Assembly: GCA_902594855.1 (NCBI GenBank)
Contig: CACJNS010000003.1
Span: 1 to 64,000 of the forward strand
Origin: an uncultured SAR86 cluster bacterium
GTDB taxonomy: Bacteria > Pseudomonadota > Gammaproteobacteria > Magnimaribacterales > AG-339-G14
Reading direction: 5' to 3'
Length of the DNA stretch: 64,000 nucleotides
The first letter of the stretch is position 1. Each line of letters begins with the position of its first letter. Shown in pieces: positions 1 to 64,000 of the stretch. Under the pieces are notes generated by a model. That model saw nothing but the letters and a program-made list of their open reading frames with translations, was not told where the DNA came from and ran no database searches. The translations under genes and the position numbers were made by a program.

Positions 1-547
1 TCCAGGCGACTTAGGGTTAATGTCTGAAACACTTAATGGAGCAAGTGACTCTACGCATTTTATTATTGCCTCTTATATGACAAGAGAGGACTTTCAAAAT
101 GCAGGCGCATTAACACAAAGCTGTCCAGAAGCTGCCACAATGCTTGGTTCTTTAATGAGTTCAGCGAGTCCAGTATCAGATCTTGCAATTGTCCCTATCA
201 TTGAAGCCAATGATTGGACTATTGATGGTGCATTCACTAAATATGACATGAGAATGAATCTAGAAAATGAGGAAGAGTACGCCGAGGCATGGTCAGAACT
301 AATGGATTCTAATGTTGAATCAGGATCTGTTACAAGCTCTTATGGATTAAACAGAGTTCTATATGGCAATGATGAATTTACACACTTTGTTTATATCGGA
401 GCTTCTGATTTTGTAACTTTGACAGATGGGGCTACAGAATTAACATCATCAAAGGCTTTTGAAAAATTTTCAAGGAAAGTAAAAGGGATGAGAGAAGTAT
501 TAAATACTTCTTTGGTAATTCCTGTCAAAGCCTGGCCGAGAAGATAA
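1..547 (+). CDS. C-terminal part of an unrecognised protein, cut by the left edge
   Basis: The track starts this ORF at the ATG at base 20, but the same frame is open to the window edge (codons for PGDLGL precede the Met), so this is probably the tail of a longer gene. The visible ~180 residues have no signal peptide, no membrane segment and no motif I recognise. The protein is acidic in the middle (NLENEEEYAEAW) and ends in a basic VPVKAWPRR-like tail. A strong hairpin terminator follows 14 bases after the stop. Function unknown. Confidence 0.6.
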   Translation, partial: PGDLGLMSETLNGASDSTHFIIASYMTREDFQNAGALTQSCPEAATMLGSLMSSASPVSDLAIVPIIEANDWTIDGAFTKYDMRMNLENEEEYAEAWSELMDSNVESGSVTSSYGLNRVLYGNDEFTHFVYIGASDFVTLTDGATELTSSKAFEKFSRKVKGMREVLNTSLVIPVKAWPRR

Positions 548-560
548 TTTCATTAAAAAA

Positions 561-590
561 AAAGAGAGGCTTAGACCTCTCTTTTTTTTA
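561..590. terminator. Bidirectional Rho-independent terminator
   Basis: A perfect 9-bp stem, AAAGAGAGG (561-569) and CCTCTCTTT (576-584), closes a 6-base loop. It has A-rich sequence on one side and T8 on the other, so it can terminate both the left-edge gene and the convergent ceramidase-like gene. The stem includes the stop codon of the minus-strand gene. Confidence 0.85.
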
Positions 591-1512
591 ATTGTTCTGT
601 TCTTAAAAACACAAAGAAACTTAGCGTGGCTAAAGAGCATAATATATGCCATATACCGTGCGGTTGAATCAAAGAATCTGGATTACATAAAGGTTGATTT
701 GGATACCCTTGTAACCAAATTACAAAAGCTGAAATATATAAAAGCATTCCAACAAAAAACCATGGGAAATGCTTTCGCTCGTAGTCAGGCTTAGTGTTAC
801 AAACAAGTCCAGGTAACCAGAAAAATGCAATCCACCAGTATTGATCAAGATTATTAAAAATTTCTTGTGGATAAATTCCAAATATTGCGGCAACAAGGAA
901 ACCCACAAAACCAGATAAAAATCTCATTCTCTGACTCCAATATTTAAATAGAAATTCAGATACTATCCATACACCTATAGAAACACCATAAACACTAAAG
1001 CCTATTCCCATACCATCGCCAAGAAACCATCTGCCTAAACCATAGGCAACTATGATGCTTAGATAGACTTTAAAAAAGGTACTGATGCTCCATTTAGCCA
1101 TAACTTTAAAGTTATAAAGCCAAGGGATGACGATGTACATCACCATGCTCAAGTTATCAGCCCATCCACCCCATTCTGTATGAGTACCATGCATTAAAAA
1201 TGATCCTGGACCTAAAAAGATTGCTGCAGAGGCATATAGAATAGCTATTGGAGTCAGGGTATGGAAAGTATTTACATTTTCTTCATCTCGATTAAGAACA
1301 TGAAACATTATTAAGCCAGTCACCATAAAGGCTAAGTTTGTAAGTGTATTAACAGGCTCTCTAAAAATACTATCGCTTACCCTTTCACACCATCTTGATA
1401 CACCGCCAATCTCCATTCCCGGTTCAAGTGAGAGACCAATACCAAATAAAGTAAAAATACTATAAAGAAATAGAAATAAAAAACTGAATAAATACGCAAG
1501 ACGAATGGCCAT
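571..1512 (-). CDS. CREST-superfamily (alkaline ceramidase-like) integral membrane hydrolase
   Basis: A 313-residue multi-pass inner-membrane protein of the ceramidase/CREST family, whose known members are metal-dependent membrane hydrolases such as alkaline ceramidase. The family N-terminal signature W-C-E followed by EPxNTxTNLAF is at about residues 41-62. The zinc-site residues can be placed by spacing: Ser104, His108 and Asp119 in SFLMH...ADN, and His285 and His289 in HGIWH. The intervals S+4H, H+11D and H+4H match those known for human ACER3. The substrate may be ceramide or another amide- or ester-linked lipid. The gene has its own terminator and an upstream neighbour (a lipoprotein) in the same orientation. 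Confidence 0.8.
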   Translation of the reverse strand: MAIRLAYLFSFLFLFLYSIFTLFGIGLSLEPGMEIGGVSRWCERVSDSIFREPVNTLTNLAFMVTGLIMFHVLNRDEENVNTFHTLTPIAILYASAAIFLGPGSFLMHGTHTEWGGWADNLSMVMYIVIPWLYNFKVMAKWSISTFFKVYLSIIVAYGLGRWFLGDGMGIGFSVYGVSIGVWIVSEFLFKYWSQRMRFLSGFVGFLVAAIFGIYPQEIFNNLDQYWWIAFFWLPGLVCNTKPDYERKHFPWFFVGMLLYISAFVIWLQGYPNQPLCNPDSLIQPHGIWHILCSLATLSFFVFLRTEQLKKREV

Positions 1513-1554
1513 AATTAATTATATAGCCATAAAGTCTTGAAAATTAGAATTTAT

Positions 1555-2031
1555 TTATGGAGTTCTCATTACCTCAGGTGGAGTACACTTGAGGATAGAA
1601 GTTGTATTGAGCTCTTCTAGTACTAATTTAAGTTTTCTGAATTCAGCGACTTCTGGATTTAACCCAACTGAACTGACACCAATAAAGCTAGTCCCAATCA
1701 AAGGATCGTGCTTTGTTAAGCCATAAGTAGAGTAGCTAGTGCTTCTATTTGAATTCTCGACAACTCTTTCAGATAGATTATTAATTAAATTAGAAATTCT
1801 GATTCTATTTGCTTGCATTTCAGAACAAGACAAAGTTTGAATATCTAAAGGATAATGAATTGTCTCGTCGTTAACTGCTCCTTTTCCTCCATTTTGCTCA
1901 ATAAAATCATCAAGCATTATTGACGCAGAAGAATAAGTAGTAACGTTAGTGCCAGCACAATTTGCTAATACAAATAGTAACAAAGGAAGGATCAGTACTT
2001 TGTTAAATTTTTTCATGTTTATTGTCTTCAT
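1555..2031 (-). CDS. Small predicted lipoprotein, function unknown
   Basis: 158 residues with an N-terminal lipoprotein signal: a short basic region (MKTINMKKFNK), a hydrophobic core and the lipobox LANC at about residue 25. The start at 2031 is favoured by GGAGTG six bases upstream; the internal Met6 is possible. The mature part is polar with two further cysteines (LSCSE near 69 and LKCTPPE near the C-terminus). It is 42 bases upstream of the ceramidase-like gene on the same strand. I do not recognise the family. Confidence 0.65.
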   Translation of the reverse strand: MKTINMKKFNKVLILPLLLFVLANCAGTNVTTYSSASIMLDDFIEQNGGKGAVNDETIHYPLDIQTLSCSEMQANRIRISNLINNLSERVVENSNRSTSYSTYGLTKHDPLIGTSFIGVSSVGLNPEVAEFRKLKLVLEELNTTSILKCTPPEVMRTP

Positions 2032-2095
2032 AAACCCACTCCATGAAGTTTTTCCCCTATATTTTTCTCATAATTAAGAAAAAAGAGAATTTTAT

Positions 2096-2108
2096 TGTCA
2101 AAATGACA
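2096..2108. promoter_or_regulatory. Short palindrome in the divergent intergenic region
   Basis: TGTCA-AAA-TGACA is a perfect inverted repeat of 5-base half-sites. It lies in the 230-base AT-rich space between the divergent lipoprotein gene and the SLC13 permease gene, a plausible operator position. The rest of this gap shows no gene and no clear terminator. Confidence 0.25.
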
Positions 2109-2261
2109 CATAGTCAAACTAACAAAAACTTATTTGGTAATTAAATTTTACTATATTTAATGCTAAAAAGCCTTAATTTATCTATGATCAAAGAGATTTT
2201 ATTTAAATCTAAATCGTTTCATGATATTCAATTCAACTTAATGTAAAGTAACTATTCTTTT

Positions 2262-4034
2262 ATGGATACCAATCAAATCATACTTTCAGCCATACTTTTA
2301 GTAATGGTGGGAATGTTTATATGGGGAAGATATCGCTATGATGCAGTTGCGCTTACAAGTTTAGCGGTTTTAGTGGTGCTTGGATTTGTGCCTGCAAAAG
2401 AAGCATTCGTTGGCTTTGGCCATCCAGCTGTTATAACTGTCGCACTTGTATTGTTGATAAGTAAGGGCTTAGAAGCTTCAGGATTGATAGGAAAAATTGG
2501 CAGCCTTCTTCAAAAAATTGCCAGCAGCGAATTTCAATTTCTTGTGATCTTGATGGGAATAGCGGTTGTTCTGTCTTCATTCATGAACAATATCGGAGCT
2601 ATGGCGATGCTTCTACCGGTTACTTTAGGAATATGCCAAAAAATGAGCTGGTCCCCTTCTAAATTTTTGATGCCTCTTGCTTTTGCATCTATTTTAGGCG
2701 GAATGAATACTAAAATAGGAACACCTCCAAACATTATTATTTCTGAATTTAGAGATCAATATTCCGATAAAGGCTTTGAATTCTTTGATTTTGCCTATGC
2801 TGGATTACCTGTAAGCATTGGTGGTTTGGTTTTCATAGCATTATTAGGATTCATACTTGTAAAAAATAGATCTGGAGAAAATGACTCTTCCTCTTTAGTG
2901 GATATTAATGAATATTTAGTGGAATTAGTAATAGATAAAGATAGTGAACTTATTGGTAAAAGAACCCAAGAGTTTAGGAAAGAATTAGGATCTGACATTG
3001 TACTTATTGGGTCTGTTAATGAGTCCTCAGATGCTAGAGAAATATTAAGTAATTTTGATGAATTAAAAGAATCACAAATATTGCTTTTAAAAATTAATCC
3101 TGAAGAAGTATCTGGTCTCCAAGAAAAATATGGACTATCCCTTAGAACAGAAATTAAAGATCTAGATTCAGGAAGTTTTGGTGAAATTGAAACTATGATT
3201 TCTCCTGGCTCTAGATTGATAGGAAGAACTATAGACTATTTTTCTACAATGGCAGGAAGACAAATGGCTATTTTAGGGCTTTGGAGAAAAGGAACAAATT
3301 TTCAAGGAAGTTTATCAAACGAGCACTTTAAATCTGGAGATGTATTATTAATTGCAACGAGGGAAGAACAAAAAGATACTAGCGAAAAAATGCAGGATCT
3401 AGGCCTTATGCCTTTGTGGCAAAGAGAACTAGATGTAATAAAAGATGACTCTAAAATTCTTTTATCGCTAGGTTTATTTTCATTTAGTTTACTTCTTGTT
3501 ATCACAAATTTTTTAAATGTTGTCATTGCTTTTTTGCTATGTGTTTTAGCTTTTGTAGCCTCTAAATTACTAAAGCCAAATATGCTTTACAGGCATATTG
3601 AATGGCCTGTCATTGTATTACTTGGGGCTATGATCCCAATTGGCGATGCATTGTATGACAGCGGCCTTACCAATATTCTTGCAACTGCTATAGCCACTCA
3701 ATCAATTCAATTTGGTTTAGTAGGCACTTTAATTATTTTAATGGTTGCAACCATGTGTTTATCAGATGTCATTAATAATGCAGCTACAGCTGTTATCATG
3801 GGACCAATATCAGTAACCATAGCTAATCAGTTAGGCCACCCTACTGAACCTTTCTTGATGTGTGTTGCCATAGGTGCAAGCTGCGCTTTTCTTTCTCCAA
3901 TAGGTCATCAATGCAATACTTTAGTGATGGGGCCTGGTAATTATAAATTTGGAGATTATTGGAAACTTGGATTGCCTTTGGAGCTTCTGATCATTGCGAT
4001 ATCAACTCCTTTGCTACTTATTTTTTGGTTCTAG
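2262..4034 (+). CDS. SLC13/DASS-type permease with two RCK_C (TrkA-C) domains
   Basis: 590-residue inner-membrane transporter of the SLC13 (CitT/ArsB superfamily) type. N-terminal membrane helices contain GGMNTKIGTPPN (about 146-157), the ion- and substrate-binding hairpin signature. The matching second-half signature NNAATAVIMGP is near residue 506. Between the two halves, at about 215-375, are two soluble blocks resembling TrkA-C domains (ELIGKRTQEF and SRLIGRTIDYF are their typical opening strands). Family members move dicarboxylates or sulfate with Na+; the substrate cannot be read from the sequence. The stop codon overlaps the stop of the convergent small lipoprotein by 4 bases (CTAG). 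Confidence 0.85.
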   Translation: MDTNQIILSAILLVMVGMFIWGRYRYDAVALTSLAVLVVLGFVPAKEAFVGFGHPAVITVALVLLISKGLEASGLIGKIGSLLQKIASSEFQFLVILMGIAVVLSSFMNNIGAMAMLLPVTLGICQKMSWSPSKFLMPLAFASILGGMNTKIGTPPNIIISEFRDQYSDKGFEFFDFAYAGLPVSIGGLVFIALLGFILVKNRSGENDSSSLVDINEYLVELVIDKDSELIGKRTQEFRKELGSDIVLIGSVNESSDAREILSNFDELKESQILLLKINPEEVSGLQEKYGLSLRTEIKDLDSGSFGEIETMISPGSRLIGRTIDYFSTMAGRQMAILGLWRKGTNFQGSLSNEHFKSGDVLLIATREEQKDTSEKMQDLGLMPLWQRELDVIKDDSKILLSLGLFSFSLLLVITNFLNVVIAFLLCVLAFVASKLLKPNMLYRHIEWPVIVLLGAMIPIGDALYDSGLTNILATAIATQSIQFGLVGTLIILMVATMCLSDVINNAATAVIMGPISVTIANQLGHPTEPFLMCVAIGASCAFLSPIGHQCNTLVMGPGNYKFGDYWKLGLPLELLIIAISTPLLLIFWF

Positions 4035-4273
4035 TAACCCTGAATTATTGTTCCTCTTACAAAGAGTTCATAGTAGCGAGAGCAATTATATTTTCTCAGC
4101 TTTATAAGCATATCAAGGTATTTTTGTTTATCTGCTTCTAAAGACGATTTGTGATCTAAATAACAAGCATCAAACTCATCCAAATCATACATAGAGTTTT
4201 TTACAACTTTTTCGTAAGTGCAAGAAAGTAAAGTAAGAGATATTAAAAGAACCAAATAGTTATTGATTCTCAT
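4031..4273 (-). CDS. Small predicted lipoprotein, function unknown
   Basis: 80 residues with a lipoprotein signal (MRINNYLVLLISLTLLSC, lipobox LLSC, Cys18). The short mature part of about 62 residues is polar and has two more cysteines. Its start overlaps the end of the upstream ion-channel gene by 14 bases, so the two are probably cotranscribed and translationally coupled. The 3' end shares a 4-base stop overlap with the convergent permease. No family recognised. Confidence 0.6.
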   Translation of the reverse strand: MRINNYLVLLISLTLLSCTYEKVVKNSMYDLDEFDACYLDHKSSLEADKQKYLDMLIKLRKYNCSRYYELFVRGTIIQGY

Positions 4274-4985
4274 CTGCGCTTAATTGACCGCTACTTGATT
4301 TCTTTGACATTACATCGACAATAATTCCAATGACCATGTTTAACATTATGACAGCATTCAAAAGAATAAAACTTATAAAGTAAATCCAAACCCAAGGGAA
4401 AACTTCAATAATATCTTTCATTACTGCTGCCCAGTCATCGTAGGTGGCAACCTGTGCAAGAGTTAGCATTGCTAAACCAATATTACCCCAATGCTCTGGG
4501 TCAGTAGTTCCAAAAACTAACGTACCTATAGCAGCCCATATATATATGAAAATGAACATTAGAAGCGCAACAAAGCCAACTCTTGGAAGAGTCTCAAATA
4601 AAGCATCAACAATTTTCTTTAATGCAGGCACGACTGTGATAATTCTCAGTACTCTTACTATTCTAAGTAACCTTGCTACAAAGGCTGTTTCTCCACCAGT
4701 AATAGGAATTAAGCTGACTGTCACAATTATGAAATCAAATATGTTCCATCCACTTTGAAAAAATTTAATTAAGGATCTTTCAGCGACAATTCTTATTATT
4801 ATCTCTATCAAAAAGAAAACTGTGATCGCAGTATCTAAGAAGTTCAAAATTCCTACATAGTCATCTGAAAGATCATAAGAACTTACTCCTGCGTAGATAG
4901 CAGAACCAATTATTACAAAGATGACTATACCGTTAAAAAAACTGCTGTTTCTGATCTTTAAGAAAAATTGAACTATTTGATTCAT
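4260..4985 (-). CDS. Voltage-gated cation channel of the bacterial NaChBac/NavAb type, acidic filter
   Basis: 241 residues with one six-helix ion_trans domain, the usual size for homotetrameric bacterial voltage-gated channels. The S4 voltage sensor carries four arginines three apart (R105, R108, R111, R114 in RLLRIVRVLRI), followed by the S4-S5 linker and pore. The selectivity filter aligned with TLESWS of NavAb reads T181-Y-D-D-W-A-A187. Two adjacent aspartates replace Glu-Ser, resembling the TLDDWS filter engineered in CavAb for calcium, so Ca2+ permeation is possible. The C-terminal tail after S6 is short (MSKKSSSGQLSADENQ). It is probably in an operon with the small lipoprotein gene downstream. 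Confidence 0.85.
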   Translation of the reverse strand: MNQIVQFFLKIRNSSFFNGIVIFVIIGSAIYAGVSSYDLSDDYVGILNFLDTAITVFFLIEIIIRIVAERSLIKFFQSGWNIFDFIIVTVSLIPITGGETAFVARLLRIVRVLRIITVVPALKKIVDALFETLPRVGFVALLMFIFIYIWAAIGTLVFGTTDPEHWGNIGLAMLTLAQVATYDDWAAVMKDIIEVFPWVWIYFISFILLNAVIMLNMVIGIIVDVMSKKSSSGQLSADENQ

Positions 4986-5017
4986 GTGCGGATTATATAC
5001 TCAACTTGAAATAAGAG

Positions 5018-6340
5018 TTAATTATTTAAACAAAGATAAGAAAGGTTCAAACCAACATCTGTATTACTTCTAGAAAAAATATCTATGCTACTTCTATTAT
5101 CGAAAGGTTTAACGAATATATTCATTGATAAGCAGTTTATATAAAGTCTAGAAAAGGTTAAATCAGAAGATTCATTTATATCTTTTCTAACCCCTAACGG
5201 ACCATTAGGCGCAAGGTAGTTTTTTGTCGACCAATCATAATTGGTTGCCATTACCCAAGAATCAGGCAATGGCATGCGATAACTAAAACCGAATCCCCAT
5301 TGCCTAAAGGACTCAAATTTTTCATTTGCTTCATATTTATCGCTAAAAACATTCAAAGTCCAACTTGAATTATTATTAGGTAAAAAGAATGTATTATTTA
5401 CAAAAGTTCCGTAACGATAACCACTTTTTGCTTCTAGACCTATAAAGTTCCTTTTGTCTATATTGAAACCATAATCAAAATTTGATCCATTTTCTAAAGT
5501 GCCTGAATGACTAACGCTAAAAGCATTTGATTCTAAAAGTGCTTCACCCGATAGGTATACCTGAATTCTGGTAAAACTGGGAGTGACACTTGGACTTTTA
5601 AGAATTCCTAATCTACCTTCTTCCACCTCAAGTTTACTGTTAATTCCAAAAACTAAACTTCTTTGATCAAATTGAGTGAATCTTGATTGATAAGTAGTAG
5701 CCAGCGCTAAAAAGTAATTTATTGAATCTCCTCGAGGATTATTTAAGTTTTGAGTAAGTGAAACGTTATAATTAAATGATAATTTTGAGTCAGACTGAGG
5801 TTTAGAATCAGGACTCACTTCTAAGGGAAATCCTGCTATTTCAATGATATCTGCATCTATCCCAGCATTAGCATTTGTTGAGCTTGAAAATCCAAATGTC
5901 ATTAATTGATTTACCTTCAAAGGTTTTTCTTGCTCTTCTATAGCAGAAAGAAAAGACTCAACTTTTGTAACTACTTCTTCTGGAGGATCGTAATCTTTGA
6001 CACTATCTAAATATAGTTTTGCTGGAGCGTAAGCTTCTAATCTGAAATATAGTACTCCTAGCTCTAATCTAATCCTCGCAAGGGTCGGATCGTATATAAG
6101 CATTTGCTCAAAGACTCCAATTGCTGCCTCTAAATCACCCAATATGATGGATAAATTGGCATATTTGAATAAATTGCTTTGATTGGTTGGTTCTTCTAAT
6201 AATTGATCAAAGATTAGTTGTCTTTCTTTTCTGATAGTTTCTAATTGCTCAGGATCAGATATAGTTGGTGGAACATTTTGCGAAGAAGCAAAAAAGGTCA
6301 AACCAAAGACAAATAGTAATAAAATATACTTACTAGACAT
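5018..6340 (-). CDS. Outer-membrane protein with N-terminal TPR repeats and C-terminal beta-barrel (Slam/DUF560-like)
   Basis: 440 residues. A signal peptide (MSSKYILLLFVFGLTFFASSQN) is followed by TPR-like helical repeats at about 30-140 (GVLYFRLEAYAPAKLYLDS). A C-terminal region of about 290 residues is rich in alternating aromatic and polar strands and ends in YLCLNN. The order TPR then barrel, and the junction LMTFGFSSSTNANAG, resemble surface lipoprotein assembly modifiers (Slam, DUF560). A generic TPR/porin-like protein is the alternative. It is transcribed divergently from the adenylate cyclase gene with only 37 bases between starts, suggesting shared control. Confidence 0.55.
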   Translation of the reverse strand: MSSKYILLLFVFGLTFFASSQNVPPTISDPEQLETIRKERQLIFDQLLEEPTNQSNLFKYANLSIILGDLEAAIGVFEQMLIYDPTLARIRLELGVLYFRLEAYAPAKLYLDSVKDYDPPEEVVTKVESFLSAIEEQEKPLKVNQLMTFGFSSSTNANAGIDADIIEIAGFPLEVSPDSKPQSDSKLSFNYNVSLTQNLNNPRGDSINYFLALATTYQSRFTQFDQRSLVFGINSKLEVEEGRLGILKSPSVTPSFTRIQVYLSGEALLESNAFSVSHSGTLENGSNFDYGFNIDKRNFIGLEAKSGYRYGTFVNNTFFLPNNNSSWTLNVFSDKYEANEKFESFRQWGFGFSYRMPLPDSWVMATNYDWSTKNYLAPNGPLGVRKDINESSDLTFSRLYINCLSMNIFVKPFDNRSSIDIFSRSNTDVGLNLSYLCLNN

Positions 6341-6377
6341 GACAAAGCGTCAATTATATAGCTTTTAATAAACAAAA

Positions 6378-8561
6378 ATGAAGAACATTCAAAAAAAATT
6401 GTTATTGCCAATGGCAATTTTAATTGGATTAATTCCTCTAGCTAATCCTTTGAACATTTTCGATGAATTAAGATTATTTGCATTCGATACTTTGCAACAA
6501 ATAAATCCAAGAGAACCATTGGAAGATGATCCTGTGGTTATTATAGATATTGATGATGAATCTCTTAATAATCTTGGTCAATGGCCATGGTCTAGAGATT
6601 TATTATCTAAATTAGTCCAGCAAACAGAACAAGCTCTTACAACATCATTCGATATCGTTTTTGCAGAAAGAGATAGAACTGGGAGTGATGTTCTCACTGA
6701 GCAATATTCAGATAACTCGGAGTTAGTTAATGAGCTGAAGAAAATTAAACCTAACGACTTAGTTTTTGCTGAATCTATGCAAGCTCATACAACCGTAGTA
6801 CTTGGAAGCGCACCTAACAATAAATTAATCAGTCAATCTATCAAACCTAAATTTGGTTTAATTATTCAAGGTGATACACCTAATGAATTTTTACCAAATT
6901 ATTCTGGTATGCAAAATAATCTGCCTTCATTGATTTCTTCTGCAGCGGGAGTTGGATCTATGAGTATTGGCGGAGATTCAAGCATTGTTAGAAGCTTACC
7001 AACTTTTGAAATAGTTAGTGGGCAGATCGTTCCCTCTCTGATGCTAGAAACTTTGAGAGTAGCAATAGGAGCAAGTACTTATCAAATAAAATCTTCTAAT
7101 GCTTCAGGAGAACTTGCTTTTGGAGAGAGCACCGGAATTAATAACATTAAATTAGGAAATGTGATTGTACCAACTAATGCAAATGGAAATTTATGGTTAC
7201 ATTCAACTTATACAGAAAATTTAAATGTTATTCCCGCCTTTAAAGTACTTAACAATACTTTCGATAGAGAGTACTTTGCTGGAAAAATTGTCCTAGTTGG
7301 AACGAGCGCATCTGGCTTACTTGATATTAGAAACACATCTTTAGAGAAAGATATTCCAGGTGTAACAGTCATAGCTCAAGGAATTCAACAAATTATAAAT
7401 GGCGAGTTTTTAGTTAGACCAGATTGGATGGAAGGAGGAGAATTTATATTTGGATTATTTTTTTCTATTTTAATATGTTTAATCATTCAATATTTTGGCC
7501 CTACTGGAGGATTGATCACATTTCTAGTTGCAAATATGTCAAGTCTCTACGGTTCTTACTACGGATTTAACAATTTAGATTATTTAATTGATCCTATATC
7601 TCCATTGGTAATATGCTTAACAAGTTATCTAATAATTACATTTTTTAATTTTTTATTTACTGAACTAGAACGAAGTAAGGTTAGGACTGCGTTTTCTCAA
7701 TATTTAGCACCAGAAATGGTTTCTAGACTTGCTGAATCAAGTGAATCGTTAAAGCTAGGTGGAGAGAAGAAAAATATGACCTTTCTGTTTTCTGATATCA
7801 GAGGTTTTACAGCAATATCAGAAAGTTATAAATCTAATCCTGAAGAGCTAACGGAACTTATAAATAACCTCCTTACAGTGCTATCAAATGAAATTTTAGA
7901 TAACGCTGGCACTATTGATAAATATATGGGAGATTGCATTATGGCTTTTTGGAATGCACCCACAGATCAAGAAAATCATACCGATTTAGCTTTAAAAGCG
8001 TCTTTTGATATGGAGAAAGCGTTAGAGCAATTTAATATTGAGTTCCAAAAGCAAAAAGGTATGGAGTTAAAAATTGGTATTGGAATCAATACAGGAGAAT
8101 GTATTGTTGGAAATATGGGTTCTGAAAAAAGGTTTGATTATACGGTCTTAGGTGACCCTGTAAACCTTGCTTCAAGATTAGAAGGTCAATCTGGAACTTA
8201 TGGATTTCAGAGGATTCTTGGTCAAGAAACAGTGAATGCTCTTAAATCAAATGCAAATCTTTTCGAATTAGATCTGATTCAAGTAAAAGGAAAAAGTGAA
8301 CCCGTAAAAATTTATACTTCTTTTGATAAATTCTCATTGAAAGATGAAAAATTATCTGAGTTCAGTAAAGATCATGAAGAATTTCTTCATAATTACAGAA
8401 ATCAACAATGGGATTTAGCTTTAAACTTTATTAAGAAATGGGAGCAACAAGTTACAGAGTTTGATTTATACTACGCTATTTTTAAAGACAGAATTAAAGA
8501 TATGAAGCTTAATTTAGCTGATCCAAATTGGAATGGAGCGTACGTTGCAACAACTAAGTAA
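6378..8561 (+). CDS. CHASE2-domain class III adenylate cyclase
   Basis: 727-residue membrane cyclase. One N-terminal helix (about 8-24) is followed by a periplasmic CHASE2 sensor (about 35-345, opening VVIIDIDDESLNNLGQWPWSR), three membrane helices (about 353-430) and a class III catalytic domain (about 463-655). Catalytic features are intact: metal-binding Asp in FLFSDIRGF, DKYMGD with the second metal Asp and the purine-contact Lys, and the transition-state Asn and Arg in DPVNLASR. This supports ATP to cAMP conversion. A C-terminal extension of ~70 residues is helical. The last 29 bases overlap the next gene. A cyclic-nucleotide-gated K+ channel is encoded 0.7 kb further on. Confidence 0.9.
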   Translation: MKNIQKKLLLPMAILIGLIPLANPLNIFDELRLFAFDTLQQINPREPLEDDPVVIIDIDDESLNNLGQWPWSRDLLSKLVQQTEQALTTSFDIVFAERDRTGSDVLTEQYSDNSELVNELKKIKPNDLVFAESMQAHTTVVLGSAPNNKLISQSIKPKFGLIIQGDTPNEFLPNYSGMQNNLPSLISSAAGVGSMSIGGDSSIVRSLPTFEIVSGQIVPSLMLETLRVAIGASTYQIKSSNASGELAFGESTGINNIKLGNVIVPTNANGNLWLHSTYTENLNVIPAFKVLNNTFDREYFAGKIVLVGTSASGLLDIRNTSLEKDIPGVTVIAQGIQQIINGEFLVRPDWMEGGEFIFGLFFSILICLIIQYFGPTGGLITFLVANMSSLYGSYYGFNNLDYLIDPISPLVICLTSYLIITFFNFLFTELERSKVRTAFSQYLAPEMVSRLAESSESLKLGGEKKNMTFLFSDIRGFTAISESYKSNPEELTELINNLLTVLSNEILDNAGTIDKYMGDCIMAFWNAPTDQENHTDLALKASFDMEKALEQFNIEFQKQKGMELKIGIGINTGECIVGNMGSEKRFDYTVLGDPVNLASRLEGQSGTYGFQRILGQETVNALKSNANLFELDLIQVKGKSEPVKIYTSFDKFSLKDEKLSEFSKDHEEFLHNYRNQQWDLALNFIKKWEQQVTEFDLYYAIFKDRIKDMKLNLADPNWNGAYVATTK

Positions 8562-9285
8562 ACTCCTCTTTATTACATTATTTTTGCCGTCAATGGCTAT
8601 TTCTCAGACTATTGTGAACATAGAAGAGTTAAGAAATGAAGGTAAAGAAGGTTTTTTTGCTGGTCTTGGTTTTTCTTTGAATGCTTCAAGGGGTAACAGA
8701 GATAGAGACTATTATTCATTTGATCTAAGATTTGACTACAATCTTGATGATGTCGAAAATTTCATGATTCTAAGAAAATCTGAAAGGAAAATAAATCAAA
8801 ACGTCACGGATATATCGCAACTCATTCATATAAGATCTGTCTTTGAGACATACAATCAGTACCATACTGAATTCTTTATCCAGTCAGCTAAAAATCCTTT
8901 TAGATTATTTAGAGAAAGAAACTTATTTGGTACCGGTTTAAGAATGATCATAGATGATCAAATGAGATTTGGAGCAGGCGTTATTTATGAAGAGGAAACT
9001 GATTTAGAAGATTCAGTCACTGATACAACAAGATTCTCTCTTTATTTCCATGATAATTTTGAAATTGCTGAAAACGTTAACTTCAATACAACTATTTATT
9101 ATCAGCCCGATATATTGGATTTTAACGATTACAAAACAAGCTTCTTAATGGCTTTTAATTTTAAAGTTAATGAAAAATTTAGTATCAGCCTTCAGTACGA
9201 TATTGCTTACGATTCGGAACCTATATTGAATGCCGTTGAGGATGATCAAGGATTAAGTACTAAATTCTCTTATTCCTTTAATTAA
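8533..9285 (+). CDS. Predicted outer-membrane beta-barrel protein (DUF481-like)
   Basis: 250 residues. A signal peptide (LSKLLFITLFLPSMAISQ) is followed by strands with alternating hydrophobic residues and a C-terminal strand ending in Phe-Asn (FSYSFN). The sequence GLGFSLNASRGN near the start and FGTGLRMIIDDQMRFGAGVIYE in the middle recall DUF481/YdiY-type barrels, but the match is loose. It overlaps the cyclase gene by 29 bases and is probably cotranscribed with it. The stop is shared (TTAA) with the convergent K+ channel gene. The partner and function are unknown. Confidence 0.6.
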   Translation: MERTLQQLSKLLFITLFLPSMAISQTIVNIEELRNEGKEGFFAGLGFSLNASRGNRDRDYYSFDLRFDYNLDDVENFMILRKSERKINQNVTDISQLIHIRSVFETYNQYHTEFFIQSAKNPFRLFRERNLFGTGLRMIIDDQMRFGAGVIYEEETDLEDSVTDTTRFSLYFHDNFEIAENVNFNTTIYYQPDILDFNDYKTSFLMAFNFKVNEKFSISLQYDIAYDSEPILNAVEDDQGLSTKFSYSFN

Positions 9286-10295
9286 CCGGTTCTATCTAAA
9301 CTTACTTTTTCAAGCTCCTCAAAAAGATGAGGATACTCTTCCATTAATTCTTCAAGGTCTTCTTTTGATAAAGAGAGTAGTTTAACTTCTTCTAGAGAGC
9401 TAATCGACGCATTACGCACTTCCTTGGAAAGAATTCCTTTTTCACCGAAATAGTCGCCCTGCCCCAAGGTAACAGGAGATTCTATTTCAACTTGCACCGA
9501 ACCAAACTCAATGATGTACATGCAATCCGCCTCATCACCTTTTTCAATAATTTTTCTTTTAGCAGGATAAATCTCTGCAACCAACTTATCGTTTATTTTG
9601 CTTAATGCTCCAATAGGCAACATAGAAAATAATGGAATGCTGGAAATTGTTTCCATCGTGATAAGAAAGTTTCTCTTTTGAATTTCTTCATAATAAGCAG
9701 ATGCTAATATTGCTGCAGGTAATGCAAACATCCCGATACCTAAAAACATAGTTAGAGAAGTTAAAACCTGACCTAAAGGAGAAGATGGAGTTACGTCTCC
9801 ATAACCTACTGTCGTTAAGGTTGCTATTCCAAACCACATTGAGTTAAGAATAGATCCAAAATATTCAGGATTAATATCCCTCTCAATAAAGTGAATTAAA
9901 GTAGAGAAAATCAACAGAACAGAAAAAACCATTATCTGAGACCCTAATAACGCTAATCGTTGGTTATACACTGTTCTCAGTAAGGTGTTTGTTGGTAACA
10001 ACATCTTATGGTTACTGTAAATTGAATAAGCTCTGAAAATTCTTAATATTCTTAAATCGTAAAAACCAAAGAAAACATAATTAGCAAGAACTACAAAATC
10101 AAAAACTAACAAGAAAGAAAATCTTCGTTCAATAACAATCCTTAAAATGAACTCTGTCCCAAAAAAAATATACGAAGCTATAACAAAAATATCAAAATAA
10201 ATGTTTTCTGGAATAATTTTGCTTGAAGATAAAATCTGATCAAAAATATTTAATAAAATTAAAATACCAGCAATATTATTAATATATTTGATCAT
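9282..10295 (-). CDS. Cyclic-nucleotide-gated potassium channel (MlotiK1-like)
   Basis: 337 residues: six transmembrane helices, K+ selectivity filter T162-V-G-Y-G-D167, and a C-terminal cyclic-nucleotide-binding domain at about 218-325. The phosphate-binding cassette reads FGEKGILSKEVRNAS. Glu285 and Arg294 have the same 9-residue spacing as in MlotiK1, so ligand binding looks intact. A reduced S4-like segment (DLRILRIFR) is present. The family opens a K+ conductance when cAMP binds. Lying tail to tail with the cyclase/barrel pair makes cAMP from the neighbouring cyclase the obvious ligand. Confidence 0.88.
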   Translation of the reverse strand: MIKYINNIAGILILLNIFDQILSSSKIIPENIYFDIFVIASYIFFGTEFILRIVIERRFSFLLVFDFVVLANYVFFGFYDLRILRIFRAYSIYSNHKMLLPTNTLLRTVYNQRLALLGSQIMVFSVLLIFSTLIHFIERDINPEYFGSILNSMWFGIATLTTVGYGDVTPSSPLGQVLTSLTMFLGIGMFALPAAILASAYYEEIQKRNFLITMETISSIPLFSMLPIGALSKINDKLVAEIYPAKRKIIEKGDEADCMYIIEFGSVQVEIESPVTLGQGDYFGEKGILSKEVRNASISSLEEVKLLSLSKEDLEELMEEYPHLFEELEKVSLDRTG

Positions 10296-10341
10296 TTGGG
10301 TAAAACCTTGATTTGTATTTTATAACAATAATGTCTTAATC

Positions 10342-10372
10342 AAAAAAAACCCTGCTAATGCAGGGTTTTTTT
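10342..10372 (-). terminator. Rho-independent terminator of TonB receptor 1
   Basis: CCCTGC (10350-10355), loop TAAT, GCAGGG (10360-10365), with the stem extended by flanking A8/T7 runs. It lies 14 bases after the stop of the minus-strand receptor and, being symmetric, could work in both directions. Confidence 0.8.
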
Positions 10373-10386
10373 AATAAAGAATTTAA

Positions 10387-13300
10387 TTAAAAATTCCACC
10401 CAGCTCTTACACCGTATCTAGCTCTTTCTCTAGCCATAATTCTTTGATAATTACCTACTGCAGTACTTTCTAAGTTTCTGTAATAGATACTTTCATTATC
10501 AGTAATGTTTTGACCATAGAATTGAACGAACCATGAATCATCACTATCTGAGACAGTAATTTGTGCTCCTAATTCATCCCATCCTTCAAGATAATCACTA
10601 GCTAAATTGTAAACCCTGTTATATCTTTGACCTTGAATATAATAATCAAGACGATAGTTAATTTTAATTTCTCCAACGTCCTGCAGATATCCTATACCAA
10701 GTGAAATTTGACTTTCAGGATGATACAAGCTGTTTCCTGACAAATCAGTTTCCAGACCTTCACTGATGTCTGTTCCTGCCACTAAATCAAATCCATGAAG
10801 CTGAGCCAATACTCTTAGTGGATCGAAATCAACATTATTTCTTAACCTGTTACCTAATGATGGTAAATGTCCATCTGCAGGCATTGCTCCAGTAAATGGA
10901 TTGAAATAACTCACAGGCGTGGGTTCACCAAAAGTTCTATCACCATGGTGTTCTATTGGATTAAAGAAAACTGCTTGAACTAGACCTAGACCATCTAAAG
11001 CAGGATTCAATGCAGCAATACCATCTGCAGGAGTGGTAGCTGCACCAAGAGTAGTGACTTCTTGCAAATAAGTTTGCCACATAGCTGCTAAAGCTGTTTT
11101 CTTAACAATATAAGTCTCAGATTGTTCGTCTTTCATAAGATGCCATTCTGCTCCACCACCAGAAAGTTGGAGATCTCTATTGATGACATCAATGGCTTTT
11201 TCACCATCAGCAATAGAAGAATTGGTCAAACTGATTGAAGCATTGAATGATAATCCTGGAACATCAGGTGGGACAACTAAAAGTTCCGCTTCTAAACCGC
11301 TTATATCAACATCAATTCCTTCATTAATTGTAGTTCTATTAATGATTTTACCTATATGATAATTTTTAACTTGCGAAGCATAAGCAGAAACGTTAAATCT
11401 AATTCCTTGATCAGGGAACTCATTCTTAAATCCAACTTCTACATTCCATACTTCTGAATCTGGAAAACCTGTGGGAACACCAGCAAAAGCGCCTGGATCA
11501 AATCCAGGGTTAATTCCACCACCTTTAAAACCTTTAGAAAGCGATACATACATCATCGAATCTGAGTTAATGAAGTAATCAACAACGAATCTTCCAGTAA
11601 ATTTACTTGTCTCAAGTGTTGTATCAAAACCGGCTGCTTTATAAGCTTCACCAGGAGCGCTTAAACCTTCTCTGCCTGGAATACCAGCTGGGCAAAATGC
11701 ACCGCCTGGGGGACAGAAAAGAGCCTCCCATGCAGCGGCACTAGGCACTTGACCGCTTGTAAGCATTCCGGCTAAAACATCGGTCATAAATCCTTTTTGA
11801 TATCCAAATACATTAATAAAAGGATTGCTTGGCAAAGCTTCTTTAAAATCATCTGTATATCGAAGACCGAAGGTAATTTTTACATCATCATTGGCTTGGT
11901 AATAGTATTCTCCAAATACTGCAGAAGATTCAATGGTATCTAAGTTTGCCGTTCTAAAGTGTGGAGCATATAACTGAATACCCAGAGCATTTAATTGCGC
12001 TCCTACCAAAGCTGCTGCAGGCGCTTTCGTTAAAGCATCCAATCCAGATGCAACAACATCAGTATTTGTGTCACCTACATTTTTATAATAATTCATTCCA
12101 AAAAGAAAATTATGAGGCCCATCAAAACCCGAGACCAATTTTAATTCGACTGAATCAGTAATTTGTTCACTCATAATTGCAAAAGCACCAACAGGATTAT
12201 TGACAGTATCTAAGATACAGCCTCCGAACCAACCCGCAGTATAATCTTCTACAGAACAAGCTGGATTAAATACATCTGACATAGTTCCTAACCCGCCTGG
12301 AGTTGCTGGCGAATCTAAAAATCTAAGAGTATCTAACTCAGGAGACTCCCAAGCTTCTCTTCTGTTGAAAGCTCGATCTTTTCTACTCGCCGCAACAGAA
12401 AGAAATAATTCATCAGAAATATCGTGATCAATTAAAATCTGAGTGAGGTATTCATCAATGGTATACATTGGAGTACCTCTGAGATTAACTTGCCAGAATT
12501 GCTGCGGTGCACCAGACATATCTGTTATAGGAGTAAAGTCTAAGACGCCTTGTGCTACAAGCAGATTTTCAACAAATGTAGACATAGGATTAGCTATTTC
12601 AAATTTTTGATTTTCTGGAGCAACCTGAGTACAGCCAACCACAAGCGATGGATCTCTGTCACACCATGAACCGGCAGATACATTCCTAGTTGAGTCCTCT
12701 AAAGCTGCTGAATGAACTACATTGATCGTTGTATCGTCTGACGCATCAAAAGTAAGAGTCAATCTATAGGCTGATTGATTTCTATTATCTATATCTTGAC
12801 CTTGTGAATATATGTTCTCAATTAAGGGATCTTGCCTAAGAGTATAAGTAGCAATTCTTAAAGCTACTGAATCATCTAAAGGGATATTGAATACTGATTC
12901 AGTACCAAATCTTCCATAGTCACCTAGATCAACCTTAGATGAACCGTAAAAACCTGATGTATCAGCTTTTGCAGTTATAAAATTTATTGAGCCACCGATA
13001 GCATTACCCCCATACAGAGTTCCTGCAGGCCCTCTAATAACTTCTACTCTTTCCATGTCGAAAATACCACCAGAAGCCAAATCTGTAGTTCCTACAATCA
13101 TATCGTTAATATGAACTGCGACACCAGGTTCAGTAGTTCCTGAGGTAGCGCCATTTATCATTCCTCTGATTTCAAATTGACCCCCACCAACACCAATGTT
13201 TCCACTAAATCTTAGACCTGGTATAAACATTTGAAGATCTTTAGCTTCTTCAATTTGTCTCGCTAAAATATCGTCAGTATCCAAAGAACTAACTGCTAAA

Positions 13301-13434
13301 GGAACTGATTGAAGGCTTTGCTCTTGTCTTTGAGCAGTAACTGTTACTTCTTCTAATCCATCTGAATCTTGCACAAAAGCAAAAGAAGACGAAAGAAAAG
13401 AAAAAATTAAAAATAATTTAGATGAAAATTTCAT
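10387..13434 (-). CDS. TonB-dependent receptor 1
   Basis: 1015-residue outer-membrane active-transport receptor. A signal peptide is followed by a TonB-box-like GLEEVTVTAQ at about 26-35, then the plug domain (QSLQSVPLAVSSL... IRGPAGTLYGGNAIGGSINF) and a 22-strand-type barrel ending in RYGVRAGWNF with terminal Phe. It is a close paralogue of receptor 2 (15293-18436); both share EEVTVTAQRQEQSLQ, the cysteine loop WCDRDPSLVVGCT and the last strand. Extracellular loops are long. The carboxylesterase gene lies between the two paralogues. The substrate is unknown; large loops and a hydrolase neighbour suggest an organic substrate. Confidence 0.9.
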   Translation of the reverse strand: MKFSSKLFLIFSFLSSSFAFVQDSDGLEEVTVTAQRQEQSLQSVPLAVSSLDTDDILARQIEEAKDLQMFIPGLRFSGNIGVGGGQFEIRGMINGATSGTTEPGVAVHINDMIVGTTDLASGGIFDMERVEVIRGPAGTLYGGNAIGGSINFITAKADTSGFYGSSKVDLGDYGRFGTESVFNIPLDDSVALRIATYTLRQDPLIENIYSQGQDIDNRNQSAYRLTLTFDASDDTTINVVHSAALEDSTRNVSAGSWCDRDPSLVVGCTQVAPENQKFEIANPMSTFVENLLVAQGVLDFTPITDMSGAPQQFWQVNLRGTPMYTIDEYLTQILIDHDISDELFLSVAASRKDRAFNRREAWESPELDTLRFLDSPATPGGLGTMSDVFNPACSVEDYTAGWFGGCILDTVNNPVGAFAIMSEQITDSVELKLVSGFDGPHNFLFGMNYYKNVGDTNTDVVASGLDALTKAPAAALVGAQLNALGIQLYAPHFRTANLDTIESSAVFGEYYYQANDDVKITFGLRYTDDFKEALPSNPFINVFGYQKGFMTDVLAGMLTSGQVPSAAAWEALFCPPGGAFCPAGIPGREGLSAPGEAYKAAGFDTTLETSKFTGRFVVDYFINSDSMMYVSLSKGFKGGGINPGFDPGAFAGVPTGFPDSEVWNVEVGFKNEFPDQGIRFNVSAYASQVKNYHIGKIINRTTINEGIDVDISGLEAELLVVPPDVPGLSFNASISLTNSSIADGEKAIDVINRDLQLSGGGAEWHLMKDEQSETYIVKKTALAAMWQTYLQEVTTLGAATTPADGIAALNPALDGLGLVQAVFFNPIEHHGDRTFGEPTPVSYFNPFTGAMPADGHLPSLGNRLRNNVDFDPLRVLAQLHGFDLVAGTDISEGLETDLSGNSLYHPESQISLGIGYLQDVGEIKINYRLDYYIQGQRYNRVYNLASDYLEGWDELGAQITVSDSDDSWFVQFYGQNITDNESIYYRNLESTAVGNYQRIMARERARYGVRAGWNF

Positions 13435-13473
13435 AACACTCCCTGTTTAAGTTTTCTTCCTTGATTTAATGTG

Positions 13474-13534
13474 TAATCTAACTTAAATCAGTGAAAATTT
13501 AAATATTTTTATTTTTCGAAATTTATAATTCTAT
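13474..13534 (-). promoter_or_regulatory. Upstream block shared with TonB receptor 2
   Basis: This stretch in the 159-base gap upstream of receptor 1 aligns with 18516-18582 upstream of receptor 2. Shared pieces are TAATCTA(A/T)CTTAAAT, AAATTTAxxxATTTTTATTT and GAAATTTAxxxATTCTAT. It is non-coding and AT-rich. It probably holds the common promoter or regulatory site duplicated with the genes. Confidence 0.5.
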
Positions 13535-13593
13535 TTTGAGTCAACCTTATTTTTTAAATTTAAATAAAATTAATATAAATAACTATTTATTTA

Positions 13594-15300
13594 TTAGTTG
13601 GTTGAATTCCAGTAGTCGCTCATAAATTTATAGAAATTTTCATTCCATAAGCGAGAATTTTTAATTTTGGTTGAATAGATTTTTGCAGAAGGATTTTTGG
13701 AGCTAAATGGTACATAACCTTCTATGCGACCATATTTAGCAAACTCAATCCAATCACTACGCATTTCTTTTGCAATCATCCTATCTGTTTCGGTTATTGT
13801 TTCTTCAATTCCAAATAGTCCGCCTTCATTAAATAGATAGCCTAGTTCTAGAGCATGGGTGGCACCCAAATAATCACTTGGAACGTTTAAATCAACATTG
13901 AAATAATACAAGTAAGTATCTGCAAGCACACTATGATTTAATGCTGCGTGAAATGCGGGTGCACCAAAAAACATTTCACCCCATAGATCAATTGCAGTTT
14001 TATAAGGATCTGCATTGGTATCTATAAGGTTTAAATATTCAGTAGGTGGTGGTGATAATTTAGAAGGATCAGTAAAAGCCATAAGAGCTGCTTCTGGATC
14101 AATGAATGACCAAATAACAGACGGCCATATATCACCAAAATATGAAAACATTTGTTTATCAATAATTAAAGGTAAGAGACTCGTCCCTTCGTTTGCATTA
14201 AATCCTATTAAATATGGAACTTTATGATTTTTTCCCTTTTTAAAAGATTGCAAACTATTAGTTGGAAATACATAACCATCAACTATTTGACCGCTTATAT
14301 TTGCCATAATGGCGTTATCAAGCATAGGATCATTTATCTCAACGATTTCACTTGCCGGTAGCTTTCTAAAATCTTCAATTGATCCATTTTCACCGAGAAA
14401 AAAATTCACTGCATTTATACCAAAATTTTCAGCTGAGACACCAGACTCTGAAACTTTCAACGGTATTGATATATTGGGGATAGCTGAGCCACTTTGTGAA
14501 ATAGCTTTATGAAATAGACCCTTCGATAAAGGAGACATTAGCAATGATGAAACAGCCTGTCCACCAGCAGACTCTCCAAAAATAGTTACGTTGTTAGGAT
14601 CACCACCAAAACTTGAAATATTATTTTGAACCCATTTTAGAGCAAGGATTTGATCTTGAGTGGCATAATTTCCAGACACACCATGGATTGATTCGGCAGA
14701 CAATTCAGGGTGTGCTAACCATCCAAATATCCCTAATCTATATTGAATTGTAACTACAATTACATCTCCTTGCGTAGGAAGATATCCGCTGGTGTAATTT
14801 CCTTCGTGACCAGAACCCCACCTTCCGGCTCCTCCATGTATCCAGACCATAACAGATTTTTTCTTTGCTCCTCCTTTGGGAACAATGACATTTAGATATA
14901 AACAGTCTTCTGAAGTATTTTGTTGGGTAACTTCATCAAAACCTGATACTTTCCCAATTGAATTTAAATCTAATCCTGATTCTTTAAGAATTAGTTGGTA
15001 AAAAGCATTATTACCTGTCCTATCATTTATAGGCTGAGTGCATGCTTTGACATTCTCGATTGTTCTCTTTATCCCTTGCCAAGGTTCTTTTGCAATCGGT
15101 GCTTTCCACCTTAAGTTTTTTATCGGAGGTTCGGCATAAGGAATACCAAGAAATTTTATTGTTCCGTCATCTGCTTCATATCCCTCTATCAGACCGGAAT
15201 CTGTAGCAACAATTTCGCTTAATTGCTCGCTGCATGATAGAAAACAAAAAACCCCACATAAAAGCAGGGTTTTTTGTAAATGAAGTTTTACCTTAGAAAT
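13594..15300 (-). CDS. Type B carboxylesterase lipoprotein, no canonical start codon
   Basis: The track begins at an internal Met (14850), but the frame upstream is clearly family sequence: FLGIPYAEPPIKNLRWKAP and SEDCLYLNV, the normal N-terminus. The catalytic triad is visible: Ser in GESAGG, Glu in FNANEGTSL and His in GATHALELGY. Read back further, the frame gives a good lipoprotein signal, SKVKLHLQKTLLLCGVFCFLSC, but it reaches a stop without any ATG, GTG or TTG. The best initiator is ATT at 15300-15298, overlapping the end of receptor 2 and giving 568 residues, normal for the family. A start-codon mutation, rare ATT initiation or a sequence error are the options. Confidence 0.7.
   Translation of the reverse strand: MSKVKLHLQKTLLLCGVFCFLSCSEQLSEIVATDSGLIEGYEADDGTIKFLGIPYAEPPIKNLRWKAPIAKEPWQGIKRTIENVKACTQPINDRTGNNAFYQLILKESGLDLNSIGKVSGFDEVTQQNTSEDCLYLNVIVPKGGAKKKSVMVWIHGGAGRWGSGHEGNYTSGYLPTQGDVIVVTIQYRLGIFGWLAHPELSAESIHGVSGNYATQDQILALKWVQNNISSFGGDPNNVTIFGESAGGQAVSSLLMSPLSKGLFHKAISQSGSAIPNISIPLKVSESGVSAENFGINAVNFFLGENGSIEDFRKLPASEIVEINDPMLDNAIMANISGQIVDGYVFPTNSLQSFKKGKNHKVPYLIGFNANEGTSLLPLIIDKQMFSYFGDIWPSVIWSFIDPEAALMAFTDPSKLSPPPTEYLNLIDTNADPYKTAIDLWGEMFFGAPAFHAALNHSVLADTYLYYFNVDLNVPSDYLGATHALELGYLFNEGGLFGIEETITETDRMIAKEMRSDWIEFAKYGRIEGYVPFSSKNPSAKIYSTKIKNSRLWNENFYKFMSDYWNSTN
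15246..15275 (-). terminator. Rho-independent terminator of TonB receptor 2, inside the esterase 5' end
   Basis: AAAAAACCC (15246-15254) pairs with GGGTTTTTT (15267-15275) around a 12-base loop, 18 bases after the receptor stop. It resembles the receptor 1 terminator in stem sequence. It sits within the codons for the esterase signal peptide, so esterase expression would need readthrough or antitermination. Confidence 0.65.
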
Positions 15301-18300
15301 TATATCCAGCTCTTACTCCGTAACGTGCTCTTTCTCTGGCAATAATCCCTCTTGTGTTTCCTACAGCTGAACTACCAAGAGCCATAAAGTCAATATTCTC
15401 TTCATCGGTAATGTTTTGACCGTAGAAAGAAACAAACCAAGCTTTGTCAGACGGCGTTACCGTGATTTGAGCTGATAGTTCATTCCAAGGCTCTAATTTA
15501 TCACTTGGAAGATTGAAGATACGTACGTATCTAGAACCTTGATAGTAATAATCTAACCTGAAATTAACCATTACTGGTCCTGTATCAAGTTCGTAACCTA
15601 TACCAACGTTAGCCATAACATCTGGATGAACTAATTGGTTGCCTGATAGATCTGAGTTAAGACCATCTTGAATGTCAGGAGCCGCAGGATTTAAATTAAA
15701 TCCGTGCAGTTGTGCCATTGTATCAAGAGCAGATCTATCTGCTAAAGAAGGTAAATGACCTTCTGCAGGCGTAAGCCCTAATGCAGGCACTAGATAACTT
15801 ACTGGAGTTGATTGACCTAAAGTTCTGTCCCCGTGAAATTCAGCAGGAATTAAACCAGCCATTAAATCTTCAGTGCTAACTGTCCCTTGGCTTACAGCAA
15901 CAATACCATCTAATGGTGTAGTTGCAGCTCCACCTGTGGCTGATTCTGTTAACCATGAATTCGTGATAGCTGCGAGAGCTGCTTTCTTAATTATAAAGAA
16001 TTCAGACTCTACATCTTTCATTAAATGCCAGTCTTTTCCGCCACCGGTTAATTGAAGATCGTGGTTGTGCGGGTCAAGAGCAGATTCGCCATCAGCAATA
16101 GTTGATTGCGTAAAACTTAAGCTAGCATTTACGCTTAAACCAGGAACTGAAGGTGGAACATACAATAAATCAAACTCAGCACCCATAATATCTACGTCAA
16201 CACCTTCGTTAAGAGATGTTTTCTTGATTACTTTTGTGACGTGATACCCATCGAACTGCGATGCATAAACTGCGGCATTAAATCTTACACCAGCATCAGG
16301 GAATTCGTTTTTGAATCCAATTTCTACATTCCATACATTAGTTTCAGGAAATGCTAAAGGAACGTTTGGAAAAAGTACCGGATCAACTGCAGGGTTAATA
16401 CCACCACCTTTGAATCCTTTTGAAATAGATGCGTACATCATAGAGTCGTCGTTAATAAAGTAATCAACAACGAATCTTCCTGTCGTTGAGCTGAATTCCA
16501 TTTCGGGGTCAAAACCAGTAACGTCTCTGTACACCTCACCGTAGTCAGGAATTGAACCTGCTAAAGCACAGAATCCTCCGTTAGCAGGACAAAATACGCT
16601 TTCCCATAGAGCGGCAGCGGCACCAGCAGGAAGAAGTCCTGCTTGTTGTCCTGCAACAGTTTGTGCCATACCGGCAATCAAAGGATCTGTTTGAGGTGAA
16701 GACGGCAATTCGGCAACAATTGCAGCTGCTGCTCCGTCAGTAACTTGACCAGGTGCATATCCAGCTACGTTTACAAATGCTTGTCTTGAAAGACTTTCTT
16801 TGTAATCTTCGTTATACCTTAGACCGAAAGTTAGCCTAAGATCCTCTCTTGCTTGGAAGTAATACTCACCAAATACAGAAGAAGATGTAATAGTGTTTAA
16901 TGAATCCGTTCTGTATAGAGAAGGATAAAGTTGAATACCCAATGCTGCATTAGTAGCACCTACATACAATGCGGGCGGTTTATATGCTAAGGCATCAAGA
17001 CCGGTAGCACCTACATCGTAGTGATTGTCAGAAAAAGTATCAGTGTAATTTAAACCTACTAAGAAATTGTGATTCCCATCGTAATCAGATGAAATTTTTA
17101 ATTCAACACTGTCTGTATTAGAGAGCGCATTAGAATGATCGAATCCTGTTGGATAATTAATTGTATCGAGAACACACCCACCGTAAGCACCATACAAACC
17201 AGCAGTTACATCGTCACAACCAGCAGGATTAGAGGCAAAACCACCATCTCTACCAGGGCTGTACCCTGACATAACAACTAAGCCACCAGGAGAAGCAGCA
17301 GTATCTTTAAATCTAAGAGCCTGTAGGGTTGGGGAAGCGTAAGAGCTTTGTCTTAGAAATTTTCTATCTTTTCTTGATGCGGCAGCTGATAAACTGAGGT
17401 CGTCATTAATTTGATGTTCAATAATTAACTGTGTGAGGTACTCGTCTACTTGGTAAAGAGGGGCTCCTCTCTGATTAACCTTCCAGAATTCCTGTGGAGC
17501 ACCGCTCATGTCAGTTACTGGAGTAAAATCAAGCACTCCCATAGCCACTAATAGATTCTCAACAAAAGTACCCATTGGATGAGTCAGTTCAAATTTTTGG
17601 TTCTCAACTAGCGTTGGCGTACAACCTACAACTAAAGAAGGATCTCGGTCACACCATACGCCGGCAAATAAGTTCCTGTTTGAATCCTCAAGAGAGCCTT
17701 GATGAACTAGGTTTATTGTTGTGTTATCGGTAGCTTCAACTGTTAATGTCGCACGGTAAGCAGACTGATTTCTGTTATCAGTATTTTGGAAACCACCAGA
17801 ACCTTTGTAAGTATTTTCAATTAATCCGTCTTGAACCAACGTATTAGTTGCAATTCTCAAAGCAACTCTCTCGTCTAATGGAATATTGAAAACCGCAGTG
17901 GTTCCTAATCGACCGTAATCACCAACATCGGCTTTAACGTTCCCATAAAATCCTGAAGTGTCCCCTTTTGCAGTTATAAAGTTCAAGGCTCCACCAACAG
18001 AGTTTTGACCGAACAAAGTACCAGCCGGTCCTCTAATGATCTCAATTCTTTGCATATCAAAGAAGTTACCATCTTGGAGTGTTGTTGAACCGACAGCTAA
18101 ATCATTAATATGTGTAGCCACTCCGGCATCAGCAGTTGCAGAAACAGCAAGGTTAGTAACACCTCTAATTTCAAAACCACCACCACCAGAGAATTGATCG
18201 GAACCAAATCTCAAACTGGGAACAGTTAATTGAAGATCGCTAGCGCCTTCAATTTGTTGTTCAAATAAATCGTCTTCTGAAAGAGCTGAAACCGCTAACG

Positions 18301-18436
18301 GTATGTCTTGAAGACTTTGCTCTTGTCTTTGCGCAGTTACCGTAACTTCTTCAAGACCACTGTCTTGTGAAAAAGCAATACCAGTAAATACTAACGTCAG
18401 GACAAGAAACGACGAAGATAAATTTTTTATACTCAT
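15293..18436 (-). CDS. TonB-dependent receptor 2
   Basis: 1047-residue outer-membrane receptor with a signal peptide (about 1-23, cleavage near AFS-QD), TonB-box-like GLEEVTVTAQ, a plug (IRGPAGTLFGQNSVGGALNF) and a barrel ending in RYGVRAGYNF. It is paralogous to receptor 1 along its length, including the loop WCDRDPSLVVGCT, with many differences in the external loops. Codon use is slightly less AT-rich than in neighbouring small genes. It is transcribed from its own upstream region and ends with a hairpin terminator. The esterase signal-peptide frame overlaps its last codons. Confidence 0.9.
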   Translation of the reverse strand: MSIKNLSSSFLVLTLVFTGIAFSQDSGLEEVTVTAQRQEQSLQDIPLAVSALSEDDLFEQQIEGASDLQLTVPSLRFGSDQFSGGGGFEIRGVTNLAVSATADAGVATHINDLAVGSTTLQDGNFFDMQRIEIIRGPAGTLFGQNSVGGALNFITAKGDTSGFYGNVKADVGDYGRLGTTAVFNIPLDERVALRIATNTLVQDGLIENTYKGSGGFQNTDNRNQSAYRATLTVEATDNTTINLVHQGSLEDSNRNLFAGVWCDRDPSLVVGCTPTLVENQKFELTHPMGTFVENLLVAMGVLDFTPVTDMSGAPQEFWKVNQRGAPLYQVDEYLTQLIIEHQINDDLSLSAAASRKDRKFLRQSSYASPTLQALRFKDTAASPGGLVVMSGYSPGRDGGFASNPAGCDDVTAGLYGAYGGCVLDTINYPTGFDHSNALSNTDSVELKISSDYDGNHNFLVGLNYTDTFSDNHYDVGATGLDALAYKPPALYVGATNAALGIQLYPSLYRTDSLNTITSSSVFGEYYFQAREDLRLTFGLRYNEDYKESLSRQAFVNVAGYAPGQVTDGAAAAIVAELPSSPQTDPLIAGMAQTVAGQQAGLLPAGAAAALWESVFCPANGGFCALAGSIPDYGEVYRDVTGFDPEMEFSSTTGRFVVDYFINDDSMMYASISKGFKGGGINPAVDPVLFPNVPLAFPETNVWNVEIGFKNEFPDAGVRFNAAVYASQFDGYHVTKVIKKTSLNEGVDVDIMGAEFDLLYVPPSVPGLSVNASLSFTQSTIADGESALDPHNHDLQLTGGGKDWHLMKDVESEFFIIKKAALAAITNSWLTESATGGAATTPLDGIVAVSQGTVSTEDLMAGLIPAEFHGDRTLGQSTPVSYLVPALGLTPAEGHLPSLADRSALDTMAQLHGFNLNPAAPDIQDGLNSDLSGNQLVHPDVMANVGIGYELDTGPVMVNFRLDYYYQGSRYVRIFNLPSDKLEPWNELSAQITVTPSDKAWFVSFYGQNITDEENIDFMALGSSAVGNTRGIIARERARYGVRAGYNF

Positions 18437-18481
18437 AACATTCCCCTTTTTTGTTTTGAGTTAAACATCCATGTATAAATA

Positions 18482-18506
18482 ACCTAAAAAACTCCTTTTT
18501 TTAGGT
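18482..18506 (-). promoter_or_regulatory. Leader hairpin before TonB receptor 2
   Basis: ACCTAAAAAA (18482-18491) and TTTTTTAGGT (18497-18506) form a perfect 10-bp stem with a 5-base loop. On the transcribed strand the loop reads AGGAG, a Shine-Dalgarno-like sequence. It lies about 45 bases upstream of the receptor ATG, after the block shared with receptor 1; receptor 1 lacks this hairpin. Confidence 0.4.
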
Positions 18507-18515
18507 ATTTAACCT

Positions 18516-18582
18516 CTAATCTATCTTAAATTTAGCAAAAATTAAACGATTTTATTTATTTTTGAAATTTAGCTATTCTATA
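18516..18582 (-). promoter_or_regulatory. Upstream block shared with TonB receptor 1
   Basis: Counterpart of 13474-13534 (see that entry). Conserved non-coding sequence at the same relative place upstream of a paralogous gene suggests a retained promoter or regulator site. Confidence 0.5.
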
Positions 18583-18583
18583 A

Positions 18584-18618
18584 AAAAAGCCCCTTTATGT
18601 ATAAAAGGGGCTTTCTTA
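18584..18618 (-). terminator. Rho-independent terminator of TonB receptor 3
   Basis: AAAGCCCCTTT (18586-18596) pairs perfectly over 11 bases with AAAGGGGCTTT (18604-18614), loop ATGTATA. It is located 19 bases downstream of the receptor 3 stop, with a T-run on the transcribed strand. Confidence 0.85.
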
Positions 18619-18632
18619 ATATAAATATAATT

Positions 18633-21600
18633 TTAGAATCTATATCTGTACTCTATCCCAGTTACTCTTGGGTCTCTTAAGAAGTAACTTTGGAAGTTTC
18701 CTGTCACATCAGTAGAGTTATATTTCCAAGTAATATTATCTTCATCGAGAGCATTTCTTGAGAAAAATCTGAAATACCATTGGTTTTCAATGTCTCCAAC
18801 AGTTAAACCAATATTAAGTTCATCCCAAGCATCAACTTTTCCGTAAAGATCATTATTGAATTCATTTACATACATATCACTTTGATAGTAGTAATAAATG
18901 TTTGGAACTACAGAAATACCGTTGCCTACCTCAAAGTTATAAGAAAGACCTAGAGAAGTAGTTAATTCAGGAGTGTTAGGAAGTCTATTGCCATCAATAC
19001 TTTGTTTAACTCCAGTCGTAGTAGGTATTCCAAGAGCTGATAATGCTACCCTGGACATGTAGATCGGATGACCATCAGCTTGAGTAGTTCCGGGAACCGG
19101 CAACCAAGCATCCAAACTAGCTAAGACTGCTTGCGCAGCGTTTACAAGATCTTTATCAGCGATAAATGTATTTGCAACACAACCTTCACCTTCGTAAAAC
19201 AAATCGATGCATTTGTAGACAGTATTTTTAGCATCAAAATATTTGGTGCCTTCGGCAGCAATATTAAATGGATCAATCGTTAACGCATCATCCATGATCT
19301 TAGTTTTGATATATGCAAACATAAAATCTAATCTTAAATTAGGAGCGGAGGCTGGAACGTAATCCATTTCAATTTCAGCACCGTAATTTTCTGAATCGAT
19401 ATTAAAGTTAAAAGTTGTAGTAGCTAGAATTCTTGATATTTGCATATCGGTATATTTGTTATAGAACAAAGAAGTGTTAAGTCTCATTTGTCCACCAAGC
19501 AAAATTGACTTGATACCAATCTCGTACGAATCAACTTTCTCTTCAACTGTGTTAGCAGGAATCAATCCTTTTTCATAAATCCTAGGATTAATCGGAGGAT
19601 TAATACCAGCTGGTTTTGTACCTCTTGAATAAGATGCATACAGAAGAGAATCATCACCGAATGCGTAATCAACGATTAATCTTCCTGCGGTAGTTGTGTA
19701 ATCAAGTTTATTTTTTTGATACGACTCCCATCCAGGCTTATTGTAATCTTCACTTCTGTCGTAAAGCGCTGGAACTAAGTCTTTTACTGACATGAAATAA
19801 GTTGCATAAGCTGTTCCGGTAGCAAGAGCTTGTTGTTGAGGATCAGCAATTTGGCCAGCAGCAGCAATACCACCAGCTAATGCTGCTGAAGCAGCATTTA
19901 CTTGCGCAGACACTCCATATAGATCCACTGTTTCCTGCTCGCCTACCCCACAACCGTTACTTGCTTGACCAGTTAATATTTGACCGATGACTGCTTGATC
20001 TGGAGCTTGTCCAAATGCGCCGGCAATGCCTTCAAAACAATTATACAAATCACCGTCCACCAATAACCAAGGAACCCCAGCAAATGCTCCAACATTTCTT
20101 GCTTGTCCGTAGGTAGTGGTAACGATGTCATTAATTTTCTTTTCTTCACCGTAACGTAATCCAAGAGTAATTCTTAAGTTATCTTGAACGTCGAAATAAA
20201 GCTCTCCAAATAAACCGCTTGCTTCTAGTGCATACTCATTTGTATTACCAAATGTGGTTGGTACAAAGAATTGAGCATCCCCTAACAATGTTAGAGGCGA
20301 AGAAGTAGTTAAGTAACTGTCGTCTTCGTAATGACCGTAATGATTTATACCCACGATGTAGTTAAAAATTCCGTCTAAATCAGAACTGTATTTAAGCTCT
20401 AAATACTCGGTAAGTTGTTCGTTACTGGATCCATCAATGAAAGAATTTCTGTTGGTAGTTTGTAAAACGTATTTACCTGATTGACCGCTTAATCTTTCTG
20501 CTTGAGTTGGTCCTTTTATTCCACACTGATCGGCTACACAATGATCCAACATGTCTACACTTATAAGGCCTCCAACGTAAGTGAGAGGATCATCAGATAC
20601 TTTCACTCCGAGCAAAGGTTCAACAGCCAGAGTTGTATCCATTCTTGTGTAAGAAGAAGACTCTCTATTCATCATATTTAGAGATAACCTTCCTTTATCA
20701 AGGTCGTGGGAAATAGTTAATTGATGAGTTCCAGATTGGCGATCAAAAATTGGAACAAAATCACTGTGCGTTTGTCGCAAAGTCATATTGTCAGGCCTTG
20801 GGGCATCGTTTAATCCAAAAGCTGTATAAGTTGCCGTATTGGCTCCTAATGGAGCAGATTCTAAAAAGACCGCAGCTAGAATTCCGTTGTAAGTAGCAGC
20901 AGGATTGGCTATTCCAATACCCTCTCCATCCAAAGTACAACCTCTAGCAATGTTAGCGCTTGGCGTACAAACGTAATTAGTTCTCAAAGTTCTGGTGCTT
21001 TCTTCTTCGTGTTCTTGATACATGTAGTCGATCACAGTGTTTCCTGTGTCGTATCGTAAAGAAATTCTTCCTACGTAATGTTCTCTTCCATCAAAGGTGC
21101 CGCCTACAGGAGTGTATAAATTTTCGGTAAATCCATCCCTCTCAGTTTGAGTATAAGCAGCTCTAACTGCAAAATTATCATCTAAAGGAATGTTTACGGC
21201 ACCTTCAAAAACCTGAAGATCGTACTCTCCAGTTGTAAAGCCTGCATAGCCTTCAACGCCAGAGTCTACGGAAGGTCGCTTAGTAACAAGATTAACTAGT
21301 CCTGCAGTAGTCCCTCTTCCAAATAATGTTCCTTGAGGTCCTCTAAGTACTTCCACTCTGTCCATATCAAACATAGTTGCTACGTTGGTATTTTCTCCCC
21401 AAGGAGATTCATTTATATGTGTTGTCACTGATTGATCAAAAGAAATTCCTGTGGCAAGTCTTCCAATACCTCTGATAGACACCGAGCTACCACCGAAGTT
21501 AGTCTCTGAATAACTGAGGTTAGGAACATTAAGTTGCAAATCTGTAAATCTCACTGCCTGCCTTAAAGCTAAGTCATTAGCAGATAAAGCTGAGACAGCA

Positions 21601-21743
21601 ATAGGAACATCTTGAAGAGATTTTTCTGTTTTTTGAGCGGTTACAATTATCTCCTCGAGCGTATAATCTTCATTGTCAGATTGAGCAAAAAAGTTTGAGG
21701 AAAATAAGAATAAAGCAATTAAGAGGTGATGGAAAAATTTCAT
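18633..21743 (-). CDS. TonB-dependent receptor 3
   Basis: 1036-residue outer-membrane receptor: signal peptide (about 1-20), TonB-box-like LEEIIVTAQKTEKSLQ, plug with LRGPQGTLFGRGTTAGLVNL, and a barrel ending in GIEYRYRF. It is related to receptors 1 and 2 but more distant. It retains a two-cysteine loop at the same place (NYVCTPSANIARGCT), which may be a disulfide-closed external loop. It is divergent from the oligopeptidase B gene (94 bases between starts), whose promoter region it shares. The substrate is not readable; the peptidase neighbour fits a peptide but is weak evidence. Confidence 0.9.
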   Translation of the reverse strand: MKFFHHLLIALFLFSSNFFAQSDNEDYTLEEIIVTAQKTEKSLQDVPIAVSALSANDLALRQAVRFTDLQLNVPNLSYSETNFGGSSVSIRGIGRLATGISFDQSVTTHINESPWGENTNVATMFDMDRVEVLRGPQGTLFGRGTTAGLVNLVTKRPSVDSGVEGYAGFTTGEYDLQVFEGAVNIPLDDNFAVRAAYTQTERDGFTENLYTPVGGTFDGREHYVGRISLRYDTGNTVIDYMYQEHEEESTRTLRTNYVCTPSANIARGCTLDGEGIGIANPAATYNGILAAVFLESAPLGANTATYTAFGLNDAPRPDNMTLRQTHSDFVPIFDRQSGTHQLTISHDLDKGRLSLNMMNRESSSYTRMDTTLAVEPLLGVKVSDDPLTYVGGLISVDMLDHCVADQCGIKGPTQAERLSGQSGKYVLQTTNRNSFIDGSSNEQLTEYLELKYSSDLDGIFNYIVGINHYGHYEDDSYLTTSSPLTLLGDAQFFVPTTFGNTNEYALEASGLFGELYFDVQDNLRITLGLRYGEEKKINDIVTTTYGQARNVGAFAGVPWLLVDGDLYNCFEGIAGAFGQAPDQAVIGQILTGQASNGCGVGEQETVDLYGVSAQVNAASAALAGGIAAAGQIADPQQQALATGTAYATYFMSVKDLVPALYDRSEDYNKPGWESYQKNKLDYTTTAGRLIVDYAFGDDSLLYASYSRGTKPAGINPPINPRIYEKGLIPANTVEEKVDSYEIGIKSILLGGQMRLNTSLFYNKYTDMQISRILATTTFNFNIDSENYGAEIEMDYVPASAPNLRLDFMFAYIKTKIMDDALTIDPFNIAAEGTKYFDAKNTVYKCIDLFYEGEGCVANTFIADKDLVNAAQAVLASLDAWLPVPGTTQADGHPIYMSRVALSALGIPTTTGVKQSIDGNRLPNTPELTTSLGLSYNFEVGNGISVVPNIYYYYQSDMYVNEFNNDLYGKVDAWDELNIGLTVGDIENQWYFRFFSRNALDEDNITWKYNSTDVTGNFQSYFLRDPRVTGIEYRYRF

Positions 21744-21837
21744 ATAGAGCTCCTAAGAAAGTGAAAGTTTTTTTAAAATAATCATCCTTAATGGTTGCGA
21801 ATTATAAAGATCAAAGAATAAAAAACAATTAAATATT

Positions 21838-23877
21838 ATGAAGGCATTACCTAAAGCTAAAAAAGTCAAGAAGGTTTTAAAAAAACATAACGACTCAAGA
21901 ATTGATAACTATTATTGGCTCAGAGATGACACTAGAAAAAGTAAGACAGTTCTCGAATATTTAAAAACTGAGCGTGCTTACCATGATGATTGGATCAAAA
22001 CCCAATCAAGTATTTCTAAAAATTACTTCAAAAAACTAAATGGCTACATTCCTGCTAAAGATGAGTCTTTAAAGATAAAAAGAAATGGATTTTTTTATTT
22101 TTCGGAATCCCTAAAAAAAAATGATTATAGAAAATACTATCGATCAAAGAAAAAGAATTCAAAGAAAGAATTGATTTTAGATATCAATAAATTAGCTAAA
22201 AATAAAAAATTCTATCAAGTTTCAGGAGTCTCGCCATCCGAAGATAATCAATTATTGGCATACGCTGAAGATATAAATGGGCGCAGAGAATACACAATCA
22301 AAGTTAAAGATATAAAAACAGGAGAAAACCTATCAGATAAAATTTCCGGAACGGACGGACAATTTATATGGTCTAAAAACTCAAAGAATATTATTTACAT
22401 TAAAAGAGATGAAACGACATTAACGAGTAATCAAGTCTTTCTTCATACAATTGGAACCTCTCAGAAAAATGACATACTTTTATTTGAAGAAACCGACCCA
22501 CAATTTCATTGCAGTTTAGGAGTTTCAAGAGATAAAAATTATGGGTTTATTTACTCCAGCCAGACTAATGCAAATGAAGTTCAATTCTTCTCATTAAATA
22601 ATCCAACCAAATTGAAATTAATTCTTAAGAGAAAGAAAAAACATAAATATTACGTAGATATTTTTAATAATACATTTTATGTCATGACAAACATGGACGG
22701 TCAGGACAACTTTTCTCTCAAATATTCTGATTTATCCGTTTGTCATCAATTTAAAAAATGGAAAACAGTTCTTAAAGAAAGTAAAAAAAGATATTTATTG
22801 GATTTCGAAATATTTAAAAATCATATTCTTCTTGATGTAAGAGAAAACGGTCTTCCTCAGATATTAAAAATTAATACCAAAAACAGGACTCATGAATACA
22901 TTAAATTTGATGAGCCGTGTTATGACGTTTCTCTAGCAGGCAATCATGATCCAAAAGCTGATTATTTTTGTTTTGCGTATTCATCGCTCAATAAACCAGA
23001 GACTGTTTATAAGGAGTCTTTAATTTCTGGTAAAAGGTCCGTTATTTGGAAATCAAAAATTAAATGCGAGACAAAAAGCTTAAAAGTCGAAAGGCTTTCA
23101 TTAAAATCTAGAGATAACATAAAAATACCAGCGTCTCTTGTTTACAAGGATAACGGGACCCCTTTACATAAAAAACCCATACTCTTTTACGGATACGGTT
23201 CTTACGGCCATATTATTGATGCAAATTTCCGTTCCAGTATTGTGCCCTTATTAGAAGAAAACTTTATATTTGTTTTGGCGCATATTCGTGGCGGATCAGA
23301 AATGGGTAAACATTGGTATGAGAACGGACGCATGTACAAGAAGAAAAATACCTTTTATGACTTTATCGATGTAACTCAAGGATGTTTGAAAAAGGGTTTT
23401 GGAGATAAAGATAATGTTTTCGCTATGGGAGGAAGTGCCGGTGGTTTATTAATGGGTGCTATAGCAAACGAAGCACCGGAACTATATAAAGGTATTTTAG
23501 CTGCGGTCCCTTTCATGGATGTTGTGACAACTATGCTTGATGAATCTATTCCATTAACAACTTTCGAATACGATGAATGGGGCAATCCAAATAATAAAAA
23601 AGATTACGACTATATGAAGAGTTATTCACCCTACGATAATTTATCCAATCTTCCATATCCGAATATTCTGGTGACTTCTTCGCTATTCGATTCACAAGTT
23701 CAATACTACGAGCCTGCGAAATACGTTGCTAAATTAAGAGATCTTTCAACTTCAAATAACAAAGTTCTCTTTAGAATAAACTTAATTGGCGGTCATGGAG
23801 GCTTAAGCGGAAAGACAGCAGTATTAAAGGAGACTTCGGAAGATTTTACCTTCTTTATAAGCTTAGTGGATTCCTAA
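21838..23877 (+). CDS. ptrB: Oligopeptidase B-like S9A serine peptidase
   Basis: 679 residues, the family's usual length. An N-terminal seven-bladed propeller (about 60-400, beginning after NYYWLRDDTR) is followed by an alpha/beta hydrolase domain (about 410-679). The triad is visible: Ser in GGSAGG, Asp in SSLFDSQVQY and His in GGHGG. RGGSEMGKHWYENGR is also typical of the oligopeptidase B/prolyl oligopeptidase family. No signal peptide is seen, so it is probably cytoplasmic, cutting short peptides, classically after Arg or Lys. The C-terminal 15 bases overlap the convergent oxidase gene. The sequence is unusually lysine-rich in the propeller. Confidence 0.88.
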   Translation: MKALPKAKKVKKVLKKHNDSRIDNYYWLRDDTRKSKTVLEYLKTERAYHDDWIKTQSSISKNYFKKLNGYIPAKDESLKIKRNGFFYFSESLKKNDYRKYYRSKKKNSKKELILDINKLAKNKKFYQVSGVSPSEDNQLLAYAEDINGRREYTIKVKDIKTGENLSDKISGTDGQFIWSKNSKNIIYIKRDETTLTSNQVFLHTIGTSQKNDILLFEETDPQFHCSLGVSRDKNYGFIYSSQTNANEVQFFSLNNPTKLKLILKRKKKHKYYVDIFNNTFYVMTNMDGQDNFSLKYSDLSVCHQFKKWKTVLKESKKRYLLDFEIFKNHILLDVRENGLPQILKINTKNRTHEYIKFDEPCYDVSLAGNHDPKADYFCFAYSSLNKPETVYKESLISGKRSVIWKSKIKCETKSLKVERLSLKSRDNIKIPASLVYKDNGTPLHKKPILFYGYGSYGHIIDANFRSSIVPLLEENFIFVLAHIRGGSEMGKHWYENGRMYKKKNTFYDFIDVTQGCLKKGFGDKDNVFAMGGSAGGLLMGAIANEAPELYKGILAAVPFMDVVTTMLDESIPLTTFEYDEWGNPNNKKDYDYMKSYSPYDNLSNLPYPNILVTSSLFDSQVQYYEPAKYVAKLRDLSTSNNKVLFRINLIGGHGGLSGKTAVLKETSEDFTFFISLVDS

Positions 23878-24954
23878 TTTGCTAATTACCTCATCAGCGA
23901 TTGATAGAGAACTGGTTAAACCTGGACTATCGATACCTTGTAAATGAATCAAATTTTCAAGTCCGTGATCACTTGCATTAAGAATTTCAAAATCCTGACT
24001 ACCCTCGCCTTCAGCTACTGTCTTGGATCGGATTCCTGTGTAATCTGGTGTTAAACAAGAGGGATCAAAATTTATCCAATAAGATTTAATTGAATTACAA
24101 AACTCATCCAAAGTATTTTCATCAAAAGAATACTCGATGGAATCCACCCATTTTGCATTTGGTCCAAAGCGAAGATTATTTTCAATATCCATTCCAGCAT
24201 GGATACCGTGTCCATTTGAATTAGGAAGCGGATAGATTAGGTGCTTAAAAGGATTTTTCTTTTTATAAAGATAGTAATGACCTTTTGCATACATCACTGT
24301 TTTAATTTTTGGTAAGTTTATTTCTTCGATTCTATTGGCGACGTCTTCGGTATGAAGACCCGAGGCATTAACCAAATATTTACATTGAATTTTATCGCTT
24401 GAATTAAGGGTTAATTCAAAATGTCCATTAACTTTTTTGGCATGTTTTAACTCGGAGGCTAAAACTACATATCCTGTTTTTTTTATGTCCTCCTCTAAGG
24501 CGCTCAAATATTCTGGCACACTTATTATTCCAGACTCGCTTGAAAAAATTGCTCTTTCACACTTTATCTCATCTTCAAGAACTTTAACCTTTTCTTTTGA
24601 GAGCATTTTTAATGGAACTCCATTGGAATTTCCATTTTTATATAATGACTCAAGCTGATCTAGCTGGTTTTTTTCAGTCGCTACTATAAGCTTCCCAGTT
24701 TTTTTAAACGGAATATTTTTTGTAGCTACATATTGATAAAGCTTTTGTCTGCCGTCACAACATACTTTAGCTTTAAGAGATTTTGGCGAGTAATACAGAC
24801 CAGCATGGATAACGCCAGAATTTCTTGTACTAGCACCTTCGCCTATTCTATTTTCTTTCTCAATGACAGCTACTTCAATGCCTTTATCTGCTAAGGATTT
24901 TCCAACAGCTAAACCAACGACTCCAGCGCCGATAACAACAGCCTCTATTTTTAT
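23863..24954 (-). CDS. FAD-dependent 2-hydroxyacid oxidase (LhgO/DAO family), ATA start
   Basis: The track starts at an internal Met (24606), but 116 more codons of typical sequence precede it: KIEAVVIGAGVVGLAVGKSL (FAD Rossmann motif), GASTRNSGVIHAGLYY (family FAD-contact motif) and KTGKLIVAT. No ATG, GTG or TTG exists in this frame upstream. The ATA at 24954-24952 places the initiator exactly eight residues before GxGxxG and seven bases after AGGGAG, one base past the stop of the symporter gene. The product is then 363 residues. L-2-hydroxyglutarate oxidase-like activity fits best. It is the third gene of a grx-symporter-oxidase operon. Confidence 0.75.
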   Translation of the reverse strand: MKIEAVVIGAGVVGLAVGKSLADKGIEVAVIEKENRIGEGASTRNSGVIHAGLYYSPKSLKAKVCCDGRQKLYQYVATKNIPFKKTGKLIVATEKNQLDQLESLYKNGNSNGVPLKMLSKEKVKVLEDEIKCERAIFSSESGIISVPEYLSALEEDIKKTGYVVLASELKHAKKVNGHFELTLNSSDKIQCKYLVNASGLHTEDVANRIEEINLPKIKTVMYAKGHYYLYKKKNPFKHLIYPLPNSNGHGIHAGMDIENNLRFGPNAKWVDSIEYSFDENTLDEFCNSIKSYWINFDPSCLTPDYTGIRSKTVAEGEGSQDFEILNASDHGLENLIHLQGIDSPGLTSSLSIADEVISKLGIH

Positions 24955-24955
24955 C

Positions 24956-26599
24956 TCAATTCTCCCTTTCTTGAGTGTAATTATCTTGAAGAGTTCTCAT
25001 TTCTTTAGAAAGAAGAAAAATGGCAATTAGGTTTGGTAACGCAGCCGCAGCTACAGTTATCAGCGCAAAATTCCATATGATTTCTGTATCAATCCAACCT
25101 GTACCAACAATAAAAAAAGCTGACATATAGACGATCCTATAAAGAAAAACGTATTTTTTACCGAACAAATAAATTGTGCATCGATCTCCGTAGTAAGACC
25201 ATGACACCACCGTGCTGAACGCAAACAACAAAAGACCTAAAGTGACAATGTATTCCCCATAATCGCCAAAAAAACCTTTATTAAATGCTTTACTGGTCAG
25301 CACAGCAGATTTAACTAAAGATTTTCCAAAGATATCCACATTAGATGAAACTAGGCCATCCTTTACAATAATTTCACCGTTAAATGGATTTTCATTTTCG
25401 TAGATAAGGATATCTTCTGCGAACGATCTGTTGTTTATAAAAGTATAATTACCCTCAACCCTTCCTGACTTAATATTTATTTCTCCTGAATGAAGGTTGA
25501 TGGAATTATTATTTCCTTGAAAGAAATCTATTAGTTCTTCCGAGTCAGTTTCATCAAAACTTCCCTCTAGAATAAAAAAAGTTGTTCTTTCGAATTTGTT
25601 TTCATATTTTTCTATCCATGCGCCTGAAGAAAGGATAACCAGCCCGGTGAGAGTACAGATTACAATTGTGTCAATAAAAGGCTCAAGTATAGATACAAAA
25701 CCTTCCTCAATAGATTCTTTCGTTTTTGAAGTAGCATGTGCAATAGGCGCTGAACCTTGTCCCGCCTCGTTTGAATATAGTCCTCTCGCAACTCCATAAT
25801 TGAAAGCAGTCGCTATGCTTGCACCTAAAAATCCACCAACTACCGAAGTTCCGGTAAAGATATCGCTAAATATCATTTGAAAAGTAGGAAGGATATTTTC
25901 ATAGTTGTAAAAAATCACGCTCAGTGCACCAATAAAATAAATTGCAGCCATTGTCGGTACAATGGAAGCGGCAACCGAGGCTATTCTTTTTAGACCTCCA
26001 ATTATTACGAGTCCAACTAAGATAGTCATGACAATAGACGTCGTAAGATTGGGTATGGAAAAACTGGAAAATAACGTACTGCTGATATTGTCTATTTGGG
26101 GCATCATCCCTGAGCCAAATGTAGTAACTAATAAACAAAACGCAAAGATAATTCCCAACCATTTAGACTTTAAGCCATTTTGCATGTAATACATCGGTCC
26201 GCCAGCAATAGATCCGTCATCTAACGAGATCCTGTATTTGTGGGCTAAAGATACTTCGACATATTTAGTTGTCATTCCCAGGAATGCAGTAATCCACATC
26301 CAAAAAAGTGCCGCAGGTCCACCGATAAAGATTGCCATTGCCACTCCTCCAATATTTCCGGTTCCAACTGTGCCGGATAAAGCAGTGCTTAAAGCTTGGA
26401 AAGGTGTGGTTTCTCCTTTGTTATCTTTATATTTATTTCCAGAAAAAAGAATTTTCCAAGCTCTGTTAAAAAAAATTATTTGTGGGAATTTAAGATAGAT
26501 AGTAAAAAAAATACCTGTTCCCAAAAGTAAAGCTGGAAACCACGGAGAGCTACCAAAGTAACTATCTATCAGCAGAATTGCTGAATTTATCGAATCCAC
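24956..26599 (-). CDS. Alanine/glycine:sodium symporter (AGCS family) with a large insertion
   Basis: 547-residue inner-membrane transporter. AGCS signatures are clear: ALSGTVGTGNIGGVAMAIFIGGPAALFWMW near 70-105, GAS IATAFNYGVARGLYSNEAGQGSAPIAHA near 255-290 and LFAFSTVVSWSYYGDR near 465. Members are normally about 450 residues. The extra ~100 residues lie between SGAWI and VLTSKAF, are acidic and strand-rich (GEINIKSGRVEGNYTF), and probably form an external domain. It imports small amino acids with Na+. The gene starts 2 bases after the glutaredoxin stop and is followed after 1 base by the oxidase. Confidence 0.88.
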   Translation of the reverse strand: MDSINSAILLIDSYFGSSPWFPALLLGTGIFFTIYLKFPQIIFFNRAWKILFSGNKYKDNKGETTPFQALSTALSGTVGTGNIGGVAMAIFIGGPAALFWMWITAFLGMTTKYVEVSLAHKYRISLDDGSIAGGPMYYMQNGLKSKWLGIIFAFCLLVTTFGSGMMPQIDNISSTLFSSFSIPNLTTSIVMTILVGLVIIGGLKRIASVAASIVPTMAAIYFIGALSVIFYNYENILPTFQMIFSDIFTGTSVVGGFLGASIATAFNYGVARGLYSNEAGQGSAPIAHATSKTKESIEEGFVSILEPFIDTIVICTLTGLVILSSGAWIEKYENKFERTTFFILEGSFDETDSEELIDFFQGNNNSINLHSGEINIKSGRVEGNYTFINNRSFAEDILIYENENPFNGEIIVKDGLVSSNVDIFGKSLVKSAVLTSKAFNKGFFGDYGEYIVTLGLLLFAFSTVVSWSYYGDRCTIYLFGKKYVFLYRIVYMSAFFIVGTGWIDTEIIWNFALITVAAAALPNLIAIFLLSKEMRTLQDNYTQEREN

Positions 26600-26601
26600 T
26601 G

Positions 26602-26832
26602 CTAAATAGATTTAGTCTGGACGTATTGATTAAATTCTTGATAGCCGCCAACTAACTCTCCATCAACAATAATTTGAGGAAAGGTTCTGGCGTTTGGAAA
26701 TTTTTCTGTGAATTCTTCTCGATTGAAATCTTCATCAAGCATGTATTTTTTAAATTCTAAATCCTTTGTTTCGCATATTTGAACGGCTGCATCGCAGAAT
26801 GGGCATTGTGGTTTTGACCAAATTTCTATCAT
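26602..26832 (-). CDS. Glutaredoxin (GrxC-like, CPFC)
   Basis: 76 residues with a single thioredoxin-fold domain. Dithiol active site CPFC at about 11-14, the cis-Pro loop TFPQI and the glutathione-contact GG in LVGGYQEF. It reduces disulfides or glutathionylated proteins in the cytoplasm using glutathione. First gene of a tight operon with the AGCS symporter (2-base gap). It is divergent from the membrane-protein gene at 26857 with 24 bases between starts. Confidence 0.88.
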   Translation of the reverse strand: MIEIWSKPQCPFCDAAVQICETKDLEFKKYMLDEDFNREEFTEKFPNARTFPQIIVDGELVGGYQEFNQYVQTKSI

Positions 26833-26856
26833 AATGTCTCCTACATTTATTTTTCT

Positions 26857-27543
26857 ATGATTTTAAACGCTATCACATCAGGCTTCACATTATATTTTAA
26901 TAATTTTTTAGCTTTTTCTAAGATATTTTTATTTCCAATCCTATTTATTGGTCTACTTTCTACTGCTGCAGATTATTTATTCTCTTTAGGAGAAGATTAC
27001 TTTGTTGTTGCCGCATTGATTCTAGTTTTTCAAGTTATTTTCTTGACTCCTCTATACACCGGCATGGCAATCTTAATAGGTAGAGATTTAAGAATTGGAT
27101 CTCTAAATAAACTCATAGGCTATGTGATAGTTGCAGCCCAACTAGCTTTAAAGATTTTCATTCTTCAAGTGATCATTGGAATTATGACAATCATAGGTTT
27201 AGTTTTATTTATTGTTCCTGGTCTTTATATTCAATTTAGATTTACTTACTCGGTCTATTACTTAGTCTTAGAAGGAAACTCTATCTTAGGTTCTTTAGAC
27301 AATTTATGGAATGAATCCAGAGAAGTACACTGGTCTTTATTCAACGCAGGAGTTTTATTAACTCTTATAACAATTTCTTTTGTTTTGATTCTTTATGCAG
27401 TTTTAGGAATATCGTCTCAAGATGAAATGTCAGTGGTTTTAAGTTTTATTGGTAATTGCATCACTATCTACTTACAAATGATTCTAGTAGCTTTCCCTGT
27501 ATATTCAATTTATCAATTAATTCTTAAAAAAATCAGTAGCTAA
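26857..27543 (+). CDS. Multi-pass membrane protein, function unknown (YciC-like)
   Basis: 228 residues with about six transmembrane segments and few charged residues. Short polar connections include YFNNFLAFSK at the start and LDNLWNESREVHWSLFNAG between later helices. The layout resembles the YciC/UPF0259 and DUF975-like membrane proteins, but no catalytic motif is visible. The 3' end overlaps the convergent holB by 11 bases. No functional call is made. Confidence 0.6.
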   Translation: MILNAITSGFTLYFNNFLAFSKIFLFPILFIGLLSTAADYLFSLGEDYFVVAALILVFQVIFLTPLYTGMAILIGRDLRIGSLNKLIGYVIVAAQLALKIFILQVIIGIMTIIGLVLFIVPGLYIQFRFTYSVYYLVLEGNSILGSLDNLWNESREVHWSLFNAGVLLTLITISFVLILYAVLGISSQDEMSVVLSFIGNCITIYLQMILVAFPVYSIYQLILKKISS

Positions 27544-28423
27544 TTGCAGCAGTTTGAAAATCATAGTTAAGATTTTCATTTGACTGTAAGGAATTTATCA
27601 AAGGCAAAATTTCATCATAAAGATAGATCAATGTATCTGCATCTAAAGTATTTTTAACTTCTTTGGAAATTTGAGCAAATGGAGTATCACTTAAAGTTTC
27701 TGTGAAATGAATGAGAATGCTTTCTTCAATTATTTTTGATAACCAATTAAGCTTTATAAGTAAGTTATCCTTATCTTTATCTTTGATTAAGTAGTTGATT
27801 ATCTCCCTCCCTTTTAATGAAACCAAATCATCAAACAATCCCATGATTTTTTCTTCTTTGTTCCAGCATTCTTCTGGATAATCATTTTTATTGATGTCGA
27901 TAAATCCATCATTATTTGATTCAGAATTCAGACTATGAATTTCAGGATTAAGTTTGTAGTGCGTCAATCTGCTTAAAACTGTTGGCTTAAGTCTGTAAGG
28001 TAAAGAAGTGGTTAAAATAAACTTTAAATTTTCCGGCGGCTCTTCTAATGACTTCAATAAAGTGTCTTGCGCAAAAAAATTCAACTCATCGGCTCTGAGG
28101 ATCAATACAATTTTTTTATCGGCAATTAATGGAGTCGAATATATAAAATCTGATGCATCTCTAATCTGTTTAATTTGAATTTGAGTCCTGTCTTTTGAAC
28201 GCTCAATTACTTTAATATCGGGATGAGAATTAGCAGAAAATAGATTACAAGAATGACAATCATTGCAGAACAAATTATTTTTTTTGATATCTTTGCACAA
28301 AAATGATTGAGCAATATGCAATGCAATTTTTTCTGGTTGTGAAATTAAATTTCCAGACAGAAGAAATGAGGAAGCGCTGCTCATAAAAATCAAATTAATC
28401 AGATTCTCTAAATCCTTAGTCAT
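27533..28423 (-). CDS. holB: DNA polymerase III delta' subunit
   Basis: 296 residues, AAA+ clamp-loader fold. The zinc-binding cysteines are present in FLCKDIKKNNLFCNDCHSCNLF (about 48-69). Sensor and helix sequences DELNFFAQDTLLKSLEEPPENLKFILTTSLPYRLKPTVLSR match the delta'/DnaX family. The P-loop is degenerate, as normal for delta'. It helps open the beta clamp at replication forks. Last gene of the fabG-to-holB operon, 1 base after tmk. The C-terminal half is short and divergent. Confidence 0.85.
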   Translation of the reverse strand: MTKDLENLINLIFMSSASSFLLSGNLISQPEKIALHIAQSFLCKDIKKNNLFCNDCHSCNLFSANSHPDIKVIERSKDRTQIQIKQIRDASDFIYSTPLIADKKIVLILRADELNFFAQDTLLKSLEEPPENLKFILTTSLPYRLKPTVLSRLTHYKLNPEIHSLNSESNNDGFIDINKNDYPEECWNKEEKIMGLFDDLVSLKGREIINYLIKDKDKDNLLIKLNWLSKIIEESILIHFTETLSDTPFAQISKEVKNTLDADTLIYLYDEILPLINSLQSNENLNYDFQTAAISY

Positions 28424-28424
28424 T

Positions 28425-29018
28425 TCAAAAAAGTTTATTGATAACTAATTGAAGAATTTTGTCAGGCTCTTGTTCAGCATCTACGGTTATGAACCTATCA
28501 GGATTATCGCCTGCCGCATCTAAGAAACTTTTCCTTAACCTTTCATGGAAATCTATATTCTCTGATTCAAATCTATCAAGTTCATTTCTCGTAGAGGCTC
28601 TTTTCAAACCTACTTCCGGACTAAGATCTAACAGAATAGTTCTGTCAGGTAACATTATTTCTGTTTGACTGACTAAATTATCAATGATGCTTTTGGAGAT
28701 ACCTCTGCCAGCACCTTGGTAGGCATAAGTTGAATCAATATAGCGATCTGTAATGACAATTTTTCCTTCTTCTAGAGATGGCTTTATTACCTTATCTAGA
28801 TGGTCCAATCTATCAGAGAACATTAGTAAAAGTTCTGTTAAAGGACTAATTTGTTGCTTTTTATCTAGAAGGATTGAGCGAAGAATTTTCCCTATTGAGG
28901 TACTGCCTGGCTCCTTAGTGATTACGTAGTCAATATTTCTTTCATGAAGGTGCTGACCTAGACCATTTACTAGAGTTGATTTTCCACATCCTTCAATACC
29001 TTCTACGCTAATAAACAT
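28425..29018 (-). CDS. tmk: Thymidylate kinase
   Basis: 197 residues, dTMP to dTDP. P-loop GIEGCGKST at about 7-15, the DR(Y/H) motif in VITDRYIDSTYAYQGAGRG (about 92-110), and TILLDLSPEVGLKRA followed by a lid lacking extra arginines. It lies between mltG and holB, the usual gammaproteobacterial order. The gap to mltG is 31 bases and to holB 1 base. Confidence 0.93.
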   Translation of the reverse strand: MFISVEGIEGCGKSTLVNGLGQHLHERNIDYVITKEPGSTSIGKILRSILLDKKQQISPLTELLLMFSDRLDHLDKVIKPSLEEGKIVITDRYIDSTYAYQGAGRGISKSIIDNLVSQTEIMLPDRTILLDLSPEVGLKRASTRNELDRFESENIDFHERLRKSFLDAAGDNPDRFITVDAEQEPDKILQLVINKLF

Positions 29019-29049
29019 TCAGTAAAGTTTATCAAACTAGATGATGTTT

Positions 29050-29979
29050 CTATTGATATTTTTTTATAGCTTCTTTGTGCTCATCGTATGTTTCAGAAAA
29101 ATGATGAGTACATCTATCTTTTGCCACGAAGTATAGAAAGCTATGAATATCGGGGTTTGATGCTGCCCTTATAGCTGATTCAGATGGATTTGATATCGGC
29201 ATGGGAGGTAATCCTTTATTTGTATATGTATTGAAAGGAGTATCTTTTCTTAAATGATGCTTTTTAATATCTCCATCAAAGTCCTCAATGCCATAAATAA
29301 CCGAAGAATCAATTTGCAAAGGCATATTTAAACGCAGCCTGTTATAAATAACGCCTGCTACTTTTTTATGTTCATTAGGACATGCCTCTTTTTCTAATAA
29401 AGATGCTAGAACTAAAAGTTCCTGAGGTTCTTGCAAAGAAACGTAAGGAGTTCTTGAATTCCAGTATTTTTCTAGAAGACCGTCTTGAGTAAGAATCGCT
29501 TCTAAAAAGACATCTTCACTATTTTCAACGCTTGAGTAGTAGTAGGTATTTGGATGGAATCTCCCTTCAAGAGCGTGGATGTTTGTTCTATCAAATTTAA
29601 TTCCATTGATTTTCAAGGAAACTGGTAAGTTCGATCTATCAAGTATTGAACTAATAGTGGATCCTTCAGGGATTCTATATTTTCGATAATGGGTATCTGA
29701 TGAAATTATTTTTGTTAAAACAGAGAGAAGATTCTCATGTTTTCTAATTAAATAATCTCCGTAAGTGATATTTTTGTCTAACGATGTGTATTTAAGGATA
29801 ACCGAAACAAATGAGGGAATGGTTATATCTATATTTTCTAAGTTATCAACAATCCTAGGGTAAGAATCTCCTCTTTTAATTTCAAAAATTAAATCCTCTT
29901 TGATTTCAGACGGTTTTATAAATAGAAATAGGCTGAATAAAATATTTATGAAGCAAACTGTAAGTAAAAGTCTTATCAC
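29050..29979 (-). CDS. mltG: Endolytic murein transglycosylase
   Basis: 309 residues, slightly shorter than the usual 330-350. One N-terminal membrane anchor (about 2-22) precedes a periplasmic YceG domain. The catalytic Glu lies in LASLLEKEACPNEHKKVAGVIYNRL, followed by MPLQIDSSVIYGI and the GLPPMPISNPSESAIRAA motif. It cleaves nascent glycan strands near the membrane. Adjacent to fabF (start directly after its stop) and upstream of tmk. pabC, commonly between fabF and mltG, is absent. Confidence 0.9.
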   Translation of the reverse strand: MIRLLLTVCFINILFSLFLFIKPSEIKEDLIFEIKRGDSYPRIVDNLENIDITIPSFVSVILKYTSLDKNITYGDYLIRKHENLLSVLTKIISSDTHYRKYRIPEGSTISSILDRSNLPVSLKINGIKFDRTNIHALEGRFHPNTYYYSSVENSEDVFLEAILTQDGLLEKYWNSRTPYVSLQEPQELLVLASLLEKEACPNEHKKVAGVIYNRLRLNMPLQIDSSVIYGIEDFDGDIKKHHLRKDTPFNTYTNKGLPPMPISNPSESAIRAASNPDIHSFLYFVAKDRCTHHFSETYDEHKEAIKKYQ

Positions 29980-31224
29980 CTAGATTTTTGAGAACACCAA
30001 AGATGCGTTCGTTCCACCAAAACCAAATGAATTGTTTAGAACACAGTTAATTTCTTTTTCTTGAGATTCATTAGCAACATAGTTAAGTTTTGGAGCATCT
30101 CCATCAAGATTATCAAGATTTATGGTTGGAGGGAGACGATTATCTCTGAGACTTAGAATGGAAAAAATTGATTCAATTGCACCCGCTGCTCCTAAAAGAT
30201 GACCAGTCATGGACTTTGTAGATGAAACAGCTATATGTTCTTGAGAAGTAGAAAAAATATCAGCTATCGCGTTTGCTTCAATGATATCTCCTAAGGGTGT
30301 AGATGTTCCATGAGCATTGATATAGTCAATTTTAGAGCTATCTAGATCTGCATCCTTTAATGCGGAGATCATTGCCTGTTTGGCACCCTTCCCGTCTTCA
30401 GCAGGCGCTGTCATATGAAAAGCATCAGAACTCATTCCAAATCCTGTTACTTCTGCAAAGATATTTGCAGATCTTGCTTTAGCATGCTCGTATTCTTCCA
30501 ATACTAAAATACCTGCTCCATCACCTAAAACAAAACCATCCCTATCTTTATCCCACGGTCTGCTAGCTTTAGTAGGATTTTCATTGTTAGTAGATAATGC
30601 TGTTACTGCAGAAAACCCTCCTAAACCTAGAGGGGTTATAGCCATCTCTGATCCGCCGGTAATCATGACATCGCAATCTCCGTGTGAAATCGACCTTGCT
30701 GAAAATCCAATGCTGTGATTTCCACTGGAACAAGCTGTAACAATCGACAAATTAGGGCCATGCAATCCATATTCGATGGAGACTAGGCCAGAAACCATGT
30801 TTACGATTGCTCCTGGAACAAAAAATGGTGAAATCTTTCTAGGACCTCTCTTATCTAAAGTCAGAGCATTTTTTTCAATGGTATCTAAACCACCGATGCC
30901 AGATCCTATCGAGACTCCTATTCTCGAAGAATCGATGGAATTTAGCTCCAAGCCAGAATTTTCAATTGCATGTTTGGAAGCAACCAGTCCATATTGAACG
31001 AATTCATCAACTCTTCGTTTAGTCTTTACATCCAGATAATTTACATCATCAAAGTTTTCTACTGGAGCAGCAAATTTGGTTGGGTATTCTGTTACATCGA
31101 ATGCAGTAACAGTTTTAGCGCCGCTTTTACCGGCTAAAATATTTTGCCAAGTTGTCTCTAATTCATTTCCCAACGGGGAAATGATACCCATGCCTGTAAC
31201 TACAACTCTACGAGATGCGGCCAT
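29980..31224 (-). CDS. fabF: 3-oxoacyl-ACP synthase II
   Basis: 414 residues, KAS II. The Cys-His-His triad is visible: Cys in VTACSSGNHSIG (about 165), His in NAHGTSTPLGD and His in KSMTGHLLGAAGA. The C-terminal NNSFGFGGTNASLVF glycine-rich loop is intact. It elongates acyl-ACP by two carbons in the cytoplasm. Located 18 bases after acpP, matching the common acpP-fabF order; the TTG/ATG choice is settled by MAASRRVVVTGMG. Confidence 0.95.
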   Translation of the reverse strand: MAASRRVVVTGMGIISPLGNELETTWQNILAGKSGAKTVTAFDVTEYPTKFAAPVENFDDVNYLDVKTKRRVDEFVQYGLVASKHAIENSGLELNSIDSSRIGVSIGSGIGGLDTIEKNALTLDKRGPRKISPFFVPGAIVNMVSGLVSIEYGLHGPNLSIVTACSSGNHSIGFSARSISHGDCDVMITGGSEMAITPLGLGGFSAVTALSTNNENPTKASRPWDKDRDGFVLGDGAGILVLEEYEHAKARSANIFAEVTGFGMSSDAFHMTAPAEDGKGAKQAMISALKDADLDSSKIDYINAHGTSTPLGDIIEANAIADIFSTSQEHIAVSSTKSMTGHLLGAAGAIESIFSILSLRDNRLPPTINLDNLDGDAPKLNYVANESQEKEINCVLNNSFGFGGTNASLVFSKI

Positions 31225-31242
31225 GAGAGTATGTGAATGGAA

Positions 31243-31476
31243 TTAAGATGCAGATTCTATGTAATTGATAGCATCTTGAACAGTTGCTATTTTCTCAGCT
31301 TCTTCATCAGGAATCTCAATTTCAAATTCCTCTTCAAAAGCCATTACAAGTTCAACAGTATCAAGTGAGTCTGCTCCCAAATCGTCTATAAACGAAGCTG
31401 TTGTAGTAACTTCTTCTTCACTTACGCCTAATTGTTCGCAAACAATTCTCTGTACTCTTTCTTGTGTGCTGCTCAT
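31243..31476 (-). CDS. acpP: Acyl carrier protein
   Basis: 77 residues, acidic four-helix protein. The phosphopantetheine attachment serine is in [14 protein letters not shown] (about Ser38). It carries growing acyl chains for FabF, FabG and FabD encoded in this window. A recognisable sigma70-like promoter lies in the 77-base gap upstream, so it may be transcribed separately from fabG, as expected for a highly expressed gene. Confidence 0.96.
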
Positions 31477-31507
31477 AAATACCTCGTTAAGGTTAAAAAG
31501 TTGTCGA

Positions 31508-31536
31508 ATTATATACCTAGAAGATAAGTTTTTTAA
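31508..31536 (-). promoter_or_regulatory. Candidate sigma70 promoter for acpP
   Basis: On the minus strand TTAAAA (31536-31531), a 17-base spacer and a perfect TATAAT (31513-31508) lie 32 bases upstream of the acpP ATG, inside the largest gap of the fatty-acid operon. Confidence 0.5.
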
Positions 31537-31553
31537 TTTTTTTTATACATAAC

Positions 31554-32288
31554 CTACATATAAAGTCCACCATTTATATGAATGGTCTGACCAGTAATGT
31601 AATTAGCTTCTTCTGAAGATAGAAAATAAATTAAATCAGCTACATCTTCGGGAGAACCAAGCCTTCCCAGAGGAATTTGGTCTGACATAAACTTTAAAGT
31701 ATCTTCATCCATACCTTTGATCATATCTGTCTCTATGAAACCTGGTGCAACGCAATTAACAGTTATATTCCTCGGTGCCAGTTCCCTGGCTAAAGACCTT
31801 GAAAATGCTTCTAAACCTGATTTTGCAGCTGCGTAATTAGCTTGCCCCTTATTTCCAATGGCAGCCGAAGTAGATGAGATATTAATAATTCTTCCAGATT
31901 TATTTTTCACCATTTTTTTGGAAAAAAATTTAAGTAATGAGAAAACAGAACTAAGATGAACCTGAATTACCTCATCCCACTCTGCATCTTTCATCCTCAG
32001 AAAAATATTATCTCTTGTTATCCCGGCATTATTAACGACAATCTCTGGATTGATATCTTTCTCCTTCAAAGTATCAAATAAATTTTCAATTGATTGCTTA
32101 TCAGAGAGATCAAGTTTAATTCCAAAGCCTTCTCCAGATAATTCGGATAAAAATCCATCTATAACATTAACGCCTTCCTCAGAAGTAGCCGTTCCGATCA
32201 CAGGAAACCCTTTGGAAGAAAATAACTTTAGTATGCTTTGACCAATGCCTCTCGAAGCACCAGATACAAAAACATATTGAGAATTCAA
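31554..32288 (-). CDS. fabG: 3-oxoacyl-ACP reductase
   Basis: 244 residues, classical short-chain dehydrogenase. NADP-binding SGASRGIG at about 7-14, NNAG, catalytic Ser in NISSTSAAIG and YxxxK in NYAAAKSG (about 153-160), and the C-terminal YITGQTIHINGGLYM typical of FabG. It reduces 3-oxoacyl-ACP. Directly downstream of rpmF with 7 bases between; plsX, fabH and fabD, which usually intervene, are missing here. Confidence 0.94.
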   Translation of the reverse strand: MNSQYVFVSGASRGIGQSILKLFSSKGFPVIGTATSEEGVNVIDGFLSELSGEGFGIKLDLSDKQSIENLFDTLKEKDINPEIVVNNAGITRDNIFLRMKDAEWDEVIQVHLSSVFSLLKFFSKKMVKNKSGRIINISSTSAAIGNKGQANYAAAKSGLEAFSRSLARELAPRNITVNCVAPGFIETDMIKGMDEDTLKFMSDQIPLGRLGSPEDVADLIYFLSSEEANYITGQTIHINGGLYM

Positions 32289-32295
32289 AACTTAA

Positions 32296-32505
32296 TTATT
32301 CTGGAGTATTTTGTTCTTCAGTGTCTTCTTTGATTTTTACTTCCATTACCTTCTTGCCTTTGTAAAAACCATCTGAAGTCATGACATGACGCTGATGACG
32401 CTCTCCTGTAACCTGATCGGTAGATAAGGTTGTGTTTTTTAGAGCATTATGGGACCTACGTGCTCCTCTTCTTGCTCTAGATACTTTACTTTTTTGTACT
32501 GCCAT
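32296..32505 (-). CDS. rpmF: 50S ribosomal protein L32
   Basis: 69 residues, starting MAVQKSKVSRARRGARRSHNAL, the L32 signature, with GERHQRHVMTSDGFYKGKKV in the C-terminal half. No zinc-binding cysteines, as in the cysteine-free form of enterobacteria. An acidic tail of about 10 residues (KEDTEEQNTPE) is longer than usual. yceD, normally just upstream, is not present; rluC occupies that place. Confidence 0.93.
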   Translation of the reverse strand: MAVQKSKVSRARRGARRSHNALKNTTLSTDQVTGERHQRHVMTSDGFYKGKKVMEVKIKEDTEEQNTPE

Positions 32506-32545
32506 AATTAAAAGAATGCGATTCTAGATGAAATTTCGTTTCTCA

Positions 32546-33457
32546 TCAAACTTCAAAAGGTTGAAAAAAAGAATTTGGTACTTTGCTGGTGATTTTCAGA
32601 TCCTTCTCTAAAATCTCCAAGCTTGAACAATGTAGATACATTCTTTTCTCCATGTCACTGTTTAAGGTCATTGAAGAATATTTTAAATCTCCTACTATAG
32701 GAAAACCACTGGCACTAGTATGCACTCTAATTTGATGAGTTCTACCTGTCTCTAAGGAGCATTCTAGTAAAGAAAAGTATTGATTAGATTTAATCAATTT
32801 AAAGTTTGTTGCTGAATATTTTCCATCTTCAGAAACAATGGTCTTTTTTAAATTTTCGTTCTTATTGACTTTCAATGGCAGTCTTATGTTATTAAGTTTC
32901 TTTGGCCAAGAGCCATGAATTAAGCAATGATATTTTTTAATTATTTGATTGGATCTAATAAACGAATTGTAAAGACGAGTGCTTTGTTTATTCTTAGCTA
33001 CTATGATGCAGCCGGATGTTGCTTTATCTAACCTGTGAACAAGTTGAGCGTCTCTATAATCCTTTCCAAAATTTCTGACAATTTCAATTAATCCAATACT
33101 TACTCTCGAGCCTCCGTGAACGGCTAAATTATGCTTTTTGTTAATTGCTAATATTTCTCCATCCTCATATATTACTTGTCCCTTAATTTCCTCTATAAGT
33201 CCTTTTTCCGGAGAACTTTGATTAAATTTTGTATTCAAAAATAAGGGGGGAATTCTTATTTTATCGCCTAAGGAAAGTTTAAAATGAGGTTTTACTCTGG
33301 AGCCGTTTATTCTGACCTCTCCTTTTCTAATAATTGAATAAATTTTTGATTTAGGTAAATCTTTGAATTTTCCTAACAAAAAATTATCTACTCTTTGATT
33401 TAATGAATTTGTGCCAATTTCTTCAATGGAAACTTTTGTATAGCTATCTTCTGTCAA
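32546..33457 (-). CDS. rluC: 23S rRNA pseudouridine synthase (RluC-like)
   Basis: 303 residues. An N-terminal S4 RNA-binding domain (about 15-75, QRVDNFLLGKFKDLPKSKIYSIIRKGEVRINGSRV) and an RluA-family catalytic domain with the Asp in VHRLDKATSGCIIVAKN (about 140). It modifies uridines in 23S rRNA. It is divergent from rne, the arrangement known in E. coli, which supports RluC over the other RluA-family members. Confidence 0.88.
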   Translation of the reverse strand: MTEDSYTKVSIEEIGTNSLNQRVDNFLLGKFKDLPKSKIYSIIRKGEVRINGSRVKPHFKLSLGDKIRIPPLFLNTKFNQSSPEKGLIEEIKGQVIYEDGEILAINKKHNLAVHGGSRVSIGLIEIVRNFGKDYRDAQLVHRLDKATSGCIIVAKNKQSTRLYNSFIRSNQIIKKYHCLIHGSWPKKLNNIRLPLKVNKNENLKKTIVSEDGKYSATNFKLIKSNQYFSLLECSLETGRTHQIRVHTSASGFPIVGDLKYSSMTLNSDMEKRMYLHCSSLEILEKDLKITSKVPNSFFQPFEV

Positions 33458-33513
33458 TTTCTTAAGCGGAATTGTTTTTAAATATCCTATTAATGTGGTA
33501 GTTTAGCTTCTTT

Positions 33514-33569
33514 TTTAGGAGATAAAACATAGCAATTTTGCTCTTTATCTTTATTTTTAATCTCCTAAA
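33514..33569 (+). promoter_or_regulatory. Two-level hairpin in the rne leader
   Basis: TTTAGGAGAT (33514-33523) pairs perfectly with ATCTCCTAAA (33560-33569). Inside, AGCAA (33531-33535) can pair with TTGCT (33538-33542). CTTTATCTTT at 33543-33552 could instead pair with AAAGATAAAG at 33584-33593, an alternative fold. The position, 170-220 bases before rne, suggests a structured leader. It could equally be the rluC upstream region read on the other strand. Confidence 0.4.
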
Positions 33570-33641
33570 CGTATAAATTATTCAAAGATAAAGAATTATT
33601 TGCATGTTAAATAATAGAGTTTTATAAGAACAATTAATATT

Positions 33642-33699
33642 TTTTCAGGTCAGTAGGCGTAAATCCTGAAAATCTCACATTTTTGAAGTCATTACTGAC
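33642..33699 (+). promoter_or_regulatory. Overlapping alternative stems just before rne
   Basis: TTTTCAGG (33642-33649) pairs with CCTGAAAA (33665-33672). The overlapping GTCAGTA (33649-33655) pairs with TACTGAC (33693-33699). The two stems share bases and compete lightly. Known rne genes are autoregulated through 5'-leader stem-loops cut by RNase E, which this could reproduce; the function is inferred. The remainder of this 279-base gap is AT-rich and holds the divergent promoters. Confidence 0.4.
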
Positions 33700-33736
33700 T
33701 CTTAATTACTTATAAAACATTTTTTTCGAGGTACTT

Positions 33737-35794
33737 ATGAAAAGAATGTTAATTAATGCTACTCAACCGGAAGAGCTTCGCGTTGCTATGACTAGAGGAG
33801 ATTCCCTCTATGATTTAGATATTGAAAACATCAATGAAGTAAGAAGGAAGGGAAATATCTACAAAGGTATTGTTACCAGAGTGGAACCAAGTTTAGGGGC
33901 TGCATTTATCAATTTTGGTGCTGATAGACACGGTTTTCTGCCTTTTAAGGAGGTTGCACCCCAATTTTATCCAAAAGACAAAAAAGGAAGATTATCCATA
34001 ACCGATTGTCTATCTAAAAATCAAGAAATTATCGTTCAAGTTGAAAAAGAAGAACGCGGAAACAAAGGTGCTGCATTAACTACTTTTGTCAGTTTGGCAG
34101 GAAGATTTTTAGTTTTAATGCCGAACAACCCAAAAGCTCAAGGCATCTCTAGAAGATTAAACCCTTCTGAGAGAGATACTTTGAAACAAAAAGTTTCTGC
34201 TCTGAACATTCCTGAAGAAATGGGGATAATTGTAAGGACTGCTGGGGAAGGAAAAGAATTGACTGAATTAGAATGGGACTTAGATTATTTATTGAAAGTC
34301 TGGGATGCAATTTTAGAAGCAAATCTTCAAAAAAATGGTCCTTTCTTAATTTACAAAGAAAGTGATGTAATCATTAGATCTCTCCGAGATTATGTTAGGG
34401 AAGACGTTGATGAAGTTTGGATAGATACTCAAGAAGCATATGACCAAGCCATAGAGTTTGTAGACAGAGTTATGCCAGAACAATCAAATATCATAAAAAG
34501 ATATGAAAACAGTCTGCCTCTTTTCACTCGATATCAAATTGAATCTCAAATAGAGACTGCTTATCAAAGAGAAGTAAAACTTGAGTCAGGTGGATCAATA
34601 GTCATTGATGATGCAGAAGCCTTAGTAGCGATAGACATAAATTCATCAAAAGCAACTTCAGGCAAAGATATTGAAGAAACTGCTACGCATACAAATCTTG
34701 AAGCAGCAAGAGAAATATCCAGGCAGTTGAGACTTAGAGATATTGGCGGTCTGGTAGTTATTGATTTTATTGACATGATGAATCTCGAAAATAAAAGAAA
34801 AGTGGAAGATGAAATGCGAAATTCTCTCTCAGCGGATAGAGCGAGAGTACAAATCGGCAGAATTTCAAGATTTGGTCTTCTTGAACTCTCTAGACAAAGA
34901 CTGAGATCTTCTTTGAAGGAAAGATGGACACAAGATATTAATACCCTCTCAACCGCTGTATTAAGATTAATCGAAGAGGAAAGTAGTAAAGAAAATACAG
35001 GAGAAGTGAGAGCGATCGTATCGCCATCAATGTCTGCTCTTCTTTTGAATGAGAGAAGAATCAGACTTAACGATATCGAAGCTAGAGCTAACTTAAAAGT
35101 AACTGTTATAGCTGACCCCATTCGTCCAGATACAAGATTTGAAGTTGTAAGATTAAAAGATGGGGAAATAATTGAAGAGGAAACAAGTTCTCACATACAA
35201 GAACAATTAGAGAAAGATTCAATCAGTTCTCCTGTTGCAAGAAAGGAGGAAAAAGCTGCTGTTAATCTGATGCCATCCTCTAGACCTAAAACTGGTTTGA
35301 TATCTAAATTGATGAATCTGTTTAAAAGTAGCAAACCTAAAGGAAAGAAAAAACCAAAAAATATAAGAAAACGAAATCCTAGAAAAGCTCAAAATAAAAA
35401 ACATCAGCCTAAACAGGATGCTAGAAGGAATTCTAATCAAAAGAGAAAACCGTCTAATCAAAAAAGGGATCAAGTTAAATCTAAGACAACCGCAAAAAAA
35501 GATTCAGTAAATGAAGCACCAAAGAAAAAAATCTCAAAACCAAAAAAAGATAATAAACCCGTTGCAAAAAAAGATTCTGAGGCAAAACTTCAAGCTGGTG
35601 CTGCTGTAGGTAAAGTTAAAGAAACTAACAAGGAATCAAAATCTGAAATTAGTAAAAAAGCTACTAAACCAGTGAAATTATCTAGACCTAAGAAAGTTGA
35701 AGAACCCAAAAAGGTTGAAAAAGAGGAATCAGTTTTAGATCAGAAACAACATGCCGGCGATATTAGAGCCTCTAACGATCCAAGAAATAAATAA
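33737..35794 (+). CDS. rne: Ribonuclease E lacking the zinc-link cysteines
   Basis: 685 residues. An S1 domain (about 38-120) precedes the RNase E/G catalytic region with D300-IN and D343, spaced 43 apart as the E. coli catalytic aspartates. The zinc-link CPxCxGxG, expected right after SRQRLRSSL (about 395-402), is missing: the sequence runs ERWTQDINTLSTAVLRLIEEE. Residues about 515-526 (TGLISKLMNLFK) look like an amphipathic membrane-targeting helix. The tail (525-685) is Lys/Arg/Asn-rich and disordered, probably RNA-binding, and much shorter than in E. coli. RBS GAGG lies 6 bases before the ATG. Degrades mRNA and matures rRNA/tRNA. Confidence 0.93.
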   Translation: MKRMLINATQPEELRVAMTRGDSLYDLDIENINEVRRKGNIYKGIVTRVEPSLGAAFINFGADRHGFLPFKEVAPQFYPKDKKGRLSITDCLSKNQEIIVQVEKEERGNKGAALTTFVSLAGRFLVLMPNNPKAQGISRRLNPSERDTLKQKVSALNIPEEMGIIVRTAGEGKELTELEWDLDYLLKVWDAILEANLQKNGPFLIYKESDVIIRSLRDYVREDVDEVWIDTQEAYDQAIEFVDRVMPEQSNIIKRYENSLPLFTRYQIESQIETAYQREVKLESGGSIVIDDAEALVAIDINSSKATSGKDIEETATHTNLEAAREISRQLRLRDIGGLVVIDFIDMMNLENKRKVEDEMRNSLSADRARVQIGRISRFGLLELSRQRLRSSLKERWTQDINTLSTAVLRLIEEESSKENTGEVRAIVSPSMSALLLNERRIRLNDIEARANLKVTVIADPIRPDTRFEVVRLKDGEIIEEETSSHIQEQLEKDSISSPVARKEEKAAVNLMPSSRPKTGLISKLMNLFKSSKPKGKKKPKNIRKRNPRKAQNKKHQPKQDARRNSNQKRKPSNQKRDQVKSKTTAKKDSVNEAPKKKISKPKKDNKPVAKKDSEAKLQAGAAVGKVKETNKESKSEISKKATKPVKLSRPKKVEEPKKVEKEESVLDQKQHAGDIRASNDPRNK

Positions 35795-35795
35795 T

Positions 35796-36617
35796 CTATT
35801 TAAGACTATTCAAGTAATGTTGAATTAAATCTCCTGAAATAGATACGCCTGGTGGAGGTGTATTAGGTAAATTATCAACTTCAAACCATTGAGCATCATC
35901 TATCTCATCGTTGTCTGGGGTTATTTCTCCAGATTTGTATTCAGCAAAATATCCAAGCATTAATTGACCTGGGAAAGGCCAAGACTGACTTTGAAAATAT
36001 TTAATATTGTGAACCTCTATTCCAACTTCTTCTTTTACTTCTCTCATTAAACAAGCTTCGGCACTTTCTCCAGCCTCAATAAAACCAGCAATAGTGCTGT
36101 AAAGATTCACTGGAAAATTTTTATTGTGAGCCAATAAGATGCTTTTATCTTTATGAATTAAGGTAATTATGCATGGAGAAATTTTTGGATAAACTAAAGG
36201 CGCATGACAATTATGACATTTCATAGCCCTTTCTCTTTCATCATGATGTAATTCTGATCCGCAAAAGCCGCAATATTTATTTGAATCTGACCAGTTAACT
36301 ATCTGAAATGCTCTAGAAATGGCTTCGAATAGACGCATATTCATCACAGGAAATAAAGCTCTTAAATCGGTAAAAGTTGTATCTGGAATCAATGTTTGTT
36401 CATTTGACACAGACACAGCATAAAGGGGTGAATCATCTAAATATCCAATAAAGTGTCTACTTTTTTCTTCTAGGCCTGACCATTTCATTTCATCCTCAGT
36501 AGCTGGTCGGACCGAAGATTCTTTTAAAAAGTGTAATAACTTTGAATTATATACAGGAAAGTACTTTGACTCTTTGGACGTATCATCTATAAAATTAGCC
36601 GGCGTAAAGATATTCAT
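35796..36617 (-). CDS. nudC: NAD-capped RNA hydrolase / NADH pyrophosphatase
   Basis: 273 residues. A four-cysteine zinc site ([22 protein letters not shown], about 119-140) precedes a Nudix box [22 protein letters not shown] (about 177-198) and the NudC-specific [14 protein letters not shown]. Removes NMN from NADH or NAD-capped RNA. It ends 1 base from the rne stop (convergent), so both RNA-metabolism genes finish nearly back to back. Its start is only 10 bases from the nhaB start on the other strand. Confidence 0.93.
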
Positions 36618-36627
36618 ACAAAAAACT

Positions 36628-38136
36628 ATGTCCTCAGCAATTTTTAAGAACTTTCTTGGTCATGCTCCTGATTGGTATAAGCAGACCATTCTAGCCTTTT
36701 TAGTTATAAATCCAATTCTTTACTTCATTTGTATTGCAACGTCCTTGCCTGCTGGGACCATTTTAGGCTGGGTTATTCTTGCGGAATTTATTTTTACACT
36801 TGCCATGACTTTTAAATGTCACCCTCTTCCTCCTGGAGGACTGATTGCACTGCAGGCAGTTATTTTAGGGCTCACTTCAACCAGTCAAGTTTATTACGAA
36901 ATTTCTCTAAACCTTAAAGTAATTCTATTGCTTATGTTCATGGTTGCTGGAATATTTTTTATGAAGGACTTGCTTCTTTTTATTTTTACTAAGCTTTTAT
37001 TGAAAGTAAAAAACAAGACAACTGTATCTCTTCTTTTTGTCTTCGCTGCCGCTTTTTTATCAGCTTTTCTTGATGCCTTAACTGTAACAGCAGTTTTAAT
37101 ATCCGTCGCCGTTGGTTTTTATACTGTTTATCACCAAGCGGCATCTGGAAAAGATTATTTAGATGAACATGACTTAAACGATGATTCTCATCTAGACGAT
37201 AATGAATCAATTAATTTAGAAAAATTTAAACTCTTTCTTTGTAACCTACTAATGCATGGAGCCGTGGGAACAGCTCTTGGTGGCGTTTGTACTATTGTAG
37301 GAGAGCCACAAAATCTTCTTATTGCATCCATCGCCGAATGGGACTTTATAGAATTTTTTATGAGGATGGCTCCAATTTCAATGCCTGTTTTAATCGCTGG
37401 CTTGTTCACTACATTATTTTTAGAAAGATTTAAGGTTTTTGGATACGGCGCTCAACTCCCAGAAAGAGTCAGAGATATACTTCAAGCATTTGATGATGAT
37501 CAAACAGCTAACTTAACAGATCAAGTTAAAGCCAAACTTCTCGTTCAACTAATCGTTGGATTAATCCTTATGTTCTCTTTGGCATTTAGTATTGCTGCTG
37601 TTGGTCTTATAGGTTTGATGATTATTATACTTTTGACTTCATTTACAGGGATCATTGAAGAAAAAGAATTAGGAAAAGCCTTCGAGGAAGCTCTTCCTTT
37701 CACAGCCCTGCTGGTTGTTTTTTTTGCTGTGGTTGCAGTTATACACGATCAACATTTATTTAAGCCTGTTATTGATTATGTGTTTCTTCAAGCTGTGGAA
37801 CTTCAAGCGCCTCTGTTTTTTATAGCAAATGGAATTTTATCCATGATTAGTGACAATGTTTTTGTTGCTACTATTTATATCAACGAAATTAAAGCTGCAT
37901 TAGATTCTGGAGAAATCAGCAGAAATCAATTTGATGCGTTAGCTGTTGCGATAAATACCGGTACAAACTTACCAAGTGTTGCTACTCCAAACGGACAAGC
38001 AGCTTTTCTCTTCTTGCTAACATCATCAGTGGCTCCTCTAATTGGTCTGTCTTATTTAAGAATGGTCAAGCTGGCTCTTCCTTATACAATCGTATTGAGC
38101 TCTGTTGGATTGACAGCAATTTTTTATTACTTTTAA
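36628..38136 (+). CDS. nhaB: Na+/H+ antiporter NhaB
   Basis: 502 residues from the chosen start. The track's earlier Met (36574) would add 18 residues antisense to nudC and is rejected because [18 protein letters not shown] aligns with the NhaB N-terminus. Multi-pass membrane protein with [39 protein letters not shown] and [13 protein letters not shown] typical of the family. It exports Na+ in exchange for H+, which fits a marine cell with several Na+-driven transporters here. No clear RBS is visible upstream. The stop TAA overlaps the dusA ATG by one base. Confidence 0.9.
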
Positions 38137-39095
38137 TGGATAGAACCTTTTGTATCGCCCCAATGATGGGAAGAACTGATACGCATTTTAGAAATCTTTG
38201 TAGGTTTGCTTCAAAACATGCTGTTTTATTCACAGAAATGGTGCATTCCAATGCCCTTTTGAAAAACAAACGAATAGATAAATATATACAAAGAACTGAT
38301 ATAGAAAATCCAGTTGTCTTCCAGCTTGGCGGTTGTGAACCAAGGGATCTCGCAGAAGCAACTAAAATAATTAATGAAAACAAATACGATGAAATTAATT
38401 TGAATGTTGGTTGTCCTAGCCCAAGGGTGAAATCAGGAGGTTTTGGAGCATTTCTCATGTACGAACCAACTAAAGTGAAAGATTGTCTTTCTGCTATGAC
38501 TGCATCTTCTGATATACCAATAACTGCAAAAATTAGATTGGGAGTAGATAATCAAGATATTGAAGAAACTTTAGATAATTTCATTGAAATCATTTTGCAA
38601 TCTGGAATAAAAACTCTATATGTGCATGCCAGAAAAGGAATGCTTGAAGGATTAAATCCAAAAGAAAATAGAAATATTCCACCTCTTAACTACGAAAGAG
38701 TCTATCGATTAAAAGAAGATTTTCCAGATATTGAAATAATACTCAACGGAGGTTTATCTAACTTTCAAGAAGATAAAGATAAATTAAAAATGATTGATGG
38801 TTTGATGTACGGAAGGTATATCTGTGAAAAACCTTATGAATTAACTAAAGTAGATAAAATTTTTTATCAATCAACAAATGAAACTGAAATTGAATCTCTT
38901 GTAATGATGATGGAAAAATATTTGATAGAAAATCAAGATTTAGGATTCTCAGGCTACTTAATTAAAAGGCATATGGTAAATTTTTTTAAAGGTTTTAGTT
39001 ATTCAAAAAAGATAAGACAAATAATTATGTCGGATAACCTAAACGTAGATGAGATAATAAAAATACTGAAGAAAAAACATTTATTAGTCGCATGA
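38136..39095 (+). CDS. dusA: tRNA-dihydrouridine synthase A
   Basis: 319 residues, FMN-dependent TIM barrel. N-terminal CIAPMMGRTDTHFRNLCR is DusA-like. The catalytic Cys is in NLNVGCPSPRVKSGGFGAFLM (about 95-115), followed by VHARKGMLEGLNPKENR and LNGGL. It reduces U20/U20a in the D-loop of tRNA. Coupled with nhaB by a TAATG overlap and with the TerB-like gene by a 4-base overlap. Confidence 0.92.
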   Translation: MDRTFCIAPMMGRTDTHFRNLCRFASKHAVLFTEMVHSNALLKNKRIDKYIQRTDIENPVVFQLGGCEPRDLAEATKIINENKYDEINLNVGCPSPRVKSGGFGAFLMYEPTKVKDCLSAMTASSDIPITAKIRLGVDNQDIEETLDNFIEIILQSGIKTLYVHARKGMLEGLNPKENRNIPPLNYERVYRLKEDFPDIEIILNGGLSNFQEDKDKLKMIDGLMYGRYICEKPYELTKVDKIFYQSTNETEIESLVMMMEKYLIENQDLGFSGYLIKRHMVNFFKGFSYSKKIRQIIMSDNLNVDEIIKILKKKHLLVA

Positions 39096-39538
39096 AATTT
39101 TTCAAAAATTTATTTAAAACTAAAGAAAGTGAAGATGAGAGCAAAGATAACAGTATTCAAAAATCCATTTGCTCTTTAATGATAGAAGTTGCTTATGCCG
39201 ATAATCAATTAGATGAATCTGAATTGAAAGCTATGGCTAATTCCCTCAATAAATTAGATATTGAAGAAGAAGAGATACAAGAAATCGTTGATGCAACTCT
39301 TGCAAAGTCTAAAGAATCAATTTCTTTTTATGAACACACGAGAATACTTAATGATCAACTTGACTACGATCAGAAAAAAGAAGTCCTGAATTCTGTTTGG
39401 GCAATAGCTTTTGCAGATGGAGAGATGGATAAGCATGAAGAGCATCTGATAAGAAGAATTGCTGATCTTTTATACCTCAATCATAAAGATTTTATTAATG
39501 CCAAATTAATTCAAAAAGAAACTAATGAAGATAGTTAA
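39092..39538 (+). CDS. TerB-like domain protein
   Basis: 148 residues, helical and acidic, cytoplasmic. CSLMIEVAYADNQLDESELKAM and SVWAIAFADGEMDKHEEHLIRRIADLL are the paired acidic signatures of the TerB (tellurite-resistance B/DUF533-like) fold. Single-domain versions are common in gammaproteobacteria and their role is poorly known; no other ter genes are here, so tellurite resistance is not implied. Overlaps dusA by 4 bases and the next gene by 14. Confidence 0.75.
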   Translation: MKFFKNLFKTKESEDESKDNSIQKSICSLMIEVAYADNQLDESELKAMANSLNKLDIEEEEIQEIVDATLAKSKESISFYEHTRILNDQLDYDQKKEVLNSVWAIAFADGEMDKHEEHLIRRIADLLYLNHKDFINAKLIQKETNEDS

Positions 39539-40766
39539 TCCAAGCAAGCATCATTTATCAAAGGAAAAACTCCAATTCATGGATGAACTTTTCATGGATA
39601 GATACATATCACCAGGAAAAATATCTGGAACACAAACCTTGGTGGCAAGGAATGGAGAAATTGTTCATTGTCATTCTCAGGGTTTAAGAGATATTGAACA
39701 AAATCTAAAGATGGAAGATGACTCGATTTTTAGAATCTATTCAATGACAAAACCTGTAACCGGAGTAGCCTTAATGCAGTTATATGAAAAAGGTTATTTT
39801 CATCTGGCAGACCCGGTGAGCAAATTTCTCCCTGAATTTAAAAATCAAACAGTTTACATAAGTGGAATCTATCCGGCATTTGATACCAGACCTGTAAACA
39901 GAGAAATGACAATTCGAGATTTATTAACTCATACCTCTGGTCTCAGCTATTCAATTAATTTTGAAAATCACTTAGATAGTGCCTATAGACATGTATTTGA
40001 TGAATTACTACCAGACAGGGAAAGACGTTCTCTGGATTTAAAAGATGTATGCGAGACTTTAGCTACCCTTCCCCTTCAATTTTCCCCTGGCGAAGGCTGG
40101 CTCTATAGTGTTTCTATAGATGTGTGCGCAAGAATTGTTGAAGTTATATCAGGAGAGAAAATAGATGATTACTTTAAAGAAAACATATTTGATCCCTTAG
40201 GTATGAAAGATACAGGATTTATAGTGCCTCAAAAGGATGCAGATAGATTGACAGCTTTGTATTGGAGAACGCCCGAAAAAAAATTAGTCCTAGAAGATCC
40301 ATCTGGAAAAGAAAGTAACATGTTGATAGATAAAAAATTCAAAGGAGGCGGTAGTGGTCTCGCATCTACTATTGAAGACTATTTCAAGTTTAGTCAGATG
40401 CTCTTAAATGGTGGCGAATTAAATGGGAAAAGAATACTCTCAAGAAAAACTGTTGAGTTAATGACAATGAATCACCTTCCTAATAACAATACTTTGATAG
40501 ATATGAATGCTGGAGGAGGTTTTTCTGAGGTACGTTATCAGGGGATGGGTTATGGTCTGAGCATGGCTGTAACTGTAGATCAAGCTGCTACACAAATCTC
40601 TGGAACTGCGGGCTCCTATAACTGGGGCGGTATGGCAAGTACTTTTTTCTGGATAGATCCAATAGAAAATTTATTAGGGATCTTCATGACTCAATTGAGG
40701 CCTTCGACTACCTTTCCATTTAGAGGGCAAATGCAAGCTATGGTGTACGGATCATTTGAGGACTAA
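39525..40766 (+). CDS. Beta-lactamase-fold serine hydrolase (EstB-like)
   Basis: 413 residues, beta-lactamase class C fold. SxxK is SMTK in FRIYSMTKPVTGVALMQ (about 74-77); GLSYSINF and LYSVSIDVCARIVE follow, with Tyr but no YxN. C-terminal GTAGSYNWGGMASTFFWIDP fits the esterase members, where HxG replaces KTG. No signal peptide is seen, so it is probably a cytoplasmic esterase or hydrolase rather than a resistance enzyme. End overlaps mlaA by 4 bases (CTAA). Confidence 0.85.
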   Translation: MKIVNPSKHHLSKEKLQFMDELFMDRYISPGKISGTQTLVARNGEIVHCHSQGLRDIEQNLKMEDDSIFRIYSMTKPVTGVALMQLYEKGYFHLADPVSKFLPEFKNQTVYISGIYPAFDTRPVNREMTIRDLLTHTSGLSYSINFENHLDSAYRHVFDELLPDRERRSLDLKDVCETLATLPLQFSPGEGWLYSVSIDVCARIVEVISGEKIDDYFKENIFDPLGMKDTGFIVPQKDADRLTALYWRTPEKKLVLEDPSGKESNMLIDKKFKGGGSGLASTIEDYFKFSQMLLNGGELNGKRILSRKTVELMTMNHLPNNNTLIDMNAGGGFSEVRYQGMGYGLSMAVTVDQAATQISGTAGSYNWGGMASTFFWIDPIENLLGIFMTQLRPSTTFPFRGQMQAMVYGSFED

Positions 40767-41488
40767 AAATCTTCAAATTCATCGACAAAATCATCAGCAT
40801 CAATTTCTCCGTCACTGATTTCGTATTTTCTACGTTGCAAATATGCATCTCTAAAAAATATATATTTGTCTCCGCTAACGAAATTATCAAGCTCGAGTAA
40901 TACAGTTGTTTGATTCAAGACATTTATTCCAGTCAGTAATCCTGATGTAGTTGGATGATCATCTGCTACAGCCAAAGGAGATATTACTGAATCAATTCCC
41001 CTTGATAAACCATCCCTCACAGTTGTGGGACCTAAAAAGGGCAAGACAATGTATGGTCCTTGATCTACACCCCATTTACCGAGTGTCTGACCAAAATCTT
41101 CATTGTTCTTATCAAATCCCATTGGGGTAGCAACGTCAAAGAGACCAAAAAGACCAAACATTGTATTAAAAATAAACCTTCCAAAATCATTTATGGCTTT
41201 AATAAAATTTTCTTGCAGAATATTATTAATTCCTGATTTCACATCACTAATGTTTTCAAAAAAATCTGTTACTCGATCTCTTATAAATGGAGGCGTTGCT
41301 TTTACATACGCTCCAGTGACAGGCTCAACTAGATTTTCAATAACTTTTTCATTGAATTCATGGACTTTTCTATTTTGTTCTTCATAAGGGTCTATTGGAT
41401 CTCTTAATTCCAAGGAACTAGCACAACCTATAAACAAGAAGAAAAATGTTAAAATAGATGCAAACCTTTTAAAGAAAAGAATATTCAT
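40763..41488 (-). CDS. mlaA: Outer-membrane lipid asymmetry lipoprotein MlaA (VacJ)
   Basis: 241 residues. Lipoprotein signal FFLFIGC (about Cys22) followed by DPIDPYEEQNRKVHEFNEKV. Family core motifs: NNILQENFIKAINDFGRFIFNT and DFGQTLGKWGVDQGPYIVLPFLGPTTVRD. Removes phospholipids from the outer leaflet and passes them to the Mla pathway; mlaBCDEF are not in this window. An acidic C-terminal tail (DGEIDADDFVDEFEDF) is present. The start is 11 bases from the divergent metG start. Confidence 0.92.
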   Translation of the reverse strand: MNILFFKRFASILTFFFLFIGCASSLELRDPIDPYEEQNRKVHEFNEKVIENLVEPVTGAYVKATPPFIRDRVTDFFENISDVKSGINNILQENFIKAINDFGRFIFNTMFGLFGLFDVATPMGFDKNNEDFGQTLGKWGVDQGPYIVLPFLGPTTVRDGLSRGIDSVISPLAVADDHPTTSGLLTGINVLNQTTVLLELDNFVSGDKYIFFRDAYLQRRKYEISDGEIDADDFVDEFEDF

Positions 41489-41499
41489 TTCGTAAGCAT

Positions 41500-43152
41500 A
41501 TGCCTCTTCCTAAAAAAAACAACAGTGTAATTGTAACTTCTGCTTTGCCTTATGCTAACGGTGATTTACACATTGGGCATCTTTTAGAGCATGTGCAAAC
41601 AGATATCTGGGTAAGGTTGCTTAGAGCAAACAACATTACTTGTCACTATGTTTGTGCAAGCGATGCTCATGGTACTCCTATTATGCTAAGAGCTAAGGAG
41701 TTGGAGACCGAACCTGAAAAAATGGTTGAAGAATTCAGATCCTCTCATATGAAAGACTTAGGATCATTCAATATTTCTCACGATAATTTTTATACAACTC
41801 ATAGTGAAGAAAATAAATACTTCAGTGAATTGATTTATAACAAAGCAAAAGAATCTGGATTCATTGAAAGTAAACAGATCGAACAACTATTTGACGAAAG
41901 TGCAGGCTTATTTCTCTCAGATAGATATGTTAAAGGTTCTTGTCCAAAATGTTCTGCTGAAGATCAGTATGGAGATAATTGTGAAATCTGTGGTGCGAAA
42001 TATGAAGCAGCTGAATTAATCAATCCAGTATCAACAATCAGCGGTCAAAAGCCAGTAGTGAAAACTAGTGAGCATGTTTTTTTTAAATTATCAAAGTTAG
42101 AAACTAATGTGGCAAATTGGATGAAAGCTACACCTCTTCAGGAAGCAGTTAAAAATAAACTTGAAGAATGGTTTCAGCAAGGTCTAAAAGATTGGGATAT
42201 TAGTAGAGATTCGCCTTATTTTGGATTTGAAATTCCTGATATGCCAGGGAAGTACTTTTATGTCTGGCTTGATGCCCCTATTGGGTACATAGCCAGTCTT
42301 GAAAAACATCTAAGAGCAAAAAGTGATGTGTCTGCAGAAGAAATTTGGTCGGAAACTGCCAATACAGAAATTTATCATTTTATTGGAAAAGATATCATGA
42401 ATTTCCACGCCTTATTTTGGCCAGCTTTACTAGAAACTTCTAAATTTAAAAAACCATCCAATGTTTTTGTTCATGGTTTCTTAGGCTTGAACGGGGCAAA
42501 AATGTCTAAGTCAAAAGGTAATTTTTTAAGTATGAGAGATTACTTAGATATTCTTGATGCTGACTATATAAGATATTACTTGGCATCAAAGTTATCTCCT
42601 TCCATTGATGATATTGATCTCAACTATGATGACTTCCAAAAAAAAGTTAACTCTGATTTGGTCGGAAAATTTGTGAATATTGCCAGTAGATCCGCAGGAT
42701 TTTTAAAAAAGAATGATAATCAGATAGGAAATAGTATCGATCATGAATTTTATGAAAATTTTATTTCATCAAAAAATGAAATTACTAATCTTTTTGCAGA
42801 TCTTGAATACTCAAAGGCAATTAAAGAAATCATGAAATTAGCTGATTCTGCAAATGCTTATGTGGATGAGAAAAAACCTTGGATTTTAGCTAAAGATGAA
42901 AAAAACAGGGATGAGGTTATCAAGATTGCGAGCACCACAATAAATCTATTTAGAGTTATAAACACTTATCTCAAGATAGTGATTCCAGACACATGCTCTA
43001 AAGGAGAAAGTTTTCTAAACGAGATAATCGGCTCGATTGATGATATTGACACTCCTTTAACAAATCATAAATTAGATTCTTTTTCTCCTATCCTTAATAG
43101 ATTAGAAGATGAGAAATTAGAAGCACTTATTCAAAGAGGTTCAAATGGATGA
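41500..43152 (+). CDS. metG: Methionyl-tRNA synthetase, catalytic and anticodon part
   Basis: 550 residues. HIGH at about 24-27, the four-cysteine zinc knuckle [17 protein letters not shown] (about 148-164), KMSKS at about 333-337 and an anticodon-binding helical domain at about 390-540. It charges tRNA-Met. The C-terminal EMAP/Trbp111-like domain fused in E. coli MetRS (677 residues) is missing; it is encoded by the next ORF in another frame, overlapping by 8 bases. The protein ends at a normal stop, so it is a gene split rather than a truncated fragment. Confidence 0.93.
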
Positions 43153-43477
43153 AATTTCTATAGAAGATTTTATAAAAATAGATCTGAGAGTTGCTGAGAT
43201 CAAAAACGCTGAAAACGTGGAAGAAGCAGATAAACTCCTAAAAATAATTCTAGACCTTGGAAATTTAGGAGAAAGAACGGTATTTGCAGGTATTAAAAAA
43301 TTTTATGATCCAGAAAAATTAATAGGTCTAAAAATTATATGTGTAGCTAATTTAAAGCCTAGGAAGATGCGATTTGGAGTATCTGAGGGTATGATTCTTG
43401 CTGCAAGTAACGATGAAGATGGCGTATTTATATTGCATCCTGATCAGGGTGCAAAACCAGGGATGAGAGTGAGTTAA
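43145..43477 (+). CDS. Free-standing tRNA-binding domain (MetRS C-terminal/Trbp111-like)
   Basis: 110 residues, one OB-fold tRNA-binding domain: [28 protein letters not shown] and [28 protein letters not shown], the same sequence normally fused to the C-terminus of MetRS. Own start codon, 8-base overlap with metG and a TAATG overlap with the reductase gene. It probably forms a homodimer that brings tRNA to MetG, like Trbp111 of Aquifex. The junction with metG could also be a frameshift; the two reading frames differ. Confidence 0.9.
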
Positions 43478-44511
43478 TGACTAAAAGCATTGAAACAGAT
43501 ATTTTAATTATTGGAGCTGGTCCGGTAGGACTATTTACAGTATTTGAGGCAGGATTACTGGGTCTCAAATGTCATCTTGTAGACAATCTAGATAAAATTG
43601 GCGGTCAATGCATTGAACTTTATCCAGAAAAACCTATTTACGACATACCCGGTGTACCAAATCAAACTGGTAAGGAGCATATAGATTCACTTTTAAAACA
43701 AATCGAGCCCTTTGATTACGAAGTTCATCTAAATCAACGAGTGGATAAAATTGAAGAGTCAGGAGATTATTGGATTGCCGAAACGACTGATGGAATTTCT
43801 TTTAAGACGCTAAATATTTTTATAGCGGCTGGTGCTGGGTCTTTTGAACCTAGAAAACCCCCCGTTGAGTCTCCGGATAAATTTTTAGGCAAAGGAATAG
43901 ATTATGCAGTCAGAAGTGTAGACAAATACAAAGGTAAGGATATTGTTATTTTTGGTGGCGGAGATAGTGCACTAGATTGGTCAGTAGAATTAGCAAATAA
44001 AGCGAAATCAATAAAACTTGTTCACAGAAGAGATGATTTTAGAGGTGCAGAACATACCGAAAACAAAATGCGAAGTTTTGTTGCAAGTGGTGAAATAGAG
44101 TTAAAAATTCCTTTTGTCATAAAATCTATTGTTGGTGGTAAGTCTTTTGAGGGAGTAGAAATCATGAATTTTGAAACCAAAGAGACAGAAGTTATTAACT
44201 GCGATGAGGCGTTATTTTTCTTTGGTTTAAGTAAGCAACTTGGGCCAATAAATGATTGGGAGATTGATTTAAACGAAAGAAAAGTTCAAGTAGATACAGA
44301 AAAATTTGAAACGAATCAAAAAGGCATCTTTGCTGTTGGCGATATCAATACTTATCCTGGAAAATTAGACCTAATCCTTTGCGGGTTTCATGAAACTACC
44401 CTTGCTGTACAAGAAGCCTTTAAAAGAATAAATCCAGGTGAGAGAGTTCCTTTCGGTTACACAACCTCGAATAAAGGTTTGCAAGAAAAACTTAAAGTTT
44501 CTGGATCATGA
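43477..44511 (+). CDS. Ferredoxin-NADP+ reductase, thioredoxin-reductase-like type
   Basis: 344 residues. FAD motif ILIIGAGPVGLFTVFEAG (about 7-25), NADPH motif IVIFGGGDSALDW (about 163-175) and the C-terminal FAVGDINTYPGKLDLILCGFHE. It lacks the CxxC of true thioredoxin reductases, and GGQCIELYPEKPIYDIPG is the hallmark of the YumC-type ferredoxin/flavodoxin reductase. It moves electrons between NADPH and ferredoxin. In the operon metG-trbp-fnr-fabD; overlaps fabD by 4 bases. Confidence 0.87.
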   Translation: MTKSIETDILIIGAGPVGLFTVFEAGLLGLKCHLVDNLDKIGGQCIELYPEKPIYDIPGVPNQTGKEHIDSLLKQIEPFDYEVHLNQRVDKIEESGDYWIAETTDGISFKTLNIFIAAGAGSFEPRKPPVESPDKFLGKGIDYAVRSVDKYKGKDIVIFGGGDSALDWSVELANKAKSIKLVHRRDDFRGAEHTENKMRSFVASGEIELKIPFVIKSIVGGKSFEGVEIMNFETKETEVINCDEALFFFGLSKQLGPINDWEIDLNERKVQVDTEKFETNQKGIFAVGDINTYPGKLDLILCGFHETTLAVQEAFKRINPGERVPFGYTTSNKGLQEKLKVSGS

Positions 44512-45404
44512 ATGCTATTTTGTTCCCTGGTCAGGGAGTTCAAACTGTAGGCATGATGGATAGCCTTTTCAGTTCAAGCGAAAAAGCAAAAGATTTATTC
44601 ATCAAAGCTTCTGATGCTATTGATATTGATCTTGTTGAGTTAGTTTCAGATGATTCAAATAATTTGATCGATTTAACAGAATATTCTCAACCAATTATTT
44701 TGGCTTCAAGCATTGCCTTTGCTGAACACTTCACAGATAAAGCCAATTATAATTTCTGTGCAGGTCTATCTCTCGGTGAATATTCTGCGCTAGTTTATTC
44801 AGGATGCTTAGATTTTTTAGATGCAATAAAGTTAGTTCATATTAGAGGAAAGCTAATGCAGAATTCAGTTGCACCCGGTGAAGCTAAAATGCTGGTTGTC
44901 ATGGGAATGAATCATGATGATATTCAATCCTTAATAAAAGAACTTTCTGATGATGGATGCACAGTAAATTTGTCCACAGATACTGCTGATGGAATGGGTG
45001 TGCTTGCGGGCGAAACTGCAAATATTGAAAAGTGTAAAACTTTGCTTGAAAGCAAAGAATTAAGAAGAGTTAAAACGCAATACGTAAATATGTCTGTGCC
45101 ATCGCATTGTTATTTATTAAAAGATGCTCAAGAGAAATTAGCCTCTGAGTTAGAAAAAATAGAATTCAGAGATCCAAGAGTTCCGATAATATCTAATTTT
45201 ACTGCGCTTCCAACTTCTGATATCGATGAAATAAAAGATAATTTGATCAATCAACTTTGTGAAACTGTAAGGTGGAGAGAAACTTTAGATTTTCTTGATA
45301 AAAGCAAAGTTTTAAGCATTACGGACTCTGGTCCCGGAAAAACAATAATAGGAATGGCTAGGAAGTTTAAAGAAATGGAGAAACTAGCTTTAATTGATTC
45401 TTAA
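44508..45404 (+). CDS. fabD: Malonyl-CoA:ACP transacylase
   Basis: 298 residues. N-terminal FPGQGVQTVGMMDSL, active Ser in AGLSLGEYSAL (about 87) and His in VPSHCYLL. It loads malonate onto the AcpP encoded 13 kb away. In most gammaproteobacteria fabD sits between fabH and fabG; here it has moved to the end of the metG operon. The stop is shared with argG (TTAA, 4-base overlap). Confidence 0.93.
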   Translation: MNAILFPGQGVQTVGMMDSLFSSSEKAKDLFIKASDAIDIDLVELVSDDSNNLIDLTEYSQPIILASSIAFAEHFTDKANYNFCAGLSLGEYSALVYSGCLDFLDAIKLVHIRGKLMQNSVAPGEAKMLVVMGMNHDDIQSLIKELSDDGCTVNLSTDTADGMGVLAGETANIEKCKTLLESKELRRVKTQYVNMSVPSHCYLLKDAQEKLASELEKIEFRDPRVPIISNFTALPTSDIDEIKDNLINQLCETVRWRETLDFLDKSKVLSITDSGPGKTIIGMARKFKEMEKLALIDS

Positions 45405-46588
45405 TTATCTCTATTTTTTAATCTTAACGATTTGATCTTAATATAACCCTCGGCATCTTTCTGATCAAAATCACCTTTCTCATCAAAACTCGCTAAATCT
45501 GCTTTATATAAAGATTTATCACTTCGTCTGCTTAAAATGATTACATTACCTTTCTTGGCTAATATTTTTATTTGTCCTTGAACATTTTTTGAAAAATTAT
45601 CGACAAGACTTTGTATTGCAAATCTTTCAGGTGCCCACCACAAACCATCATAAATTAAACCGGAATATTTACTTATAAGTTCGTCTTTAGTTTTTATTGA
45701 TTCTCCATCCATACAGATTGATTCTATTGATCTTCTTGCTTTGAGTAAGATCGAACCACCAGGCGTCTCGTAGCAACCTCTTGACTTCATTCCGGTAGAT
45801 CTCGATTCAACAATATCCAATCTGCCTATGCCGTTTCTTGAGCCAATGTCATTTAACTTTGTTAATAATTCTGCAGGAGAAAGCTTTTCATCATTAACTG
45901 CAATAGGATCTCCGTTTTCAAACTCTATGGAAAATTCTTCTCCTGAATCAGGCGCATCATCAATTGATTTAGTATTGCGCCACATACTTTCTGGAGGTAC
46001 CGAGGTTATATCTTCTAAGATTCCACCTTCATAAGAAATATGTAATAAATTTTCATCAGTTGAAAAAGGAGGTTCGTTTTCACTACCCTCTTCAACTGGC
46101 AATTGATTTTCAATGCAGTATTTAACTAAATCCTTCCTCGATGCTAGATCCCACTCACGCCAAGGGCTAATAATTTTCAATTCAGGAGCAAGTCCATAAA
46201 CTCCTAATTCAAATCTAATCTGATCGTTTCCTTTACCTGTAGCCCCATGAGATATGAACTGAGCTCCCTCCTCTTTTGCAATTTCAACGAGCCTTTTGGC
46301 GATTAAAGGTCTTGCAATTGAAGTACCTAAAAGATATTCACCTTCGTAAATAGCATTCCCTCTGAACATAGGAAAAACGTAATTTTTTACAAAATCATCT
46401 TTTAGATCTTCAACTATTGAATGAGATGCACCAGCTTGTGAAGCTCTATCTTCCACGTCATCTCTTAAGTCTTTTTGCCCTAAATCTGCGGTATACGTAA
46501 TAACTTCAGCATCATAGTTTTCTTGCAACCATTTAAGGATAACAGTTGTATCTAGTCCGCCTGAGTAAGCTAGTATTATCTTATTCAT
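45401..46588 (-). CDS. argG: Argininosuccinate synthase
   Basis: 395 residues. N-terminal ATP-binding motif AYSGGLDTTVILKWL (about 6-20), SHGATGKGNDQIRFELG (about 113-129) and the ESRSTGMKSRGCYETPGG region (about 262-279) define the family. Joins citrulline and aspartate in arginine biosynthesis. Monocistronic here: the nearest upstream gene on the same strand lies beyond the 188-base gap. Confidence 0.95.
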   Translation of the reverse strand: MNKIILAYSGGLDTTVILKWLQENYDAEVITYTADLGQKDLRDDVEDRASQAGASHSIVEDLKDDFVKNYVFPMFRGNAIYEGEYLLGTSIARPLIAKRLVEIAKEEGAQFISHGATGKGNDQIRFELGVYGLAPELKIISPWREWDLASRKDLVKYCIENQLPVEEGSENEPPFSTDENLLHISYEGGILEDITSVPPESMWRNTKSIDDAPDSGEEFSIEFENGDPIAVNDEKLSPAELLTKLNDIGSRNGIGRLDIVESRSTGMKSRGCYETPGGSILLKARRSIESICMDGESIKTKDELISKYSGLIYDGLWWAPERFAIQSLVDNFSKNVQGQIKILAKKGNVIILSRRSDKSLYKADLASFDEKGDFDQKDAEGYIKIKSLRLKNRDN

Positions 46589-46696
46589 ATAAAAAATTTT
46601 TGAGGATTATATCTTTAAACTTCTAGCCTATGTAAATCAATATGAAAAACATTCCGTATCCAAAATTTCTTCTTCGTTGCTAAGTTAAATGCTTAA

Positions 46697-46715
46697 TAAA
46701 AATGATTATCAATTC
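46697..46715. promoter_or_regulatory. Candidate Fur box upstream of the ferritin-like gene
   Basis: The run AAAAATGATTATCAATT contains TGATTATCA, close to the core of the Fur consensus (AATGATAATCATT), and lies 70-90 bases before the ferritin-like ATG in the 188-base gap with argG. An AT-rich genome gives chance matches, so this rests on position as well as sequence. Confidence 0.4.
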
Positions 46716-46785
46716 CCATCTATTTCTCATCAAGAATTTTCTATGATTTAACTGCTATAGTTTCCAAAATTTTGAGGTGATAAAA

Positions 46786-47226
46786 ATGGAAAATGAAAAT
46801 TTTGATACAAGCGAGGTATGTGGAATATTAAATGAAATCATGGAATATGAACTATCAGGAGTTGTGAGATATACCCATTCGTCTTTGATGGTTACTGGTC
46901 CTCATAGATTACCCATAGTAGATTTTTTAAAAGAACAGGCAAGTGAGTCATTACAGCATGCTCAACAAGCTGGGGAATTATTAACGGGTTTAGATGGCCA
47001 TCCAAGTCAGAAAATAGCTAATATCGTTGAAACAAATAACCACTCAATTAAAGATATTTTAGAAGAAAGTCTTGAGCATGAAATGCATGCATTGAATCTC
47101 TACAAAAAACTTCTCACTAAAGTTGAAGGTGAATCAGTATATCTTGAAGAATATACAAGAGATTTAATTGGGCAAGAAGAACAGCATCAACTCGAACTCC
47201 GCAAGATGTTAAAAGACTTTAGTTAA
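46786..47226 (+). CDS. Ferritin-like/bacterioferritin-type protein
   Basis: 146 residues from ATG 46786, chosen because GAGGTGA lies five bases upstream; the track's earlier start is the GTG inside that RBS. Four-helix bundle with the diiron ligands: Glu in LNEIMEYELSGVVRY, ExxH in ESLQHAQQ, Glu in LEHEMHAL and ExxH in GQEEQHQLE. In bacterioferritin the haem Met sits just before the first ExxH His; here it is Leu (SLQH), so haem is not expected. Probably iron storage or peroxide handling. A Fur-like site lies upstream. Confidence 0.82.
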   Translation: MENENFDTSEVCGILNEIMEYELSGVVRYTHSSLMVTGPHRLPIVDFLKEQASESLQHAQQAGELLTGLDGHPSQKIANIVETNNHSIKDILEESLEHEMHALNLYKKLLTKVEGESVYLEEYTRDLIGQEEQHQLELRKMLKDFS

Positions 47227-47356
47227 TTGCTTATCTCTAAAAGTTCAGTTTAGGATTTTAAATATATAAATTAGCTATAATGAAAATGCGTGATTTGGCC
47301 CTATTGCTGCGTTAATGCTAAGAAGGATCAATTCTGATTTACTTTCCGGAGTTGTT

Positions 47357-48256
47357 ATGAAAATTTTTATACCTATTCTAATTCTTGTTCTCTATTCTTG
47401 TGGTGGAGGCGGTGGCTCCATGTATGGAAGCTCTGAAGAAACTGGTACAGGTTCTTCTGGTGATTATGGGAGTTCATCAAGCTATGGATCGAGCTCGTCA
47501 AGCAGCAGCCAATCCTCCTCACCTACTCTTGCCGCATCGACAACTACAATAAATGGTCTTGAAATAATTCAGATAATGGGTGCTAACAGTGAGTCAAATA
47601 TGGGGGGATCTGCAACTAGTTCAAAAAGATCTGTTTACGCATACGTTAATGATGATGATTCAGTTGCAACCTACGAAGGTAATGCATGGCCGAGGGTGAG
47701 ATTTTCTGGAACCGAGATCAGTAAATCTGATTCTGTTACCGCACAAGTTACAAAGCTTTCCAACACAACAAATAGTAACGATATTGTAGGAATAAATTTT
47801 CGTCCTAGCTATCAATGCTCTGCTGATGCATATGACTACAATGCAGGTTGTGAAGATGCAAACTGGAGACTTTTTCTTCCAAATGGTTCAGTAAATCTAG
47901 AAGATACAGAATCTGTTCCTGAAACTACTCAATCTTTTACCGTAACCGTCCAGAGCACAGATTCAGGAAATAAATTTTATATTGATGGTGAGTTAGCAAA
48001 AGACCTTACCTTAGAAAGAGGTAAGACATACGCTTTTGTTCAAACAGATTCTTATACTTCTCACCCGCTAAGATTCTCAATAGAAAAAAATGGATTACAT
48101 GCTTCTAAACCGGAATTCATTAGAGGTGTGAAAACTTCTAAAACAAACAATACAATTTATATTACCGTACCTAGCGATGCTCCCGATCAGCTGTATTATT
48201 TCTGTTTTATACATTCTGGTATGGCTAATGATGCTGTTATAACCATTACTGACTAG
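47357..48256 (+). CDS. Lipoprotein with Ser/Gly linker and C-terminal cupredoxin domain
   Basis: 299 residues from ATG 47357, preferred over 47315 because GGAG stands five bases upstream and the protein then begins directly with the lipoprotein signal MKIFIPILILVLYSC. The Cys is followed by GGGGG and a long Ser/Gly tract (YGSSSSYGSSSSS, about 16-60). The C-terminal ~95 residues look like a type 1 copper domain: His in SYTSHPLRF, then the Cys-x2-His-x2-Met of YYFCFIHSGM. A secreted or membrane-anchored electron carrier or copper-binding protein is likely. A middle Cys pair (YQCSADAYDYNAGCED) may form a disulfide. Confidence 0.75.
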   Translation: MKIFIPILILVLYSCGGGGGSMYGSSEETGTGSSGDYGSSSSYGSSSSSSSQSSSPTLAASTTTINGLEIIQIMGANSESNMGGSATSSKRSVYAYVNDDDSVATYEGNAWPRVRFSGTEISKSDSVTAQVTKLSNTTNSNDIVGINFRPSYQCSADAYDYNAGCEDANWRLFLPNGSVNLEDTESVPETTQSFTVTVQSTDSGNKFYIDGELAKDLTLERGKTYAFVQTDSYTSHPLRFSIEKNGLHASKPEFIRGVKTSKTNNTIYITVPSDAPDQLYYFCFIHSGMANDAVITITD

Positions 48257-48259
48257 CAA

Positions 48260-48643
48260 ATGATTTTTATAGAACTTCTTTCTGGAGTAATTTCAGGAAT
48301 GATTCTTTTTCAAACTGCTATTGTTGCTCCTGTAGTTTTTACTACACTTGATGCAGAAAATGCCTCAAAGTTTTTAAGAAAAATCTTTCCTAGATTTTTT
48401 ATGGTAATTTTTATCTTAGGTATTAGCGCTTTAATCGTTTCATCAGTATTTTTGAGCATCCAGGGGATCGTTATCGCTGCAGTTACTGCGATTTCAATGA
48501 TTATTTCTTACCTAGTAGTGCCAGCAACTAACAAAGCTCGAGATGAAGACAGGTCTACAGCTTTTAGAAGATTGCATACCCTAACTGTAGTTTTAACCTT
48601 TTTTACCTTATTAGCTAACTTAAGTTGGATTCTTCCAATTTAG
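48260..48643 (+). CDS. DUF4149-like (TMEM205-type) membrane protein
   Basis: 127 residues, four membrane helices. The N-terminal SGVISGMILFQTAIVAPVVFTTLDAENASKFLRKIFPRFF and the loop NKARDEDRSTAFRRLHTLTVVL match DUF4149 proteins. Function unknown in bacteria. Starts 3 bases after the cupredoxin stop, so cotranscribed; copper or redox relation is only guilt by association. Shares a 4-base stop overlap (TTAG) with grxD. Confidence 0.75.
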   Translation: MIFIELLSGVISGMILFQTAIVAPVVFTTLDAENASKFLRKIFPRFFMVIFILGISALIVSSVFLSIQGIVIAAVTAISMIISYLVVPATNKARDEDRSTAFRRLHTLTVVLTFFTLLANLSWILPI

Positions 48644-48954
48644 ATTTCAACTGAATCTATCAATTCTTTGAGTTCGCCGTTTTGGTACATCTCCATCATG
48701 ATGTCACTACCACCGACTAGTTCACCATTGATAAATAATTGAGGAAAAGTTGGCCATTCCGAAACAGAAGGAAGTTCCTGTCTGATTTCTGGATTACTTA
48801 AAATATCTACAAAAGAGAATTCCTTTCCACATGCCATTAGTATTTGTGATGCACGTTGAGAAAAACCGCATTCTGGTTTATCAGGAGATCCTTTCATGTA
48901 CAAAAGAATTTTGTTGTCAGCAATTTGATTATTAATCTTTTCAATAATATCCAT
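48640..48954 (-). CDS. grxD: Monothiol glutaredoxin, CGFS type
   Basis: 104 residues. KGSPDKPECGFSQRASQIL carries the CGFS active site (about 30-33), followed by WPTFPQLFINGELVGGSDIMMEM. Holds a [2Fe-2S] cluster with glutathione and delivers it in iron-sulfur biogenesis. Six bases upstream lies pdxJ on the same strand, so an operon TSUP-pdxJ-grxD is likely. Confidence 0.94.
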   Translation of the reverse strand: MDIIEKINNQIADNKILLYMKGSPDKPECGFSQRASQILMACGKEFSFVDILSNPEIRQELPSVSEWPTFPQLFINGELVGGSDIMMEMYQNGELKELIDSVEI

Positions 48955-48959
48955 AATTT

Positions 48960-49691
48960 TTATTTTAACACTTCAAGATATTTCTTAGTGGTTTCTTTGA
49001 TTCCATAGATCAAACAATCAGATACATATGCCTGTCCAATAGATACTTCTTTTATCTCACCACAATCCATAAGAAATGGAAGATTCTTGAGATTTAAATC
49101 ATGACCGGCATTGAGATCCAAATTTATCTCATTAGCAAATTCAATAACAGAACGATAAGTATCTTTTGTTGATTGGCTGTTGTAGAGAGCTGCGTAAGGT
49201 CCTGTGTAGAGTTCTACCCTATCCACTCCTAAATCTTTAGCACGTTTTAGCTGTTCAATATCCGGATCGATAAAAATGCTTGATCTTATATTGAAAGATT
49301 TTAATGTTTTAATTATTTTTTCTAATTCCAGATTTGGTTTGTTTAAATCAAACCCATGATCAGAAGTTTTTTGCATCGTATCGTCTGGTACTAAAGTTGC
49401 CTGATCAGGCTGATAGAAGTTAATCAGTTCCATATAACCGGGATATTCATCGTTTGGCTGTTCAAATGGATTTCCTTCAATGTTAAATTCTATATTGCTC
49501 GGTATGATCTTTTTTATTTCTGCAACGTCTTTTGGCGTTATGTGTCTTAAATCTGGTCTCGGATGAACTGTTATTCCATGACAACCCGAATCTATAATAT
49601 TCATAGTCATATCCACCAAGTTTGGAATATCTCCATCTCTTGCATTCCTTAACCAAGCTATCTTATTTATATTGATACTTAAATTTGTCAT
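48960..49691 (-). CDS. pdxJ: Pyridoxine 5'-phosphate synthase
   Basis: 243 residues, TIM barrel. LSININKIAWLRNARDGDIPNLVDM near the start, GITVHPRPDLRHI (about 39-51), FNIEGNPF and DLNAGHDLNLKNL are the family's active-site loops. It condenses 1-deoxyxylulose phosphate with 3-amino-2-oxopropyl phosphate in vitamin B6 synthesis. Overlaps the transporter gene upstream by 4 bases. In many gammaproteobacteria pdxJ neighbours recO and era; not so here. Confidence 0.92.
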   Translation of the reverse strand: MTNLSININKIAWLRNARDGDIPNLVDMTMNIIDSGCHGITVHPRPDLRHITPKDVAEIKKIIPSNIEFNIEGNPFEQPNDEYPGYMELINFYQPDQATLVPDDTMQKTSDHGFDLNKPNLELEKIIKTLKSFNIRSSIFIDPDIEQLKRAKDLGVDRVELYTGPYAALYNSQSTKDTYRSVIEFANEINLDLNAGHDLNLKNLPFLMDCGEIKEVSIGQAYVSDCLIYGIKETTKKYLEVLK

Positions 49692-50452
49692 AAAAAAAGC
49701 TTTATGGATCCATCATAAAATAGCTTGCAACCTGCGAGCAAAGTACAAAAGTATCCAATTTTATAAAACCAATCTTGCCCTATTTTATCAACAAGATAAG
49801 CTCCAAAATAAACACCAAGAGGAGCTAAAGGAAGTAATAAGAGAGAAGTATATATATTTTCAAAATTCATTTCGCCTAGATAAGCATAGGGAAAAATTTT
49901 AAATAAATTTATCAATAGATAAAAAAGACCGGCGGTTGCAACGTACATAGTTCTATCTAGCCTCATCGGAAGAAGATAAAAACTCAATGGCAATCCACCA
50001 GCATGAATTGAAAAACTAGTAAAACCTGAAAGACTTGGCCAAAAGTATGAGGCAAATTTAGATGGCTTCTTAGGTTTATCTGAATCTTTACGAAAGTAAT
50101 AATCCAAACAGAAAATAATAGCCATTAGTCCAATGATCATTCTTATATGGTCATTGGTCAGATAGCTAAATGTAAAAGTCCCAATTAATACTCCGACGAA
50201 AGCAAGAGGAATTATAAATTTGATAATTTCAATGTTCCATTTATGCCTATATCTCCAAACTGTAACGCAATCCATAAAAATCAAAGGTATAAGAAGAATT
50301 GCTACAGCCTGAAAAGGTGGAACAAAAAAAGACATAACGGGAATTGCCAAGAGAGAACCAAAGGATCCTGCTCCAATGAATCCTCCTTTTCCCATTCCAT
50401 GAAGGAAAACAGAAATGATTGCTACCACATAAAATAATGGATCCAGAATCAT
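49688..50452 (-). CDS. TSUP-family (TauE/SafE) membrane transporter
   Basis: 254 residues, about 7-8 membrane helices. The opening motif FLHGMGKGGFIGAGSFGSLLAIPVMSFFVPPFQAVAILLIP (about 17-58) and the inverted repeat SGFTSFSIHAGGLPLSFYLLPMRLDRTMYVATAGLFYL (about 147-185) are TSUP signatures. Family members export sulfite or sulfonates or related small anions; the substrate is unassigned. Upstream of pdxJ with a 4-base overlap, 6 bases after the hydrolase gene. Confidence 0.85.
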   Translation of the reverse strand: MILDPLFYVVAIISVFLHGMGKGGFIGAGSFGSLLAIPVMSFFVPPFQAVAILLIPLIFMDCVTVWRYRHKWNIEIIKFIIPLAFVGVLIGTFTFSYLTNDHIRMIIGLMAIIFCLDYYFRKDSDKPKKPSKFASYFWPSLSGFTSFSIHAGGLPLSFYLLPMRLDRTMYVATAGLFYLLINLFKIFPYAYLGEMNFENIYTSLLLLPLAPLGVYFGAYLVDKIGQDWFYKIGYFCTLLAGCKLFYDGSIKLFL

Positions 50453-50458
50453 TTTCTT

Positions 50459-51661
50459 TTAAATTAATTTATAGAGAATATCGGATAATTCGTTGGAGGA
50501 TTGATAAAGTTTTAAGCCCTTATGAATTTTGTTATTGATATAAGAAAAACCAATTTTTTTATCTGTATCACCATAAGCGCAGGCTCCACCGATGCCTGCA
50601 TGCCCAAAAGCACTTTCAGATCTTCCAATCGGAGAAAGCTGCGTATTGAGCAAATATCCTAGTCCAAATTTAATATCTCCAAAAAAGAGAACTGTATCCG
50701 GTCCAGAAGTATGGGGAGTTAAAGCCTGATTGATCGATTCCCTTGACATGATTGTCTTGCCATCTCTTGATCCACCATTAGATAAGATGCCATAAAACTT
50801 TGCTAAAGCATTTGAATTACCGTGTCCGTTTCCAGCCGGAATTTCTGCCATCCTCCAATCTGTAGAATTCATATAGTTCTGATCATCGTTAGCTGCAGTA
50901 CTGTCAAAAGCAACCTTAAAATCTCCCTTTCTGAACCATCTCTTTATGTTTTTAAGTGGCTGAGGAAGAAATAACTCTGGGATCAAAGATATAAATATCT
51001 GAAATCCTTTTGAGGGCCCCATAGCATCAGAAATAGAAATTGTATCTGCACAATTTGGCAAATCCTCTTCATCTAAACCAATCTTAAAATTTAGGTCAAA
51101 TGGATCAGCAATATGTTCTTTAAAATAAGATCCTATTGTTTGGCCTGTAACCTTTCTGAAGAGTTCGCCGTTTAGAAAACCATAAGTCAATGCATGGTAA
51201 CCTTGACTTGTGCCAGGTTCATGAAATGGTTCTTGAGTTTCAAGAGCTTTGATAAAAGAAGACCAATCCTGCCATCTTGGATTTTCGAGTCTTTCTCTAA
51301 AACCAAACATTCCCGCTCTGTGTGTTAAAAAATGTTTGATTAAGGTATTTTCTTTACCGTTAGTTCCGTATTCTGGCCAATATTTACTTACTTTGTCATC
51401 CAATGATATTTTTCCTTGTTCAACTAAGTGCATCATGCAAGGGACAATAATTCCTTTTGTGACAGAGAAGACATTGCAAATAGTATCTTTATCCCAAGGT
51501 ATAGTTTTTTCCTTATCCTTAAATCCACCCCATAAATCCACTATCATTTCACCATCTTTTTCCACAGCAAATGACGCACCAGTTTCATAACCAGAATCTA
51601 TTAAAGATCGGAAGTGATTCTCTAACTCTTTAAAATCTGGGTGACAATATCCATCTATCAT
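50459..51661 (-). CDS. Beta-lactamase-fold serine hydrolase (EstB-like)
   Basis: 400 residues. SxxK is SVTK in CNVFSVTKGIIVPCMMHL (about 69-72), then Tyr in GTSQGYHALTYGFLNGEL (about 150) and the C-terminal HxG-like GHAGIGGACAYGDTDKKIGFSYINN. No signal peptide. Resembles EstB-type esterases/Caulobacter-type hydrolases more than penicillin-binding enzymes. Overlaps the alpha/beta hydrolase by 4 bases, suggesting a shared pathway on ester substrates. Only distantly similar to the one at 39525. Confidence 0.85.
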   Translation of the reverse strand: MIDGYCHPDFKELENHFRSLIDSGYETGASFAVEKDGEMIVDLWGGFKDKEKTIPWDKDTICNVFSVTKGIIVPCMMHLVEQGKISLDDKVSKYWPEYGTNGKENTLIKHFLTHRAGMFGFRERLENPRWQDWSSFIKALETQEPFHEPGTSQGYHALTYGFLNGELFRKVTGQTIGSYFKEHIADPFDLNFKIGLDEEDLPNCADTISISDAMGPSKGFQIFISLIPELFLPQPLKNIKRWFRKGDFKVAFDSTAANDDQNYMNSTDWRMAEIPAGNGHGNSNALAKFYGILSNGGSRDGKTIMSRESINQALTPHTSGPDTVLFFGDIKFGLGYLLNTQLSPIGRSESAFGHAGIGGACAYGDTDKKIGFSYINNKIHKGLKLYQSSNELSDILYKLI

Positions 51662-52539
51662 GATGCTAGAACTTGTTTTAATGAATCGACAAATTCTTTA
51701 GGTTTATCTAAGAATAAATGATGCATTGCACCAGGAATCATATGTAACCTATCATCAGATAAACCACTTACGTACTTGAAATAATCTAAAGTTTCTTGGG
51801 TCATGAGTTGACTAAGCTGACCGTAGATAAGAGAAAGTTTGCAGTTAAGGTTGGTTAAATTCTCATGTTGATCTAAATACGAATAAGTTTTCATGATTGT
51901 AGGGTCTGATTTCAATTTCCACCCTTCCTCAGTTTCTCTATAAGAAGTTTCGGCAACATATTTCAGGACAAAATCCAGCTCACAAGGTTGAGGAGGCATA
52001 AGCCTAAATCTTTCAATTGCATCCTCTTTAGTAGGAGATGCCACTCCTAATCTAACAGTTGGCCGACGAGATGACATTTCTTTTGCTTTTTCAGGCGGAA
52101 GAACAATGGTTGAATCCACAAGGATTATTTCATCGCAGAGGTCTTTATATTTATTGCCAAAGATAATGGAAACATGACCTCCCATACTGTGAGCAACTAT
52201 GATTGGTTTATCTAATTTTAAACCTTCTATAACGTCTTTAACTTCATCTGCGTATGTTTCCTGCGAATAAGCTTCTCTGTGTTCACTATCTCCCATACCG
52301 CTAAAATCCATGGCGACAACAAAATAATCATTTGCAAATTCTGGAATGACATGGTCCCACCAATGCGTATGCGCATTAAAGCCATGTAAAAATAGAAGGC
52401 ACTTTTTTTCATTTGAACCCCAAGTCCTAACATTTATTTTTACCCCAGATGAATCTATCGATAATTGTTCTGAAGGATATTCAATATTATTTATGAACCA
52501 TTCTGGTGCTAGACCCAGAGGATTTTTTCCAATTAACAT
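51658..52539 (-). CDS. Alpha/beta hydrolase
   Basis: 293 residues. Oxyanion-hole motif FLHGFNAHTHWWDHV (about 51-65), DFSGMGDSEH, nucleophile Ser in VAHSMGGHVSIIFG (about 115-122), Asp region LSLIYGQLSQLMT and a C-terminal catalytic His in MIPGAMHHLFLDKP. A typical cytoplasmic carboxylic-ester hydrolase or haloalkane-type fold; substrate unknown. Head of a set hydrolase-hydrolase-TSUP-pdxJ-grxD, all minus strand and closely spaced. Confidence 0.87.
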   Translation of the reverse strand: MLIGKNPLGLAPEWFINNIEYPSEQLSIDSSGVKINVRTWGSNEKKCLLFLHGFNAHTHWWDHVIPEFANDYFVVAMDFSGMGDSEHREAYSQETYADEVKDVIEGLKLDKPIIVAHSMGGHVSIIFGNKYKDLCDEIILVDSTIVLPPEKAKEMSSRRPTVRLGVASPTKEDAIERFRLMPPQPCELDFVLKYVAETSYRETEEGWKLKSDPTIMKTYSYLDQHENLTNLNCKLSLIYGQLSQLMTQETLDYFKYVSGLSDDRLHMIPGAMHHLFLDKPKEFVDSLKQVLAS

Positions 52540-52562
52540 GGCGCGATTATACGGAATATTAG

Positions 52563-53276
52563 TTATCTAAGTAAGGAATGAATATTTCCTTGAAACTCTA
52601 TGGACGGGTTGACATTAACTCCAGCGGTAAGAGATTGCTCTAATACTTTTTCCAACATTCTAGAGGAGCCGAATATTTCATAATTTAGTTCATTATCTAT
52701 AACTATATTGCCTGACAAGAGATCGGCATTTGGAAAAGTTATAAAATTAGCAATTAATTTATTATTTTCGCAATTTATATTTGCTTCAACCGAAGTTTCG
52801 TAAACTTCACCAAATAATTCAAGATCATTGACCATAGCGTTAATTCTTCCCGAAGAGGAAATGCATCTATCTTTATCAAAACCTAAAGTTAAGTTATCCG
52901 ATGAAAGAAGGATTTTCATAGGCAATTTTGAGCCAAACTTGTCACTATCAAATATAAATTTTATGGAGCTAAGACTAATTACTTCATTCATGATTAGCTC
53001 TGCTATTGAAATATCTCCTGTTAGATCAAGCCTTCCACGATCAATTTTTATATGAAGTTTATTCAATCCAACAGAGGTATTAAGATTCCCAATCAGAGTA
53101 TCGCCATAAAAAACTTCCTCAAATGTGCCACTCCAAATTGTTCCGTTAATGTCTCTATAAGAGATTTCTGGAAAAAGATCATCAACAGTTGAATAAGCAA
53201 TCCTTAAGGGTAAAAATAAAAAAAGAAGTACAAAGAAGAGAGAAACTACCGAGATAAAAAAATATCGAAGACTCAT
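52563..53276 (-). CDS. gspN: Type II secretion protein N
   Basis: 237 residues. One N-terminal membrane helix (about 5-25), then a beta-rich periplasmic part beginning ISYRDINGTIWSGTFEEVFYGDTLIGNL, the GspN opening with WSG. Last gene of the gsp operon, 1-base stop/start overlap with gspM. GspN is optional in type II secretion systems; its exact role is unclear. Confidence 0.82.
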   Translation of the reverse strand: MSLRYFFISVVSLFFVLLFLFLPLRIAYSTVDDLFPEISYRDINGTIWSGTFEEVFYGDTLIGNLNTSVGLNKLHIKIDRGRLDLTGDISIAELIMNEVISLSSIKFIFDSDKFGSKLPMKILLSSDNLTLGFDKDRCISSSGRINAMVNDLELFGEVYETSVEANINCENNKLIANFITFPNADLLSGNIVIDNELNYEIFGSSRMLEKVLEQSLTAGVNVNPSIEFQGNIHSLLR

Positions 53277-53722
53277 TAGATTTTAGATAGATTTAATTGA
53301 GCAGACACTCTCCCGCCTGAAGACTTTGTGAGGCTAGTTTTATCTAAAGAAACTCGATCTTGAATTGAGAAAAGCCAGTCATAAAGTCTCATAAAATCTG
53401 CATCATTTATCCAGACAATAATTGACTCTTCGTCTATGACCTGAGTTCTGTCGATGGAAATTTTAAAATCGCCAGAAGTATTGGTAATTAAGGAGGATAT
53501 TGAAACATTATCTTGATTGACAAACCCTGGGAAAAAATTAATTTTATTTATTAATCTTTCTTCTGTAAGTATTTTATTTCTTTCGATTTCAAGATTGTTT
53601 GCTGTCTTTTGAATAAAATTTAAAAAGAAACTAAGAACGATTAGAACAAGTAAAGACAACGTCAAAATAAATATTATTTGTTGTTGTCGAGTTAAGGAAT
53701 TTAGATAACTAAAAACTTTCAA
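53276..53722 (-). CDS. gspM: Type II secretion protein M
   Basis: 148 residues. Short cytoplasmic start, one membrane helix (about 19-38), a coiled stretch (TANNLEIERNKILTEERLINK) and a small ferredoxin-like periplasmic domain ending in SGGRVSAQLNLSKI. Partner of GspL in the inner-membrane platform. Sequence weakly conserved as usual; called mainly from size, topology and position between gspL and gspN. Confidence 0.8.
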   Translation of the reverse strand: MKVFSYLNSLTRQQQIIFILTLSLLVLIVLSFFLNFIQKTANNLEIERNKILTEERLINKINFFPGFVNQDNVSISSLITNTSGDFKISIDRTQVIDEESIIVWINDADFMRLYDWLFSIQDRVSLDKTSLTKSSGGRVSAQLNLSKI

Positions 53723-54830
53723 TTATGATTTCTCCTATGATGAAATTATTACTTCTATTGGATGTGCCTATTTGAGCGTAAATCCCCTCTCCTTCCAATT
53801 TAGCTATTATTCTTTCTAAATCGGCGAATGAATTTGCCTCAACTTCGAAAGCAGTTCTTTGTTGTGACAACACAAATGAATTTAAATTAGTTGAATTTAG
53901 AGAAGTAACAGCATTACTGACTGTAGAAATTAATTTTAATTGATCTTGATCGTTATTCTGTCTCATCAAGCGGTATTTAATTTCATTGAAATCGGTCTCG
54001 TAATTCAGACTTGGGAATTTTTGGTTAAAAACTTGTTTTGACTTTTCTAACGAATTATCAATTTGAAAAGAATAGGAAATAATTTCAATCAAGCTCAAAC
54101 TAATAAAAAATAAATAAATTGAAGCTAAAGCAATTAGGGGTTTTTTGCTTTGCTTGAATAACTTGTCTATATCTAGACGTTTTTCATATTTTCCCTGCAT
54201 GAGGTTGAAATATGAAAAGTCTATTGATTTGAGAGAATGGATCATAAGATCCTCATAAGAATCAAAGACTTTTGATTGAATTTTTAAATCCTTATCGAGA
54301 GATATTTCTTCGACGCTAAAGACTTCAAGTGGATCAGCTTTAAATTGATTAATAATATTTTCTTTACTTAATTTGAAGGTTGCCAAAGACATCATCAATC
54401 TTATTTTGTTTCTCTTAGAGTGAACGTAAACAAAATTTTCAAAGAAAATTAAAGTATTTACTTCGGAATCGTAAGCGTGAAATGGTGTCAAAAAATCTAG
54501 ATTTTCTTGAAAAGCTAAATCTCTAACTGAATTAAGATATTCACTTGATGCAGCAAGAATCTCTTTTGAGTCTTTTGATTGTATCCATTCATCTTCAGAA
54601 TCATCGTCAATAAGCTCATCTTTTATCATGAAAGGAATAGCTTTCTTAAGCTGTGCATCTGATACATCGGGAAGATTAAGATCAATATTATGGAACTCAT
54701 TAGTCAGCAATATTCTTCCTGATACTTTGTGACTTTCGGAATCAAATTTTACTGATTTAAAAGTGTCATTTTCTTGGAGAAAATAATGACTTTTATCTTG
54801 TTCTATAAGCTCTATTACTTTTTGTATCAT
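53709..54830 (-). CDS. gspL: Type II secretion protein L
   Basis: 373 residues. A cytoplasmic actin-like domain (about 1-225, including DVSDAQLKKAIPFMIKDELIDDDSEDEWIQS) links to one membrane helix (about 234-255, IALASIYLFFISLSLIEIISYSF) and a periplasmic ferredoxin-like domain. Anchors the ATPase GspE to the inner-membrane platform. Overlaps gspK by 4 bases and gspM by 14. Confidence 0.83.
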   Translation of the reverse strand: MIQKVIELIEQDKSHYFLQENDTFKSVKFDSESHKVSGRILLTNEFHNIDLNLPDVSDAQLKKAIPFMIKDELIDDDSEDEWIQSKDSKEILAASSEYLNSVRDLAFQENLDFLTPFHAYDSEVNTLIFFENFVYVHSKRNKIRLMMSLATFKLSKENIINQFKADPLEVFSVEEISLDKDLKIQSKVFDSYEDLMIHSLKSIDFSYFNLMQGKYEKRLDIDKLFKQSKKPLIALASIYLFFISLSLIEIISYSFQIDNSLEKSKQVFNQKFPSLNYETDFNEIKYRLMRQNNDQDQLKLISTVSNAVTSLNSTNLNSFVLSQQRTAFEVEANSFADLERIIAKLEGEGIYAQIGTSNRSNNFIIGEIIIESF

Positions 54831-55810
54831 AGATATTTTCCAATCTTTCGCATGTAAACTTTTGGTCCTGTTGAGGTTATTTCGATTTTTGAAATTAAAT
54901 CGTAAGTGTTCGATCCATTAGTAATTTCTACATCTATTTCATAATAATTACTTTGAGTTGATAACGACTCTCTTATAGATCCTGATAAAGCCAATCCATC
55001 AAATTCTGGCATATCAAAGAATTCCTTAGTTGATTTGTAGCCTCCAAAAGGTTTTGATAACAGCACATTTTGAGCCGAATAAAAATCTAATTGATTTTCC
55101 GTAATAGCAATTATTAGATGAGGATATTTAGGAGACAAAGCATTTATATTGATGTTTAACTCCCTCGAAGGATGAACACATAGATAAGGTTTAAGTTGTT
55201 TGTAAATCTCATCATTCATCCCATTAATGTTTCTAATTTCAGGCAAGTCAGCAATTAATTGATTAGTTGGAAGATAAGGATTCTTTTTGGCAGTGTAGTT
55301 AACATCTTCCGCGCCAAGAGTATCCTGTGGAGTGGAATTGGTATCAATCCAATCAATTAAAGAGGACACAATTATATCCATGTCATATTCAGGAATTTCT
55401 AGACTCATTCCAAGATTTTTCAATAACTGCGAATTGATCCTACTAACCCTATCTTGAGAATTATTGATCTTTGAAACCAAAGAATTAACATTAAAGCAAT
55501 TATTCCTGTCATAAAAATTTCCAAAAACTCGACCGTTTTCAGTTTCAAAACTTAATGAGTTTTCAATGGACTCTGATGAGCTGGCTAAAGCAATTTGAAG
55601 TCTATTTTGTTCCGGTTTTAAATATTCTTTTCCAATTACTTCGAGACTTAATAGATCAAGATATGCTTGAGAGAAAAAATTTTCATAAATATGAAACTTT
55701 ACCTTTTGCTGTGTCTCATTACTCATCATTACTCCGATCGAAGAAACGATCGTTATAATAAATAAGGATAATATGAGCGCTATTCCAGGCAGACTTTCTC
55801 TCTTATCCAT
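54827..55810 (-). CDS. gspK: Type II secretion minor pseudopilin K
   Basis: 327 residues. Class III leader MDKRESLPG followed by IALILSLFIITIVSSIG, typical of GspK (long soluble part, no Glu5). The large insert contains DRNNCFNVNSLV and SLIDWIDTNSTPQDTLGAEDVNYTAKK, the known GspK calcium/insert region pattern. Sits at the tip of the pseudopilus with GspI and GspJ. Overlaps gspJ by 8 bases. Confidence 0.85.
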   Translation of the reverse strand: MDKRESLPGIALILSLFIITIVSSIGVMMSNETQQKVKFHIYENFFSQAYLDLLSLEVIGKEYLKPEQNRLQIALASSSESIENSLSFETENGRVFGNFYDRNNCFNVNSLVSKINNSQDRVSRINSQLLKNLGMSLEIPEYDMDIIVSSLIDWIDTNSTPQDTLGAEDVNYTAKKNPYLPTNQLIADLPEIRNINGMNDEIYKQLKPYLCVHPSRELNININALSPKYPHLIIAITENQLDFYSAQNVLLSKPFGGYKSTKEFFDMPEFDGLALSGSIRESLSTQSNYYEIDVEITNGSNTYDLISKIEITSTGPKVYMRKIGKYL

Positions 55811-56393
55811 AATTCACCAATAAAATCTTATTGAATATTAAAAGGTCATAAAATCCTATTTTGACTTCAACTGCATCTGGAAGACTGCTATCAAAAAATA
55901 TTTCTTCTGATATAGGCCATGCTTCATAAGAGACATTTTCAAAAAATATTTCAAGATCCACATAATCCACATCATCAAGAAGGATTTCACTTTGTAAAGG
56001 ATCCTCGTTATCTATATATCTGTAGGATTCTCTGATCAGTTCTCCGTTATCTAATTTATAAATTATCTTTCTTAGAGCACCGGTATCATCCAATCCATCT
56101 GTGTCCGAGAGTTTTATTAACCTTAATAAGATTTCGTCAGAATCTGAGGAATTTAATTCCATAGTTGATAATTCATAAGCACCCATTTGGTCTCTTGGGA
56201 TTGTATTTACGGATTGCGTAAAATCTTGTCTCAAATATTTATTCAAAAGAACCAATTTATCTAACCTATCATTTTTTTCTTGAATGGAAAGATTCGAAGA
56301 AACAGATATATTCAATAAGGATGAGCCTAATAATGCCAAAAGAGCGAATAAAGATATTGCAATGAGCATTTCTATTAAAGATAAGCCTTTCAT
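55803..56393 (-). CDS. gspJ: Type II secretion minor pseudopilin J
   Basis: 196 residues. Short leader MKG then LSLIEMLIAISLFALLALLGSSLLNIS, with Glu5 of the mature protein, cut by prepilin peptidase after Gly3. The C-terminal part is strand-rich (SSDSDEILLRLIKLSD, REIYRYIDNEDPLQSEILLDDVDYVDLE-like), matching GspJ. The cleaving peptidase (gspO/pilD) is not in this window. 4-base overlap with gspI. Confidence 0.85.
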   Translation of the reverse strand: MKGLSLIEMLIAISLFALLALLGSSLLNISVSSNLSIQEKNDRLDKLVLLNKYLRQDFTQSVNTIPRDQMGAYELSTMELNSSDSDEILLRLIKLSDTDGLDDTGALRKIIYKLDNGELIRESYRYIDNEDPLQSEILLDDVDYVDLEIFFENVSYEAWPISEEIFFDSSLPDAVEVKIGFYDLLIFNKILLVNYG

Positions 56394-56806
56394 TGGGCCA
56401 AAACCTCTTTAAAAACCTTTGATTTTCCTAATAAATCTCCATCTTCAGAAAAAACTTTTATTTCAATTTCAATTCTATTTCTCTCAACTGAAGTTGCTAA
56501 CTCTCTTTCCCAAATGAACGGCATGCCTAGAAATGTTTCCTCTCCTTCGTCGTATTGCGAAGAAGTAAGATAATCATCCTTGACTAAGTTTTTCAAAGCT
56601 AAGTTTTCTGCAATATTATTTGCCAAGAATCTTTCTTCAATTAAGTTAATGGATTTTGAAGAATCAGTGATTAAAGAAGAGAAAGCCAGTGCAGCAATAG
56701 CAAGAATAAAGAAAGCAACTAAGATTTCTATTATTGTGAAACCAGATAATGTTTTATTCCCAGTTGCCAATATCTTTATCCGATCCTTCTCCACCTTCCT
56801 CACCAT
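56390..56806 (-). CDS. gspI: Type II secretion minor pseudopilin I
   Basis: 138 residues from the ATG at 56806, but this start lies 53 bases inside gspG. An in-frame TTG at 56770 would give the compact leader MATGNKTLSG, more typical for GspI. The mature segment FTIIEILVAFFILAIAALAFSSLI has Glu5; ERFLANNIAENLALKNL and ENLAL-type motifs fit GspI. gspH, usually between gspG and gspI, is absent. Forms the pseudopilus tip with J and K. Confidence 0.82.
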   Translation of the reverse strand: MVRKVEKDRIKILATGNKTLSGFTIIEILVAFFILAIAALAFSSLITDSSKSINLIEERFLANNIAENLALKNLVKDDYLTSSQYDEGEETFLGMPFIWERELATSVERNRIEIEIKVFSEDGDLLGKSKVFKEVLAQ

Positions 56807-57185
56807 CAGCTCCTAGAGAATATAAATCAAAAGTTCCAAATCTTCCGGGTCTTCTGTATTTGTAATCATTACCCCAGGGATCTTTTTCTAATCTTCTTAC
56901 GTACCCTCCTGATCTGTATCTTTCTTTAAATCTGTGATTTTCAGGAACTGTCACAAGAGCTTGAAGACCCTCTCTGGAATTTGGGTAAGAGATCATATCA
57001 AGACGATAGAGCTCAAGTGCTTGTTCTAAGAGTCTAATGTCGGCTTTAGCTTTATCTTCTCTAGCCCTTTCCTGACTCGGTAAAACATTGATTGCAATCA
57101 CGGCAGTCAATAAGCCTAAAATCATTAAAACAACTAAGATTTCAATAAGTGTAAAGCCTTTTAATTTTATTTTTTTCATCATCAT
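56754..57185 (-). CDS. gspG: Type II secretion major pseudopilin G
   Basis: 143 residues. Leader MMMKKIKLKG, then FTLIEILVVLMILGLLTAVIA with Glu5. Signature LDMISYPNSREGLQALV and the calcium-binding C-terminus KDPWGNDYKYRRPGRFGTFDLYSLGADGEEGGEGSDKDIGNWE. Main subunit of the periplasmic pseudopilus that pushes substrates through GspD. The C-terminal 53 bases overlap the gspI frame. Confidence 0.95.
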   Translation of the reverse strand: MMMKKIKLKGFTLIEILVVLMILGLLTAVIAINVLPSQERAREDKAKADIRLLEQALELYRLDMISYPNSREGLQALVTVPENHRFKERYRSGGYVRRLEKDPWGNDYKYRRPGRFGTFDLYSLGADGEEGGEGSDKDIGNWE

Positions 57186-57198
57186 ATTTTACTCCTCG

Positions 57199-58407
57199 TT
57201 ATAGGCTGAATGTATTTAACTGAATCAACGGTAATAAAATTGCCAAAACAATCAAAGAAACAAATCCACCCATAAAAATAATAACCGCGGGTTCCAAAAG
57301 ATTTAAAGTTATCTTAGTAGAATGATTAAATCTATCCTGAAGGTATTTTGAAACCTTAATTAACATGTTTTCTAACTCTCCACTTGCTTCACCGCTAGAT
57401 ATCATTTCAATGATTAGTGAAGGTATGTATTTTGATTTACTTAATGATCTTGCAAGAGAATTTCCTTCAGAAACTTCAACGGATGCAAAATTAATATCTT
57501 TTTTTAAAATTCTGTTGCTGACAGTATTTGCAGAGATATCCAGTGACCTAATTATGGGGACATTGCTTGATCTGAGAATGGATAGAGAATTAGTGAATCT
57601 TGATAAGTTTGAATCGATAATAAATTTATTAATTATCGGAAGTTTTAATAGGACTTTATCAACATAAAGAAAAAAATTATTAATGCCAATGAATCTGATT
57701 CCAATAAAAGCAATTAAAGCTAAAAAAACAATAAGCAATCCGAACCAGAGGCTTGTAAAAAAATTTGAAATTCCTAACATTGCCATTGTTAAGAATGGTA
57801 ATTGCTGATTAGAGTTAGCAAATTGAGAGACGACATTTGGAACAACAAAGATTAGCAGTAAACTTATTATCACCAGGGAAGTTGCAAATAAAACCATTGG
57901 ATATATTGTTGCTCCAAGGATCTCTTGATTAAGGGTTGCTCTTTTTTCTAGATAATCAGCTGTCTCCTCCATAACATTTCCCAATTCTCCAGAAGATTCC
58001 CCTGCTTCGATTAGTGATACATATAAACTATCGAAAGATTCAGGGAATTCCTTTAAAGCTTCAGAGAACTTATACCCTTCTTTAACTCGCATGGATATTT
58101 CCTTGAGTTTGTTGGCACTAGATTTATCTGAAAGCTGTTCAGCTACCGAATCTAGTGACCTATCAACAGGTATGCCTGCATTTATAAGAGTGGACATTTG
58201 ACGAGTAATTAATGCTAAATCACTTGATTTAATTTTATGGGACAAAAAACTTAAAAAAGATCCTGAAGCTTTTCTTTCTTTTACATCTATAGGAATTAAA
58301 CTCCTACTTTTTAATTCTTGAGAGGCTAAATTGACATCATCTGCAATTAAGCTGCCTTTTATTTTTTTTCCATCTGACGATAAAGCTTCGTAATTAAAAG
58401 CAGGCAT
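57199..58407 (-). CDS. gspF: Type II secretion inner-membrane protein F
   Basis: 402 residues. Starts MPAFNYEALSSDGKKIKGSL, with two T2SF domains (about 68-190 and 270-395), each with LISAGIPVDRSL / RSSNVPIIRSLD-type repeats (QMSTLINAGIPVDRSLDSVAEQL and NSLSILRSSNVPIIRSLDIS), and three membrane helices. The platform for pseudopilus assembly together with GspE. Starts on the last base of gspE. Confidence 0.94.
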   Translation of the reverse strand: MPAFNYEALSSDGKKIKGSLIADDVNLASQELKSRSLIPIDVKERKASGSFLSFLSHKIKSSDLALITRQMSTLINAGIPVDRSLDSVAEQLSDKSSANKLKEISMRVKEGYKFSEALKEFPESFDSLYVSLIEAGESSGELGNVMEETADYLEKRATLNQEILGATIYPMVLFATSLVIISLLLIFVVPNVVSQFANSNQQLPFLTMAMLGISNFFTSLWFGLLIVFLALIAFIGIRFIGINNFFLYVDKVLLKLPIINKFIIDSNLSRFTNSLSILRSSNVPIIRSLDISANTVSNRILKKDINFASVEVSEGNSLARSLSKSKYIPSLIIEMISSGEASGELENMLIKVSKYLQDRFNHSTKITLNLLEPAVIIFMGGFVSLIVLAILLPLIQLNTFSL

Positions 58408-59789
58408 CAGGCCTCCATAAGAACTCTTCTGACTTCTTCAAGGGTTGTGACACCCTCTTGAATAAGTTTTTGACCTGATTCTTCAAGAAAATCATGCTGT
58501 GGATCGATAATATCCCTGACTTTCTTTTCAGAAAAATCATCGTTAATAAGTTCTTTAACGTTTTGATCGACATCTAAAATTTCAAAAATACCTTGCCTCC
58601 CAGAATAAGTTTCTCCATCTGATGAAAGTTTTCTTACCAGTCGTTGTGAAATTATTGTTCTTAACGATGAAGCTAATAAATAAGGTTCAACGCCCATGTC
58701 TATCAATCTAGTAATTGCACCCAAGGTATCATTGGTGTGAATCGTTGATAAAACCAAGTGACCAGTTAGAGAAGCCTGAATTGCAATCTCAGCTGTTTCT
58801 TTGTCCCTTATTTCACCAACCATTACCACATCTGGATCCTGTCTTAGAATTGCTCGCAGTCCAGCAGCAAAAGTCATTCCAACTTTATTATTAACTTGTG
58901 TTTGCCCAATACCGTCTACGGCATATTCAATAGGATCCTCAACCGTTAAAATGTTTCTACTCTGATCATTCAATAGGTTTAATCCAGCATATAAAGTTGT
59001 AGTTTTACCGGAACCAGTTGGCCCTGTTACTAATATAATTCCATTATTTTGAGAAAGGGACTTAGTGAATACTTCTTTTTGCCCTGCAGGCATTCCTAGA
59101 TCGTCTAAATTAAATTTTGCTTCAGACTTATCGAGAAGTCTGAGAACAATTCTTTCACCGTAATTAGAAGGTAAAGTTGATACTCTTAAATCTACCCATT
59201 TTTCCCCAAGCTTTAATGAGATTCTGCCGTCTTGAGGAATTCGTTTTTCAGCAATATCAAGGTTAGCCATGACTTTTATTCTGGCATTTAAAAGAGAGGC
59301 TATTCTGCTACTTGGAGAAAGTATTTCTTTTAATATACCGTCTACTCTAAACCTTATAGAGAGATTTTTTTCGTAAGGCTCTATGTGTATATCAGATGCA
59401 TTCGATTTAATTGCTTCCGATAAAACAGCATTAATTAGTCTGATTACGGGAGCTTCTGTTGAGTCATCCAGCAGATCTTCTGTTTTTGGTAAATCGGAAG
59501 CCAATTGTTCCAAATTAATTTGATCTCCAAGGCCATCAACAATATCTTCTGATTTATCGGTATTTTCTGAATAAAAAGATGAAATATGTTTGAAAAAATC
59601 TGCTCCAGATAATGATTTTATAACCAAAGGCATCTTAAATTTTGCCTCTAATTGAGATAATTTATTTAATTTAACATCGTCGGAAGTTAACACTTCCAAG
59701 TTATTTTCATTTATACCCGAAATAAAAATTCCATTTTCTCGTGCAAATTTATAGCTCAGTTGAAAATTTTGTGTATTTTTATTCTCCAT
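58407..59789 (-). CDS. gspE: Type II secretion ATPase E lacking the cysteine zinc module
   Basis: 460 residues, shorter than the usual ~500. Has SDIHIEPYEKNLSIRFRVDG (about 136-155), Walker A TGPTGSGKTT (about 254-263), the Asp box ILTVEDPIEY, Walker B DPDVVMVGEIRD and HTNDT. The CM domain with four cysteines, expected after QRLVRK (residue 387), is deleted: the sequence goes directly LSSDGETYSGRQGIFEIL. The protein contains no cysteine at all. It powers pseudopilus assembly at the inner membrane with GspF and GspL. Overlaps gspF by one base and follows gspD after 3. Confidence 0.94.
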   Translation of the reverse strand: MENKNTQNFQLSYKFARENGIFISGINENNLEVLTSDDVKLNKLSQLEAKFKMPLVIKSLSGADFFKHISSFYSENTDKSEDIVDGLGDQINLEQLASDLPKTEDLLDDSTEAPVIRLINAVLSEAIKSNASDIHIEPYEKNLSIRFRVDGILKEILSPSSRIASLLNARIKVMANLDIAEKRIPQDGRISLKLGEKWVDLRVSTLPSNYGERIVLRLLDKSEAKFNLDDLGMPAGQKEVFTKSLSQNNGIILVTGPTGSGKTTTLYAGLNLLNDQSRNILTVEDPIEYAVDGIGQTQVNNKVGMTFAAGLRAILRQDPDVVMVGEIRDKETAEIAIQASLTGHLVLSTIHTNDTLGAITRLIDMGVEPYLLASSLRTIISQRLVRKLSSDGETYSGRQGIFEILDVDQNVKELINDDFSEKKVRDIIDPQHDFLEESGQKLIQEGVTTLEEVRRVLMEA

Positions 59790-59792
59790 AAT

Positions 59793-61697
59793 CTATTGTT
59801 CGTCCAAAAACGTTTCGATGAGGCTCAGATCTACGACTGGTATACCTCTTTTCTCTAATAACATTTGTTCTGCTTTCAAATAGTTGTACTTTTCAGTGCT
59901 AATAGTTTGCATATCAGCAGCATTTTTAATTATTGTTGGTTTAAGGAACACGACAAGGTTTCTTTTCACCTTAGATTTTGACGTTGATTTAAAGAGATTC
60001 CCAAATACTGGAATATCTCCTAGTCCCGGAACTTTTCTTTCAACCTCTTGAATATCTTCATCGATCAAACCCCCAAGCACAACGGTCTGTCTATCCTCAA
60101 CCATGACTTTAGTTTGAATCTCTCTTTTATTTGTAATTATCTCTGACGCACTTTCTGTAATTGGCCCAAATAAACTGGAAACTTCTTGTTCGATATCAAG
60201 CCTAATTGAATCGCCGTCATTGATTTGCGGAGTTACCAAAAGTTTAATTCCTATTTCTTGACGATTGATAGTTCTGAAAGGATTCGCATTGTTTGCCCCT
60301 AGTGATTCTCCAGTGGTGATAGGAATTTCTTGTCCAACTAAAATAGAAGAGGTTTCATTATCCATGGTTAAGATAGAAGGTGTAGATAGGACATTTGAAT
60401 CAGAGTCTTTTGCAATAGCATTTAAAATAGATGCAAAGCTACTTTGACCCGCAACAATTTTTCCAATCCCAACCGCTATACCCTCAATTCCAAGTAATGA
60501 GGATGCTGCAACTGACTTAACTGTTCCTGCTAATCCCTCTTCTGCCAAGAGACTTGAGCTAGAAGCAGCAAAAGCACTTAAATCAGGATTTGGGCTTCCA
60601 AATCTTGTGCCAAATGCTGGTTGTTCAACACCATCGCCTTGAAAAAGAATCTGCACACCAAGATCTTTTGTAAGTTGTTCTGAGATTTCCACAATAATTG
60701 CTTCGACTAAGACCTGAGCTCTTCTGATATCAATTTTATCTATGACATCTTCTAATTGCCCTAGGATATCTGGATCTGCATTAATGATTAAAGAGTTTGT
60801 CTCTTTATGAGCTGATATCGATGTCTTAATTTTCCCGCCAGAATTTCCTTGAGGACTCTTATCTATATTTTCTGCAACATTGGTCAGAATATCCTTTATC
60901 TCCTCTGCGGATGCATATTTTAAATATCTGACTTTTAAACTTTTTGACTCACTAACTTCGTTATCTAAATCAAATGCTATGGATTTCATTTTTGTCGTAA
61001 CTTCTTGATTTCCAACCAACAAGACGGCATTAATACGATCAATTCCAAAAGCATTAAATTGTGCAGTTGTTCGGTTAGACGCACTCTTCAAATGCAGATC
61101 ATTCAGAATCTTAGCCATTTCTTTAGAAGAAGAATTTTTAAGAGAAATTAATTCAACGAGATCTTGATCAAGTCGATCTAACTCATTTGCAATATTCATG
61201 ATTTTTGTAATGTTCGATGCCTTATCTGCTATTAAAACTGCGTTTGCATCGACAAAAGCTTCAATATGACCTGACCTATTAGTAATAGGTTTCAATAAAG
61301 CTACTAAAGGCTTTGCAGAAATATTTTTTGGTCTAAAAACATTGATGGCCAATCCATCGGACAAGCTATTTTCAGAATAGTTAGCTTGAAATTCGGTTCT
61401 ACCAACGACTTCGGGAACTATTTTGGCAAGATTCCCATAATCAACTACAGAATAAGCGTGGGCAGCCATGACAGATTTAAATACTTCGTAAGCCTCATCA
61501 ATGCTTAAATCAATCTCAGATGCGACCGTTACCGAGCCTTTTACCCTGGGATCGACTACAAAGGTTTTATTGGTCACGCCGGCCATATCTGATATAAAAA
61601 CCTTGATGTCGGCATCACGTAAATTTATTTTTGCAGACGCCAATGACAAAGACGCACAGGCGAGCGCAAGGAGTAATATCCCTCTCGTAAAAATCAT
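59793..61697 (-). CDS. gspD: Type II secretin D
   Basis: 634 residues. Signal peptide (about 1-22), N0 domain opening NLRDADIKVFISDMAGVTNKTFVVDPRVKGSVTV, N1-N3 repeats (LRVRYLKYASAEEIKDIL-like), then the secretin core with VLSTPSILTMDNETSSILVGQEIP and VPGLGDIPVFGNLFKS. Multimerises into the outer-membrane pore. No S-domain targeting motif is obvious at the C-terminus; a pilotin is not seen in this window. Follows gspC after 3 bases. Confidence 0.95.
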   Translation of the reverse strand: MIFTRGILLLALACASLSLASAKINLRDADIKVFISDMAGVTNKTFVVDPRVKGSVTVASEIDLSIDEAYEVFKSVMAAHAYSVVDYGNLAKIVPEVVGRTEFQANYSENSLSDGLAINVFRPKNISAKPLVALLKPITNRSGHIEAFVDANAVLIADKASNITKIMNIANELDRLDQDLVELISLKNSSSKEMAKILNDLHLKSASNRTTAQFNAFGIDRINAVLLVGNQEVTTKMKSIAFDLDNEVSESKSLKVRYLKYASAEEIKDILTNVAENIDKSPQGNSGGKIKTSISAHKETNSLIINADPDILGQLEDVIDKIDIRRAQVLVEAIIVEISEQLTKDLGVQILFQGDGVEQPAFGTRFGSPNPDLSAFAASSSSLLAEEGLAGTVKSVAASSLLGIEGIAVGIGKIVAGQSSFASILNAIAKDSDSNVLSTPSILTMDNETSSILVGQEIPITTGESLGANNANPFRTINRQEIGIKLLVTPQINDGDSIRLDIEQEVSSLFGPITESASEIITNKREIQTKVMVEDRQTVVLGGLIDEDIQEVERKVPGLGDIPVFGNLFKSTSKSKVKRNLVVFLKPTIIKNAADMQTISTEKYNYLKAEQMLLEKRGIPVVDLSLIETFLDEQ

Positions 61698-61700
61698 ATT

Positions 61701-62528
61701 TTAATTTAGGTTAATTGTAAGGGTGATTGGGATACCGTCTCTGATAACACCAACCTCTATATTTCTAACTTTTTGGTTTAGTTCTCGTTCTAGATCAACA
61801 GTCGTTACCTTTTGACCGTTGAAGGATGTAAGGATGTCTCCGGGTTCTAAATTATCATCTTGAAAAAATGGTGAAGATTTCACCGGATTAACTCTTATTC
61901 CTAAAACTTCCCCATCTCTAATGACGGGATTGAATGAAATAAGCTCTTTGATTTCAAGATTTTCTAACCAATCTTTTGTTGCCACTTTGGATGGATCTAT
62001 GGATTGTTTAAAACCTTTATTTTTTATAACCTCGGCAAAAGATAAGCTTTCAAGTTTTCCGTTTCTTCTCAGATTAACAAATGTGTCATCTATAGATTCC
62101 ACTACAAGATTACCTGAAATTTTATCTCCAATTTTATAGCTCCTCTGTTTTTCATTTGGAAGACCAATAATGGCAACATTTTCTTCTTTAGATTTTACAA
62201 TTCCATACAATTTTATATTCAGATCAGTTTCAGGGCCTTTTTTATTGCTTTCAGAAGAATTAGCTATGGATTGATTGATAGCGCTTGCCTTAGCTGAAGA
62301 AAAAGGGTCCGAATTAAGCGCAACGTACTGTTGAGAAGTATTTACAACAGTAGAAGCTTTAAAATCTATGTCTGGAAACAATATGCTGTTGACAGAAGAA
62401 TAAAGTTGAACGGAAATAAAAATAGCAAAAACAGAAGCAAAAACTAGACGGAATTTAAGAGCAAATTCAGTTGCGTGATTAAAAAAGCTCTGAAAATCGA
62501 GTTTAATGCCAAAAATCATAAATCTCAT
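61701..62528 (-). CDS. gspC: Type II secretion protein C with PDZ domain
   Basis: 275 residues. Cytoplasmic start, one membrane helix (about 27-48), an HR domain (about 100-160, DLNIKLYGIVKSKEENVAIIGLPNEKQRSYKIGDKI) and a C-terminal PDZ domain (VNPVKSSPFFQDDNLEPGDILTSFNGQKVTTVDLERELNQ). Connects the platform with GspD and selects substrates. First gene of the gsp operon, 31 bases after the TonB receptor stop. No terminator separates them. Confidence 0.93.
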   Translation of the reverse strand: MRFMIFGIKLDFQSFFNHATEFALKFRLVFASVFAIFISVQLYSSVNSILFPDIDFKASTVVNTSQQYVALNSDPFSSAKASAINQSIANSSESNKKGPETDLNIKLYGIVKSKEENVAIIGLPNEKQRSYKIGDKISGNLVVESIDDTFVNLRRNGKLESLSFAEVIKNKGFKQSIDPSKVATKDWLENLEIKELISFNPVIRDGEVLGIRVNPVKSSPFFQDDNLEPGDILTSFNGQKVTTVDLERELNQKVRNIEVGVIRDGIPITLTINLN

Positions 62529-62559
62529 TATATATGTTTACTTAAAAACATAGTAATTT

Positions 62560-64000
62560 TTAGAAATTAACTTTAATACTGAATGAATATGATGTTGGAT
62601 ATTCGTATTGTTCTACCATTTCATCCAATTGAAAAACTTCATATTTTTCACCGGTTAAATTACCAAGCTTAAACCCTATTTCAAGATCATTGTTTCCATT
62701 ATAAATATAAGCAGTGTAATTAAAATCTAAAATTCCTGTACCTTGCTCAAAATAAGCAGGTGCGCCCTTAATTGGAGCTAATTCAGATATACGTTCTCCT
62801 GTGTAGTTATATGCAAGAATAACTTTGTGTGCATCCGTTTCATAGCCGAAAGTAAAGTTACCCAAAAAGTCTGACTGACCTTGCAGGCTTCTTTCTTCTT
62901 GAACAAACTGAGACGTTGTATCAACCTCTGAATTCATAAAGGTTAGATTGCTTCTTATGAAGAATGGGAAAAAATCATAAAAAATTTCAAATTCTGCACC
63001 GGTCATTTGACCTTCATCTACGTTTAAAAACTCTCTATAAAAAGTCCCTGGTTGAATTCCTTGTTCAATAGGATTTTTAAGATCTTTTGCAAACAATCCT
63101 GCAGAAAAATACTGACCACCATCACCAAAATACCATTCGTATCTAAAATCTAAATTGGTAATTTCGGTAATTTTTAGGTCAGGATTTCCCACGAAAGATC
63201 TGTTAGTGGCGGGATTAAAGAAAACAGACTGAGCTAATTCTCTAAAATTAGGCCTCACCACAGTCTCACTCACACCCAATCTTATTTGCATATTATTATC
63301 TAAGGTTTGAGTAAGAGTTATCGCAGGCAAAACTTTATCTAGCGCTAGATCGCTTCTGTCATTTTCAACTTTAGAGTATTTATTAAAGTTTGAAACATTG
63401 ATATCAGAATCTTCATACCTAAATCCGATTGACAATCTTAGAGAATCTGTAAATTGACCATCGATACCAGTGTAAAAAGCTAGTATTTCTGAATCTGCTT
63501 CGTAGTAATCAGCTGCTCCAGTAATCTCGTTTATTTCCCATGTGTCTGGACCGATATTTTGTTCTGCAAAAAGCTCCGTTAAAGGCTGAGTAAGAAATGT
63601 CTCATCAAATACGGTCGTAGCAGTTGGAGAGCGATCAAATTCAAAATTAGAAATTTGATTATCTCTTTCTTTGAAATAATAGGAAGCTCCAGCTTTAAAA
63701 TCCATGCTGACATTGCCAGCGATAATAAAGTATTTGATATCTGCCCCTATATCAACAACAGAGTCCTGAAGATCAAAAAACTTTAATCTAAATTTATCAT
63801 TCCTGTTGCCAAAATATCTCGTTCCATCTTCGTAGACTTCATATTGTGTATCAAGGTTATTAGGGGATTCTCTGGTGCTGTCTGCAAAGGATGTACGCCA
63901 ATTGAATTGCAAATCTCCCCAAAAGTGTTCTCCGGAAGCTTGGTTGGTCCAGACTTGTCTTTCAACCCACTCAACATAAGTTTTCTCCATTGGAAAATTA
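62560..64000 (-). CDS. TonB-dependent receptor 4, C-terminal part cut by the right edge
   Basis: The track starts at Met 63990, but the frame is open past it to base 64000 (NFP before MEK), so the gene continues beyond the window. About 480 residues of barrel are present: amphipathic strands, RLGVSETVVRPNFRELAQS, NPDLKITEITNLDFRYEWY and the last strand SYSFSIKVNF. These motifs are typical of the Caulobacter-type TonB-receptor group, which differs from receptors 1-3. Plug and TonB box are outside. Lies immediately upstream of the gsp operon, same strand. Confidence 0.88.
   Translation of the reverse strand, partial: NFPMEKTYVEWVERQVWTNQASGEHFWGDLQFNWRTSFADSTRESPNNLDTQYEVYEDGTRYFGNRNDKFRLKFFDLQDSVVDIGADIKYFIIAGNVSMDFKAGASYYFKERDNQISNFEFDRSPTATTVFDETFLTQPLTELFAEQNIGPDTWEINEITGAADYYEADSEILAFYTGIDGQFTDSLRLSIGFRYEDSDINVSNFNKYSKVENDRSDLALDKVLPAITLTQTLDNNMQIRLGVSETVVRPNFRELAQSVFFNPATNRSFVGNPDLKITEITNLDFRYEWYFGDGGQYFSAGLFAKDLKNPIEQGIQPGTFYREFLNVDEGQMTGAEFEIFYDFFPFFIRSNLTFMNSEVDTTSQFVQEERSLQGQSDFLGNFTFGYETDAHKVILAYNYTGERISELAPIKGAPAYFEQGTGILDFNYTAYIYNGNNDLEIGFKLGNLTGEKYEVFQLDEMVEQYEYPTSYSFSIKVNF

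Follow-up and report, generated by a model that had tools for sequence, protein, structure and literature searches.

Organization of the Receptor–Esterase Locus

In the window (the whole stretch of 64,000 nucleotides that was analyzed), the gene for a lipoprotein carboxylesterase is flanked by two paralogous TonB-dependent receptors, R1 and R2 (Table 1). These receptors are approximately 59% identical over their C-terminal 300 residues and have similar terminators. Nearby, at 9282–10295, there is an ORF whose translation, read by eye, resembles a potassium-type ion channel (TTVGYGD motif) and has at its C-terminus a domain like those that bind cyclic nucleotides.

The esterase frame is open on the minus strand from an in-frame TAA (15315–15313) to its own stop codon, and its translation from the upstream end reads ELDIISKVKLHLQKTLLLCGVFCFLSC, followed by SEQ... 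The product matches the PF00135 profile with 350.6 bits (curated cut-off of 27) and possesses the GESAG nucleophile motif, in the form FGESAGG. The earliest in-frame ATG, GTG or TTG is the ATG at 14850, which lies within the hydrolase domain and past the lipobox. Upstream of it, the frame encodes a lipoprotein signal peptide ending in FLSC and then the N-terminal portion of the hydrolase. Two claims of an earlier note on this DNA were thus borne out by the minus-strand reading, namely that a conserved N-terminus and a lipoprotein signal peptide lie upstream of the called start, and that the frame has no standard start back to the TAA inside R2; the gene is real and intact. A standard ORF call at this locus gives a 418-aa protein from which the signal peptide and the beginning of the enzyme are missing. 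To our knowledge, gene finders are blind to starts other than ATG, GTG and TTG.

The frame of the esterase is +1 relative to that of R2, and the stop–start overlap of the two genes amounts to 8 nt if the esterase starts at ATT or 17 nt if it starts at CTG (the two candidate starts of Table 1).

Table 1. Features of the receptor–esterase junction and its surroundings (positions in the window).
Feature	Position	Strand	Remarks
TonB-dependent receptor R2	15293..18436	-	ORF; Pfam Plug and TonB_dep_Rec_b-barrel; last codons GCT GGA TAT AAT TTC TAA overlap the esterase start
R2 stop codon TAA	15293..15295	-	ORF
Paralogous TonB-dependent receptor R1	10387..13434	-	Own ordinary terminator downstream, used as control
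Lipoprotein carboxylesterase (PF00135)	13594..15300	-	ORF and profile; GESAGG, Ser codon 14571–14569; stop 13596–13594
Lipoprotein signal peptide through lipobox Cys	15232..15309	-	FLSC; Cys codon TGC 15234–15232
In-frame TAA bounding the esterase frame upstream	15313..15315	-	Shared with L006 and L008; the remaining five have TTA
Candidate start 1	15307..15309	-	CTG in the window and three relatives (A clade); TTG in the four sister-clade species
Candidate start 2	15298..15300	-	ATT conserved in 8/8, then TCT in 8/8
GGAG, Shine-Dalgarno-like	15316..15319	-	6 nt before CTG; in the four A-clade species; duplex -6.1 kcal/mol
13-pair hairpin and U tract (predicted R2 terminator)	15245..15276	-	In the esterase frame, codes for QKTLLLCGVF and the initial bases of the codon that follows; base pairing is conserved

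Conservation of the Junction within the Genus

Nine genomes of this genus of marine SAR86 bacteria were compared and the receptor–esterase junction was found in eight, that is, the window copy and seven relatives; no copy of it was found in the ninth genome, which is 71% complete. Since the same junction occurs in seven genomes of the same genus, the lack of a standard start is not a product of faulty sequencing or of a recent lesion. The eight copies fall into two clades of four, the A clade (R2 ending in RAGYNF, the window included) and its sister, the V clade (RVGYNF), and the order receptor–esterase–receptor is kept in both. Esterases of the A-clade relatives are 85–88% identical to the window copy, those of the V clade 53–54% (61% for one partial copy).

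Within clades, the esterase has a dN of 0.05–0.10 against a dS of 0.5–1.45 (dN/dS of approximately 0.05–0.14); purifying selection thus acts on the gene, which is no pseudogene. When the two clades are compared with each other, synonymous sites are close to saturated. An in-frame TAA just upstream leaves the window copy, L006 and L008 without any in-frame ATG, GTG or TTG start, and in L007 the sole TTGs are well upstream. In four of the eight species, the window's included, the junction thus offers solely start codons of a rare type (CTG or ATT).

A perfect TATAAT was also noticed on the minus strand at 15304–15299, within the last codons of R2, with no good -35 element; it is possibly there by chance. 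It was rejected as an internal promoter, as the promoter scan accepted no site at this position and three of the four V-clade species have TACAAT.

A Predicted Terminator Hairpin within the Signal-Peptide Codons

The predicted R2 terminator (C A6 CCCTGC...GTGGGG T6 G, 15276–15245) lies inside the codons of the signal peptide, as the earlier note had said. Its GC-rich stem is followed by a U tract, as in intrinsic terminators, the hairpin is homologous to the terminator of R1, and the RNA fold has a z-score of -6.8. An Rfam search gave sub-threshold hits only, the best being a rimP leader (25.7 bits, gathering score of 47).

The geometry of this element is rigid in all eight genomes, with exactly 23 nt separating the R2 TAA from the stem's CCC, a stem-loop core of 18 nt and a T run of 6. 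Behind R1, in six genomes, the TAA and the stem are 17, 19 or 21 nt apart, and the T run measures 7–9. Between the R2 stop and the lipobox, the esterase frame is free of stops in all eight genomes, and the other two frames are stopped in most. When the 16-nt spacer was shuffled, eight open frames arose by chance with a probability of approximately 0.014 with the sequences treated as independent, a value that overstates the case because the eight sequences are related.

Both readings of the stretch have been kept. Pairing in the hairpin is complete in all eight genomes (100% of cells), with one C-G to A-U compensatory change and a U·G wobble, a covariation that is small in extent with 10 of the 13 pairs invariant. 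On the protein side, an n-region, a hydrophobic core and a lipobox ending in [SA]C were recognized by eye in all eight orthologs, the leader consensus is IS[KN]xxxx[LIP]QKTL[LI]xxGVFC...[SA]C, and the lipobox Cys and its preceding small residue are conserved despite codon changes. The predicted hairpin is double-coded, its RNA pairing and its signal-peptide sense being preserved together.

One stem position differs consistently from the R1 control. Where R1 has AGGG, the esterase hairpin has GGGG in 8/8, which keeps a U·G pair and replaces an Arg codon midway through the signal peptide with one for Gly. With the G, the stem core is weaker (-7.6 to -8.9 kcal/mol) than that of R1 (-9.6 to -10.7 kcal/mol). 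Selection acting to keep the core hydrophobic within a terminator would leave just such an A to G change, and we infer that it was selected for this reason.

Candidate Start Codons

Taken together, we consider it highly probable that the locus encodes a functional lipoprotein carboxylesterase whose translation would start at a near-cognate codon, CTG 15309 or ATT 15300, within the last codons of R2, and whose signal peptide is encoded through the R2 terminator. The rarity of such starts counts against this explanation: among 61,358 AUG starts, Belinky et al. (2017) reconstructed only two switches from AUG to CUG and one from AUG to AUU (PMC5622118). In the window copy, the TAA at 15315 restricts the start to GAG, CTG, GAT, ATA, ATT or later codons, and the only positions that are plausible in every one of the eight genomes are NTG 15309 and ATT 15300. 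Other codons were rejected, namely ATA 15303 (ACA in three relatives), CTG 15267 within the hairpin (replaced by CTA in L008, and leaving the leader without an n-region) and the GTA/TTA positions between the R2 stop and the hairpin, which are not conserved.

The upstream candidate, CTG 15309–15307 with GGAG (15319–15316) six bases before it, had been overlooked in the earlier note. We give about even chances to a start at this position, as CTG in the A clade and TTG in the V clade, with the 17-nt overlap. An NTG is present there in 8/8. In L009–L012 it is TTG, a canonical start, and in L005–L008 it is CTG behind the GGAG, whose duplex (-6.1 kcal/mol) is better than those of >90% of random sites and than those before approximately three quarters of the ATG codons that open long ORFs in the window. 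This fits the tendency of weak start codons to be accompanied by stronger Shine-Dalgarno motifs (PMC5622118). However, the NTG is almost forced by the R2 codons, the third-position T of the codon aligned with the C-terminal Ala/Val of R2 being found in 6/6 copies of R1 as well. Moreover, the Shine-Dalgarno sequence before the TTG of the sister clade is weak (approximately -3 kcal/mol), and a start at this position would make Asp the second residue in three species.

The earlier note had put the start at ATT 15300. The codon is there as described and is conserved in all eight genomes; none of the relatives has ATG in its place, so a recent mutation, which that note had raised against its own reading, does not explain it. 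Its role as a start is not established, however, the CTG/TTG nine bases upstream being at least as good. An infC-like start at this AUU, by reinitiation after termination of the receptor in the 8-nt overlap with its stop codon (ATTTCTAA), is a serious possibility that falls short of even chances. In its favor, ATT TCT is fixed in 8/8 while neighboring synonymous sites of R2 vary, and the resulting leader has 22–23 residues before the Cys and a basic n-region in the A clade (MSKVK...). This leader length is the more usual one, signal peptides of the sister genus being shorter still, and the position very near the R2 stop is like that in coupled termination–reinitiation (PMC5972666). On the other hand, the Shine-Dalgarno sequence for ATT is weak in the A clade (-3.6 kcal/mol in three of four), the better start codon TTG sits 9 nt upstream in four species, and an AAT fixed in 8/8 is not rare on its own.

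The last R2 codons AAT TTC are fixed in 8/8, and paralog R1 varies at both; among the 15 all-Phe columns of R2, only one has TTC in all eight genomes. Conservation around both candidates is nevertheless weak evidence, because the bases are largely forced by the R2 C-terminus (RAGYNF/RVGYNF). The CTG/TTG is at least as good a start as ATT because its Shine-Dalgarno sequence is the better one in the A clade and the sister clade has the canonical TTG at this position, and we lean slightly toward it, leaving the remaining probability to other mechanisms. In the window species, the predicted start is near-cognate whichever of the two candidates is used.

Frameshifting, Decay, and Sequence Error

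The esterase frame is +1 relative to R2, and an A6 run (in 7/8) and a T6 run (in 8/8) lie within the junction. A programmed +1 frameshift at the end of R2 (TTC TAA) producing a receptor–esterase fusion, or slippage on A6/T6 joining another frame, might therefore be considered, but either is improbable. A fusion would bury the C-terminal Phe of R2 and attach a lipoprotein signal peptide to the end of a barrel protein; in the window copy there is no ATG in any frame within 60 nt upstream of ATT, and the A6 run is interrupted by a G in L012. It is very improbable that the esterase is a pseudogene stranded behind the receptor terminator, as the missing canonical start and a terminator ahead of most of the gene might suggest, given that the ORF is uninterrupted in all copies, dN/dS is low within both clades, and GESAGG and the lipobox are intact. 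As to a sequencing or assembly error or a recent T6 frameshift hiding ATG 15259, deletion of one T from the run at 15251–15246 does join this ATG, which is one base out of frame in the four A-clade species, to the esterase frame with a very short leader, as had been suggested, but the relatives already refute such an explanation, T6 being identical in eight genomes, ATC replacing the ATG in the four sister-clade species and the frame upstream of the hairpin being conserved.

Comparison with infC and Other Known Systems

Beyond infC, we know of very few well-characterized genes with starts other than ATG, GTG and TTG. In the genus studied here, infC itself served as a positive control (L125–L133; G000:C1:157308–157511 in the window's own genome). 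In 9/9 genomes, the frame upstream of its conserved domain has no ATG, GTG or TTG, and there is an apparent ATA start behind AGAGG; these cells therefore seem to use near-cognate initiation.

The infC start is ATT in E. coli and ATC in Streptomyces, and its near-cognate start, kept across species like that proposed for the esterase, lets expression respond to the IF3 that infC encodes (PMC5472188). In contrast to infC, the esterase start would lie inside the end of another gene and ahead of a terminator, and its product is a lipoprotein enzyme; infC of the genus has the stronger Shine-Dalgarno sequence. In Streptomyces sigR, the rare start GTC fixes the proportion in which two partner proteins are made (PMC5472188), and a similar role is proposed for the esterase start. 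The codon and the gene differ, and the role at the esterase is a proposal. We know of no reading through a terminator at sigR. Translationally coupled overlapping genes likewise have the downstream start within approximately 20 nt of the upstream stop (reviewed in PMC5972666), but the usual cases use AUG and have no terminator hairpin in the downstream coding sequence, and coupling at the junction described here is predicted from the overlap.

By titles and abstracts, the literature on overlaps of terminators with signal peptides and on SAR86 receptor–esterase pairs yielded no such arrangement. To that extent, the start is known in kind, as near-cognate initiation and as an overlap of genes, and its combination with a neighbor's terminator encoding the signal peptide was not found described.

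Origin and Possible Role of the Arrangement

The nearest SAR86 lipoprotein esterases of PF00135 (L041–L051 and L148, from a sister genus and one genome of another family) are 44–47% identical to the esterase and differ from it in having an ATG start, an ordinary short signal peptide and a different neighborhood. As the orthologs of the sister genus have ordinary ATG starts, the arrangement seems to have arisen in the present genus. An order-wide search of 203 genomes found, at the threshold used, no further genome with it. Close relatives of R2 outside the genus were also sought at E<=1e-60, and none was found, so no ancestral receptor without the esterase was identified. It is likely that an esterase gene was first placed downstream of R2, that its original start and early signal peptide were then lost, and that the end of R2 and the R2 terminator were recruited as its 5' part.

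Having no other start signals, the esterase would probably be made from transcripts that read through the R2 terminator, and ribosomes leaving or landing at the end of R2 would begin its translation. A weak start and a partial terminator would together hold the esterase low relative to the receptor. Ribosomes on the signal-peptide codons might in turn melt or cover the hairpin and so favor read-through. A more speculative possibility, which we hold only tentatively, is that the terminator was captured as the signal-peptide code of the next gene and has been kept for dual use, with near-cognate initiation deciding whether the hairpin forms, so that the start codon, perhaps via IF3, would control both translation and transcriptional read-through. 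As to function, an ester-containing compound might enter through R2 and be hydrolyzed by the lipoprotein esterase in the periplasm.

The locus suggests how a gene that has lost its start can be re-started from a neighbor, and in it one short stretch of sequence has been maintained in two capacities, forming an RNA hairpin and encoding a membrane-targeting peptide.
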